Origin: Cucumis sativus
Lineage: Eukaryota > Streptophyta > Magnoliopsida > Cucurbitales > Cucurbitaceae
DNA length: 64,000 nt
Assembly (NCBI RefSeq): GCF_000004075.3
Contig: NC_026655.2
Location: forward strand, 6,696,001 to 6,760,000
Direction of reading: 5' to 3'
Part shown: one piece after another, positions 1 to 64,000 of the stretch
Numbering within the stretch: position 1 is the first letter of the stretch
Layout of the letters: the number at the start of each line of letters is the position of its first letter
Notes under the pieces: generated by a model
What the model was told of the DNA's origin: nothing
What the model saw: the letters and a program-made list of their open reading frames with translations, nothing else
Database searches by the model: none
Translations under genes and position numbers: made by a program

Positions 1-2838
1 GTCAACCATCCAATAAACAACAACAGTTTACTGTTCATATGTTGTTACAAACTAAGTTTAACTCATTCCCTATCTAGTTGTCAACACGAGTTTAACCCAA
101 TTAGCAATCAATTGTACTTAGTAATCACAAGGTTCGTTGTTCGAACCTTTCTATTCTCAAAATTCCGTCAATTTTACATGCAATAATTCAAACTACGAAT
201 ACACTTATTTGGTTTAAAATGTTTTCCTGTTAAGTTTTAGAAAGTTATATTAAGAAAAAGAAAATTTCAACTTTTAACCCAAAAAAAAAGAAAACAATTT
301 ATTCCACCCAACCTTAAAGTAATTGTTTCTTTATTACTTATAAACATCTACTTATTAGATGAATTAAATATTGGGAAACAGCTGTAGTTTTTGCAAAGGG
401 GGATTCTGAAATTTGTGCATTTCCTTTTTCTTGGTTTCTTAATTCTCAAATTAATCCAACTCTACTCATAGGCTATTCTAACACAATAAAATAAAATATC
501 ATAAGCTAATTTACTATTAGTTTTGTTGAAAAACAATGCCATAATGAATACATTTGAAATGGGAAATAAATTAGTATTTGTAGACAAAGTGAAAATGTAC
601 TCTTTCTCTTTTATAATTGACATGTCAGAAGAAATGGGTGTTTTCCTTTTTGATACTCCAAAAACAGAGATGAGATAAATAATAGAAAAATGAGTGCACA
701 CGTGCAAGTAATTTAAAAATACAAACTCACGTGCAAATGCTAAATTTAAATAATTGTGCCTTTAAGCTTTAATTGCATTTCCCCCTTTTTCTGTGTCAGG
801 GGAATACTAAGCTTAACCTTGGATTCCTATTTCACACTTTCCCCCTAATCTCACTCTTTTAGGCCTTTAATGGGTTCAATTACTATATTACCCCCCTAAA
901 TATTCTATTCTAATGGTCGTCTGGCTTCAATGATAAGTTTCGAGTTAGAAAGTTTGTGTTTCGATTTGTAGAGTTATGATATTGAGTTTCTTGACGAATG
1001 TAAGAAGTAGAGAAAGGATGTAAGGTTGTGTTAAGTTACTCGATATATGTGTAAACTTTATTACTATTTATTCATGCAAGCTTACTTAAAGAGTCCGTGG
1101 ACTATAGTGCGAATGATCATTTGATTTAAGAAGTTATTTGAAACAATTATACGTTTCATAGACTTCTTAAGTTTGGAACTTTGGAGAATGTTGGTAATTG
1201 TTTTGCTTATGATAAAGTTTAAGTTTTAAATTTATTGAACTTTTTTCGTAAATATATTTAGTTTAACTTTCTTTCATTTTTGAACCTAAGTTACTTATAA
1301 AATTTTAAAATCTATGACCAATCATTATTTAATCTCTAAATTTCAACTGTTATTACTTTTTCTCTAGTTTTGGAAACCTTTGTTCTAACAACTTTGGTTT
1401 TTTTTTTTTTAATAAATAGTCACATTTTCTCCTTCACATATCATAAGAATTAAATTCATTATAATAAAATTAGTATGGGCTAATTTTCTCTGCATCATAG
1501 GTTCTTACCATGTTTTAAATTAATTAAGGCTAATATAGAATGAAAGTAAGCATTATCGAAAATATGTGGATTTAACAATGTAAAATTTTGAAATATCGAG
1601 ACTAATAAAAAAAACGAAACATACTGGTGACAAAAATTAAACATTTTAAAACCGAAAACGACAAAATAAAAACTATACTATAAAAATTGGTTTTTTTTTT
1701 TTTTTAATCTTTGTATACGGGATATTTTGTCTACTTACATACATTTAGTGTTTCATTATTAAATTACGAAAATTAAAATTACTTTTAAAAACTAACGAAT
1801 GAGCCTAATTTAATTAGCACATAAATGTCAAGGTTCATCGTGTTGATTTTATGGAATAAATCTATATTTCATTTATTATTTAGTAGAGATACAAGCCTAT
1901 ATATAACCATAGAGAAATACACTTAAGGAAATAATATCAAATAATATCTCTAGAATTATATCTCCTAATAATAATCTAATTATATTAATACATCGTAAAA
2001 TTCTTTCATTCATATTGTACTTTTATTTATACAAGAAAAAAAAAATAAAGAAACTAAACAAACTAAATCATACATTACCAAAAAACTAAATTATAACTTT
2101 TAAAACTATGAATTAAATTGATTTTTTCTTTCAAAATATAGAAATATTTAAGAGTTTTGTAATTTAACCTATGTCTTATTCTACATAATAATGGAATGCT
2201 TGCCCTTGTATCACTGTTTACTGAAACTTGCAAGGTTGTCTTCATCACAAATACAAAGTTAAAAAAGATACTCTAATTAGCACTCTCTTGTAAGAATTTG
2301 AGAGCAAATTGATACCACAAAGATGATCCAATTGGCAAAATTCATGTTGTTTTGTGCCTTACCAATTGTGTCACTTTAGCAAAACTTATAACTAAGTAAC
2401 AGGTATCGACTAAGCTTCGCTTAGGATTGTTCTTTGCTTTTATATAACTTTTTCCATCATTTGAGAACCGAGTTAGACCTAACAAAGATATATTTTTCTT
2501 TGCAATGAGGCAAACTTGAAACCAACTTTTCATGCTTACCAAATGTGTGGACAAATCATTTGTTTTGTTTTACTTCATTCACTATTAATAAATCAACCCA
2601 TGAGATTCTAACAAAAAAAAAATTATACACACGGTCGGATTAAGAACATCTTAAATCTCGTGAGTTCTCTTAACCCTACTATCAAAATATATATATATAT
2701 ATCATTTGAGAAACTCAAATCTGTTGTTATTGAAGTTTGAGTTTAGTAGCATTTTGGTCTAAGGCAATTTGACACTATCATTTTAGTTTTAAAAACATAT
2801 TTTTAAATGAAGAAACTTTTTAAATATATTTGAATTAC
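1..2838. other. AT-rich intergenic DNA
   Basis: No open reading frame here resembles a protein. The stretch is AT-rich with homopolymer runs. A degenerate tRNA-like segment near 85-150 is listed separately. I see nothing else that can be named. Confidence 0.6.
85..150 (+). repeat. Degenerate tRNA-derived SINE-like fragment
   Basis: The segment starts with GTCAACACGAGTTTAACC and has a box A-like stretch followed about 40 bases later by a box B-like GTTCGTTGTTCGAACC. The order and wording resemble the better preserved copy at 59901-59960, which also begins GTCAACA. The internal Pol III promoter boxes are decayed, so this is probably an old insertion. Confidence 0.35.
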
Positions 2839-3378
2839 TTTTTTGACATTGTTGAAAATTTAGTAATTAGATTCAAAATAATTAAGTATATAGCAACATT
2901 TTAAAAAATTTGCAAATATAACAAAATTTGTGAAATTCTATAAATGATATAAGTCTATCATTGATAGATCATATGAGTCTATTAGTGATACATATGAGTC
3001 TATTAGTGATACAAGACTATCAATAATAATTTTACTATATTTGAATTTTTTAAAAAATATTCATATATCCTTAACTATTATTTATAAAATGGAAATTGCA
3101 ATGGATGACTATTTTAGCAATAATAATTAATGATATAGCAACATTTAAAAAAATGCAAATATAGCAAAACTATCGTTGATAAACTTGTATTGTTGATAGA
3201 CTTCATATGTTATATCAGTGATAGACCAATATTTACAACATGATCTATCAGTGATAGACTTATATAATGGATATAATTTGACAAATTTTGCTATATTGAT
3301 AAATTTTCTAAATTTATGCTATACACTTAATTAATTTGAATTTGATGACTAAATTTGCAACTATCCCATCATAAAATG
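2839..3378. mobile_element. Inverted-repeat (MITE-like) element, possibly compound
   Basis: The left end (about 2845-2935) and the reverse complement of the right end (about 3270-3370) share a recognisable sequence: a GCAAATTTAG-like motif, then ATTAAGT(A/G)TATAGCA, then an AT-rich stretch ending near AAAATTTGT. Between them lie repeated CTATCA(G/T)TGATAGAC-type palindromes and a 21-bp tandem pair near 2970-3011. A second internal copy of the TATAGCAACATTT motif near 3132 suggests one copy inside another. No transposase is present, so it is non-autonomous. A shortened relative lies at 60208-60400. The superfamily cannot be assigned by eye. Confidence 0.5.
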
Positions 3379-3419
3379 GTTGTCTATTCCAATTTTCATC
3401 CCATCTATCAAATTTGTGG

Positions 3420-3660
3420 CGCCATATAAGCCTTCTCACCGCGTTATTGGGCCGGCCGAACAATTGACTCAAAGGCCCTAACCTAATTGTTGGGTTTCTT
3501 GTTCCCCACTCTCAAATTAGGGCAACTCAAGAAAACCTAATTGTTGCGACTCCGCCGCTTCGCTACCTGTTTAAAACCCGACGGCCTTATCGTCTAATTC
3601 ATCGTCTTATTCTTCTTCTTCTCCCCCTCCGCTAGGGTTTAGCAGTTTACTTCTCTTCTT
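3420..3660 (+). promoter_or_regulatory. Site II / telo-box promoter of a snoRNA cluster
   Basis: This island is clearly richer in GC than its flanks. It has a TGGGCC site II motif at 3448-3453, a second GGCCC motif at 3474-3478, a TTTAAAA TATA-like box at 3570-3576 and a telo-box (TAGGGTTT) at 3633-3640. Site II plus telo-box is the known promoter combination of plant snoRNA and ribosome-biogenesis genes. No convincing coding sequence follows, whereas two snoRNAs do (3980-4062 and 4130-4276). That makes it most likely the Pol II promoter of a non-coding snoRNA precursor. Confidence 0.6.
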
Positions 3661-3979
3661 TGTCTGGGAAGCGCTTGAGGTTTACGGATACTTTCCGAAT
3701 ACATCTCCTGCATTTTGTTCACTGTTTCTAATCGTTTTTTAGGCTTCATCATCTGGCAAATGTGGATTCAGTCAGTTCCCATTTGACTCGTTCCCTTGAA
3801 GCAATATCAAGCGTGTTACATCCTGTTTTCATTCTTTCTCTTACAGTTCTTTACTATTTGAGATCACGGGAGTAGCTACATGATTTTCCTAACCTTCATT
3901 CACTCTTTACTCGTTTGTTTTTCAATCCTCTTATCACTTTTGATGATTTGTTTTATTAATTACGATTCGGAGTTCAATC

Positions 3980-4062
3980 TTGACGGTGATGAGTCTATCA
4001 GACCTGTTATGATTTGCGAATATGATCGCAATCTATAATGAACATCTAAGGGACTGAGTTGC
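3980..4062 (+). ncRNA. Box C/D snoRNA with two 18S rRNA guides (U61-like)
   Basis: A perfect C box (GTGATGA, 3986-3992) and D box (CTGA, 4054-4057) lie 61 nt apart. Next to box D, 13 nt at 4040-4052 (GAACATCTAAGGG) are exactly complementary to 18S rRNA CCCTTAGATGTTC. By the D+5 rule this would direct 2'-O-methylation of the first U after CCC, near the site of vertebrate U61. Upstream, 3999-4010 (CAGACCTGTTAT) complements 18S ATAACAGGTCTG, which is only five bases from the first target. It is followed by a degenerate D' (ATGA, 4009-4012) and C' (ATGATCG, 4022-4028). The terminal stem is weak. The rRNA sequence is recalled from established 18S data. The two adjacent matches make chance unlikely. 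Confidence 0.8.
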
Positions 4063-4129
4063 TTCATTGTGCTCCGATTTATTCCAAAATTCACTAGTTT
4101 TATTTATTTGTTTGTTTGTTTTGATTTAT

Positions 4130-4276
4130 GTTGTGCCTCACTTTCTGAACATTGATTTTGTATCTAGCTTTACATTCAATGAAGTTCGAACTCATAGTGA
4201 GGCCTAGATGAACGTTCTCCTCGCTATCCAGAGTTTCATTTAACATGATCCATTTGGACGTCGGAGAACTACATTC
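4130..4276 (+). ncRNA. Box H/ACA snoRNA candidate
   Basis: The first hairpin has outer stem GCCTCACT (4135-4142) with AGTGAGGC (4196-4203) and inner stems GAAC/GTTC and ATTGA/TCAAT, leaving an internal pocket. An H box AGATGA (4206-4211, consensus ANANNA) follows at once. The second hairpin has outer stem GTTCTCC (4214-4220) with GGAGAAC (4263-4269), an inner TCCA/TGGA stem and a pocket of TCGCTA and CGTC. It ends with ACA at 4271-4273, three bases before the presumed 3' end. The order hairpin, H, hairpin, ACA and the length of about 145 nt fit plant H/ACA RNAs. I could not assign the pseudouridine target. Confidence 0.65.
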
Positions 4277-4299
4277 TTTCATCTTTATTTCAATCCTCA

Positions 4300-6400
4300 T
4301 TTCTTTGATTTTGTGTATATCATCTTAATCACTGTTTCAAATTTTTTTGTTTGTTTAGCTTTAGCTACAAGGGACGCTCTTATCATTATCCTCAATCATG
4401 CTGTTTTCGGATTCTTTCCTTTCCAAAAAACCTTGGCTTACAGATTAAACGAGTTGCTGGGATTTTTCTGAAGTTCTAAAATTCTTGACCTTTTTGCACA
4501 TACTATTCAAGTTTAATGTGGCATTTCTAATGCATTTTGCACAAGTATTATTACGTTTTCTTCCTTCTGAAAATCAGGTGGATTTGTAAATTTGTACACA
4601 GTTTGGTGCAATTTTATTGCTTGGAGCAAAGGGATGAATTTTGTTTGTTTACATTATCTTCATTGTCTATGGATCCGATCTGATTTCCAGCTTTGCGATC
4701 TTGATAAATGTAATGATTATTCAAAAACGAGAAAGAACCATATTCTTTCCATGGCATTGAAGCCTTGAGTTGAATACCGAGTAGAGATTAAACTATTATT
4801 TCTATTGATAAACAAACTAGTTTCTGCGGAATAGATTAAGGTTTGTTTGAAAACATATATCATTTGAAGATTTGTTATAAATACTTAACTTCATTTAGTT
4901 TTCAAACAAGCAAAAACAAATTAATTTTATTTACCAAAAATTTATTTGCCTTAAGAATTGAGAGTATTGTTTTTTTTAATATTAATTTTTATTAACAACT
5001 TTTATTTTCATTGTAATTGAAATATTTTGATTAGCCCGAATTATTATATTTAAACTTGAAAGTATTCTACCAAACAAAACAAAAAAGGAATCAAAGGTCA
5101 TAACCAATAAACTAAAATCCTATCTGTTAATGGGCCATGTAATCAAATTTTGTAAATGTGATTTGGAAATATTCTAATGTGATTCACCATTCCTAATTAT
5201 ATTTATCAGATCCTTCTTAGAAGTTAAATTTTAAAATTTGAAATTGAATCCTATCCTCTCAGTTTTGATTGAAATTGTTAGAACTGAGATGTTTTGAATT
5301 AAACCTTAATATAGGACTTGTACGTTTGAAATTTTACTTGGATTTTTCGTGTGTAAATAGTATGGTTTATAAGTACTTTTTCATTTGAAGATTCATTTAA
5401 ATTTTTATTAAAGTTTTTTTAACTTAGAAATTGAATTTATTAAGTTTGGGTGATTGGAAGCGGTAATGGATGGTCCAAATATTAGAACGATTGCCCGATA
5501 TGTTTTTTAAAAAAATTTAAATATTAGAACGGTAAACGAATGTTGTCTGTAATTGAATAATATGTGACATTTTGGAAAGTTTGTTATTAACCATGAGAAT
5601 TTAACAATAAAAGAAAAAGAAGAATAAATATTTTTGTCAAATAATTATTTTCCTAACTGAAATCACAATTCTAAACTAGGTAACTCTAGATTAAATTATA
5701 ATACCAAATGATTGAAAATTAATTGTAAACTAATAGTTTAGAATGTCTAAGTTCTTTATCTAAAACCATGAGCTCAATTATAACTCCAAAACAAAAGCAG
5801 TAGAGTGTTATGTCATGCCAAAAGAGGAGAATTGAAAGGCCCAATGGGTCTCAATCAGAGGATGAAAACAAAGAAAGGCCCATCAAAGAAGCCTAGTTTG
5901 GCTATTTAAAGCTAAGGTGGGACATACACCCCTCGTGCCAACCTCTATCACCTTCCATCAAAAGCATTTTTGGTTCTTCTCTTGTTTTCCCGTCCAGTGT
6001 TCCATCCAATTGCTCATTCTTAATCCCTGTCATACCAAAATGCCATTTTCCATTTCTTAACCTATGTTAAAATAAATTAGTAAAATAATATTGTTTTGTC
6101 CTTATTAGACAAGTAACTAAACATAGGTGTTTGGAATGTATGGATAAATATTTATAAATTTGATGTCACAATTAACAAACAAGGGCTGTTCATTAATGCA
6201 CACAAACTAACGAAACCATACACTTTACCAATCCCCATATACACAGTCCAAGAATTTGCCTCCACAAATTATGTTTGGGCTCATTCGTTACCGTTCTAAC
6301 TCGCTTTCACTGAGTCAACTCGGCCGAATCACTGCCCAAACCCCTAAATTAGAAATATTATAAAAAACCCCATTTCTTTCATTTAAATTTTAATTTTAAC
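4300..6400. other. Intergenic DNA, possible tail of the snoRNA transcript
   Basis: From 4300 to about 4780 the base composition stays less AT-rich, and one further hairpin followed by ACA (4363-4442) could be a third snoRNA half. From 4800 to 6400 there is AT-rich sequence without coding potential, apart from the promoter-like island at 5830-5960. Nothing else can be named. Confidence 0.5.
5830..5960 (+). promoter_or_regulatory. Promoter-like island with two site II motifs and TATA box
   Basis: Two GGCCCA motifs (5838-5843 and 5877-5882, site II in reverse) precede a TATTTAAA box at 5903-5910. A short hairpin begins just downstream (AAGGTG pairing with CACCTT). No coding region follows on either strand. 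It could drive an unrecognised non-coding RNA, or be a chance cluster. Confidence 0.3.
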
Positions 6401-6415
6401 TAAACTTGAAAAATT

Positions 6416-7000
6416 TTAACCATCGAACCCGGTCTGACTCCAAACCGCATCCCGAACCCTTCTCATATCTCGGCCTTTCAGAGTCCTGCCCACGCCCTCG
6501 AAAACCGACGTCGCTGCCGCCGTGTTCCGGCTCCTCGCGTATTCCCGCGCTAAATACTCATGGGGCGGCACCATCTCTGTCTCATCGTTGTTGTAATACC
6601 CTCCATCGTCCATCTCCCGCAACGAAGACTCCGCCCATAGAATCTTGCTCCAATCCGGTACGTTCACTGGAGCCGATGCCGACACGTGGCGTCCACGTGG
6701 GTTATTCCCCTGCGACGTTGCTGCTGCCGTCCTACTTCCAGAATCTTGAAAAGCAATCGACACTCCACCGACGTTTCGTTCATCGCGCGGCGTTGATCTC
6801 CGGCGAGTTCTGAGTGTAATGTTCCCGTAATTCTCATCTTCAGCGTCGGCCGAGTTTTTGTTGTCAATTATTGACCATACATCTTCTTCACGGAGCTCTG
6901 ATGAGTCATCTCCATTATAGGAGGCTTGAGCGTGTCCATTGCTATAGCTCCCGAGGAACCTTTCGTTCCTGTTAATTCCTAACTTCCGTCCTTTCGCCAT
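6416..7000 (-). CDS. Senescence regulator S40 (DUF584) family protein
   Basis: A single-exon frame of 194 residues starts at an ATG. The C-terminal third carries the family signature: VPPHEYLAREYAR, then GVGRTLKGRDMRRVRDAVW and a short tail. The N-terminal half is polar and low in complexity, rich in Asn, Ser and Arg, with SELREEDVWSII, which resembles the conserved N-terminal 'EEDVW' patch of S40 proteins. The length is usual for the family. Barley S40 and Arabidopsis relatives are small nuclear proteins linked to leaf senescence and stress; nothing in the sequence shows which role applies here. A TATA box (TATAAATA on the minus strand, 7194-7201) lies about 195 bp upstream of the ATG. The coding part is much richer in GC than its surroundings. 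Confidence 0.88.
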   Translation of the reverse strand: MAKGRKLGINRNERFLGSYSNGHAQASYNGDDSSELREEDVWSIIDNKNSADAEDENYGNITLRTRRRSTPRDERNVGGVSIAFQDSGSRTAAATSQGNNPRGRHVSASAPVNVPDWSKILWAESSLREMDDGGYYNNDETEMVPPHEYLAREYARSRNTAAATSVFEGVGRTLKGRDMRRVRDAVWSQTGFDG

Positions 7001-7193
7001 CCGACGGCCAAAATCCCGGCGAGCTTAAACAGGTACCGTAATTGTGAATTTGGATTTGAAAAAGAATTATATACAATTTGTAAAAATGAAAATTAAAAAA
7101 AAAAAAAAAAAAAAACCAAAGAATCAAAACATATAGAAACTCAAAAAACAAGCCCACAGGAAAGTGGGTTTTGGTTTGGGGATTGGAGAATTA

Positions 7194-7201
7194 TATTTAT
7201 A
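7194..7201 (-). promoter_or_regulatory. TATA box of the S40-type gene
   Basis: TATAAATA on the minus strand, about 195 bp before the ATG. The leader in between contains a long homopolymer run (poly-T on the transcribed sense, near 7090-7115). Confidence 0.45.
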
Positions 7202-8554
7202 GCGTTTTAATAAATCAAAAGAGAGAGTTGAATTTCATGTGAATTTGGATTCATTTAGGTTGCATTTCTGCTTCTTAGCAAATGCATGGGTAAGAATAAT
7301 AGAAAGATGCCAATCATACCTCACTTTTAAACTGTAAAAACAAAACAAAAAAAGAGAGAAAATCATTTTAGTAAAATTTGAACACTAAAGTTGTATAATA
7401 ATTATTTTAAGATTTCATTAGTTGAGAAATAAATAAATGCTACAAATTAAACAAATAGTATAATATAGTATTTGTAGTCGCCGCAGGGTTTTGCAATCTA
7501 TTTGGTTTGATTCAATTAAAAAGAATTAGTTGATAGGTATTAGAGAATTTGGAAGAAAAAAAAGGATTTGAAATTGTAAACAAGTTGTTAATTAGGTATA
7601 TTAAATATAGATTGGGGATGGATATATAGTGAAGATGGAGGGGGTGGTAGTAGTGGAAAGGAGTTGATGTAGAAAGAAGTTTCTAATTGTAGAAAGGGTT
7701 GTGATCGGGTGAGTTGAGGTTCACTTAAAATCCCCATTTTGGGGGACCAAAAAGAAGGAGAGAAGGGGAAGGAAAGGGAAATTGGGTCAGAGCCGTACCA
7801 TTTAACATCCTCATTTTTGATCAACCATGTTCCGAAATTTCAACACTACTCATCACTCCCTCAAACACAATACCACTTTTCATTATTCCCACACCACACG
7901 CTCACTTTTCTTCTTCTTCTATTTTTTCTTTAATTATATTTGTCTACATATATATATAATTATTTGAGATATTTATAACAAGATTAGACATAATCCACGA
8001 TAACACAAGACCCATTAATTAATTTAGTTAATTTAATTAATGGTTGACGCGTTCAATTTTGATTTCGACGAACATTTGTAGCATTGATAAATATATGTAG
8101 GTCTCGGTTATTGAGTGAGAGCCACTTAATTAACATAGCAATCAACTATTGTGGAGTGAGAAAGTAAGATAGTAAGAACACCCATGCATAATTGTGGAAT
8201 TGTTGTGATGAACAGTCAAGTATGCAACTCTACTTCTTTTAACGAAAAAAGTAAGAAGAATATCAATCACAAGTGATGTTCCAAAATTTATATCCATGAA
8301 AATCATTCCAACAAAACACTTCCTTTTATCAAACACTTAATTATACCCATCTCAAATATACATTACATCCCCAATCCCTCAATGTTTTCCGAAGACGGAA
8401 AATAGGTAAAATTGTTGATTGACGGTATAAGGTTTGTGTCCAGATGTAAATTTAATATATGGTTGATTCCTAATGTATGGGAGAAGGAGAAATCAAGACT
8501 TAAAAAAATTGATATGAAATGGGAATACATACGATAAGAGTACGTCGGGGACCC

Positions 8555-8620
8555 AGAGTCCACGTGGTGGGAGGGTCGAGTCAGCTGGGGGGGGAGAGAG
8601 ATAGAGGGGGACACGTGGCA
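8555..8620. promoter_or_regulatory. Paired G-box/ABRE motifs
   Basis: Two ACGTG cores sit about 50 bp apart: CCACGTGG near 8560 and ACACGTGGC near 8610, in a purine-rich island. G-box/ABRE pairs are typical of light- or abscisic-acid-responsive promoters. A TATATATA-type box near 8842 and an ATG at 8906 lie downstream. Confidence 0.35.
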
Positions 8621-8905
8621 AAAGAAGGACCGGTTAAAAGTGAAAGGAAGGGGGGTTTAGGGTTGTGAAAAAAGTCATTGATGGAAAAGGGGGGGTTGAT
8701 AATAAATTTAATATTTATTTAATTCAGAAAAAGAAAATGGACGTAAGCAAATAATTGGGTGGAGAAAATAAAGGGTATGTCGTTTTCAATAATAAGGCCT
8801 CCCCCACTGTTGAGGAAGTGATCATGTTTTCACCAAAACTCTATATATATGTGTGTATATGTGTGTATATATATCATCATCATCATCTTCATCACACCAC
8901 ATTCG

Positions 8906-9130
8906 ATGGCTCAGATTCAAGGGCCAACAATGGTGGAGGCTGATGGGTCCTTCCCCCTCCCCCTTTGCAAACTTGGCTCCATTCCCATCACCCTTCATTA
9001 TCCCAACATCTCAAATCACATGCCTCCTACCCTCTCTCACTCTTCTTTCTTTTCTTTTGGGAATTCAAATCAATTTCGAAATTGCTATATCTTTCCATCT
9101 ATTTTATATAACAATTTTATTCCTTTTTAA
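8906..9130 (+). CDS. Possible small protein of unknown function, 74 residues
   Basis: This frame starts at an ATG, MAQIQGPTMVEADGSF, some 65 bp after a run of TATATA and downstream of paired G-boxes, so it has the setting of a real gene start. The first 35 residues look protein-like; the rest (Ser, Phe and Pro rich) looks like translated pyrimidine tract. I recognise no family. It may instead be the first exon of a gene whose other exons I cannot find, or non-coding. Confidence 0.18.
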   Translation: MAQIQGPTMVEADGSFPLPLCKLGSIPITLHYPNISNHMPPTLSHSSFFSFGNSNQFRNCYIFPSILYNNFIPF

Positions 9131-12100
9131 ATAACTTTAATAAGTATATGTATTTACTAGTTTATTATATATACTTGTAGTTTATTATAACTCGTACCAG
9201 GTGATTTTTGTTTAGTATTAAAATAAAATTTGTATTCTAATTTTAGTGATGAACTTAGGTCAATTTCCTCATAAATACATCATTATTATTTTCTATATAA
9301 GGTTTCTAACTACTCCTAAACTTGAAAGTGAAGTGTGTTTTCTCATAGATCTAAAATTTCCATTACATACAATATTCATTCTACAACTACATATACTAAA
9401 ATTTTAACTCCCTTATTTTAGTTCAAATTTCATTGAGGGCTATTTAAGAAAAATAAAATTAAGAAGAAATGAAAGATGATAGACGAAATATTTTATTAAA
9501 AAAAAAAAAAGAAGAAGAAGAAGGAGAACAACCTTAAAATGCAAAATGGGAGAAAAGTGAGTTTGTCTTGTGTGGGCTTGGTTAGAGATGAGGTCATAGT
9601 GCAATAGCGGTTGGAGTTGCAAGTGAGCCGACCTTTACTAGGACCCATTGTTTCTTGGCAATCAATTATATTCAGCCCCGAAGACCCGCTCCCCATGGAC
9701 CCTGGACCCCTCCTCCCTTCACTCTCATCTATTTCCTCACCATTCCTTTCCTACCATGTAATCCCCCCGAGCATCCTATGCCCTTCATCTTTATCTATTC
9801 CAAAATCTCATTTTAATCCCTCCATCAAATTCTTTTCTTTCTTTCTATAAAATGGTCCTTACAACCTAACATCAACTTAACTTCCTATGAATTATGTAGT
9901 GGGTCTAGATTCTCTCGTGTAGGGTTTTTGAGTTACCCTGAGAGATTATGTTGATCTCTAATCACACCAGGTCGAGACATGTGAAGGGTGTGCCTAAAAT
10001 TAAGTAACTAGTTGTGAATGGGTTGGAGTTAATTAGGGTAAGGGGTATAAAATTTAGATTATTATACACATTAGATGTGAGTATGTGGGAAAGGGGTGTG
10101 TGTGTGCTTTGTCCGAGTATCCAATAATGTTGGAAAGGTAATCAGAAAAAAAAAAAAAAAGAAAGGGAAAAAAAGGGTCTGATATTGAAGAAAAGAAGTT
10201 GGAATAATTTAGTGGGTAAATTAGAAAAGAGTGGACTCCCACCTTTCCCATTGTCTTTTTCTTAAAAACCAAAAACATAATATCACTTCCCTCATCATAA
10301 TATCACTCATATTACCACAACCCCCTTTCCCTTCTCCTACCTCTACTTTTCTTTTTCTTTCTAATTTCTTCCATCTAAATTATTTCTACAATATTCAATG
10401 TGAACTTATGGTTAACACACGACAGACAGTTAGACAGCTAGTGAATCAGGTAAGATGATCTCTCTATGTTGATTTCTCTATCATTTGAGCTTTCTTGACT
10501 TCTTTAACTGTTGAATTCAATTAAACCTCATTACACTCGCAACGTTTTAAAAGATTGAAAAATTATTTGGATAGAATCTTATTGTTCGACCAATTATACA
10601 AATAAAAAATGAAATTCTAATAGACTCACATACAAGACGTAACAAACATGAAACTCATATATATAATTATAGAACACCCTCCTCAATTAATCCAATTATG
10701 CTCAAGCTCAAATACAACACTTTTGATATCAATATTAATTTAAGCATATCATAATAGGTTCTATTCCTCTTCTATATGGTTGTTGGATCATAACAAACAA
10801 CTTTAAACCTAAACATATATTTGATGTAATTGGCTTGGTAGCTACTGTCCAAAGAAACTCAATAGTAATTACACAATGAAAGAGGTTATAGCAAATCCCT
10901 AGAAGGCATCATTTCCAGAATAACATGAAGCAGTCCTTTTATTTTTCCCTTCAAAAAGCTGACTGTTTTATGTGGGTTATTTCCTAGATTGATTTTTGCT
11001 GTCTTTTATATGATGCTATTTTACTATTATTATTATTTATTTCATTCTTTTTTTAAAAAAAGAAAATAATGGATGGCCAATTATTTGGCAGTAAATATGT
11101 CTCTATCAACACTCCCTCTTTTTTTCTCCTGTAAAATTAATGTTTTGGTTCATAACAAAAGCCTAAAGCCTATGGTCTATGAGGATTTGTCAATTGAGAG
11201 TTACATCATGTGAGATTTTTTGTTTCAAACCTCATTCATTTTTCACAAATCATATTTATTATTTAATTGAAATCTTTCAATTCTTTTATTGGTTTTCAAG
11301 TAAGATAGTGTCAATTTTAAAATTAGAAAAAATTACTCATTGTTAGCAGTATCATGTTTGAAATTGTTCATATAAAATAGTTTCTTTTTTTGGTTAATAG
11401 TTTTTTAGTATTAATGGTTAAGATAAGGATGAGTTTTAATTAAGTTTTAAAATGCTCTTTTTGGTATCTTATTAGATTCATTTTCGTTGGATCGATTTTA
11501 AACTTATGGACCCTACTAATATGAAACAATTTTTAAAAAATATTTATATACCATATGTAACTTAACTTTCAACGTTGTCTCCATCTTTGAAAGTGGCTTA
11601 AAAATATATTCAATATAAAATTAAAAGCTCAAAAAACTCATAAATATAATTTTTTTAAAATTTGTAAATGAAATAGAACTAATTTGTAATTCGTTATCAG
11701 TATTTCTTTATGTAGATAATTGAAGCTGTCATTGTACTGAAAAAAATGTTGATGTAGAGAGGTATATTATTATATTGTTATGGATGATATTAAATAAGAA
11801 TAGATTCATTTATTAATCAATAAAAAATATATATATACATATATATATTGATTTAATTTATAATATAGGATGTTGTGATTCAGAACCACTTGTTTTGAAA
11901 GATATTCCAAAGGCCTTTGTTTGGTATAGTTTTCAAGCATTTTGACGTTTTCAATTATTTGTCTCAATTTAACAAAGCTTTGGAATTTTATGCATTTTTG
12001 CCTTATATATAAACAACTTTTGTTTTATCATTCAACTTTTTTTTTATATATAATTTGATTATTACTTTTAGAAGTACAAGACACCATGAATATTCCATCA

Positions 12101-15100
12101 ACTTTTTCTCTTAATCTAAACATTATATTCTAAATCTACACATAAATGTCATCAAAACCCATGTTTTATCCTTTCCAAATTGTTTGAGAAAAACAGGAAA
12201 GATGAGAAATTTTACATGACCTAATTGTCTGTAGCTTCAAATTAATGAACTAAAAACAAATAGCAAAAGCAAAATTAATTATAGTTTTGCTTTCTTTAGA
12301 TTATGCACACAAGTATGCAGTTATAAAAAAAATGATTAAAACTTTTAATGAAACCAAAAGAATATAAACAATGATTTGGGAAGTTTAGAAATGGATTACA
12401 AGACTAGATGAGCTTGGGGCACATAGGAGAATTTATTTAGGCCATCGAATTAAGTCTAGGGTTCCATTTCTTGGCCAATAATGCATGTCGTTCTCTACCA
12501 ATTTTGACTCTATATTTATTGTAAGACTTAAATTCTAATTAACCGAACCAATAAATAAAGTTAACATTTCGAGTGAAAAAGAAAAGTGAAAAAAGTAAAA
12601 AAAGAAAGGGTAAGGAGGGGTGGGGGGGAGGACATTGCATGCAGAGAGGGCTTTAATTTAACTTTAGGGATTGAAAAGATGTGGCCAATCAAAGCTTCAT
12701 AACACTGCTATCATATCACCTTATTAAATCTCTCCCTCCAAACGTGAATTGCAACAGTTAAAAAGTTCTCTCTTTTTATATTTTTTATATTTTCTTATTA
12801 TTCATTACTTTCACCAACTCAAGTCATCACAAAAAAAAAAAAAAGGTTTTTCAAGTTTATCGAAATGGAAATGATAAACTTGAATCTCTCACTTATTGAT
12901 CGAGGTTGATGGTATACGTTTTTATAACTAATTATTGATGTTATAGATAGATCTAAACTAGATATGATAAAATAACTCCATCAAAACTATAAAACTAAAC
13001 CCTAATTAATTAAGGCCAATTAAGTGCTAGGAGAAGAGGAGTTTTGGTTAAGGTTTAAAGAATGAGAATTACTTGGCTTGTCTAAGGTTAAGCTAACTCT
13101 TCCGACCATTTAATGAATAAGGTATATGCTTCAATGCTTTGGACTAAAAAATAGTGAGAGTTTGGGTCAAGTCCAAACTTACGTCTTGGACAAAGGTGGA
13201 GCCTCCCCATTTGATGAAGAAGCTAGCCAATCTAAATGCATGTCTCGGGATATTTGGCTCTAGAACTAACCAAATAGGACTTGAAAACCCTTATTTAAAC
13301 ACCATAGTTAGATTATAGTTTTATATGTGACAGTTTATTTTTATCCTTAAATCAGTCAGTTCAGATTACAACCAAAAGTCTTTGATTAACTTAGCATCAG
13401 AGGCATTGCAACAAGTATCATATTGTGGGTTTTCCAAATTTTTTTATTTTTTAAAGCTTTTTTCTAAATTACAAATTTATTATTGACTTTATTTAAAGAT
13501 CATATATATATATTTTTTCTAATTCTCAATTTTGACATCAACCTTAGTTCTTTCAATATATATTTTTCTCACATTATGAGATGCCGTGACTAATACTTTC
13601 CATATTTCTTCCCTTTGCTTTCACTTTTCATATTGTTGCTTGAGTGATCTTGATGTTTATTAAGCTTTTTTTGCTTTTGTTTTAAGTCATATCTTTGTTA
13701 TTTTTTTTAAAAAAGTGTACAACGTATCTTTGTCTTTTTTTTTTTTTTGTATTCGCTAGTTTAAACTTTAAAGTAAATTGATATGATTAAATTAATCGTT
13801 TGATCCAAACACTAACACTCAATTTTCAACATTATGGGTACCGTTACATCTACCCATTTCATTTGAGAACTTATGGTTAAAAAATTATAAATTGATGATG
13901 AATATAATATGTTATAAGGACCATATTTTAAACACAGAATTCCATATAAGATTTGCAAAATCTTTCGTAGGTTTTGTAGTTTATGATAGCAATTTGGAAG
14001 AGACAGATATTCAATTTAGTTTTAATGGGTTTATGAACAAGAAAACAGTGTTCTTTAGATTGGTGTCGGCCATTAATAATAATCCTATTTGATTAAAGGA
14101 CTAATATTATCACAAGTTGTCTCACAGCTTCAGAATTTAAGCAATCAATAGCAATAATATTGAACACCCAATTGTACAACTTTGCACAATCATTTTCTTT
14201 CAATTGCAATGTTTGCAATTGGCTAAAATAGCTTGTAATTCTGCCACTTGTTTGATTTGATGCTTAATAAAGCTTGGGCACAACACACAACTTGTTATGT
14301 TCATTTCATTATATGATTCCTTTCTTTTCATACTTAAAATTATATATATTATAAAGAAACCAACTTTTTCTATTAAAATAAAGTAACTTCCTATTGGGAG
14401 AGATGTATATGCATATACCTAACTCTACCTCCTCAATCCAAATAGGAGAACCAACTAAAAATTATATGGACAAAATCTAACTAAATTAAAGCAATAAACT
14501 ATACAACTATATGATTTTCTTTAAAAAAAAAACGTCATATGCAAAATTTATACATTAAAAAGTTGAAAGTCCATAGATATTTTTCAAATTTCTTAAAATG
14601 CTATTGAAATCTCAAACGATACTTTTGAAATCTCAACCATACATTGAGATATATATAAGACACTTAGATACTACATGTGTAAGCTAAATTTTATATAGGC
14701 AATATATAGTTATAGGTTTTTCATAATTTAGAAATATTTAAGATTTTATTTAATTTTGTTGTTTGTTTTAAAAGTAAAAGGGAATAATAAAGCCACACTA
14801 ACATAGAGAAGAGAGTAATTAAAGAGTGTAGAGAGGAGAAGTGGCAGAGTGTGATGATACATTGTGGGGTTATTTGAAAGAAGTGAAAGGAGCTTTTCTT
14901 GATGACCGAATGTTTGTTTTTCTTTTCTTTTCTTTCCTTTCCTTTTGACCCCTTCAATATACCATTATTTTTATTCTCATTCATTATTGCCACTTCCATT
15001 TTCAAAAAGCAGTGTTCAATATTTTCCCCTTAAATTATTCAATATTCCTTTCCCCAAAACTTTAATTCATCAAAATCAAATCTGTAATCACCTTCCATCA

Positions 15101-15529
15101 ACTACTACTCGTATATTATATTTTATCTTCAATTTATTTACCTTTCAAGCATAAAACTCAAAGCTCAGTTGAAATCATACACTACGTTGGAGACCGTGAA
15201 GGGAAAAAATAAACTCTTGAGCTCCAAGTTGAGTACCCAAGCATTGTAAACCTTATACATAATAACCCTATAAAGGGTGTCAAAGAAAAGGCCTTTCAGA
15301 AAACCTAAAATGGGTAATCCATGTACAAATTTTCACACCCATACAACTTTATTTTATCGAGTTTAAAATGAAATTTTAAGTGGTTAAAAACTGTTTTAGG
15401 TCAAAGACAATATAAGAGAGTTTTCGTTTTCGTTTTCGAAAATCAACTTTTGGATGACGTGTGCTGATATGCTGCTGCCTTGTTTGTGAAGTTTAGGGGA
15501 AGTACAAAATGGTTATGGATGGATGGACA

Positions 15530-15635
15530 CTGATGGGCCGTCGTGGTCTGAATGTGATCCTGCCTTTTGTAGGATTTCAAACTGGGCCTTGCAAGCGCAC
15601 TTCCTTCGTTTAATATAGATTGTGTTGGGCCATGT
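15530..15635 (+). promoter_or_regulatory. Cluster of three site II (TGGGCC) motifs
   Basis: TGGGCC occurs at 15534-15539, 15583-15588 and 15626-15631, all in the same orientation, within an island richer in GC than its surroundings. Such clusters are typical of promoters of ribosomal, mitochondrial and snoRNA genes. I find no convincing coding or RNA gene beside it on either strand. Confidence 0.35.
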
Positions 15636-18600
15636 GATTTCAATTCAAATGTAGCCATATATGATCTCCAACTCCAATCAGAAATCTTAACTTTCGACCG
15701 TAGTGATCAAGGCATTGGTGTCTTAATTAGCTGCTAGTTATTAGGTTTACTTTTGGTTTTCAAATATTTGTTTAAATAAGTGACCATCCTTTTTTTCTCT
15801 TCTTTATCTCATGTTTTTCATAAAAATAAAAGTCAGCAAATTGATACTACGAGAGAATTAAAACAAACAGGCTTGATATTATAGAAACCAGAAGAATGTA
15901 TTTTGAATGCAAAACCAAAACAAACCAAACAGAAAATAATATCAACTTAATTAGTATTTAAACCTAACAAGCGTTTGGATGGAAGGAATTGATATGGAAA
16001 TAAGGGTGGCAATGGACAATTGTTCGATACAAGGTTTTACAGTTTAAGCATGAAAATAAGGTATTCTAATGCATCATTTACGCCAATAAACTATACCAGT
16101 CCAAAACGACGAGCGTTTTCTTCGTGTCCACAACTCATTTTTTAATTTTTAAACCATTTTTTTATTTTTTTACTTTACATATTATTACAACCGATTACTT
16201 TAAATTAACTACATGAAAATTAAATTTGTCGTTTATAAAATTTAGTTAATGTATGAATTTAACCACTCCAAATAAGTTTACATATTTGTGCAAATGGACA
16301 CACAACTACTTTTTATTTTTATTTAATATACTATTGTATATAAACAATATATACTCATACTTGTAATTAATAATTACTCAGCTCAGGATTACTTGTAATT
16401 AATAATTTAACTAATATTATTATTAAATCGTTAAATAATTAATTTTTCTCAAAGTTTTTAAATTGGGTTTATTGTTTATCAATTAATAGGTATTAACTCA
16501 CCTCAATCTTATAAATCCAAACCAGCTTGAAATGATTAGTGGTAACTTCTCCTTAATTTAACGACATAATCGTAGAAATTAAAAGCTACTAATTAAAGAA
16601 AGAAGCTGATTAAAAAAAATTAGTGAGTTTTTAGTTTTGGTATGGGTCACGAGAATTCGATTAAATTCAACTACGTCATGTTATTAATTAATGAGTAAAT
16701 AAATGTAAAAGGAATAAGAAAATAAGTGGCCAGGCTGGAAAAGGAAAATAAAGGATGCAGCCACGTGTCAAATTAGGTGAGTGTTGTTTGGTTAATTAAT
16801 ATGAATCCGAAAATGTTACATGGTGGGACCCACAGTGGTGGTAGTCAAAGTCAAATATACCCTTCTCCCTTTCCCTTTTCACATTTCCAATTTTCAAAAG
16901 ATGCTTTCTCTTTCTACCCTTTTCACACTCTTCCCTTCCCTTCCCTTCTCCTTTCTTTACTCAACTTTTCCACTTCTTCTTCTTTTCTTCTCCCTCTTTT
17001 TAAATTAATATTTTGCTTACTATTTTCTTCCAAATTAACCATAAACGTCAATACTTTATTAAACATTAATCATGTTTCTATTCTAACTTTTACAAACTTA
17101 TTTCATTCAACTATTTCACTCCATCACTACACCTTTGAAACATATAATATGACCTAAACAAGTGGACACACACATATATATATCGTATTTATACATACTT
17201 GTATATAAACTTTATGAGTGTGTTTTGAGAGTTTTTATTTATTCTAATCTTTACTTTTGGTAGAAAGGATGGTGGATTGATAATAGATTGTAATGCATGA
17301 TTTAATTGATTTATTTATGCTACTTTAAATTAAAGGTGTTATTTATTTATTATATGTCAATTGGCAATTAGATTTTGTAAATGCTTATATTAATTAATAT
17401 ATAAGAATTTGATAGAATAAGTCTCTAAGAGAAGACAATTAGATTAAATAAGTATATAACATATAACATGTGACAAACATTTGATTCAGCCTGTATTAGA
17501 AGGTTATCTTTGAAATAGCCTCATTTTTGTGTGCTCATCCCTATTGCACAATTGTTTAATAGCTTTAGTTTGTAAATATCTCTTAATTAAATATTAAAAA
17601 TGTTGTCAATTAAACTTGGATTTAAATTTTATTATATATTATAAAACCATAGAATAATACACATTAAACAAAAATATTGGAGGCCTAAATTTTCTATCTC
17701 TAAGCTCTAATTTAGGAGGTTAGGTTTAATGGAAAGTGTAATAGATAAACATAGGTTATAAATTATAATATACGATTGAAATATTAATTATATTTCTGTA
17801 ATCCTCCATGGGAATTAAATATCAAAATATTTTCATTAAAATAATAGATTTGTAGATTAAGTCCCAAAAGGATGTCAATCCATTATATAATGTTTATAGT
17901 AAGCTTGCTATTGGTATTTTTTTATGTCCATACTTCATTTCAACGTTAATGAGAATAATACGTTTTTCTATTATAAGAATAATTATTTCTTATTATCTTA
18001 CCAATATATTTATATAATAAAATATATTTCGGATTAAGTATATTAATCTTTTATCACATATTTAACATATAATTTGTTGCAATTTTATCATAACTTTGGA
18101 AGTGGCGTTTCTTGGATTTTTTATTTTTATTTTTTAATTTATGTCTACCATGTTTATGAATATTTATTATATCACTAGTCTATGGTTATTCATGTTTTAG
18201 AGTTCTATGATACAACTTTTTATCTAGGTTAATATGATAGATTTAAATTAAAAGCTAAAATATATGTTGAACATTTTAAAATCACATGTAGTAGGAAAAA
18301 TAAAAATTGAAAACTTAAAAGCTTGTATTAAATTCTAAACCATATTAGACATAAAATCTAATAATAATAATAATCTAATCCTGTAATTTAAAAGTCTATT
18401 TATTTATACTTATCTAGGTTATCATTGATGTAATCTCGATTTAAGAACTTTATAGTATAAATTTAAATTAATTAAATTATGTTTGACTTGATATTAATAC
18501 AACTATAAGGTTTTTAATCTTATAATTTGGTCTAAATTAGGGTGGCATAGATACATGACCTTCTTCAAGACAGATTCTTACGAGACTTTTAGGTATATAT

Positions 18601-18743
18601 GTATTCTTTCTTTTTAAATATATTTTATTGGCCACCTAATTTTCTACCTGCGCCACGTAAGACCCCGTCGCGTCCACCGTGGCTCTTTCTCCGACGCGGT
18701 CTCTTTCCGTCCTTTCCCTTCCCCTTCCCCTTCCTTCTCTCTC

Positions 18744-18751
18744 TATTTAAA
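18744..18751 (+). promoter_or_regulatory. TATA box of the MGNCC protein gene
   Basis: TATTTAAA lies 97 bp before the ATG at 18841, after a GC-richer segment (18650-18720) and a CT-rich tract, as in many plant core promoters. Confidence 0.5.
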
Positions 18752-18840
18752 CAAAAAATTTCCCCTAATTCCTAAATCCCAAAATCGAAATCATTTCGTA
18801 AACTCTCAAAAGAAGAAAAAGCAAGAAAGAAATCACAGTA

Positions 18841-19197
18841 ATGGGCAACTGTTGCCGAAGCCAATCCTCTACGATGGTCTTCGCCGGTGATGATTGGGGC
18901 TCCTTCAGTTCCAAGCACGGGCGTGGTTGCGGCAGAAACGTTTCCGCTGCAACCTCCGGCGGCGATCCAGAGAAACATAGATTACTTGGAGAGAAGGAAG
19001 CGGGGTCGTGTTCGCAGCCGCTAGTGAAAATCAAGATGACGAAGAGAGAGCTTGAGGTTCTGGTGAAGAAGCTGGAGATGCAAGGATTGAGTCTAGAACA
19101 AGTTATTGGGCGGATGATGAAGGGTGAAGAAGAATTTGAAATCGAGCATCATCGATCATGGAGGCCTTCTCTTCAAAGCATTCCAGAGGATTACTGA
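18841..19197 (+). CDS. Small plant protein with N-terminal myristoylation motif MGNCC
   Basis: A single exon of 118 residues. It begins MGNCCRS: glycine 2 fits N-myristoylation and cysteines 4 and 5 fit palmitoylation, so attachment to the plasma membrane is inferred. A low-complexity Gly/Ser-rich middle is followed by KIKMTKRELEVLVKKLEMQG (residues about 62-81), a short helix, and the C-terminal motif RSWRPSLQSIPED. The MTK-REL helix and the RSWRP-LQSIPE tail recur together in a family of small uncharacterised plant proteins, some related to PADRE/DUF4228. No biochemical function is known to me. A TATA box lies 97 bp upstream, and the start is the first ATG after it. GC content is well above the neighbouring DNA. 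Confidence 0.8.
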   Translation: MGNCCRSQSSTMVFAGDDWGSFSSKHGRGCGRNVSAATSGGDPEKHRLLGEKEAGSCSQPLVKIKMTKRELEVLVKKLEMQGLSLEQVIGRMMKGEEEFEIEHHRSWRPSLQSIPEDY

Positions 19198-19788
19198 ATT
19201 GTGTGTAAAAAGAATCTATAGGGAAAGGAAATTTGTTGATTGGTTTTGTACAAAATTTGATCCCGCGTTGTTAGTTATATTGAGATTTGTTTTGGTTGTA
19301 TATGAAAATTGGTTGCCGTATATTGTAAATTTTAGCGCAGATTTGCATTTATTGGAAGGTGGAGAATCATGTGAAGAAAGATTAAAGATGAATTTCAGAT
19401 TTCTTTTCTTCTCTTTTCTTATTAGTCAACTTGCATAAATATATATGTTGATATTAAATCGATAAAATCACATACTACAAAATTCTATTTATTACTACAT
19501 GAAAGAAGAAATTGTATCCTACTGTGGGCTTTGGTGGAAGAAGACATAGGGATGGAATTATAAAACTTTAATATTTGAATGATCCAGTCAGCCAACATTT
19601 TATCTTTTAGGTCTTAATTAAGTTTAGTTTATCACATAGTTTGTGGATTAAATTAATAAGCAGTTATACATATTTGATTGGATTGGATTCATAGTTTTGT
19701 ATTTCTTAATGCAACAAAAATATATGTGAATTTTAAACATTTCAATTAGGTTATGCACTAAAAGGTTGAAGTTTGATCCATTGCTCAT

Positions 19789-19867
19789 AAAGAAGTAATG
19801 AGATAAGATATGTTGAATCTTTGGTTGGTATAAAAGAAGTAATGAGATAAGATATGTTGAATCTTTG
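19789..19867. repeat. Direct repeat, two copies of about 35 bp
   Basis: The 35-bp word beginning AAAGAAGTAATGAGATAAGA occurs at 19789-19823 and again at 19833-19867, apparently without mismatch, separated by 9 bases. The perfect match points to a recent local duplication. Confidence 0.85.
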
Positions 19868-20113
19868 TTAGCATAAATAGAAAAAATGGTATTGATTTAA
19901 AGGTTAGTAATAAATGTATAACTTTTTATTGGAAAGGTATTAAACATTTAAAATGTTATCACATAAATTGTTCGCTATAGGGCTCAGAATCAGAATAAAT
20001 GAATTATTTAATTTCAATTTGAGATTTATTTAATTTTTTTATTCTATGAAAAAATATCAACTTTGAATGGTACTTTAAGATTAGTCTTTACCAATTTTAT
20101 GGTGATGTTTACT

Positions 20114-20118
<5 letters not shown>

Positions 20119-20173
<55 letters not shown>
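20119..20173. repeat. TA dinucleotide microsatellite
   Basis: About 27 uninterrupted TA units. Length polymorphism between individuals is expected. Confidence 0.95.
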
Positions 20174-20177
<4 letters not shown>

Positions 20178-23100
20178 CATATTTTTCTAGGAATACTAGA
20201 CTTCATTTATTTCATAAATTTTACTATTTTCAACAATAACATTATCTTTAAGTTTACACAAAGTTTTAAAATGACATTTGCACCCTTGATTTTAGGACCC
20301 TATTCTCTCCAATTATTGTTTCCATACACACTTTCCATCTAGTAGAGTATACTTAACACTTCTTCTATTCATATAATTTAAAATACAACAAATAATTGAA
20401 ACACAGCTCATTTAGTCCTTAATTATGTGAGGTTTAGAATAATCATCACATCTTCTTTCATTTTTGGGAGTTTGGTACGATTATCACACGTCAATGTTGA
20501 TGTCGATATCCATATCGAAATTTCAAGAATATATCAAGGAATATTTCGATAAAACATCAATATCGACATATATTTCCAAAAGTAACAAAATTTATTTAAA
20601 TTAATATATAGCTTGTTTTTACTATCGAACTAAGTTTTGAATTTGAATGTACTTGTTTCTATTTCTATTTCTATTATACTAAATAGAGATGACATATTGT
20701 TTTTTTATAAAAGTATTTGTAAAAGACGTTAAAATTATTAATTTCAGGGTTTACAGATATATCTATGGATATTCTTTTTTTTGTTATATAAAAATTATAT
20801 TTTAATTTCTTGATATAGATTACAATTTCACAAGAGATTTCATTTTCTTTAATTGTTGTATTTTTATATAATGTAAATGGAGTGTATCACAAGGTTCCTT
20901 TTTGTAAATTGTATTATTAATGTTATAAGTATTTTAAATATAGATTATAAAAAGCTAGACTCTCTATATAAAATTTGACACATTGCAAATCCGTGGTAAA
21001 ATTAACTAAGCTATGAAAAAAAAAAAAAAAAGCTTTTCAAATTGCAAAACACCAAATTAAATTTAATTTGGTCTAACTTAATTGATTGGTTCAAGCATAT
21101 TTTGTAAATCAAAATATTCGATTTTTGAAATTTGTCCCTACTTATTCTCACTTTGTTGAACCCAAAAAGATAAATAGAAACTTACTTTTATAACAATTTT
21201 AGATATACAAACCACAAAAAATGTTTGTAATGATTTGTCCATCTTTTTGACTAAATTACACAAAATACAAAAGAAAATATAGAAAAACAATTAAATTGTT
21301 TAAAAAATAGCGTAATAGTTTTTATTCAAAATTGTCTATAAGAATATGTTAGAACAAAAAAGTATTTTCGAAAATTTGATAATAAAAGGTAGAATTGATT
21401 TATTGATTGGTTTGAATAGAAGGTAGAGTGTGTAATTAAGGAGTGAAGGATTGGATTGGTGAATTGCCAAAAATAATGAAGGGTTTTTACACGCTTATGT
21501 ACAATAAAATTGAATGCCATTGTCACCTATGCTTCTCTTTCTAAATTCACAAACCTACAATCATAGACACCATTTCCATTTCAGATGAAATAAATAAATA
21601 ATACCCCATTCATTCAAACTTCTCACTCTTCAAAATAAATGTTCTTTCAATTTTTCACAAAACTCACTCACCTTCTTTTTTAAATGCACAAACAACCATT
21701 CAATTCTTACTTATTGTATATATAAACTTCAGGTAATTAATTATTTAAATAAACTTTTTATTTATTTCAATAACCAAGAAGACAAATAAAATTTTATTAT
21801 TGTTTGTATTTTAAGTTCATGTGAAGATTTAAGCTCGAAATCTTTTCTTTATAGATGCGTACATGTAGAAGTGGAATGATCTCGTGTCAATGAATGTGGA
21901 AGGATAGTGGTGCAGTAGCTAAATTATATATTTAAGACAAAGACTTTCTTTTCTTTTGCAATTAACCAATCATATCAAATAAATGAAGCTTGGCTTGAAG
22001 TTGAACCATGACCTTTTCTTTTTCCTTTTCATTTATTTTTTATTGGCTTTCCACAACTTTAAATATGAAAAATTGGATTATTGGATGAGTGGTTTTCTTT
22101 GTGTGTTTTATTCTTATTATTTATATTTATAATATTTTTTATTAATATTTATCATGGATAGTATCATTAATTAAGTCATATTTAAAAATGTTCCAATTTT
22201 AGAACAAGTAAAAATTTTAAATTCATTTTTAATAATGATAAAAATAGTATAATTTTTAATTAGTGAATAGAGAGTCAAAAAGTTTCTTTTGAAAAACCTA
22301 ATTTTTATTTAAATTTTGGATTAAAAACTTTTTAAAATATACTTTAAAACTAGTTTGAGTGGATATCAACGTCTCTAATTTTTTTTCTATATGACTTTGT
22401 TTTTTAATTCAACGCTTACAATTATATTACACTAAAAAGTGACTATTAAGTAAAAATAAAAACAAAATTTAAATATAAAATCTTACCGGAACTAAACTCA
22501 AACAAAATGAATCTCAAATGGGAACAATCAATCTAGTGCAAGTATCGATTTGCACGTTAAATCGTAAAATCTGCATTAATTTAAATTATAGACTAATAAT
22601 TGTATCAATTTAACACTAAATTTTTCTAAATGAATCAAATTGAACCATAAATACAGTAATTTAAACTCTCAAATTTTATGAGTGTATCCAAATAAACATA
22701 ATTGATGACTTAAATTGACACAATTGTTATTTACAAATTTAAATGGATACAACTCTCAAAATTCAGGATTTAAATTGATATAATTATTTGTTTAAGGTTT
22801 GAATGAACTTAACTATTATAATTCAGGGTGTAAATTGATATTTTGTTGTGAAATAATAATATTTGGAAACTGTAAAATTAATCCAAACGTTTAGAGATAT
22901 TTTTCCTTAAGAATTATATGAGATTATTTATAAAAAAACAAATATATAGAAAGTGCGGTAAAAATGAGACACAATTGGAACACAAAAATCGAGAAAAAAG
23001 ATAATATATAAAAATAAAGAAATAAAATATCTAACTAATTCGAAAAGTTTACGAATGTGTATCACTCTATCAAAATCCATAAAATGATACTATTCATCGA

Positions 23101-23424
23101 TAATTTGACAAGTAAAGATTGATTATGTTGTGACATTGTATGGGATAAGAGTTGGATGAGAAAGAGAAAGAGAGCCAGAAATGACGATATAAACACTAAA
23201 GTTAAGAATGAACATCTATTTATCTAATATTTGTAATAGGAAGATTATTGAAGAATATATGTGGTGAGGTAATTGAATGGATGAAAAACCAACCGGGTTG
23301 GGAACCGGGAAAGTTTATGAACCGAAAGTGGCACGCTTGAAATATGTGAGGCGTGAGAGAGAGAGAGAGAGGAGAGGAGTGGAGTGGAGGAGTTACTCCT
23401 CACACTTATAACGCGTGCGAACTA

Positions 23425-23452
23425 AATAATAATAATAATAATAATAATAATA
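23425..23452. repeat. AAT trinucleotide microsatellite
   Basis: About nine ATA/AAT units, in the upstream region of the GPI-anchored protein gene. Confidence 0.9.
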
Positions 23453-23889
23453 AGAGTAAATTAAAAGAAAAAATGTTGGAGGAAGAGGAAGGTTAGGAAA
23501 AAGCAGCTGCTGCCATTAATGCAATTTGGTTCTTCTTCTTCCATCTCTAAAACTTTTTTCCTTCTCTTCTTCTTCTTGCAGATCTGTCCGTCTGTGGGTC
23601 CATTCAGACAGCTATTACTTGAGAGCTGCTTTCGTCCCCACACACTTTCAAGCTCATTCATGGCTTCTCTACTCTCCACCCTTTTCTCTCTCTCTCTCTC
23701 TATCTCCCCATCTTCTCAATTCCTTCACTCACTCAACCACTACCATTCCTCTAATCCCATTTTTGATGCTTCTTAACCCCTTTCCCCTCTTTTTCCCTCT
23801 TATCCTCTTCATACCCACTTCCAATTTCTCTTCCTCTTCTCTACCTTCTTCTTTCCAACTCTTAAAAACTCGGAATTCAACATTTTCAA

Positions 23890-26800
23890 ATGGAAGACAG
23901 GTTGTTTCTTAAGCTGGCTTTCAATGCTTTTCTTCTCCAGCTGTTACTGCTTCTTCTACGTGAGTGTTCCCACCTTCTTTTTCTATGTTTTTCTATGTGG
24001 GCTTCACCTCTTTTTCCTCGATCCGTTGCCTTTTCTCGAGCTTTGTTGTTATTCTAGAGCTCAGGTTTTGGAAATTTTGTTCTGTTTGGGGAATGCCGTC
24101 TTTGTTTTCGTACAATGTTTCTTGGGTTTCAGAAAATAATAAGAATGTGCTTCGAAAATTTAACCGCTGTTAGATTCTGCTATGTGGTTGGTTACGTGCT
24201 CCATCTCTGTCCTTCTTTCTCCACAATCTTGATTTGCTTATTTCTTTGTTGTTCATTTTTGTATTTATTGGATAGGATAGATGAGCTTTCCATGGAATGA
24301 AACAGCTTTGAAAACCATATTTTGCTCTGTTATTATTAACTGAGCTTTTTTTTTTCTCTTCATCTCTCATTTAATTAACGGCTATAAATGATCAGTCATT
24401 CAGCTGTCATTGTTGAGCTAAAGGGTAGTATGCATATTCCTTTGGAGGAGACAAGCAAGATCTTGTTTGGTTTTCTTCTAAATTTATAACTCAAGCTTAT
24501 ATGGAAAATCTAGCGTCGTAATTTTACTCTATAATCTGGCATTTACGTTAACATGTTTGCTCAAAAGAAATTTGGAGCCGTGGTCTGGATTTTCTATCCT
24601 AATACGTTAATCTTAGTCTTGTTGTTTATGTAGAATACAAAAGTTTTTTTTTTTTACTGTGAATTGGGAGTGGTGATTTGAACCACGAACTTATTGGTCC
24701 TTATGTTGACTAGTACAAAAAATCTAATGTAACAAAAAATTGAGTGGGAAACAGAATTTTTGCATGAAAGGATATCCAAACCCAGAGCATGTATTTTGTC
24801 TCGTTGGCATAATGTTACTCGTAGTGTACGTGTTCGATTGCTGAGAAATCTATGCTCGATTTAATAGATTGTCACAAGGTTTACAAATGGAACAGTAACT
24901 GTGTTTGAAAAGTACAGAGAGAGCAAGTTCTTAAAGATGCGTATAAATATATTCATAGTATTCGAATAGTTAGCCGACCAGCCAAACGATTCAGTTCATC
25001 TCTGAAACTAGAATGATGATGTCATTTTACACTTCTGAACACCATTGTACAAGAAACTAGGAAAGGGTTATACTTATAATTTTTATGCAGTATAATGTCT
25101 TACTAGTTTTCTTGTTTCTTACTTTCCGTTATAGATTTCCATGAAACTAGCTGCCTCCCATCAACTTATCCAACACAGCATCTGTCAAATGAGAAACCAA
25201 TGGATGATATGTATCCTGAGATTGCTCCGAGTGGGAATCCAAAGCCATTCCTTCCTTTCCTTGCCCCTTCTCCATTGGTACCCTTCACAAATACCACCGT
25301 CCCAAAGTTATCAGGTTTATCATTTTTTATAATCAGTTTTAATCTATGATATACTTGATGTCGATTATTTTCTATTAGAGAGTTTCTAATCATTTCTATT
25401 AGTTCTTCTTTTCAATTTAATCTCTCATTTTCCTTACAGGACAATGTTTATTGAACTTTTCTGCAACTGAAACTTTGATGAGTATGACTGCTATAGATTG
25501 TTGGGCCCCTTTTGCAAAACAGATGGCCAACGTTATTTGTTGTCCACAGTTGGAAGCTACTCTTGCAATCCTTATTGGTCAGTCCAGTAAAGATACTAGT
25601 GTTCTTGCTTTAAATGGGACGCTTGCCAAATATTGCCTCTCAGATATTGAGCAGATTTTGGTGGGGCAGGGTGCAAGCGAACGTCTTAGACACATATGCA
25701 CAGTGCATCCAGCTAATCTCACTGAAGGATCTTGTCCAGCCAAAGATATTAGTGAATTTGAGACCACGGTTGATACTTCTAAGTTGCTTGCTGCGTGTAA
25801 TAAAATTGATCCTGTGAAAGAATGTTGCAATGCAATCTGTCAGAATGCCATTTCAGAAGCTGCTACAAAGATAGCAATGATATCCACTGATTTCTTGGGT
25901 ATGCCTGGATCTCAAGTCTTGCCTGAACAGTCAACTAGGGTTCGTGATTGTAAAACTATTGTCCTCAGATGGCTAGCAAGCAAACTTCACCCTGCTAATG
26001 CCAAGGAGGTTCTTAGAGTACTCTCCAATTGCAATGTTAATAAAGGTGAGCTTGGAAGTAAATTTTTTCAAACAGAGACTTCTGGAATTTAATCACTATT
26101 ATATTCATCTCAAATCTTTATGTATTTTTTGATCCTATGGTCAATTTCCTGTTTGGTCAATGCCTACAACTTTTTCAATTTTTTAAAGGTAGAGTTTGCT
26201 TCTCATCATATCTGCTCTGGTCTACAACATTATCATATATGCACGCACCTTCACTGTTTCCCTCTGTGTACTATTCTCAGTTTGTCCACTGGAATTCCCC
26301 GACATGAAATATGTTGCCGATGCTTGTGGGAATGCAATCTCTAACAAGACTGCATGCTGCCTGGCCATGGAAGGCTATGTAACACATCTGCAAAAGCAGA
26401 GCCTTGTTACCAACCTGCAAGCTTTGGATTGTGCTACAGCATTGGAAATGAAATTACGAAAGTCAAATATTACCAAGGATGTGTATGGCCTATGCCATAT
26501 AAGCCTTAAGGATTTCTCCCTTCAAGGTTTGTAAGCTTTTGTCCTCTTTTATTTCCAGATTTAAAGAATTCCTTCTTGAATACTTTCACATGAATTCTAA
26601 TACTTTTTTCCTTTCTTACCCATGTTTTAACTTGATAATGGATCTACAACTTTGGCATCTCAGTTGGAAATCAAGGTACTATTTCAAGACATACGTTCCT
26701 AACATATGCTAAAAATAGATAGTCATCATCTATAAAAATTTACTTATTCCATGTTCCTTCAAACTAACTTGTGATTTGGCCTTTGCTGGCTTAATAATTA

Positions 26801-27944
26801 TTAGAACACTTAACATTGGGCCTGTTTTTATGTTTTCTAACCATAAAAAGATTTAAGCTGATGCATAGATACCGAATGCTAATTATTAGTCAGTTTTGAA
26901 AATGCAAATGATTCATTCATTGCCTTCACATTCTCTTTCTGACTTATTATTATCCGTCTTGCCAGAGTTTGGATGCCTTCTACCAAGCCTTCCGTCAGAT
27001 GCCATATTTGATCCATCTTCAGGTATCAGCTTTGTTTGTGATCTAAATGACCATATTCCAGCTCCATGGTCTTCTACATCCCAAATGACGGCATCATCTT
27101 GCAATAAGAGTAAGTCACCTTTGTTTGTCTATTTATTTAAATATAAACCCTTAACCAGTTTTCCCATCTTTGAAAGGTTAATGTATCGTTTTCATAAATA
27201 GTTTAATTTCTAATTGCTCGCCTTTTTGGATTGCAGCTATCAAAATTCCTGCACTTCCTGCAGCAGCATCTGGTCAAACTGGTACAAAGTCTTCGACTAT
27301 CTTGAAAAGTAGTTTATTTCATAATTTCTTTTTCTTCCCCCCATTTTACGATATTTATTTTCTTGAGCCTATCTGTTGTTTATAAGCTCGTCTAGGTTCT
27401 ATGAAACCTACTGTTATACCACATAACTTCTATGAATAATAATCCCACCCACCAAACACAACTTATACAATTTTGAATTGCTTTAATTCATTTTTGACAC
27501 AATTATTCCACAAACACAGATTACAGAAATGCAGATTTTGCAACATGTTACTGTTTTTTCCTAATCGTACTAATTAATGCCCATTAGCATGTTCTTGAAT
27601 TGAAGTTTGAACTATATCCAGTATACAGAATTTAATACCATGCTTTAGGACCTGACATCTGACTCCTGAGGGTAATATAAGAGAAAAAAGTCTCTAGTGA
27701 ATCCATGAGAGTGATGTAGATATAGAGCCCAAGTCAAAAAATGCTTATTTTTGTTAGGTTGGTTGAGACATTCAATGTGCCTTTATGTTGAATATAAATC
27801 AGGTGCTGTGTGGGAACTATACTTTAATTACATTTTTCTATAGTTTCATGAATCTGAATTATTGCCTTGGCAGGCCTTTATAATGATGGTGTGGTACATC
27901 TCTTGCTCATTGCTTTCTCAGTGGCTCTCATGATGCTAATGTAA
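23890..27944 (+). CDS. GPI-anchored protein, At1g61900 type
   Basis: Coding exons: 23890-23959, 25135-25314, 25440-26045, 26281-26526, 26664-26675, 26966-27109, 27237-27281 and 27874-27944, in consistent phase, giving 457 residues. The N-terminus (MEDRLFLKLAF, then a Leu-rich core) is a signal peptide. Residues about 84-285 form a Cys-rich ectodomain with DCWAPFAKQMANVICCPQ and EFPDMKYVADACGNAIS; a second part has GCLLPSLPSDAIFD and ISFVCDLND. The C-terminus is hydrophobic (HLLLIAFSVALMMLM), as expected for GPI attachment. Length and motifs match the uncharacterised Arabidopsis protein At1g61900; I believe the Cys-rich part belongs to the SPARK domain group. It should sit on the outer face of the plasma membrane. 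Function is unknown. Exon 5 is a 12-nt microexon. The ATG was chosen because it opens the signal peptide and is followed by a GTGAGT donor. Confidence 0.9.
24637..24720 (-). mobile_element. tRNA-derived SINE-like fragment in intron 1
   Basis: On the minus strand it reads TAGTCAACATAAGG, then a box B-like GTGGTTCAAATCACC, and ends with an A-run (T-run on the plus strand at about 24643-24654). The GTCAACAT start and the box B resemble the copy at 59901-59960. It lies inside the first intron of the GPI-anchored protein gene. Confidence 0.4.
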
Positions 27945-28920
27945 CTTTTTTATTGCTCTCTTTGGAGAAGACTGTTTCAAGTCATCAAAGAAACAAGGTT
28001 GCCATTTCCATGAAGCTTATGACAAAGTCTTGTATCTTTAGAAGTTTGATCCTTGTGAATAGTTTTTTTAGATGTTCTGAATGTGGGAGAAATTGTAGTT
28101 GGGAAAATGGTTTCAAAATTCCTATTTGTTCATTCTTGCTTGTCAATGTAATAAGAAGAAAGTTTTGTAAAGATATATAGTAGGAAAGCTGAGCAGAGTG
28201 GTGCAGCGTTTGGGATCTCTTTGTATATTTGGATTACCATCAAAAGAAGCAAAGATGGTTTTGTTTTCCTTAATGTTATATGGTAACACTAATCATTATG
28301 TTGTGGTGGCTCAAGAATTGATATCCTTATGTTCCCTTTCACTATCAACTATAATTATCCCTAGGAGAAATTCTTTATGAAAATGTAAAGTTCTAATTTA
28401 ATGGTAAAACTAACAATTGACAGTAATTATTATATACTATTTTCTAGGTCAGTAAGTTTAATACTTGTGATTAAATCTATTCCCTCTCTTTCTTAGACGG
28501 ATGAATATTCGTTTGTTAAATTATAAAAATACTCTTAAATCTTAATTCTTGGAGTGCACTTCAGTGATGTTTTTAGATCTTAGGTCTTTTCATTATAATA
28601 ACAAATGGTAATTAACAATTGACATGAGTGATTATGTAGAATTATTGTTATCAGGTAGAACATTGACGTTTACAAATTAAATTTGTTATTGATTTCGACA
28701 TCATTTTAGTTGAAGTAAAACCACCAACTTCAAGTTCAAGTTCATTTCTATCTTTCATCTCTGGGGAAAAACTTTTCAATTCAGTTAAAAGGTATTTTTG
28801 TGGATCAATTTCAAAATTCAAGAGTTCATATAAATTTTTTCAAAATGTTTCAAGATTTGCAAGTATTTTTAATAATCTAACCAGAGAGTACTAAAAAAAA
28901 ACCAGAACTAATCTTCAAAA
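27945..28920 (+). other. 3' UTR of the GPI-protein gene and intergenic DNA
   Basis: The first 200-400 bases after the stop are less AT-rich and are probably 3' untranslated sequence. Open frames there show no similarity to known proteins. The remainder is ordinary AT-rich spacer. Confidence 0.45.
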
Positions 28921-29138
28921 GCAACTCCAAAACTACTTCTGAGAAGCACCATTAATCACAAAAGAGAGAAACTGTTTTACTAAATCTTTTTCCTTCATTT
29001 TCATTCCCTTTTTTCATCAGAAGACAGCTCTCCATCCATGGAAACAAAAATCTCAACAGCCAACTTCTCTCTTCAAACACAGAAACTTCACAAAACAAAG
29101 AGAAGAATACAAACATAAAGAATAAAATCCTAATCAAC

Positions 29139-29483
29139 TCAAGCAACCAAAGCAGTAGGAAAGTTCAAAGTTTCCACCTTTGTTTTTCCAAACAAACTTT
29201 TACAACTTCTAAGCTGTCCAAATTGGTTGCAAATCCCAATTCTTGCCGTTGAAAAACTCATTGCCATTGTCTTCTTCATCTTCTTCCACCTTCTTCCCAT
29301 CCTCAACTTAAACTTCCTTATTCTGATTCTTAGACATGAAGGTCTTCTCTTACTGCCATTACTTGCTTGCTCCATTATCTTGTAAATCAAGAACTGAGCT
29401 TGTCTATGCTTTTTCTCATCTGGGTCTTCCTTCTCCATCTTCGAATAACCACCATTTCTCCTTACTGTCATTAAAACACTCAT
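29139..29483 (-). CDS. Small basic plant protein of unknown function
   Basis: A single exon of 114 residues starting at an ATG (MSVLMTVRRNGGY). An internal Met (MEKEDPDEKKHRQAQF) is a possible alternative start. The middle is strongly basic: RIRIRKFKLRMGRRWKKMKK, followed by MSFSTARIGICNQFGQLRSC. Basic 'MGRR-KK-RK' helices followed by 'S-AR-GI-KQ' recur in small uncharacterised plant proteins, so I take this as real. I know of no function. A strong TATA box (TATAAAAG on the minus strand, 29595-29602) lies about 110 bp upstream, which supports expression. There is no signal peptide or membrane segment. Confidence 0.6.
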   Translation of the reverse strand: MSVLMTVRRNGGYSKMEKEDPDEKKHRQAQFLIYKIMEQASNGSKRRPSCLRIRIRKFKLRMGRRWKKMKKTMAMSFSTARIGICNQFGQLRSCKSLFGKTKVETLNFPTALVA

Positions 29484-29594
29484 GTTTTTCCTCTGCTAAA
29501 ACAGAGCCTTTCAAAAACAGAGGAACTCCTAAACAAAAATGGTAGGAAGTTCAGTTAGAATCAAACACATAGATTCATTTCACAATGGCTAATC

Positions 29595-29602
29595 CTTTTA
29601 TA
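29595..29602 (-). promoter_or_regulatory. TATA box of the small basic protein gene
   Basis: TATAAAAG on the minus strand, about 110 bp before the ATG at 29483, a close match to the plant consensus. Confidence 0.5.
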
Positions 29603-29639
29603 TTCATGAAAAGAATGAGAGAGAAAGGAATGTAACTTG

Positions 29640-32400
29640 CTTTGATTTGTTAAATCAAAGAAAAAGTTAAAACAGAGGAAACCGTCCATGCGTCATTCTT
29701 TTCTCAGCGAAAACCTACTCTTATTGTTTTATAAATGTATATTTTATTAAGGTTTTCTAAGTTTAATATTTTTAAGATAAGACTTGAATCCTATGGTGAG
29801 ATTAAATAAAATCAAAACTCTGTTTAATTAGAGTTGTGACAAAATGGATCGTGTGTAGCTGAATTATTGTGGTGCCATTTTAGAGGTTTCTTCTTGTAAT
29901 TCTATAGTGGTTGAACAATTTATTATATTAAATAAGGTTCAACTTTCTTTAAATATCTTGAAAGTGTGTGGAGAATTGAAAATTAAAAATAACAATGTCA
30001 ACTATTTATGGGACTCAATAAATATACATCCATATTTTGAAATATATTCAAATAAACCAAAACAAAATATATTCTTACTTATAGAATTTGAATACAAATC
30101 TCTTAACCCTTAGTACTTACTAATGACAATTGAGTTATGTTATTGTTAACACGTAAACTTATTTGTTTAACTGTTATCTACAGAAATAGCAAAGCAGACA
30201 AATAAAAGAAACTACCCAAATCAAAATGATAGTCTGCTATTTTGGACTGCAATATTTATTTTGTTCATTTTTTATCAATCTCTAAACTAAAATAAGACAA
30301 GAAAAGAATTTCGAATGGAGTCATTGTGTAAAGCATGTGATTGAATAGACAGAATAATGATACTTCTGGAAACACATAAACTAATGCATTATTTGGTATA
30401 ACTCATGGTTTGGCATTGAAGAAAAGCATATAATAAACTGAATAATTTATTGTAAGAAACTATGAACCAGCTGCCAATAGAGGCAATAAGTAAGCCAAGC
30501 CGTCCGAATGAAGAGACAATGAACCCATGTGGCAATATTTAATTAGCCGAATTGGTCACCAGCTGGTGAGATTAAAAAGTCAACAGATCGGACGTGTGAA
30601 GGCTGTCATGTGTAGAACAGACAGAGACCTGGCCGATGCCTGCAGGTTTCTTGAAGAGTCAGTAGAACTGTTGAAAATGTTTGATAAATGACTTCTACTT
30701 TCATTTATTCAGTTTCCATTGTTAAGACTGATTCAATGTGGCTTTCATGTTTGGATCATCTATCTTCACACTGCTGTGATATTACTCCTGCTACAATTCT
30801 AATGAATCCGAATCATGTTCTAACTTGATCATGTTCGCAAAATCATTTTTCCATATGATGCTTTGCTACTTACATCACACCATTATGAAAGCGACAATGA
30901 AAAAAGCAAGAAAAAATGTAAATAGTGAAACAATCTATATAGAAATTTACGTGGTTTACTAATAGTATAACAACTATATTCATGAGTAGAAGAAAACAAC
31001 AGTTCATTATTAGAGGAAATTATTTGTAGCACAGAACGTCTTTATGTTTAGAAGTTTTATTTATAGAGTGCTCTTCTAGATTCTGGTCAAACTCATAAAT
31101 AATGCACAAATGAAAACAAATTAGATTTCAAGAACTTTAATTATTAAATAACAGATTCAAGGTATTCCGGTACATATTTTGATACTAAATGACATTGGAG
31201 ATCTCACATCTCTTCGTAATTTATCATATTTTTCACTTCAAATTAAACTAAGGTAAATGGTTCAATGTGAAACAATATTAGTATTCTTACCACCCATCTT
31301 AGTATTAAAGATATTGACTTGGAAATAAAAGTTTATGCCCCATGTTCAATAAGAATGGAGCATAGGATCCTCAACCATTAATATACATTACTTTTTTCCA
31401 CAATGAATCGTTCACAATAAGTTCATGAGGAACATAAAAAAATGAAAGTTGACCAAATGATAGAGCTTTCAGCATCAGATTCCAGACTAGAATTATATAT
31501 TTTTGACAAACAAAGCACGCTCTTGGGCTTCGTATTTTGTATTTGCTTTTTTCTTCAACCATGTCATCTGCAGGCATGCTTCTTATTTTTTTCAAATAAA
31601 CAACCAAAGTTAGTGAAAGGATGATGTCTGTTTGATGCTTAAGGGCTTAATGATATTATATTTACTTCCTAAGGCATTGACTTTTGAGTATGTTGATGCT
31701 TGCAATGACACAGACAAGTAACATTGGATCTGTCAAGAAAGATTATGTGTTTATTTCAATGTACATGTCAACATTATTGTTGATTAATATTTGTTGTAGA
31801 CTTTAGTAAAGAAGAAGCATGTTGATTGTTTTGTTACAAGCCTGTTAGACAGGATTTGATTACAAGATGGCATCTAGATTCTTGTAGAATTGCTTGGATG
31901 GATATTGGATAATGTTCTGCTCTGTTCAATTTCTTTAGGGTTTAAAAACACTAGATTCGTGAATCCTTTCCAGATAAATTGAATCTAGGCCAGCTATGTC
32001 TTATCTCTACCCAATTAATGACAACCAATTTGATATATGTATCAACAATTTAGTTTTTAAGCGGAGTTTTCATTTAGTTAAGGTAGATGAGATATGCATG
32101 CAAACTTAGAAGTCAAATTCCTTGGAGTTGATGTCAAACCATATCTATCAAAATGTAAACAATCTTAAGAGATGAACAGATTATTAGTAAGTGAAAATTT
32201 TATATATGAACAAGTCTGTCTCCCAGACCGAACTGAAGCTAGTAACTGCCTACTACAAGTTGATTGAACACTCAAAACTATTTACATTCTGCTTCTGCTT
32301 TTTAGAGGCAGAAGTATATAGTCCAAGCAGGAAGATGAAAGCTTGTGGGACCGATTGTGCTAAATAATCTAATCTTTCTCAAGATGATCTAACCTTTAAA
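29640..32400. other. Intergenic DNA
   Basis: No gene is recognised. A GC-richer island at about 30460-30660 contains several CAGCTG-type words and a GCC-rich stretch. Open frames near 31371-31624 resemble nothing known. The last few hundred bases are probably the 3' UTR and downstream flank of SUFB. Confidence 0.5.
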
Positions 32401-32417
32401 TATTTCTTGGTTTCAAC

Positions 32418-35400
32418 CTAACCCACTGATCCTTCAAGTTTCAAGCTCATGAGTTGGTTCACCTCGGCACCAAATTCATCAGGTAGCTCGTTGAAGACAT
32501 CACGACAGAATCCAGATATCATGGCAGCCATGGCCTTCTCATAGTCTATTCCTCTCTGCTGAAAATAAAACAACTGATCTTCACCAATCTTGGAGGTACT
32601 GGCTTCATGTTCAATGCGAGCTGTGGGATTCTTCACCTGTTAGAAACGAGATTCTGAGTTATTTTGATGACTAGGAGAATTTGAGAAGTAAAATTAGTAC
32701 AAATTTTATAAGGTTTGCTCATCCCAAGAATTTCATCTTCCAGCAGTTTTTGGCTTATCCCTACAAGGCTAGCCTACACATATGTTTTTACTACTAACAA
32801 ACATTTTCTCCTTTATTACAGGCTTCTTTTTTTCCATTACTGCAATTTTCGAGTTTCAAAATCAGTTCACACACCTCTCAACGGATCATACTAGGCAAGC
32901 ATTTGATCCAAGAACGAGAAAAAACAACGATAATAAGAAGCCCCACAGACCTACACCAAACACAGGGTTCTAGAGTCTATCTAGATTCTATACAAGCACT
33001 TCTTCAAAACTGACAAGGATAAAGAACCCTCTATTAAAAGAAACAAATAAAATATAAGTATACCCTCAATCTCATATCAAGTATATGTACTCAAAATTTT
33101 CTAATGATGAAGAAAACTACGTCAAGAATGCCATTTTGAATAAACAGAGGCATATAAGGATTCAAAATGAGTTTAAGCTGCCCTTCTGTGTCAAGTCTTT
33201 AAGTCGTGCAATCAAAACAAGCACTTGATTGAAAAAGATGGCAGCAAATGCATGAAAAGATTTTCGTTTTCTGGAGAAATTTCAGAGAAACCTTGCTATT
33301 ACTTCCAAATTGTTTTCTCATAGAAAGGCAAACTGATAGAACACTGATATAGTGTCTATGTTTATGGATATCTCAGTGAAATTACAATATGAAACTATTG
33401 AGATTCAGTACAGAATGAATCACGATTACAAGCTCTCAATAACAAACAAACAATAAACAAACCAAGAATAATTGAAATGCTGATAAGGAGAAAAGGAACC
33501 CTAAACCTCTGCCCCTTCCTTTCTTCCAAGGAATGTTGCACTCTTCACTTAACCAAAAAATGCACACCCTTCCCTCTTTCCCATTTGCCCTCTTATACAA
33601 CATATTTCTAACTAACTGTGGTCCCCTATCTCCCTCCCTCACTGCCTAAGTTCCCTTCACACGTGCTTCCTCTCTCTTACCCATTCTGCTATATTGTAGA
33701 ATAATAGGATGTCTATCACAAACATTCACTGGTTACTTGTTCGTCGGTGGCTTTAACTTTCAAGAAAAACAGTTGAGATCAGTTTTAAAAAGGTGATTTT
33801 TTGTTTTTTGGACAAAGGTGCAAGTAGAATAGGTTAGTGATGTAGTTATGAGAGAAGCTTCTGAGAGATTGCTGTTTCAAAAAGAGTAGTCAAATGGTCA
33901 TTTGAGACTCTTTGAACTGTTGGTATAGTACAAAAATCTTGAGATCAAATGTTTAGGTTGTATGGTGTTTTCCAAGACTTGGCCAATAGGACAAAAACTC
34001 AGTTCACCACTTCTCTTTAAACTTCCAATATGGGATTTGATATATATTCATAATGCACATGCAACACACCATGCATATAAATGGATAAGGGGAGCACGAT
34101 TGCAGGTTTAAGTCCTTGGGAGCCCTTATGTATATCTTGTATTTGTGATTGGACTTTCTAGTCCGAATTCTATGATAGATAACCCTTAGCACTACTGTGT
34201 CTAGTAACCCCACCACCACACACATACACAAACCCAAGAAGAAAGGGGAATACAATACAATAAAAGATCATCAGCCATCCAGGTACATAATGAAACCAAG
34301 GGTAACCGTAAACATTTTTAATTAAAGATGTGAAAACAAACGAACCATAACATCAAAGGGAATTACCTGGATGTATGGATAAGTGTTGGCAGCAGCATTG
34401 TCGCCAATGAGCATTGAATCACATTGTGATGAGTTTTTAGCATTGTCTGCTTTGGATTGAACCTGAACAAGCCCCCTGTAACAGTTCCTTGAGTTTCCAG
34501 CAGAAATTCCTTTTGAGATAATTCTACTTCTTGTATTCTTTCCTTTATGAATCATCTTTGTACCCGTGTCTGCTTGTTGATAATTATTCGTCAGTGCTAC
34601 TGAATAGAACTCACCAACAGTATCATCTCCCTCCAAAACAACACTGGGATACTTCCAAGTAATCGCAGAACCTGTTTCAACTTGTGTCCAAGATATCTTA
34701 GAACGATCCCCAGCACACAGGCCACGCTTTGTTACAAAATTATACACCCCTCCCTTTCCTTCTTCGTCACCAGCATACCAGTTCTGAACAGTGGAGTACT
34801 TAATCTGTGCTCCTTCAGCACAATACAATTCAACCACCGCAGCATGAAGCTGATTTCTATCATAGGAAGGCGCTGTACATCCCTCCAAATACTCTACAAA
34901 ACTCCTGTCATCAGCAACAATCAAAGTTCTCTCAAATTGTCCAGTTTCCAAAGCATTGATTCGGAAATAAGTGGAAATCTGCATCGGACACTTTGTGTCC
35001 TTGGGTATATAACAAAACGATCCATCACTGAACACCGCCGAGTTCAATGCAGCATAAAAGTTGTCCTCGCTCGGCACAACTCTCCCCAAGTACTTTCTAA
35101 CTAAATCAGGATATTCCTTAATTGCCTCTGATATCGAACAGAAAATTACACCTGCTTTTTCCAGCGTCTTCCTATGAGTAGTAGCAATTGAAACACTATC
35201 TAGAACAGCATCAACCGCAACATTAGCTAGACGGTTGCGTTCATTTAATGGAACCCCAAGCCTATCAAAATACATAAGCAGCTCCGGGTCCGCCTCATCA
35301 AGGCTATTCAAAGTGGGTTTCTTCTTAGGGGCAGAATAATAACAAACATCTTGAAAATCAATCGGTGGGTATCGATTATCAGACCACGTGGGTTCTTTCA

Positions 35401-35812
35401 TCTTCAAGAATTTCTCAAAAGCATTCAACCGAAACTCAAGCATCCAATCGGGTTCTTCTTTTAGGGACGAAATCAATCGAATTGTTTCCTTGGAAAGCCC
35501 TTTTGGGATTGAAAACGAATCGATGTCCACAGTAAACCCAAATTTCCTATCGTAATCGCGATTACGAAGAATATCCTGAATTTTCTCATCAGTAGTGGTA
35601 GAAGACGGAGAAGACTTACCTTGAGAAATCGGACCGGAGTTGGCAGTTTTGGGATCGTATCCAACATCTGCTCGGACCCTGAAAGGCTTCGACTTGGAAA
35701 TCTTCAGGTTAGCGATTCTGGGACTGTGAAGCTTTGGGATTGCGTCTTTATGTAATTCCCAAGTGGGGTTATGAGGAAAGCGTGAAATTCCATTAGCTAA
35801 GAGAGAAGCCAT
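32418..35812 (-). CDS. SUFB: Chloroplast Fe-S cluster scaffold SUFB (ABCI8)
   Basis: Two coding exons, 34367-35812 and 32418-32636, joined at codon boundary [14 protein letters not shown], give 554 residues, close to Arabidopsis SUFB/ABCI8. Residues 1-48 are rich in Ser, Lys and Arg and end near FRVRADV, a plastid transit peptide. The mature part carries SufB hallmarks: [26 protein letters not shown], the parallel beta-helix core ([18 protein letters not shown]), the scaffold-cysteine motif QCDSMLIG, and, in exon 2, the [16 protein letters not shown] motif with the Glu-His-Glu used in the SufBCD complex. With SUFC and SUFD it assembles [Fe-S] clusters in the stroma for photosystem I and other plastid proteins. 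The intron of about 1.73 kb is unusually long for this window. The start is the only ATG that gives the transit peptide. Confidence 0.97.
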
Positions 35813-36690
35813 GGATGAAAGATAGAGGGGGAGAGAGAGGAGAGTCGATGCGCAGCAAAAATCGGTGGCCTAGGCGAAGCTAAAAAGAGTAATATTTTCT
35901 GGCCATAAGTTTTGTTAGAACATCTTCAACAAATGGCAATTGGAAACGATATGTCATGTGGGCAACACGAGCCTTGAGATTACTGGATATCAATGGCCAC
36001 ACCGAAAGAGAAAGAAAACCCCAAGACGCAAGTACAATTTTAAATTAAAATTTAGTATCTATAATTCTAAATATTATAATTAAAACTGATAAGATTTTTT
36101 ATAAGGCAATTTTACTATTCTATTGATAAAGATGTTATCAAATTATTGAATTGATTTTATATATAGACTTAAATCTAACTTTCTACCGAATTAAACCAAT
36201 TTTGTAATTTTAGACTAGATACAGCATTGTTTATGCCTAAAGCTACTATTCTTGATTTCAAGATCAGTAGATCAGTAATGTGCATCAGAGAATTCTATTA
36301 TACTTATGTTGACATTTCAGACATCTAAAGCTCTGCATCGATGTATCAGAACTAAAAGAACCAAAAGGTTGATAGCCCGTCTGTTTTTGTTTTTTAATTT
36401 AATTTAAGATAAAATAGGTGAGTTTGTATCTAATGCAACTTTAAACAAAAAAAAAAAACTTGTTATGAAAGTTGTGAAGGAAAAAGAAAAAACTTTAACA
36501 AAATCCATTTTGTATTAAAAAAAAGGAAAGAAAACAAAATGAATTACCAAACATATATAAAAACAGAAACAAAAAATTAAAATAGGGTACCAGACGGGAC
36601 CTAGAGAATTGTCCAATGGTAAATCAAACAATAAAAACCATTACCATCAAACATAAATTAACCGCAACAAAATCTTACAAACTAAATAAG
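35813..36690. other. SUFB upstream region and spacer
   Basis: It contains the promoter and 5' leader of SUFB (GA-rich on the plus strand just above the ATG). The rest, to about 36690, is AT-rich spacer. The 3' UTR of the next gene probably begins near 36700-36900. No clear TATA box is visible. Confidence 0.45.
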
Positions 36691-37214
36691 GTTGAAAAGT
36701 AGTAATCCTAAGTCAAGACCCACATGGAAAAGTGTTCATACCACAGCCATACAATTCAATAAAATAGGACAATATAGTTGTAGCACAATTTTCACAAGTA
36801 CTGAAGAAAACAGAAACGGAAAAAACAAAAACAAAACACAACCCCACAGCGGCCATAAATTTGCTAGGGATGAATTACTTGTCAGTGTTTAAATCAGTAT
36901 AAAATGCAATACTCATAAGCAAAGGCAAAAAGCCTCCAGATTCTCTCTCATCAAAAGACCAAAAATGTAGTGATAGAAAATAAACGACACAGAGTCGTAA
37001 TAAAACTTCTGCGGGATAACATAATAATAAATAAAAAAGAAAAGATGTCTCATGTCATCAAAGAGTTTAGGTAGAACAGAAAATAGGAAAAGGATGAGTT
37101 CTTCAGAATGGATGTAATGGGAGGGTGAAATAACTTTGCCAAAATCTTTAACCATCATATCCCCGGGAGATTCGGTAGGGGAGCGGCCACGGCAGAGTAA
37201 ACAAAACTTCAAAT

Positions 37215-40200
37215 CTACATGTATCCTCCTTGCTGCTGCTGCTGCGGTTGTTGTGGGGGAGGCTGCTGGTAATTTCCATACCCACCATAGCCACTGTAGA
37301 ACATATTAGGGTCCTGAGGAGCTGGGGCATAGCTATAGTTTTCGTATCCTTGTCCATATCCGTAATAGCCACCTCCATTCCATTGGTTAGGGTCCGCCTG
37401 TGGCTAAAAAGATGAGAAAATAATGAACATTCGGAAAGAACTATAATCAATAACCATCAACGGACACAAAGAGTACAATACCACAACCTGTTTATTTGAA
37501 GGACTACGTCCCCATGAGAGTCTAATGTTCTGTCCACCAATTTGTGTTCCATTCAACACACGTAGCGCTTCCTCAGCACAGTTCCTAATAACAAAATTGA
37601 AATAACCATCAAATGTGTCCAAGCCAATTCAGGAGAGATTAAGATGTTAGGTTACATTTGTTAGAACTACCAAGCTGTTTCATATTTTTAAAAGAAACAA
37701 AATACAAACCTGTCAGCAAATTGAACGAAACCACATCGTTTGCCTACAGGTATCTTTACATGCACCAATTCCCCATATTGACCAAATACTTGTCGCAAGT
37801 GTTCGTCTGTCACGTTAGCATCCAAATTGCCCACAAATATCTGCAATAGGATTTCAGAAGTTAGAAAACTCAAATAAAATTACATGACGAAGGAAAAATA
37901 AGGTAAAGAACCCACAGTCGTATTGTTTGGATCATTCTCATTCTGAGCCCCTTGAGGATTCTGATATGAAGCTGCAATAGTAAAAAATCAAACCTAAATG
38001 AACTTGCTCTTTAACTTGAACCAACCAGTTCAGCAGTTGTTAAACACACAATATCAATTATTCTGCTACAGTCCAAGCTTGCATAAATAATATACATCAA
38101 TGCAATAAGCAATGTGTACTGAGAAATAAAAAATAGAATCCACAAGACCTGCATAAACACTGTGTGCTCCACTTATAACAAATCAAACCTCCAACCAAAT
38201 AATTCCATAGCTGGTTGGCTTAGAGGGCTGTTGAACTAGGCTCAATGCCATATGTTGCATGTTCAAAAAAGACTCCAACAACAAAATTGAAACACAAGCA
38301 AATTTTGAATTACAGAGTCACACTGTTTTAAATGGTTCGATGCAACCTAAAGTCGGCTTCATTATAGGGGGAAAAACCAGAGGCAGTAGGTATAACGGGC
38401 AACATAGAAGTACTCATATTGAGAAATCACGAAGAATACCAAAATAACAAGAACTACAAAAGATATCCAGAAAATTACGTACATAGGAAGTCCATTTTCA
38501 CAAACAAAATTGGGAAATTTGAAAAATATACATTAGAGCGATATTTGTTACAAAATAGCATAACTAGAAGACAAGTACCAATTTCAACGTGTGCCCTAAG
38601 AAATATAAAACTAGACAATATTTCAAATAGAAGTTTTGACAATCCATAAAGGCACAATCATAATTATCTAATGATGATCACCATACGGCCAAAATATAAA
38701 AAAAGAAAATAAACATGCTCATTTCAACATAGAATGTAAATTTGAAAAACATAGAGAAACACATTATTAAAAAAGAAATTGACATAATAAAGCTTTTCAT
38801 CATAAAAAACTAGATATCACAACTAGAGTACCTAACTTCAGACTCAAACAACCATATTATGCCATTCTCAGAATCCACCGCACCTAACTTGCACAACCAT
38901 TCACATAAAAGTGATTCACACAACGGAACAGAATAAAACAATTAATAGGATCCTACTTAAAAGAACAAAGAAAGTATACCCGAACATATCTATGTCCAAT
39001 TCAAAACTTTAGAAGATGAACGAAATATTCTAAAGGAATGACAAAATGAATACCAAGATACACAACAAAAAACTAGTAAGAAATAAGACTCCTAAGAACC
39101 CTAATAACACTAAGAAACATGACTTTGTGCTGACCAAAATTCTTTTGCAGGTAATGGGTTGGACACATAAATGAGATCCAATCATCAAATACTGAAATGA
39201 AACAATAGGAAGGTAAAACCATATAACCCTAAATGCCAGGAGGAGAAGGACAAGCACAACCCTAAGTGGCCAGCAATAGCCGCAAGACATACTGAAATTT
39301 CAATAATGAAACTGGCTAAAGAACCTGCGTACCCTAAACTTAATAAAGAAAAAATAAAAACTTCCAACGGAATTAAGACTGAAATACCAGGGAGACAAAA
39401 AAAATACCCATGCAGATGATAGGAAAAGGTAAACGTTGCAGAACTAAAGGTGAATTAAAAACCGTAGCATAAATATGCCACATAAAAAAAAAGAGGTAAG
39501 ACATTGGCGGGAAAAAAACTGACCTAAATGGAACAACGTACTAAAGGGTAAGCATGTCAGCTGAAATCAGTAGCGGACCCCAAGCTGACAGAGCCTTTTG
39601 ACACCCTGCTTAAAGAAAAGAGGAGTTTTATAAGTTTATTAATTCTTCTTTATAGTACTTAAAATGACCAAAGCTCGAATTGGAAGTACACGATGGAAAG
39701 GCATGAAAGGCTACTATTCTTCCAAGGTATACGAGAGGGGAATTAAAATGCTAGAAACTAGTAATAAAAGTAACGGAGAGGAGCTAAATCAGGACAGAAA
39801 ATAAGAATTGTGTCTGGCCATAAGAAAGCAAAATGCATCCAGAAACACAAATCAGTAAACACAAACGGCACATCCATACAATGAATGAATGATGGACAAG
39901 CTATTCCATACAAAATTTGATGCCCTGTCTTTCATTTAAAATGTTCCAGTTTGGGGAGGAATTCGTATTTACTTTTCGAGAACTGCTGACCGCCAGAAGT
40001 GTTCTTGTTAGCTGCTGGTCCGATTCGCATGGGTCTGGATGAACAGTGAACACCGTTCATCTCAGTCATTGCTCGCATTTGTTCAGACTCGTCCCCAAAC
40101 TTAACAAATCCATAACCCTTAGTGCGTCCAGTGAGCCTATCAATCACAACTTTAGCGCCCTTAACTGAGTTATAGCGTGCCCTAAATGTTTCTTGTAGCA

Positions 40201-40928
40201 CATAATCAGTAACATCACCAGCCAAATCTCCCACAAAAATAGTGTAATCAGGAGAGTCATCTTGTCGCTTCTCCCCTGCTGATGCCCAGTTCAATCTAAA
40301 ATTTTGAGCCCCATTGGGCATGGCGGTGCCATTATAAGTTTGAAGTACTCTTTCTGCAGCTGGACGAGTTAAAAACTCAATAAAACCGTAACCCTCGGAC
40401 TGGCCGGTTTGCTTGTTCCGAATCACTTTCACAGAGGAAACCTGGAGAGACAAACAATGTTAAATCTCAACAGCAAAAAAAAAAACGAAATTTCGGAACC
40501 GCTTCATATATACCAACATGTGTGTAGACAAATCTTTATGCAATCAACCTAATAATCACAAAACTAGATCTTTTTTTTCCCAACAACAACGATAAAAAGA
40601 AATAATAAAGACACACACACACAAGATCTAAAGTGGGTGGCGTTCTTAGACGTACCTCGCCAGTATGAGCAAAACAATTAAAGATATAGTTCTCGTCCAT
40701 CCAGTACTGCAAGTCTCCGATCCAGAGGGTACGAACCTCATCCCCGTTGGCAGACTGAGGGGGTTGGCCCTGTGGGGAACCGGCCTGTGGCTGCTGAGGC
40801 CACATCTGAGGAACAGGCTGAGGTTGGGGCGGCTGAGGGGGCATCATCATGTAAGGAGGTTGCTGTTGTTGGTACTGAGGGGCCTGGTGAGGCATGTTGT
40901 GAGGGGCAACACCAGGTGCAGGCTGCAT
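37215..40928 (-). CDS. RBP45-type RNA-binding protein, copy A
   Basis: Coding exons, 5' to 3': 40656-40928, 40441-39973, 37971-37916, 37840-37710, 37584-37488 and 37403-37215 (minus strand), giving 404 residues in consistent phase. The N-terminus is rich in Pro and Gln. Three RRMs follow: RRM1 (about 65-145) with TLWIGDLQYWMDE and GYGFIEF; RRM2 (about 158-237) with YTIFVGDLAGDVTD and GYGFVKF; RRM3 (about 267-340) with IFVGNLDANVTDEHL and CGFVQF. The C-terminus is rich in Gly, Tyr and Gln. This is the RBP45/RBP47 family: nuclear poly(A)+ RNA-binding proteins that move to stress granules. Copy B (43614-47321) is a tandem duplicate. Intron 2 (2.0 kb) holds a conserved cassette exon with an in-frame stop, suggesting control by alternative splicing. 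A telo-box lies about 95 bp above the ATG. Confidence 0.95.
39524..39605 (-). other. Candidate poison (cassette) exon in RBP45 copy A, intron 2
   Basis: On the minus strand a pyrimidine tract (CTCCTCTTTTCTTT) and AAGCAG acceptor precede 82 nt that end at the strong donor CATTTAG/GTCAGT. Joined to exon 2 in its phase, it adds about 21 codons and then stops at TAG (39543-39541), before RRM3; 82 nt also shifts the frame. The matching 82-nt segment of copy B differs at only two positions, and its stop is TAA. Inclusion would give a truncated protein or a transcript for nonsense-mediated decay. No transcript evidence is available here. Confidence 0.65.
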
Positions 40929-41020
40929 GGTAATGGAGAAAGGGATAAGAGAATCTCCTTAGTGAGGAAAGAAGGAGAAAGAAGAAGAGAGTTTTGAGTG
41001 TCTCGTCTGGACAAAGAGAG

Positions 41021-41035
41021 AAACCCTAACCCTAG
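41021..41035 (-). promoter_or_regulatory. Tandem telo-box of RBP45 copy A
   Basis: AAACCCTAACCCTAG on the plus strand is two overlapping telomere-type repeats, 93 bp upstream of the ATG. The same 15 bases occur at 47421-47435 above copy B, 100 bp from its ATG. Telo-boxes are known in promoters and leaders of genes expressed in dividing cells. Confidence 0.6.
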
Positions 41036-41099
41036 AAGCCGATAATGGGCGAAAAGGGAGGAAACAAAGAGAAGGGGGCCAGTGGGGGAATCGATTACA

Positions 41100-43300
41100 T
41101 TTATCGTTTTAAAAAAGGAAATAAAATAAAAATAATTTGTTTGGTACGTTTTTACTTATCCCAAAAACTCACCAAACCTTTCACATTTGGATTCACTTAG
41201 AACAAAGAAAATAAAATGTTTTTCTTTTTTTCTCTACAAATCGTTAAACATTTCTAAATACATCTGTCATTTTGTTTTATGTTTTCTATTTCTTCTTTTC
41301 AATTTTGAACTCTGCTTTTTAAAATATTTGGAAACTTGAATTCTATTTTTTGAAAACGGTTTTCCATTCGTATTTGTAGATAAACTATTTTCGGTCTATA
41401 AAATCGTCATATTTTTTATTTAATACTTTTTTTTTCTAAACTACACAGAAAAATGTATATAAACTTTTAAATGTTTTAGAAAAGGTTCTTAAAACTTTCA
41501 AAAAATATGTTTATTGTTATGAGATTTGGGTGGAGAATGAAGAAAGAAGAAAGTATGATTACTTAACAAGTTAATATCCATTAATCATTATTGTTACTTT
41601 TAATTATTAGTTATAAATTACTATTTAGACTTAATAAACTTCAACAAATACATTACTTTATATCATGTTAACTATTTAATATAAGAGATGGGTCGAAACT
41701 GAACCAAATCCAAGTCAATAGACCGTAGCTAATCCTTCACTTGAGGCATTCGACATAGATCCATTAATCTAAGAAAATTCCACAAATTGTTCTTCAACAA
41801 ATCGTGAATCTATTCTTCAAGAAAGAGAATGTGTCATATTCATATTTGATTGACCATCTCTAGCGAACAAATCATTTATTCGTTTTCAACAAGTTCACCA
41901 TCTATTCTTCAAATGAATATATCTTATTTTCTTCAACAACTTTGTCGTATATGCATCATCTACAAATTGAAAAATGAACTTTTCAAATGTTTGAAAACTT
42001 CGACTAATTGATCGACTTTTCATCATATAAAAACTGAAGACTGATATTCTGAAAATTTTGAAGACTTCATCAAATTAATCGTTTTTTCACCATCTACAAG
42101 TTGAAGATTGATCCTAAAAAAGATCAACAGGTCCAACGACTCATAATAGAAGAAGATCAACAAACTTAAAAATTGAATTTTATATATTTAAGAGAACATA
42201 CTAGACGGTAAAAATTAAATATTGTAATATTTGCATTTTCACAAATAAAATTTATTTGGTCAAAATCTCGTGTTAACCCATAGTTTTTTCTATAAAAGAG
42301 TGACAATGATGATAATCACAAACGATAATGGTAGCATTAGTGTTTATCAATAGGATGACAACTTATTTAGACATGTGCTCTCCTTGTATTATAACATAAT
42401 TAAACAACACTAAACATAATCACATGAATCCTTTTTAGATCACCGTTGATTCATTATTCGTTGAACATGAGTAAAACATGTCTTATTTTAATATATAAAA
42501 ATAATTAAATAAGAAAACCACCTACTAAATTTTACTTTTTGCTCGAGTAACTCGAATTGAGTCAAGTCAAATATTTCATGGTTGAATTTTGTTGGAATTT
42601 TTAACTAAAATTATTTAGTTTGAAGAAATCTACAACCCAATAAATGAATAAGCATACAACACAACTCAAGCCACAAATACTAATTCAAAACCAAGCACAT
42701 GAAGTCCAAACAGTACCAACCACACACCAATATTAGGTCTTCCTATTAAATTCAGTATTATAAGCTAACTTATTCCAATCTCCCACAATGTCTGGAAAAT
42801 ATATTTTCTCTCTTTGGAGGTGAAGAGATTTGAATGAAGAGCCAATACTTCACATGAAAGTTCCATTTTCATTAAGACTGATCACTTTTGGAAGATTTTA
42901 GACATTGTATCTTTGGCATTAGTCCAGAAAAGAATTCAATTCGCAACATTAGTCCAAATCCATTTATGTATTTATTTAAGGATGAAATTTAAACTTAAGC
43001 GAACTTGTGTTTATAAACTCGTATAAGGCACAAAATTGAATCTAGCAAGTTGGAATTAATCTATTAATGAACTGTTGCATAAGGCGCATAATAGGATTAA
43101 GAAATTTGGAATTAATCTAGTAATGGCTAACCGATTTTAATTAAACAATGAATACACCTTCAATATTGTACAAGCAAAAGTTGAACAATTTCAGAAACCA
43201 AACGTCTCAATGGTTCGACGACAATTCCCATTGTACAGTAATACTATGAAAAAACATAACAAACAGTTTCAAGCCAGAAAAAGTGAAATAGGGTAGAGAA
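41100..43300. other. Spacer between the two RBP45 copies
   Basis: AT-rich sequence without a recognised gene. Repeated words such as ATCTATTCTTCAA near 41810-41910 suggest a small decayed repeat, but I cannot name a family. The 3' UTR of copy B probably starts near 43300-43500. Confidence 0.5.
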
Positions 43301-43613
43301 ACATCAGCAAGAACATAAGTAGTAAGTAGTTAACCCACGTACAGCCTTTAACAAGGACTTGAGAAAATTACAAGATCATTCAACTCCTACCATAATAGAT
43401 ATGATCATATGAAAAGAAACAAATAACACAACACGCAAAAACCTCTAACGCCAAATACAACACACAACTGACATCAAGTCAACGGAGTCATACAGAATAT
43501 TTGTTTAGAATAGATGAGAGAGTAACATCTCCAAAATCTTCTACAAATGACAAGCAGAAGTTTAGGGTCTCATTCGAATTGAGAGGTGAGGCAAGAGAAA
43601 TAGAACTTGTCAT

Positions 43614-46600
43614 CTACATATATCCACCTTGTTGCTGTGATGGCTGCTGTGTTGCTGGTTGCTGGTAGTTCCCATACCCACCATAGCCACTGTAGAACAT
43701 GTTAGGGTCTTGGGCAGCTGGAGCATAGCTATAATTTTCATATCCTTGTCCATATCCATAATATCCTCCTCCTCCACCTCCTCCTCCATTCCATTGATTA
43801 GGATCAGCCTGAGGCTGTAAATTTAAAATAGAGGTCAATAAAGCTAATATATTATTTGCTTTAATGAATACAAGAATACAAGTGAAGCACAATAATAGTA
43901 CCTGTTTGTTAGAAGGACTACGACCCCACGAAAGTCTAATGTTTTGCCCACCAATTGGGGTTCCATTCAAAATGCGCAAAGCTTCCTCGGCGCAGCTTCT
44001 AAAATAGTATTAAGGAAAACAAAATACAAAACTCATGAGCAAATGAACACCACATGATGGGAAGAAGGGGCGTAGGTGTCATGAAAGCTTTTGAAAATAC
44101 CAACCTGTCTGAAAATTGAACAAAGCCACATCGTTTGCCTGCAGGAATCTTAACATGCACCAGCTCTCCATACTGACTGAATACTTGTCTCAAGTGCTCA
44201 TCAGTGACATTAGAATCCAAATTCCCCACGAATATCTGAAACAAAATCAAATAATAACTCATAAATACGTCCATGAGATAATATTGCTATTGAAAATTAT
44301 TGGAGTACCCACAGTTGTATTATTTGGATCGTTCTCATTCTGTGTGCCTGGAGGATTCTGGTATGAAGCTGCATTTGAAAATATTAAACTAAAATGACAT
44401 CTTCTATCAACATGAACTAAAAAAATCCTTAGATCATTTTTACCCAAGTCATTATCATGTTGCATTATCGTTATGGTAAATAATAGTAATGAAAATTAAA
44501 ACCAAGATACATGCAAACTAAAACATGATAAATTCAAATGACTAGCAATCAAAATATCCATGAAAAGAGACATCCATTCTTTAAATAGATGCAGAATTAT
44601 AACAGTCACATCCTGGCTGTAATAGCTAATACCGAACAACGGAAATAATTATAATTATATATATTACGGAGGGGGAGGGGACTAAACTCTTATGGGACCT
44701 GATTTTTTTTTTTATTCAAATGAAGATAACTTGAAATGGTCTTAAAATGCAGACAATGTGCCACATCGATAATTAATTCTCCCCTAAAAATTCCCATCAA
44801 ACAGAAGCCACCATAATGTCGACATTCCAACTCTTCAAAATTTCCATATTTGATTATTGTCTTCTCTATCATTCACTGAGGTTTACCTATTTTACACCTC
44901 AAAGATGTAAGCCTCCTATAATTTCAAAAAGGCATAAGATTTGAAGAACTTCAAGGCTTTCAGCTCATATCAATACAAAAACAATAACATGGAGATCGGA
45001 ATATGAAGAATAAAAGATACTGTGCCAAACATAATAAATGCAAAATAACCAAGTGATTCATCATGGAGACCAGATTAATTGTGAAAAAGCCTACATAATA
45101 ATACACGAGAAATTCTGATCTAATGAACTAAAATAAAACATATAGCCTCCTCAACTTCTGACTTGAGGCAACCATAATGTGACGTATTGGAAATTCTGCC
45201 ACGCACCACTATTTAGCCAATCAATCACATGAAATGATTCACACCAAGAAATGGTATGAGCATTAAAAAAAAAAAAACTAGAAGCCTTTAAATCAACAAA
45301 ACCAATCAATACAATCCTAACTACAAGAAAGATACATACAGAGCATACTTGGATGAAAATAGACCCACCGCGATGGAAGAAGAATAGAATATTCCAAAGG
45401 AAAGACTTAACGAAATACAGAGCTACAGAATGAAAAGCTAGTAAGAAATGAAAATTCAGGCAGATCAAGAAATGTATCAAAACCTTTTGTTGATAGATGA
45501 TTTGTCTACAAAAAGGGAATCCAACCATCAAATATTGAAAATAAAACATAGAGTAAATCCCATAAACCCAAAATATTAGGAGGTGAAGGACAAGCTCAAC
45601 CTATATGACCTACTGCAGTTGTAGAAGGAAAGTTCAGAACCAAACTATGTTACTCCAAATTCCCAGTTGCTGGAAATTTAAAAAAACCATCTAGCTAAAG
45701 AACCTAAGACAAGTGACCTAAACTTTAAAGAAAAATAAAGGAATTAGAAGTGGTAAAATGCCAGGGAGAGAAAAAAATACCCATGCAAATCAAAGGAAAA
45801 ACTAAACGTTGCAGAACTAAAGGTGAATTAAAAACCGCAGCATAAATATGCCACATAAAAAGAAAGAGGTAAGACATTGGCGGAAAAAAAACTGACCTAA
45901 ATGGAACAACGTATTAAAGGGTAAGCGTGTCAGCTGAAATCAGTAGCGGACCCCAAGCTGACAGAGCCTTTTGACACCCTGCTTAAAGAAAAGAGGAGTT
46001 TTATAAGTTTATTAATTCTTCTTTATAGTACTTAAAATGACCAAAGCTCGAATTGGAAGTACACGAAGGAAAAGGCATGAAAGGCTATTCTTCCAAGGTA
46101 TACGAGAGGGGAATTAAAATGCTGGAAACTAGAAATAGAAGTAACGGAGAGGAGCTAAATCAGGACAGAAAATAGAAGTTGCATTGCATCTTGCCATATT
46201 GAAAGCAAAATGAATCGAAAAACACTAATCAGTAAGCACAAATGGGCACATCCATATGATGAATGAATGACTGAGAAGATATTCCAAACAAAATTCAATG
46301 CCTTGTTTTTCATTTAAAATTTTCCAGTTTCGGGGGGGGGGAGTTCGTATTTACTTTTCGAAAACTGCTGACTGCCAGAAGTGTTCTTGTTAGCTGCTGG
46401 TCCGATTCGCATGGGTCTGGATGAACAGTGAACACCGTTCATCTCAGTCATAGCCCGAATTTGTTCAGACTCATCCCCAAACTTTACGAAACCGTAACCC
46501 TTAGTACGTCCAGTGAGCCTATCGATCACAACTTTAGCACCCTTAACTGAGTTATACCGTGCCCTAAATGTTTCTTGTAGCACATAATCAGTAACATCAC

Positions 46601-47321
46601 CAGCCAAATCTCCCACAAAAATAGTGTAATCAGGAGAATCATCTTGTCGCTTCTCCCCTGCTGATGCCCAGTTCAATCTAAAATTTTGTGCCCCATTGGG
46701 CATGGCGGTGCCATTATAAGTTTGAAGTACTCTTTCCGCAGCTGGACGAGTTAAAAACTCAATAAAACCGTAACCCTCGGACTGGCCGGTTTGCTTATTC
46801 CGAATCACTTTCACGGAGGAAACCTGCAGATATAAACAACATCAATTATAAACAAGAAAGAAGAAAGAAGAAATGGAAACGATTCTTGTCCACCGAAATC
46901 ACAATGCAGTAACATGTGTGGGCACAAATCTTCAAGAACTCAACCTAATAATTATAAAACCAAATCTTTTCCCAACAACAGCAATGAAAACAAATAATAA
47001 AGACATATACACAAAAGATCTAAAAATGGGTGGCGTTGACTGACGTACCTCGCCAGTATGAGCAAAACAATTAAAGATATAGTTCTCGTCCATCCAGTAC
47101 TGCAAGTCTCCGATCCAGAGCGTACGAACCTCATCCCCGTTGGCAGGTTGAGGGGGTTGGCCCTGTGGAGAACCAGCCTGCGGCTGTTGAGGCCACATCT
47201 GAGGAACAGGCTGTGCTTGCGGGGGCTGAGGCTGCATCATCATGTAAGGAGGTTGCTGTTGTTGGTACTGAGGAGCCTGGTGAGGAATGTTGTGAGGAGC
47301 AACACCAGGAGCAGGCTGCAT
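43614..47321 (-). CDS. RBP45-type RNA-binding protein, copy B
   Basis: Coding exons, 5' to 3': 47321-47049, 46823-46355, 44368-44313, 44235-44105, 43998-43902 and 43814-43614 (minus strand), giving 408 residues. Exons 1-5 have exactly the lengths of copy A (273, 469, 56, 131, 97 nt); only the last exon differs (201 against 189 nt), partly because of a longer Gly run after PNQWN. It has the same order of Pro/Gln-rich N-terminus, three RRMs (TLWIGDLQYWMDE, YTIFVGDLAGDVTD, IFVGNLDSNVTDEHL) and Gly/Tyr/Gln-rich C-terminus. Both copies point the same way, so this is a direct tandem duplication. Coding exons are nearly identical while most intron sequence has diverged, apart from the block at about 45760-46172. 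It probably binds poly(A)+ or U-rich RNA in the nucleus and in stress granules. Confidence 0.95.
45897..45978 (-). other. Candidate poison (cassette) exon in RBP45 copy B, intron 2
   Basis: The same 82-nt segment as at 39524-39605, with the same AAGCAG acceptor and CATTTAG/GTCAGT donor. Its in-frame stop is TAA (45916-45914) where copy A has TAG. The only other difference turns ATG into ACG within the short added peptide. Keeping a stop while changing its codon argues for selection on the stop. Confidence 0.65.
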
Positions 47322-47420
47322 CGTTATGGAGAAGGGGAGAAAAGAAAAACAAATCTCCTTAGGATGGGGAGACGGAGAAAGAAAAAGAGAGTGGTGGGTG
47401 TGTCGTTCGGACAAAGAGAG

Positions 47421-47435
47421 AAACCCTAACCCTAG
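47421..47435 (-). promoter_or_regulatory. Tandem telo-box of RBP45 copy B
   Basis: AAACCCTAACCCTAG on the plus strand, 100 bp above the ATG, identical to the element above copy A. The surrounding leader (ACAAAGAGAG before it, AAGCCGA after it) is also shared. Confidence 0.6.
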
Positions 47436-47439
47436 AAGC

Positions 47440-48318
47440 CGAGAAGGAGGCGAAAAGGGAGGAAAGCAAAAGGAATGGGATCGGTAGGAATCGATTAGAT
47501 TTATCGTTTTTTTTCTTTTCACTTATCTGAAAGGTTTGAGGCCGTGGTTTTAGAGCAATGGGCCCCACGTCCAGGGCGAACTTCGTATTGACGCTCAAAG
47601 AAACCAACCAATCAGAAAACGAGCTCATGGATGTGAAGATGAAACCAACCTCACACGAATAGTTTGTCTTTCTATTGAATTGAGTATCATATAGTAATAG
47701 CAATAGACTATGACATGACTTGTTCAAATATCCAACCATCTCTTCAAAATATTCTCAAAAAGTATAAGAAAAAAAGGGAGTACTCGTCTGCCATTTGGGA
47801 CGGGTTTATCTGGGCTGGCTTCGAGTTTATTAAAAGGTGCAACTATATCGTAATTCTTAAAAGTCAAGGTCGTGTATGAAGCTCTTTTTTTCTTTTTAAC
47901 TTGTGATTCTGAAATTTGACTGTTTTGAGAGTGCAACTTAAATAATTGACTCATTCAATGATTTTATTGAAGTATTTTTTGTTCATACTCGAGGGTAGGT
48001 TTTAAGTGTGAGAGTCACTAATTACTTGTCATATTTGACATTTTCACAGTTAAAAAAAGAAAGAAAAGAAAGCCCGTTTTCATCCATTGTTGTAAACCTT
48101 TCTAAAATTGATACCAAAAATTTGATTTGGATATTGTCATACACCAAGTTGTTGTCACTTTACCGAAAATGACCTCAAGGGACGCTGCAAGTTGCCGAAA
48201 AAATATCCAATGCTTTGTTATATTTAGAGGTTGAAAAGGCCTCTTCAAAATCCTATATCCATTCTCACCACTAACCACCCCCCGCCAAAACATCCAAAAA
48301 TCTTCCTTCCCATCAACA
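47440..48318. other. Divergent intergenic region, RBP45 copy B / heat-shock gene
   Basis: The two flanking genes point away from each other, so this roughly 0.9-kb stretch should hold both promoters. It is moderately AT-rich. I see no clear heat-shock element (nGAAnnTTCn array). TATA-like words near 48219 and 48255 could serve the heat-shock gene. Confidence 0.45.
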
Positions 48319-48793
48319 ATGGAGATTTCTACCTCTACTCCTCATCCCCTTCTCTTTCCTTACTACCATTACTCCATTCCCCATAATTACGTTCACTGGG
48401 TTCAAACCTCAGACTCTCATCTTTTCTCCGCCGATCTCCCTGGTACTTCCATTTTCCCCCATTCATTTCTACCCCACTTGGTTTTTATTTATTTATTTAT
48501 TTTTACGTTCTCGTTCGTTAATTTTACGTGTAGGTGTTCGGAAGGAGGAGATAAAAGTGGAGGTTGAAGATTCGCGGTATCTGATCATTCGGACAGAGGC
48601 TGTGAATGGAGTTACTTCTCCGGCCAAGAGTTTCTCCAGGAAATTTCGACTTCCGGTTTTGGTTGATGTAGATGGAATTTCGGCTGGGTTTGAGAATGGG
48701 GTTTTGGAGATCACGGTACCAAGGTCGTCTTTTAGGAGAAGATCTGTTGTTCATTCTCCTGACCAACATCAACTTCTTGCCAGGGCTGCTTGA
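48319..48793 (+). CDS. HSP15.4: 15.4 kDa class V small heat-shock protein
   Basis: Two exons, 48319-48442 and 48534-48793, joined within the Gly codon of [16 protein letters not shown], give 127 residues. The alpha-crystallin domain (about 30-110) includes [32 protein letters not shown] and [15 protein letters not shown]. The C-terminus ends QLLARAA, as in Arabidopsis HSP15.4. The intron falls inside the alpha-crystallin domain, and length and order match that single-copy class. Small heat-shock proteins hold unfolding proteins as oligomers, in the cytosol for this class. The ATG was chosen as the first in frame; the preceding bases AACA fit the plant start context. The protein lacks the I-x-I C-terminal motif of class I/II, as is usual here. 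Confidence 0.92.
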
Positions 48794-50830
48794 TCGATCA
48801 ATTTGAAAGCGAGTTTGCTGCCCTCTCTGCTTTCTATTTTCCATTTTTTTTCTCTTTTGGTTGGTTGGAAAATTGGAGAAATTTGAAGCTCTGTATTGTT
48901 AGTTTGTGATGAATAGGAAGAATTTATGTATCAACAAATTAAATTGTTGGGTTTACAAGTAGAAGTAAGTGTAGGATTGGATTGATCTGGTTAAATTTGG
49001 ACTGCTTGATGTTTATTCAAATATTTTTATGAGTTCCATGTCCACTTGGTTACTTAATTTTGACAATAGGGATCAAGGCATTAAATTTAATGATAGAACA
49101 CAACTTCTTATGTTCATGAATTTGATGGAGCAGCCTTTTTGGAGGGAGAAAACATGAACTGACCACATTTTACATTACCAATGAGATGAGTTTTTACAGT
49201 CAAAAGAGAGAAATAGTTAATGCTTCCACACCACTTTAGTTATATAATATTAAATTTTGTTACTGTAGATTTTGTGTTTTTTATTTTCTATATAAAAATT
49301 ACTTCTTTATATTCTCCATTAAGAGTTACGAAGTTCAAAGATATGTAAGATAGAAAATTAATAGTTTTTAAGTAGTTTTCATTCACTAGTAGATTTCTAA
49401 TCAACTTACGTTGTTAGGACTTAAAGAATCTATCCAACTTAACTTCTTTATAACAAAAATCAATATTAGAAATTATGATATGTAAATCGTTCTATTATAT
49501 ATATTAAAATTTAGAAAATTATTACACACTATTGATAATTTCAAAAGTTTAAGAACTAAACTTGTAATTTAACATATTTTTTGTCTTATAAAATTATGAT
49601 GTTACAAATATTGCAATGATAAAGCTTCAAATCATTGTGAATATCTTTGACAAGTTGATAACCACTTGGTTCTTAAAATGTAATGCTATAAACTATCACA
49701 GTATTTTGATTTTTTAGACTAAGTCTACGAACGTTTTTGAAAAATGTAATTTAAAAAAGGCAAACATATATTTGGAAAATTTTAAAATATTGTAGGAGAG
49801 TTGAGAAAAAAATACATTTAAAAGAACTGAATATTATTTTTTTTAAAACACTAAAATAAAACTATTACGAAGTTTGGGGATTATGGTAAATAATACAATT
49901 GTTGAAAACATTTACAAAATATAGAAGAATTTTAGATTCTATCAACAATATTTATCTTTAATATATATAAAGTTTGGTAAATATTTTAGTTTATTTTACT
50001 ATATTTAAAAATGAGCGATATCAAATTAAATCTTAATTGTTAAGTTAGGTTCAAATTCGTATTTCATTTAAAATGTGAACTATGTTTATATCAAATAATT
50101 TTTATTTTGCAATGGTCTAACAAATTTACTATTATGGGTTAGATTTCATACCAACAACACCTGGTTATAGACGTTAATAGAAGTTTATATTTAGAAATGC
50201 TTTCATTTAATAGATACTTACCGAACACAAACTTCAAGGTGAGAGGAAAAAAGAGGTTAAAATTGTAATTTAAAGAATATTTAAATATATTGGCAAATTT
50301 TACTATTTTTGCTGAAAAGATTTGGAAAATATTTTTATAAAAGATGTATAAAAAGCCACAACTTGCCTCTATTTTATTGAAACTGATAACTTTAACAAGA
50401 ATCAATGCCCTTTTGGACTTCAGAAGGCACCAATTAGCTGCAGCATCAAAATCGAAGTCTGATATTTTGGAGTCCCATAAGCCAATCGACCATTCAATCA
50501 AAATTTGCGGTGGGTATTCCTGAACAAAAAGGCTACAACACGTGGTTTCTTGTAATTGTGTCTACACATGCAACCAATCACATCACCATTGTCAATTAAC
50601 TGATAAACATCTCAAAGACAAATAAATCAGTAACACAATGTTACAAAACAACGCTGTCAAGGAGTGTGGATTGTGCATAAATTATGCACACCAAGTATAT
50701 TCTTGTTAATCTGTACACTATGATTTGAATATACATCTCTTACTCTCCATGTTAAGGTTTAGAACTCAAAACTCATTTCCCACACAACAAATATATGAAT
50801 ATTAGTAGTTAGGCTTAGCACATGGTGACC
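48794..50830. other. 3' flank of the heat-shock gene and AT-rich spacer
   Basis: The first 150-250 bases are probably the heat-shock gene's 3' UTR. The rest is AT-rich DNA without coding potential. The ASPM 3' UTR should begin somewhere near 50500-50830. No repeats stand out. Confidence 0.5.
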
Positions 50831-50831
50831 G

Positions 50832-53800
50832 TTACCAATTGTTAGTTGTCAACTTCAGAAGTTCAACAGCTTCTTTCAATCGTCTCTCTATATTCTCTCT
50901 CCCATCAAGACCCCTAGCAGTCCTGCAATAAGAACAGTGGGATTGAAATTTTCAGCACACGGATAAAAAAGAAAAACAAAAATAGAAAGGAACTGCAATG
51001 AATACGCGTCTGAGTCAAATTCCTTGAGTTTGAGTTTTACCTCTTCTCGTTGTATGCCTTTCTGGTAAGTTCCTCCGCAAGGCTGCTAAGTCGCTTTAAA
51101 TGGCCACTTGACTTGCGCACTGCTTCAATGCCTTTTTCATTTCTGCAGATCATTTTCAGAACTTCCGAGGCGATAAAGAAGCCATCGTCCTTATTCCTGA
51201 ATACAAATTGTTGACAGATAACACTTTAGTTATAATGAGAAGAACTAAATTATTCTTATCATGATGTTCTAATTTAAAAAATTATATCGACAAACCTTAG
51301 GAGCTCCCAGAGAAGAATTTCTACGGATCCATGAGTATCAATTAGCACTTCAATAAGATGGGGATAACGTGATAAATTTCTTAAAGTAGAGAGCGCGTGC
51401 TTCAGGACTTCCTGATCAGGTATGCTTCGGCTGACTGACCGAATGAGCTTCAGCAAAGTGCTAATAGCTCCAGCACCAACAAGGGTTTCGCAGCATTTTT
51501 GAGAATGTCCTGTCGCCATATCTACAAAAGCAGATTTGTACAACAAATATTTATTTTCAGTCAAATGATAAATGATAAGGCATATTCAGGAAAAAAGTGA
51601 TGAGTGAAAAAACCATAGAACTTCATACTTCATCCATAAACTGCCAAATATAACTACTGGATAGTCCTTGCTTTTAACACCTTGAATATAAATTTTGTAG
51701 TTTATGGGCCATACAAATGCGTAAAACAGAAATATAAACTAGATTAACTGTATTCCACATAAGCAAGGACAGCTGCAACATGCGTATGGGATTCAAATTA
51801 TCATCGACATATTACATACCTAAAGTTGCACAAGTATGAAGAATGCCTCGAACACTTCTCATGCTTAGCAATTCCGAAAGTGCTACAACTAATCTGTTTA
51901 TAATACGCTTGCCATCATCCACATTTGCAGCAGAATTTTGCACTCTCAAGCGCAGGTCTCGTAACTGCCCTTTTGATCTTTTTCTTGCTAAGTAACCTTT
52001 CCAGTGTGACTATCAAATTTCAGGAAAGATAAAATTTAGAAAAAGGTACACATCATTTCAAAAATTGGAGTGATCTTTTACATAGATTTTGGGTTTCAGA
52101 GAACAGTTAGGCCGGTAAATAGCTATTCCAATCCAGTCACGCTTTTGTCACTGACATTATTGAGAGAGCAACATGAAAGTTAAAATCAAGATGATGACCT
52201 AATGTGTGTGAGTGTGTTTATGTCTTTTTAATTATCACTGATTCAGCACTTTGCCTCACGGCAGCCTCATACTGCAAGTAGCCCCTTATTTCTCCATTGA
52301 TTTACCTACTTTTCTTCTTCACATTTCAAATCCTTCATCCCTTCAGCTCATTGAGTAGAAGATCGTTTGAGTGCATTTGAAGCTCCTAGCATATGGTTCT
52401 TCGAAGAGCATACACTACAATATCTACTCCGAATCCGATAGATTAATTAGGACAAGTCATCACAATGCTAGGAGTGAAGACGGATCTAGCAACCTCTACA
52501 ACTTCTCCACTGTCTTATGAATTCTTTTGACTGCATATAACTGATAAAATGTTAAACAATATAGAACCAAAACACTTACTTGGATCAAAACAATCTGTTG
52601 TCTCTCTGTAGCAGCCCTTCGCCTAGATATCCACCCTCTGATATGAGACTGGATGACAATTATGGACCTTGATCTTAATCTAAGCAATAAAACTCCCTTC
52701 CACCACCGTTGCAGTTTTAGAATTGAACCTAAAACTAGCTTCAACTCAAACATTTTACAGCTGGATCTGGAGAAATTTCCACTGTAAAACGTTGAACGTA
52801 GTTCAGAAGCTGCACCTAAACAATGAAGTGGTGTGAGAAATGAAATTAAAACAATACAAGGCTATCATTGTACGTGTAGACTAGACACAATACCTAAGAG
52901 CTTCATTCGAGTAATTTGTCCCCTTATGAGTCGTTGAATTTCTATAGCTGCATGTCTCTGCCTATGAAATGCTATACGACCAATCATGCATCGTGTAGCA
53001 GTCTGGATCTTTATGACGGACTCTCTCTGCAGCAAAAATTCTTTCTGTGCCAGCCAACGACGCCAAAAACTCTATCAATAAAAAAATGCACATCATTTAT
53101 ATATGTTAAACATTTCATATTTGCATAGGGAAAAAGAAACACATTTTAAATCATAAATAGAACTTTCAAGGGTTGAAATAAATGGATCAAGTCTATCATG
53201 TCAAGATAGTCAATCAGATGTCACTATAACAAACTTACTTGAACTAGAACAATGAGACGCCTCTGCCGATGACCTTCTCTCCTGGCAATCCATCCACGAA
53301 CCAAAGATTGAATTACAATGGCAGATGTCACAACATTCTTGTTATGTGTATATTCTTTCTGACATCTTAACATACGGATATTTTTCTGAATTACTATTGT
53401 CGCCATCCTTAGACTTAGAAACTTCCTTCTTAAAAACTTACCACGAAAATAGCTTTGAATTTGAATGGCAGCAAGGTGTTCATTACAGAATGCTTCTCTT
53501 ACCACTACATCCTTGTTCAATATAGGACACTCCTCAGCAACTACTTGAAATTCAGGTGTTTCTTTTATTCGATCAATAATGCCGATTTCTTCATCTGCAA
53601 TTGAAGCTATGTTTAGATGAGTTACTGCAGGGCCATTTCTGTCGAAAGATGCTACTTCTCTGCTAACTTGGTTTTTTCTAATCATCCAATTCCTCGTTGC
53701 TCGTTGAATACATATTGCTGACCTTTGTAAAGTCAAGAGGTCACGTGTGTCTACTGTGAGTGTGCTATATCTCCCAACAATTTCAAGCTGTTTCGGTCTT

Positions 53801-56800
53801 TCTGTATCATCAATACAACAGTAGCTTTGGTCATGGTGAATTTTAAATATTCGACCATCCGAACTACATATTTAGAAACAATCTAACCAAAAACAAAACA
53901 CCATACCACACGAAAGTGTACGGGGAGCATCTGGTTCTGTACAAGCCAATTTTTGCCTCCTAATTAACCATGCTTTGATAAATCTTTGTAAGAAGGAAAT
54001 TTCATGCATCAAATTAATAAACTTGCGACGTTCAACCAATCTCCTGTAATATGATTGAATAATTCTAGCAGCATCTTCTGCAAAATTTAACAGAAGAATT
54101 CCCGTGACCACAAAAACAAAAATAGAAGTACAATTCTTATGTCAAGTCAATCACCACTTTCCTTCTTGTTGCATTTTCATTCTAAAAACTTTCAGAAGGT
54201 TCTTTTTTAAACTCAGACTTAAAATAATTAACTGAACAATTGTGTCACATCATATTCATTTGTGTTTTTTGTAATGTGTATCTAGCATGTATTTAAACGT
54301 TGAAATATAAGAACCAAATAAAAGGAATGTTGAATTTCAGTGAAGAAATAAGATTAACCTCGTAATAAATAAATAAAAAATGAGGAAGAAATGATAATTA
54401 GCATCCTATGTTCAGAGAACTGTTTAAAGCAGTCACGCACGGTCCTAGTTCCAATAGAAACATAAGCATCACTGTTTAATGAAACGAAAGAGTTAAGGAA
54501 AAGAAAAAATATATATAATGATACCAGACCAGTTCAATTTTCTGAAATCAATGAACATTTAAAGATTAAGAATCCATCAGTCAACGAAGAAGACAATTGA
54601 TTGACTAAAAAAAAGTATGAGTTAACTGAATTACAATCAAGTAACAAATATTGATCGATAGGTAACATCCCAATTCCCAATTACCTCTTTGCTTCTTGTT
54701 CCTCTGTTTTCCTGATGGAAGGAATAATGAAGTGGCGTCTGGCTTTGAAAAGGATCTCTTGTTCTGTTCAACCATATCCTGCCACCATGCACGAATAGTC
54801 TTGAACTTTTTGGCACCATCTGTTTCTGAAGGGAACACCAAAATTTTAAGGCAAAAAAGAGTATGCTCAAAAGCACTGATTTCATGCCAATGTTATCCTT
54901 CCTTAAAGAGCGAGAATGGATCAAATTGAAAAACATGTAAATGAATTATGCAACATGTACCAAGTCAAGTGCATGTACATATATGTCACTAAAAGAAGCA
55001 AAATATTCACTTCGTAAACATGAAATCAGAGTGAAAGAAGAAACCTCCAGTATTCTGCACATCAAATCCTTCAATATTTGGCACGGCCACTGAATTCAAA
55101 ACATACTGCCTGGAACAGAAATGTATTTTATTTGGGCTTTGACAATCGCAGTCCAATAGTTTATGGAAATTCAGTTGATCCTAGAAAAAGGAATCAATGT
55201 GTTTCAAGATATGAAACATGGAATGAACAAGAAGGAATCCAATTACAACGTGAGCATGTGGAAACATTACCACGCTTTTCTTCACAATCAATTCTGATGC
55301 GAGGAAAGTCAACAAAATTATTACACTGCGGTCACTACATGCACCACCATACTCGAGTATATCACTAATTTGCAGAATCTGTTACATGAAATATAGTAAT
55401 AAATACTTGTCCCTTGTGATAATTGTATGACAGATGAACATAAAAATGAATAATACGAGAAAACTGCCAATTTGTATCAAACTAATAACTCTCAAGCCGC
55501 AACAACTGATTGTTTCGACTACATCACACAACAGAGAACACCGCATTATATCTCAACTTTTAATTTACAAATTGCGCACACACATGAGTCCAATGTATCA
55601 GAATCTCGGGGCATTTCTTCATTTCCAGTATCGTTTTATCCATCATGAATTTTGAAACATCTAATAGGACGTTGCTTAGAATGCCTATATCTTTAAACAA
55701 TCTCTTAAAAAAAAGCTCTTTCTATTTAGTTTTCCATTGTCTCATACTTCACAAAACACTGTTTTTGCTCCTTGAGCTTAAGTCCTAGATTATATTGTAC
55801 CTTACTGTGATTCACCTTAAAAAAAAAGTTGAATACATTTGTAAAAACACTAACCTCAGGAAAATCTCCCAATAGTGATGCCAATTTTTGCAATAATATG
55901 AAATTGTGTGCTGCGTCTGAACAATGAGTGACAGACATGATCGATTCTTCACCATTTGTTTTCTGAGGATCCTGCATCCAGGTGAATAAATTAAGGTAAG
56001 GCACAAACAACGCAATCCATAAAATAATGGAATGAGTTCGACACCTATCTAAGTAGAAATCAAGTAGAATGTTGTAACAAGATGAATGGCACAACCTTTG
56101 AAGAGATTGAACAGTGAAGATCTTTACGGAAGTAGTAATCAAGTAGGCACCATATTGCTTTTCCATCGACCAAAGAAGAAAAGCTGCTAATCTTTATATC
56201 ATAGTTGTCGCAGACCACCTGAAGTAAAAGACTTTCCACGTTTAATCGAGAGGTATAGGTTTCTGAATTGGATAATTTAAATATTTAAAATAGTTAATAA
56301 AGCAATCCAGGATAAGAACTAGTTCGATCAACTCCTTGCAATGAGAAAGAGTCGATGCTTTCCCATACACTAAATCTTTGTGAAATTGAAACAGGTTGAA
56401 AACGACCATAGAGGAGAAGGCTTCTTCAACCCAATAACAACCTTTTAAATACAACGTCTTCATAAATTCATATATTTGAAGTTTGAATAAGTGAGCAATG
56501 AAAAAAAAAAAAAAAACAAAATGAAAGTGTTTGCAAAATGCTTTCCCCTATACTAAATCTTTATGACCCTACTCTACAGAATTGAAATTATTTATAGCAG
56601 TGAAATTATTCTCGTATTGGTAAATACGTATTTCTGCTTTCACAACTTTACTGATTGTTAAAATGGAATGCATAGTATAGAAAAAATGCTTATAAATTCC
56701 AAGATTTGATCTGGGTAAATGAGGAAAATCATTACTTCCCCGCAAAACAGTGAACATGGCTTCCGTTTGCATTAAGGGGAATAAATGCACAGTGGTGATA

Positions 56801-59558
56801 CTTGTTGTGGTTGTAATTTAATGATAGACGAAGGAGGATGAGACTGAAAGAAATACCTGGATCCAATCCAAGATAACTTCCAAGGGTGTGGATTTGTCAA
56901 TTTCAGATTTTTCCTGATGGATGGAAAAGAGTGAGAAGGTGTGAACATAATTCATTTTTCTGAAAAACGAATCTAATAAAGAAAACATAATAGAATCGGA
57001 CGTCAAATAATAACAAAATAACCAACGTCTGTATTGAGACTGATGACACCTTTAAAAGTCTAACAAAGAAGTATAATACTGACCACCCCACGAATTTTGC
57101 AGACTTCTTCAACTAGAAGGTTTTTGTTGACTATAAGAGGCAACTGCATTTTACATGTGAAAGAAAATAAGTCATGATTTTCTGACATGAGAGCTAAAAG
57201 AACAAAACTCATTGACAATCAATCACATTACACAAACAAGTTGAGTGATTATCATGGAAAAGCAAGAAATTAGAATACCTGAAGATGAACAAACATGTTA
57301 GAGAGCAAAGAAAGGACCATTTCCTTCTCTCCGTTAGCAATATCATCTTCCACAAGTATCATTCCATCCTCATCACATAATGCTACACCAGCCTGCTTAA
57401 GATACTGCACAGCCTTGCCACAGTTTGCCAAGTTCTTCTTATGAGAGTCTGATGGAACTACAATTTTCTGAAAGCAGAATTGGAGAAAAATTAAGAAAAA
57501 GGTAGAAAAAGTGATTGTCACTAAGAGCTGTATTTTCATGAATGAAAAATGACACTACCGTCAGAATGGAACAGTCATTAAGCAAAAGTTGAATGGCTCT
57601 GCACAGTCGAACACCGTCTTGGATGTCTACGAATAAATCGGTAATTTTGAAGTCGTATTCAGAAATGGGACGCTGCAGGGACATAAAAAATTTACACCAA
57701 GTCACCCAATAAGGGTAAGCATTATTAAATTAGTTACAGTCACCTACAGCAGCTATTGATGTTTTTGGTCGTATTCAGGTTAAAATGCTCATCAAGTCAT
57801 TAAGTATAGAACAACTACCTGAGCGTAAGATACTTTATACCCCATAATCACCAAATGTGCTAGCAGATTACCTTCTCCATGCATTACATCTGATGATAGG
57901 AAATCTAATTGCACCAAGAGAAAAACAAAACTTATGCTCCACTTCCAAACCTATAGAATTATGGGCAAAAATGGGTGGAGCAATTGTTAATTACCATTAA
58001 TCATTTGACGACTTGATTTGATGACAGATTGCACAAGGAACAGCAAAGGAGAACCCCCATCCACGCCATCGATACCATAATCAAGCGGAAGGCTGCTCTG
58101 GCACTTGGCTTTATCAAGAATAAGAACTAGCAATAAAAACCTTTTTAGAATAATATTACCCAAGGCTTCATAATATCCCGGTCTATATAAACCCTCAACC
58201 ATCCGGTTATAAGAATATGCCTTCGCCAGACCAGAGTGAGAAAAAAACTGCTTCCCGAGGACCATTTTCAGAAATGCATTATCTTGTTCAGAATTCACTT
58301 CTTCAGTAGACAGCAAAGAATCACCACCAAATATGATGTATAATCCAATGTGAAGCCAAATTGGATTATAAGCCATAAGGATCCTCGTGGCGCTCTCCTT
58401 CAGTCTAACATCAGTTATGATGGGACAATGAGCCTTCATTTTTAACCTTCCGTCATCAATATTCTGCGAGACAGAGCAGAATATTAGAAATTTCGAAATT
58501 TTTTAAGAACCCATGTTTTATTGATAGCGTAAAAGAGATATAATCTAATAATCTTGTTCGTGCATTAAAAATCACCGTAAGGTTCAAGTTTATTAAGAGT
58601 GCAAACTATATCTTGATTGTGATTGCAATATCACCTCATTTGTGGCAAGAATTTGGACTATTCTATTACAACTGAAGGCTGCAACTAAGCAAGATTAGCC
58701 TCCATTTACTCAACATAGTACGGTACGAATATATTTCTAAACTGGGATCGAAGTTAATCGAGCTAAAATGGTGAGAACGTTGATCTAAATTCTAATCGCT
58801 ATTTGTAGTAACCAAGCCAAAGAAAAAGGGAAATGATATAATTGAAGCCGAACCTTAGCCACTTGAGCCATGATGTCCAGAGTATCCTTACAATTATTCG
58901 AGCTCAAGTAAACTCGCATTCGTTGCGTCAAATCATCAAAGCTGCACACATCTTTCAACGACTCCCTCAACTTCACATACCTCGAATTCGAAAACTCAAC
59001 TTCGTTTTCAGCGACATCGCCACTTGGAAATCCCCAAGACAATTCTCTCTGCCTCTTCGGACATCGCCACACCATATCAACCCCCACTGCAGGACAACTA
59101 TTGAAATCCCTCTTTCGATTCCCCCGCGATCCAGTGCTACATCCATCATCACCCACAGGCCAATCGCAGCCACAAGATCTGGGATTCTCAAACAAGAAAT
59201 TAAGCCAAACCGTGAGGGAATTAGCTAAAGATTTGAGAGATTGTTCCTTCTTCACCTGAACCTTGCGAGAGGACTGCGATTGCTCAAGCTCAAAAGCTTT
59301 GAGTTTGCGGGAGGCCTTGGACCGAGCAGCAGAAGAGGAAGGAGCGAGAGAAGGGCGTGGACGGCGAAGTGTGGAAGAAACGAGAGGAGTTCTCTTAGAA
59401 GCAGTAAAGAAAGGTTGAGATGGAGATTGAAGAGTGGAAATGCGGGAATGGCGTTTGGGGGTTTTGAAGTTTGAGATGTCTTTGAAAATGGAAGAGGGAG
59501 GAGGTTTGAAAGGTGAAGGAGAAGGAGAAGGAGAAGGTAATTCCTCTTCAACTTCCAT
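50832..59558 (-). CDS. ASPM: ASPM (abnormal spindle) homologue
   Basis: I join 20 exons (minus strand, 5' to 3'): 59558-58854, 58463-57995, 57904-57819, 57672-57559, 57467-57279, 57143-57084, 56913-56857, 56218-56096, 55971-55855, 55378-55271, 55180-55045, 54825-54685, 54077-53907, 53801-53239, 53071-52894, 52815-52580, 52009-51820, 51521-51296, 51196-51041 and 50922-50832. All phases agree: 1371 residues. The N-terminus (1-235) is basic and Ser/Pro-rich. Residues about 236-390 hold conserved ASPM sequence (LYIIFGGDSLL, EGLYRPGYYEALGN). Two calponin-homology regions follow (about 390-640; VDIQDGVRLCRAIQLLL, SSLVDGKAIWCLLDYYF). Residues about 770-1170 carry around 11 IQ-like calmodulin-binding motifs (for example VIQSLVRGWIARR). 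The C-terminus has ARM-like helices. ASPM acts at spindle poles and minus ends of microtubules. The start is the ATG of MEVEEELPSPS. Confidence 0.93.
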
Positions 59559-59690
59559 GGATGGCTGTGTTCTCTTCAACTTTGATTTGAATTTTGAAGG
59601 TTTTCTTGGGCTTTGAAGGAGAAAGAGAACGAAGTTGATGAGTTTTTGTGTTTGAATTCAAAATGCGAGGGAGACAAACACAGCCTTTGT

Positions 59691-59700
59691 TATAAATACG
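59691..59700 (-). promoter_or_regulatory. TATA-like box of the ASPM gene
   Basis: CGTATTTATA on the minus strand, about 135 bp before the ATG. No mitosis-specific AACGG element is visible between it and the ATG. Confidence 0.35.
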
Positions 59701-59900
59701 ACGACATCATTTTTTTTTATTCTAAAGTTACAATTTTACCCCTCACACATTAAATTGCTATAAAATACTCTTCTCATCAATATTTTTAAAAATAACCAAA
59801 TAAATTAAAATATTTACAAACAATACCAAAATTTTGAATTCTATCAAATATAACTATTATAGATTTTTATGATTATTTATCAAAGTATACAAGCATAGTC

Positions 59901-59990
59901 AACATGAGCTTAGCTCAATTGGCACCTCTATGTTCCTGTCTCGGGTTCAAATCTCCACCTGTTTTTTCTAAATCTTGTGTATGATGTATT
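59901..59990 (+). mobile_element. tRNA-derived SINE-like element
   Basis: A box A-like TAGCTCAATTGG (59911-59922) and box B-like GGTTCAAATCT (59944-59954) are spaced as in a tRNA. The segment begins GTCAACATGAGCT, and the 3' side turns T-rich. It does not fold into a full tRNA cloverleaf with an acceptor stem, so I read it as the head of a SINE rather than a working tRNA gene. Confidence 0.5.
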
Positions 59991-60207
59991 TTTTTTTAAA
60001 TATTACCTTTGATAATATAAAAGTAGTATTTTTTTAATTAAAAAAAGCATGTGAATGTCTTTTGTTTTAAGAGAAGATTAACTATAAACTCATATTAATA
60101 AAGAAAGGAGTGATTCAAATATTTATTAAAAGTGGATATGTTATACTTCTTGATATTTGATCCTTCTTAAAACATAAATTTATTGTCGCTTGTATTGTTT
60201 TTTTTTT

Positions 60208-60400
60208 TTGGAATAGTTGTAAATTTAGCAATTAGATTCAAGTATATAGCAACATTTCAAAAAATTACCATGTGACAAATACGATACAAGTCTATCAACA
60301 ATAGTTTTGCTATAATTACAATTTTTTTAAAATTGTAATAATTATTATTGAAATGGTCCTTAATTATTATTATTAAAATGGTCCTTCATTACAATTTCTT
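60208..60400. mobile_element. Truncated copy of the inverted-repeat element at 2839-3378
   Basis: It begins GGAATAGTTGTAAATTTAGC and goes on with ATTAGATTCAAGTATATAGC and a CAAGTCTATCA word, matching the end of the 2.8-3.4 kb element. The opposite end is not complete. Two adjacent copies of an AAATGGTCCTT word lie at its right side. Confidence 0.45.
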
Positions 60401-61598
60401 TTTTTTTTTCCTTAAAAATGTTAATTTACCAATTTAGACCGAAAAAAGAATTGCAAATGTTTGTAATCACCGTATAAATTTTTGAATCCGATGAATTGTT
60501 TGACATACAACTTAAATTCCAAGTTTTTAACATTTAGTGTGAGTAACTCATCGTCACATCCCAACTTTTAATTTTTACATTTATCAATGAACTCTCGACT
60601 TGTTATGTTAAATAAGTAAAAAAGAAATTATGATAATATGACTCATGTTACTACATTTTCAATAAATCTAAAAATCGATAACTCTATGATTACCGTCTAA
60701 TAGTCTTATGATTGTTGTTTTTTTTCTAAATGTTTTTATCATTGAATGCAATTTTTATTTTAAAAATATATCTTTTTAAAAACCAAATAGATCTATTCTC
60801 GTAAACCTCAATTCAACTAAGATGAAATGCATATTTCTATTTTTATTTTTTAAAATTCAAGAACCAATTATCAGATGCTATTTTACAACCACATACTTAT
60901 TAACTATACTTAGTAGACTAAATGGTCTCTTACAACTTCAAAATAACTTCTAGAAAACTGTAATAATTCATCAAGGGTATATCAACGAACTTTTTGACAT
61001 TTAATGGGTTGAGCCTTTTTTCTTTTTTTGAGTTTTGCAAGTTTGGTTGGTGACATAATTTTTATGACTTACTTTGCCAAATCAGGAAGAAGCTCAAATT
61101 AATTTTGCCACAGGCCCATAACAACCAGCCTGTTGATACCTTTGTTAATCAGGAATTCTCTGCCATTTTCAACCTTGCTCGGGTAGAAATTCAGAAGAGA
61201 CGCAAATCAATCTACCTCATCACTTGTATACTAATACTAACCAAAATCACAGACCATAGCATCAATAAGCAAAAATAAATTACAAGCAGTTTATCGAGTC
61301 CTCAACAGTGTGATACTCATCAAAACACACAATACTTCATCTTACACAAATCTATCTTTGCACAATTAGACCAAATAGAATGAGTTGTTCACAAATCAGA
61401 CAACACCGAAAGAAGAGTTTCATAATTGCTCTCAGTCAGCAGCAAATAGCTGGGACTTTCTTTGGCATTACATGCCACAGCAGAATGCCACATTGACATA
61501 TTTTTTTCTTCCAGTTAGGTAAGAATCCACTACTCCCAGATATTGAAAAAACCAACCCCAAGGAGGTGAAGAAGTGTACAGAATGTAATGCACATTGA

Positions 61599-63597
61599 CT
61601 AACGAATGGGGTGGTACTGAGCTGATATTCTCTTAGGAGGCAATTTGCGTAATATGTAAAGCACTAATGCTGAAGGCAGAATTTCGACCAACTGTGAGTT
61701 TAACAAAATTTGTTAATATCAACCCAAAGTATGTTGAAATCAGATATATGAAACAGGAACAAGCATAGTAAAGTAAAGTACCAAGTAGTAGATGAAATTC
61801 AGAAGAGGGTGATCTAAAACATCAAGTGATGCATCAGCGTCAAAAGCCGATAAAGCAACCTGCACTCAACAGTTGGGGAAAAAAAAACATCTTGTGAATC
61901 TCATGTTGTGTCAGAAAAGTTGTTTCTTCAACGGCAAAATCCATTTTATTTATAAAGTTTGTCACCCTATGCTTAAACAGGAGGAGGTTGAACTATACCA
62001 CAAAGCATCGAATGAGGAAGCAAGTAAAGCATATGGCAGTTACAGATCCAACCTGCAATCATTTTTTAAGAAAAAGGGTATTTAAAAGCAAGTAAGCATG
62101 ATTTAGGCGGATCCACAATATACATGAAAACTCATACGTAACGGCTAAAAAGCCTACAAATAACAACCTTGATCCTACTCTAAACCCTTATCAATTCTTT
62201 ACTTTTTCTATTTTCTTTTATAAGAAACTTATCTATTTTTTTCTCATCTTCATTGAGGTGAAATTTTAATGTAGTTACAAATCCTACAGCCTGAGGAAAG
62301 GGTTCAGATGTCGAAGACATGTATGTGTATATATGATATGTCTTAAGCTTATTAATATCACATTTTCCAAATGATATACTTAAGTTTAAAGTAGGAATAA
62401 TAAAATGCACACGTTGCAGAAACCAAACAATGTCTTCTAAACCTACAGCCCCCTTGTAATTATGGCATCTCAGGTGACAGTTTCTACGGAAAAGCAAATG
62501 GAGTTTGACCAGATAATTTGTGTGTATAAACTTTAGAACTTACGTCATCTGTTGCTAAAATATTACATGCAGATGTGGAGGATAGAAATCTTCATAAGTA
62601 ACTCAATTTTCCTCATACAATAGGAAGAAAAGGGCGTTTGTGGTTACATCATGATAGAGCACGAATAAACAATGGACACATACCTCATGAAGTTTCTTCC
62701 TTCTCCCTTTAGATTCAATTGGAAAACGTCTAAGCATGAAAAACAATCTAAAGATTTTCAAACAAGAGAAGTAGTCAGTAAGGGTAATCAAAGATAATAC
62801 AAAATCTAGATGCATTGAATAATAAATTGAAAGGTCATGAAGTAGATACTCACCTTCCACCGTATATCAAGAAGCCTAATGCAGCTATGAACGATACCAC
62901 TGACAAAATCAAAGGAAGCAATGGTTATTAGAAAGGGATAAAATAATGACATTATCTTCTAGACTCAAACTACAAAACTTGACCTCTTGTACACAGGAAA
63001 CAAATCACTGGAGACAGACTAACCTGCAATGAAAATTTTTCCAATGAATTCTACCACACTGTTGTCATTCACTCCGATGTATATCCAAATGCAAACCTGT
63101 CCATAGATTATTAAATTTGATTCAGTAAAATCCCTCCTCGGGAATTTAAATACAAGGAACTACCTCACCCTTCCAAATAATATTCAAAATTCAGTCAAGG
63201 ATTTTCAAGTACGAATTGGCTACTTATTGATTTCAAACAAGGGTAGTTGAGAGTAACGGTGTTAAAAATACCTGTATGAGATATATCACACTGTTGATTG
63301 AAATGTAAACTGTTCTTAGTTTATCTGTTGGCAGACTTCTTGCCTGTGCATCAAAACAATCGAGGACAACTCAGCAATCCTCATTGTGCCCAAAATGATG
63401 GCAATATCAATGACAGCTCAGACACTAAAAAGGGAAGACAGCCTTGATTGCAATAAAGAAAATTTTAAAAGAAAACAGACAGCAATACAATAAACAAAAC
63501 TTGCCTGGTGGTATATCTCTGCCCAGAAGAGGACCAGGAGTGTGTACGTTGAGAAAAAAAGAAGCCCAGGAAGTTCCAACAATAACAATAGTAGAAC
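61599..63597 (-). CDS. TOM3/THH1-type (DUF1084) membrane protein, 3' part
   Basis: Eight 3'-terminal coding exons are visible (minus strand): 63597-63505, 63343-63272, 63096-63024, 62899-62854, 62747-62684, 62052-61999, 61859-61782 and 61691-61599, or 190 residues in consistent phase. The upstream exons appear to lie beyond 64000. The protein reads [95 protein letters not shown] and ends [14 protein letters not shown]. This matches the last four or five membrane segments of TOBAMOVIRUS MULTIPLICATION 3 and its homologues: seven-pass tonoplast proteins that support tobamovirus replication and whose normal role is poorly known. The first visible intron has a GC donor (CACCAG/GCAAGT). The start of the gene is missing. 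Confidence 0.92.
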
Positions 63598-64000
63598 CTG
63601 ATTCAGAATTAATTGACATACCTCAGTATACAAGATATAGTCTTCATCACACCTTTTTAAGATTTTCAGAGGCCATGGGACTATTGAAATCTTTAAAATA
63701 TTAAGAGATTCTATAAATAAAGAAAAAGGGAAGAGAAACTAAGATGCCACTTGGAAACGTAGCTAAAAGAGCCGGTAACTTTAATTTGCTAAACAATAGA
63801 GAAAATGTCAAGATGATCTATAAAAATTGCAAGAGTTCCAAAATTGTAGAACATTTGTAACGAAGATCTTCCACAAAAGACAACAATACGATGTGTAATC
63901 TCTTATATAGGTTATCATCAACATCAATATTTTAAGAGAACTAATGTGCAATCTTTTATCTCGTAAAACAGCTTGGCAATAAGTAGATAAGATAATGGTG
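63598..64000 (-). other. Intron of the TOM3-like gene, running off the window
   Basis: I find no exon here that fits the TOM3 family in phase. The sequence is AT-rich like the other introns, so the next upstream exon is probably outside the window. Confidence 0.55.

Follow-up and report, generated by a model that had tools for sequence, protein, structure and literature searches.

The closest described counterpart of the exon analysed here is the 45ABC motif, a cassette exon located in an intron of the RBP45A, RBP45B and RBP45C genes, which combines a NAGNAG acceptor, a donor with two GU dinucleotides and two predicted hairpins (Sack et al., 2025, RNA Biol., PMC12218528). The passages of that paper drawn on here report the motif in 112 of 113 angiosperms surveyed, with splice sites that are predominantly conserved across species, and included forms sequenced for 12 genes of six species. 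The NAGNAG pair is designated 3p1/3p2, and in AtRBP45A only the second site is annotated. Inclusion introduces a premature stop, and RT-PCR showed that the included form of all three genes accumulates in Arabidopsis mutants of nonsense-mediated decay (NMD). As for the structure, the covariation test performed by the authors was not significant (E 0.9), and they refer to partial support from unpublished mutants. They hypothesise autoregulation through the exon and mention a follow-up that is being prepared. The paper cites an earlier study of conserved non-coding sequences and an NMD data set, with Burgess and Freeling and Drechsel et al. (2013) among its citations; the terms Cucumis, cucumber and Cucurbit are absent from its main text. 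Among the matches listed from openly licensed literature on RBP45, RBP45B and the Arabidopsis loci, we recognised no other description of the RBP45 exon, and it is not described in the portions used here of PMC9813592, PMC11489095, PMC3526319, PMC6985371, PMC7450174 and PMC7263676.

Two further plant systems, presented in the consulted parts of PMC12218528, resemble this arrangement. The Arabidopsis PTB1 and PTB2 genes likewise encode RNA-binding proteins and carry a cassette poison exon whose inclusion leads to decay, yet protein, exon and motif are different, and auto- and cross-regulation was shown by others for PTB1/PTB2, whereas feedback by RBP45 is only proposed. In turn, GRP7 and GRP8 are paralogous RNA-binding proteins that regulate themselves and each other via splicing and decay, but they do so through an alternative 5' splice site, in contrast to the cassette exon of the RBP45 pair. 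With regard to the proteins, Nam8 and TIA-1 are described as binding U-rich RNA after weak donors and contacting U1C, and Arabidopsis RBP45d as binding both U1C and a U-rich sequence downstream of the donor (PMC9813592). The same source reports interaction of Arabidopsis RBP45a, RBP45b and RBP45c with U1C in yeast two-hybrid and BiFC assays.

In the window, a stretch of 64,000 nucleotides of the Cucumis sativus genome, we found two neighbouring RBP45-type genes arranged in tandem on the minus strand, each with six coding exons (Table 1). Both encoded proteins possess a Q/P-rich N-terminal part and a G/Q-rich tail. The protein of copy A contains three RRM_1 stretches (Pfam), and its top sequence match in the PDB is yeast Nam8 (E 3e-49), followed among the solved structures by a poly(A)-binding protein and by TIA-1; plant RBP45 proteins are related to Nam8/TIA-1. 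We take the pair to be RBP45 genes, and presumably of the RBP45A/B/C type rather than RBP45D or RBP47, based on general knowledge of the family and on the poison exon itself. Intron 2, which separates the exon ending after RRM2 (at 39973 in copy A and 46355 in copy B) from the RRM3 exons (exon 3 starting at 37971 and 44368, respectively), is 2001 nt long in copy A and 1986 nt in copy B.

Table 1. Features of the tandem RBP45-type pair, in window coordinates.
Feature	Position	Strand	Basis
Copy A, RBP45-type gene, coding span, 404 aa	37215..40928	-	spliced reading frame
Copy A, exons	40928-40656, 40441-39973, 37971-37916, 37840-37710, 37584-37488, 37403-37215	-	
Copy B, tandem RBP45-type gene, coding span, 408 aa	43614..47321	-	spliced reading frame
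Copy B, exons	47321-47049, 46823-46355, 44368-44313, 44235-44105, 43998-43902, 43814-43614	-	
Poison (cassette) exon, copy A, 82 nt, in-frame TAG 39543-39541	39524..39605	-	sequence; features match the 45ABC cassette exon
Poison exon, copy B, 82 nt, in-frame TAA 45916-45914	45897..45978	-	sequence
AAGCAG tandem acceptor (NAGNAG) of the copy A exon, pyrimidine-rich upstream	39606..39611	-	sequence
Donor GTCAGT followed by seven T (copy A); candidate site for a Nam8/TIA-1-like U1 helper	39510..39523	-	inferred role, after PMC9813592
Conserved block surrounding the exon, copy-to-copy identity 97% (11 of 373 aligned bases mismatched)	39424..39799	-	copy-versus-copy alignment
Less diverged 5' tract common to both copies, approximate, 5' UTR to mid intron 2; probable gene-conversion tract	39420..41110	-	identity profile, dS

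The original prediction placed an 82-nt exon-like segment in intron 2 of both genes, and its coordinates, phase, splice sites and stop before RRM3 were confirmed from the sequence. So were the two differences said to separate the copies, one of which exchanges TAG for TAA; they lie at 39554/45927 (T/C) and 39541/45914 (G/A), and the remaining 80 of 82 positions are identical. In both copies the segment is bordered by an AAGCAG acceptor and a TAG/GTCAGT donor, which holds a second GU and runs into seven (copy A) or eight (copy B) T. Use of the first AG of the acceptor gives an 85-nt exon that shares its stop with the 82-nt form in either copy. Inclusion between exons 2 and 3 adds a split codon, 20 full codons and then the stop, located 17 nt from the exon end and 301 nt upstream of the last exon junction, and the included form ends after 268 or 269 residues in both copies. 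A scan of intron 2 with a simple consensus (donor-like sites matching at least 6 of the 8 bases of AG/GTAAGT; candidate exons of 40–250 nt) yielded three donor-like sites per copy, only the poison-exon donor occupying aligned positions in both. Candidate exons numbered seven in copy A and nine in copy B; three of them align between the copies, and each of these uses the poison-exon donor. Since aligned donors and candidate exons coincide only at this donor, the match between the copies is more than chance. A DNA search of the entire genome (226.6 Mb) gave two matches at E <= 0.001, namely both poison exons.

Compared by described features rather than by letter-by-letter alignment, the window exons closely resemble the 45ABC motif. 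They lie, as a cassette exon preceding the RRM3 exons, within an intron of an RBP45A/B/C-type gene (three RRMs, Q-rich), and in both copies they combine a NAGNAG acceptor, either site of which preserves the same frame, with a second GU inside the donor. Inclusion results in a premature stop here too, as judged from sequence only. What distinguishes this locus from the published report is the presence of two tandem copies with a mosaic history in one genome. We are highly confident that the window exon is the 45ABC cassette ('poison') exon, carried by each gene of the tandem RBP45A/B/C-type pair, with skipping leading to the full-length protein and inclusion to an early stop and predicted NMD. 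The earlier statement that such an exon was undescribed for RBP45 has been overtaken by the 2025 account in PMC12218528: an exon of this description is real and already known, and the present analysis adds that the tandem pair has a mosaic history and that its stop is redundant. Frame, splice sites and between-copy conservation of the exon are observed here, and inclusion and decay were shown in Arabidopsis by others; that Cucumis sativus uses the exon is inferred.

We found that the conservation between the copies extends beyond the 82 nt. Identity amounts to 187 of 191 aligned bases upstream of the exon and 95 of 100 downstream, and the exon does not stand out from its flanks (mismatches at 2/82 exon and 9/291 flanking positions; Fisher p = 1.0). 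The entire block (11/373 mismatches) is better conserved than the remainder of intron 2 on its upstream side (26/173, p = 7e-7) and than intron 1 (47/208, p = 1e-13), with p values that are flattering because the block limits were picked after the profile had been seen and sites were treated as independent. Yet, at 97% identity versus 77–85% in the neighbouring intron, the block exceeds the surrounding tract, and constraint on it therefore remains.

The tract around the block extends approximately from 41110 to 39420 of the window in copy A, against 47510 to 45800 in copy B. We determined that dS between the copies equals 0.21 for exons 1-2 (0.27 for exon 1 and 0.18 for exon 2) versus 1.55, a value near saturation, for exons 3-6. 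Intron 1 aligns at 77% and intron 3 at 56%, while BLAST between the copies of intron 2 matched the first ~700 nt at 87% and one 100-nt piece at 76%, with no match beyond that; upstream of ~41110 the alignment collapses. Gene conversion long after the duplication probably homogenised the 5' half (~41110 to 39420 in copy A). It is the simplest reading, as constraint on exons 1-2 alone would not explain the difference between introns 1 and 3. Since the 5' halves form a younger mosaic tract, the 80/82 identity is partly a matter of homogenisation. Pairwise identity hence overstates conservation, even though the block is still more conserved than its tract. This mosaic history calls for caution, in that similarity of tandem copies alone is not evidence of selection. 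The proposal of an alternative-splicing/NMD switch agrees with most of the comparable features of the published 45ABC exon, whereas near-identity of the copies as its signature is weakened by the homogenised 5' tract.

Because 82 = 3 x 27 + 1, inclusion of the exon shifts the reading frame. Were the poison-exon stop read through, translation would in both copies end at a further in-frame stop 17 codons on, still 250 nt short of the last junction. A premature stop is thus assured without the TAG/TAA codon, because the frameshift supplies another one. The TAG/TAA exchange had been regarded as a stop that survived a substitution, and as a sign of selection on the stop we rejected it: the codon is redundant with the frameshift, and one stop-keeping transition is weak evidence.

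As for RNA structure, a long hairpin was predicted within the exon in both copies, whereas the second of the two hairpins of the 45ABC motif was not clear. Fold energies (z from -0.9 to -1.4; 18 to 37 of 200 shuffled sequences reach the same or greater stability) lie within the shuffle range, and for this reason nothing is claimed from structure. Both substitutions fall at unpaired positions in two exon-only centroids, but in copy B the 94-nt minimum-energy fold pairs the G/A position, so that the folds are not settled; the two near-identical sequences are uninformative with respect to covariation.

Skipping of the poison exon would supply the three-RRM protein, while the included transcript, with its early stop before RRM3, should be destroyed by NMD because four exon junctions follow the stop. 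When abundant, RBP45 would bind the U-rich RNA just past the GTCAGT donor and help U1 snRNP to use it; stronger donor use would then raise inclusion and lower RBP45 output from either copy, amounting to auto- and cross-regulation. We somewhat favour RBP45 feedback of this kind as the trigger of inclusion. The RBP45 pair shares with the Nam8/TIA-1 systems the relatedness of the proteins and a donor running into a T run. Unlike the weak donors bound by Nam8/TIA-1, the poison-exon donor matches 7/8 consensus bases and is therefore not clearly weak, and RBP45A/B/C are candidates for binding there. In the number of T at +7 to +20, three of the ten ordinary donors of the pair exceed either poison-exon donor; since a T run after the donor is common in these genes, it lends the binding model weak support. 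Tandem copies with a common switch would make self- and mutual control by RBP45 directly testable in such a genome.

It is also possible, though somewhat unlikely, that the exon is the 45ABC exon but is controlled by other factors (the strength of U1, a PTB or GRP protein, or else temperature or stress), with no autoregulation by RBP45. Several observations against a U1-helper role bear on this. In PMC9813592 the contact of RBP45a/b/c with U1C was seen mainly in the cytoplasm, and its authors note that it may not have the same significance as the contact made by RBP45d; in the parts of that paper used here the rbp45a and rbp45c mutants, unlike rbp45d, had no effect on SOT5 intron 7, the sole intron tested. 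A GFP splicing reporter was reported not to respond to knock-outs of rbp45a, b or c as it does to rbp45d, and the paralogues were described as functionally nonequivalent (PMC7263676). The mutants are in this sense not equivalent to rbp45d in two assays, or in one for rbp45b. Binding of RBP45A/B/C to the exon was not found described in the portions of the literature examined, and autoregulation has the status of a hypothesis for the discoverers of the motif. Yet self-regulation is frequent among RNA-binding protein genes spliced in this way, GRP7/8 and PTB being examples (PMC12218528), which speaks against this reading.

Two other readings were considered as well. We give hardly any credence to the view that the 80/82 identity results from gene conversion between the tandem copies alone and that the segment is an unused relic: the jump in dS between exons 1-2 and exons 3-6 and the loss of alignment within intron 2 speak for it, but inside the tract the block has 3% mismatches versus 15–23% in other intron sequence, and the matching exon is reported to be conserved among flowering plants, with splicing confirmed in the six species tested (PMC12218528). 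The block could instead act chiefly through RNA structure or as an intronic element, the stop codon being incidental, which we regard as quite improbable. Such a reading accommodates the equal conservation of flanks and exon, the long hairpin predicted in both copies with its substitutions unpaired in the two centroids, the redundancy of the stop and the mutant data mentioned by the authors of PMC12218528; fold energies within the shuffle range, the paired G/A position in the 94-nt fold of copy B and the predominant conservation of the splice sites across species (PMC12218528) speak against it.

A further extension of the poison-exon model, which we consider unlikely, is that concerted evolution keeps the pair under one shared switch. 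Repeated gene conversion would homogenise the 5' half with the poison exon while the 3' halves drift, and each RBP45 protein would keep reading both switches because the 5' halves stay alike; any transcript that escapes decay would yield a protein confined to RRM1-RRM2, which might act as a competitor. If so, this product could bind U-rich RNA while lacking RRM3, the domain reported to contact U1C in Nam8/TIA-1.

Apart from the pair, the paralogue check covered six further RBP45/47-like loci of this genome, all from 25 listed protein matches, with weaker RRM matches left out. Four of them (L023-L026) are 63-68% identical over the RRM1-RRM2 exon, and L027 and L028 are 57-62% identical over shorter matches. 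The exon found no convincing match in L023-L026 (best E 0.44), and at E 0.01 the corresponding introns of these loci, cut approximately, did not match that of the pair, intron 2. The best hit in L027 and L028 (E 0.015) involves the upstream flank only, on the strand opposite to the gene, and is not convincing. No match of the exon core was detected in viral contigs, and no Rfam 15 family was found to cover the exon at E up to 5 or at gathering scores.

Between both RBP45 genes, at 42001-42081 on the minus strand, we noted a weak likeness to the C/D snoRNA snoR64, which at 22.5 bits against a gathering score of 45 is probably due to chance. Elsewhere in the window, on the plus strand, a C/D box SNORD25-type snoRNA and an H/ACA snoR136 (3979-4063 and 4131-4276), both above the Rfam gathering scores, are situated 67 bases apart.
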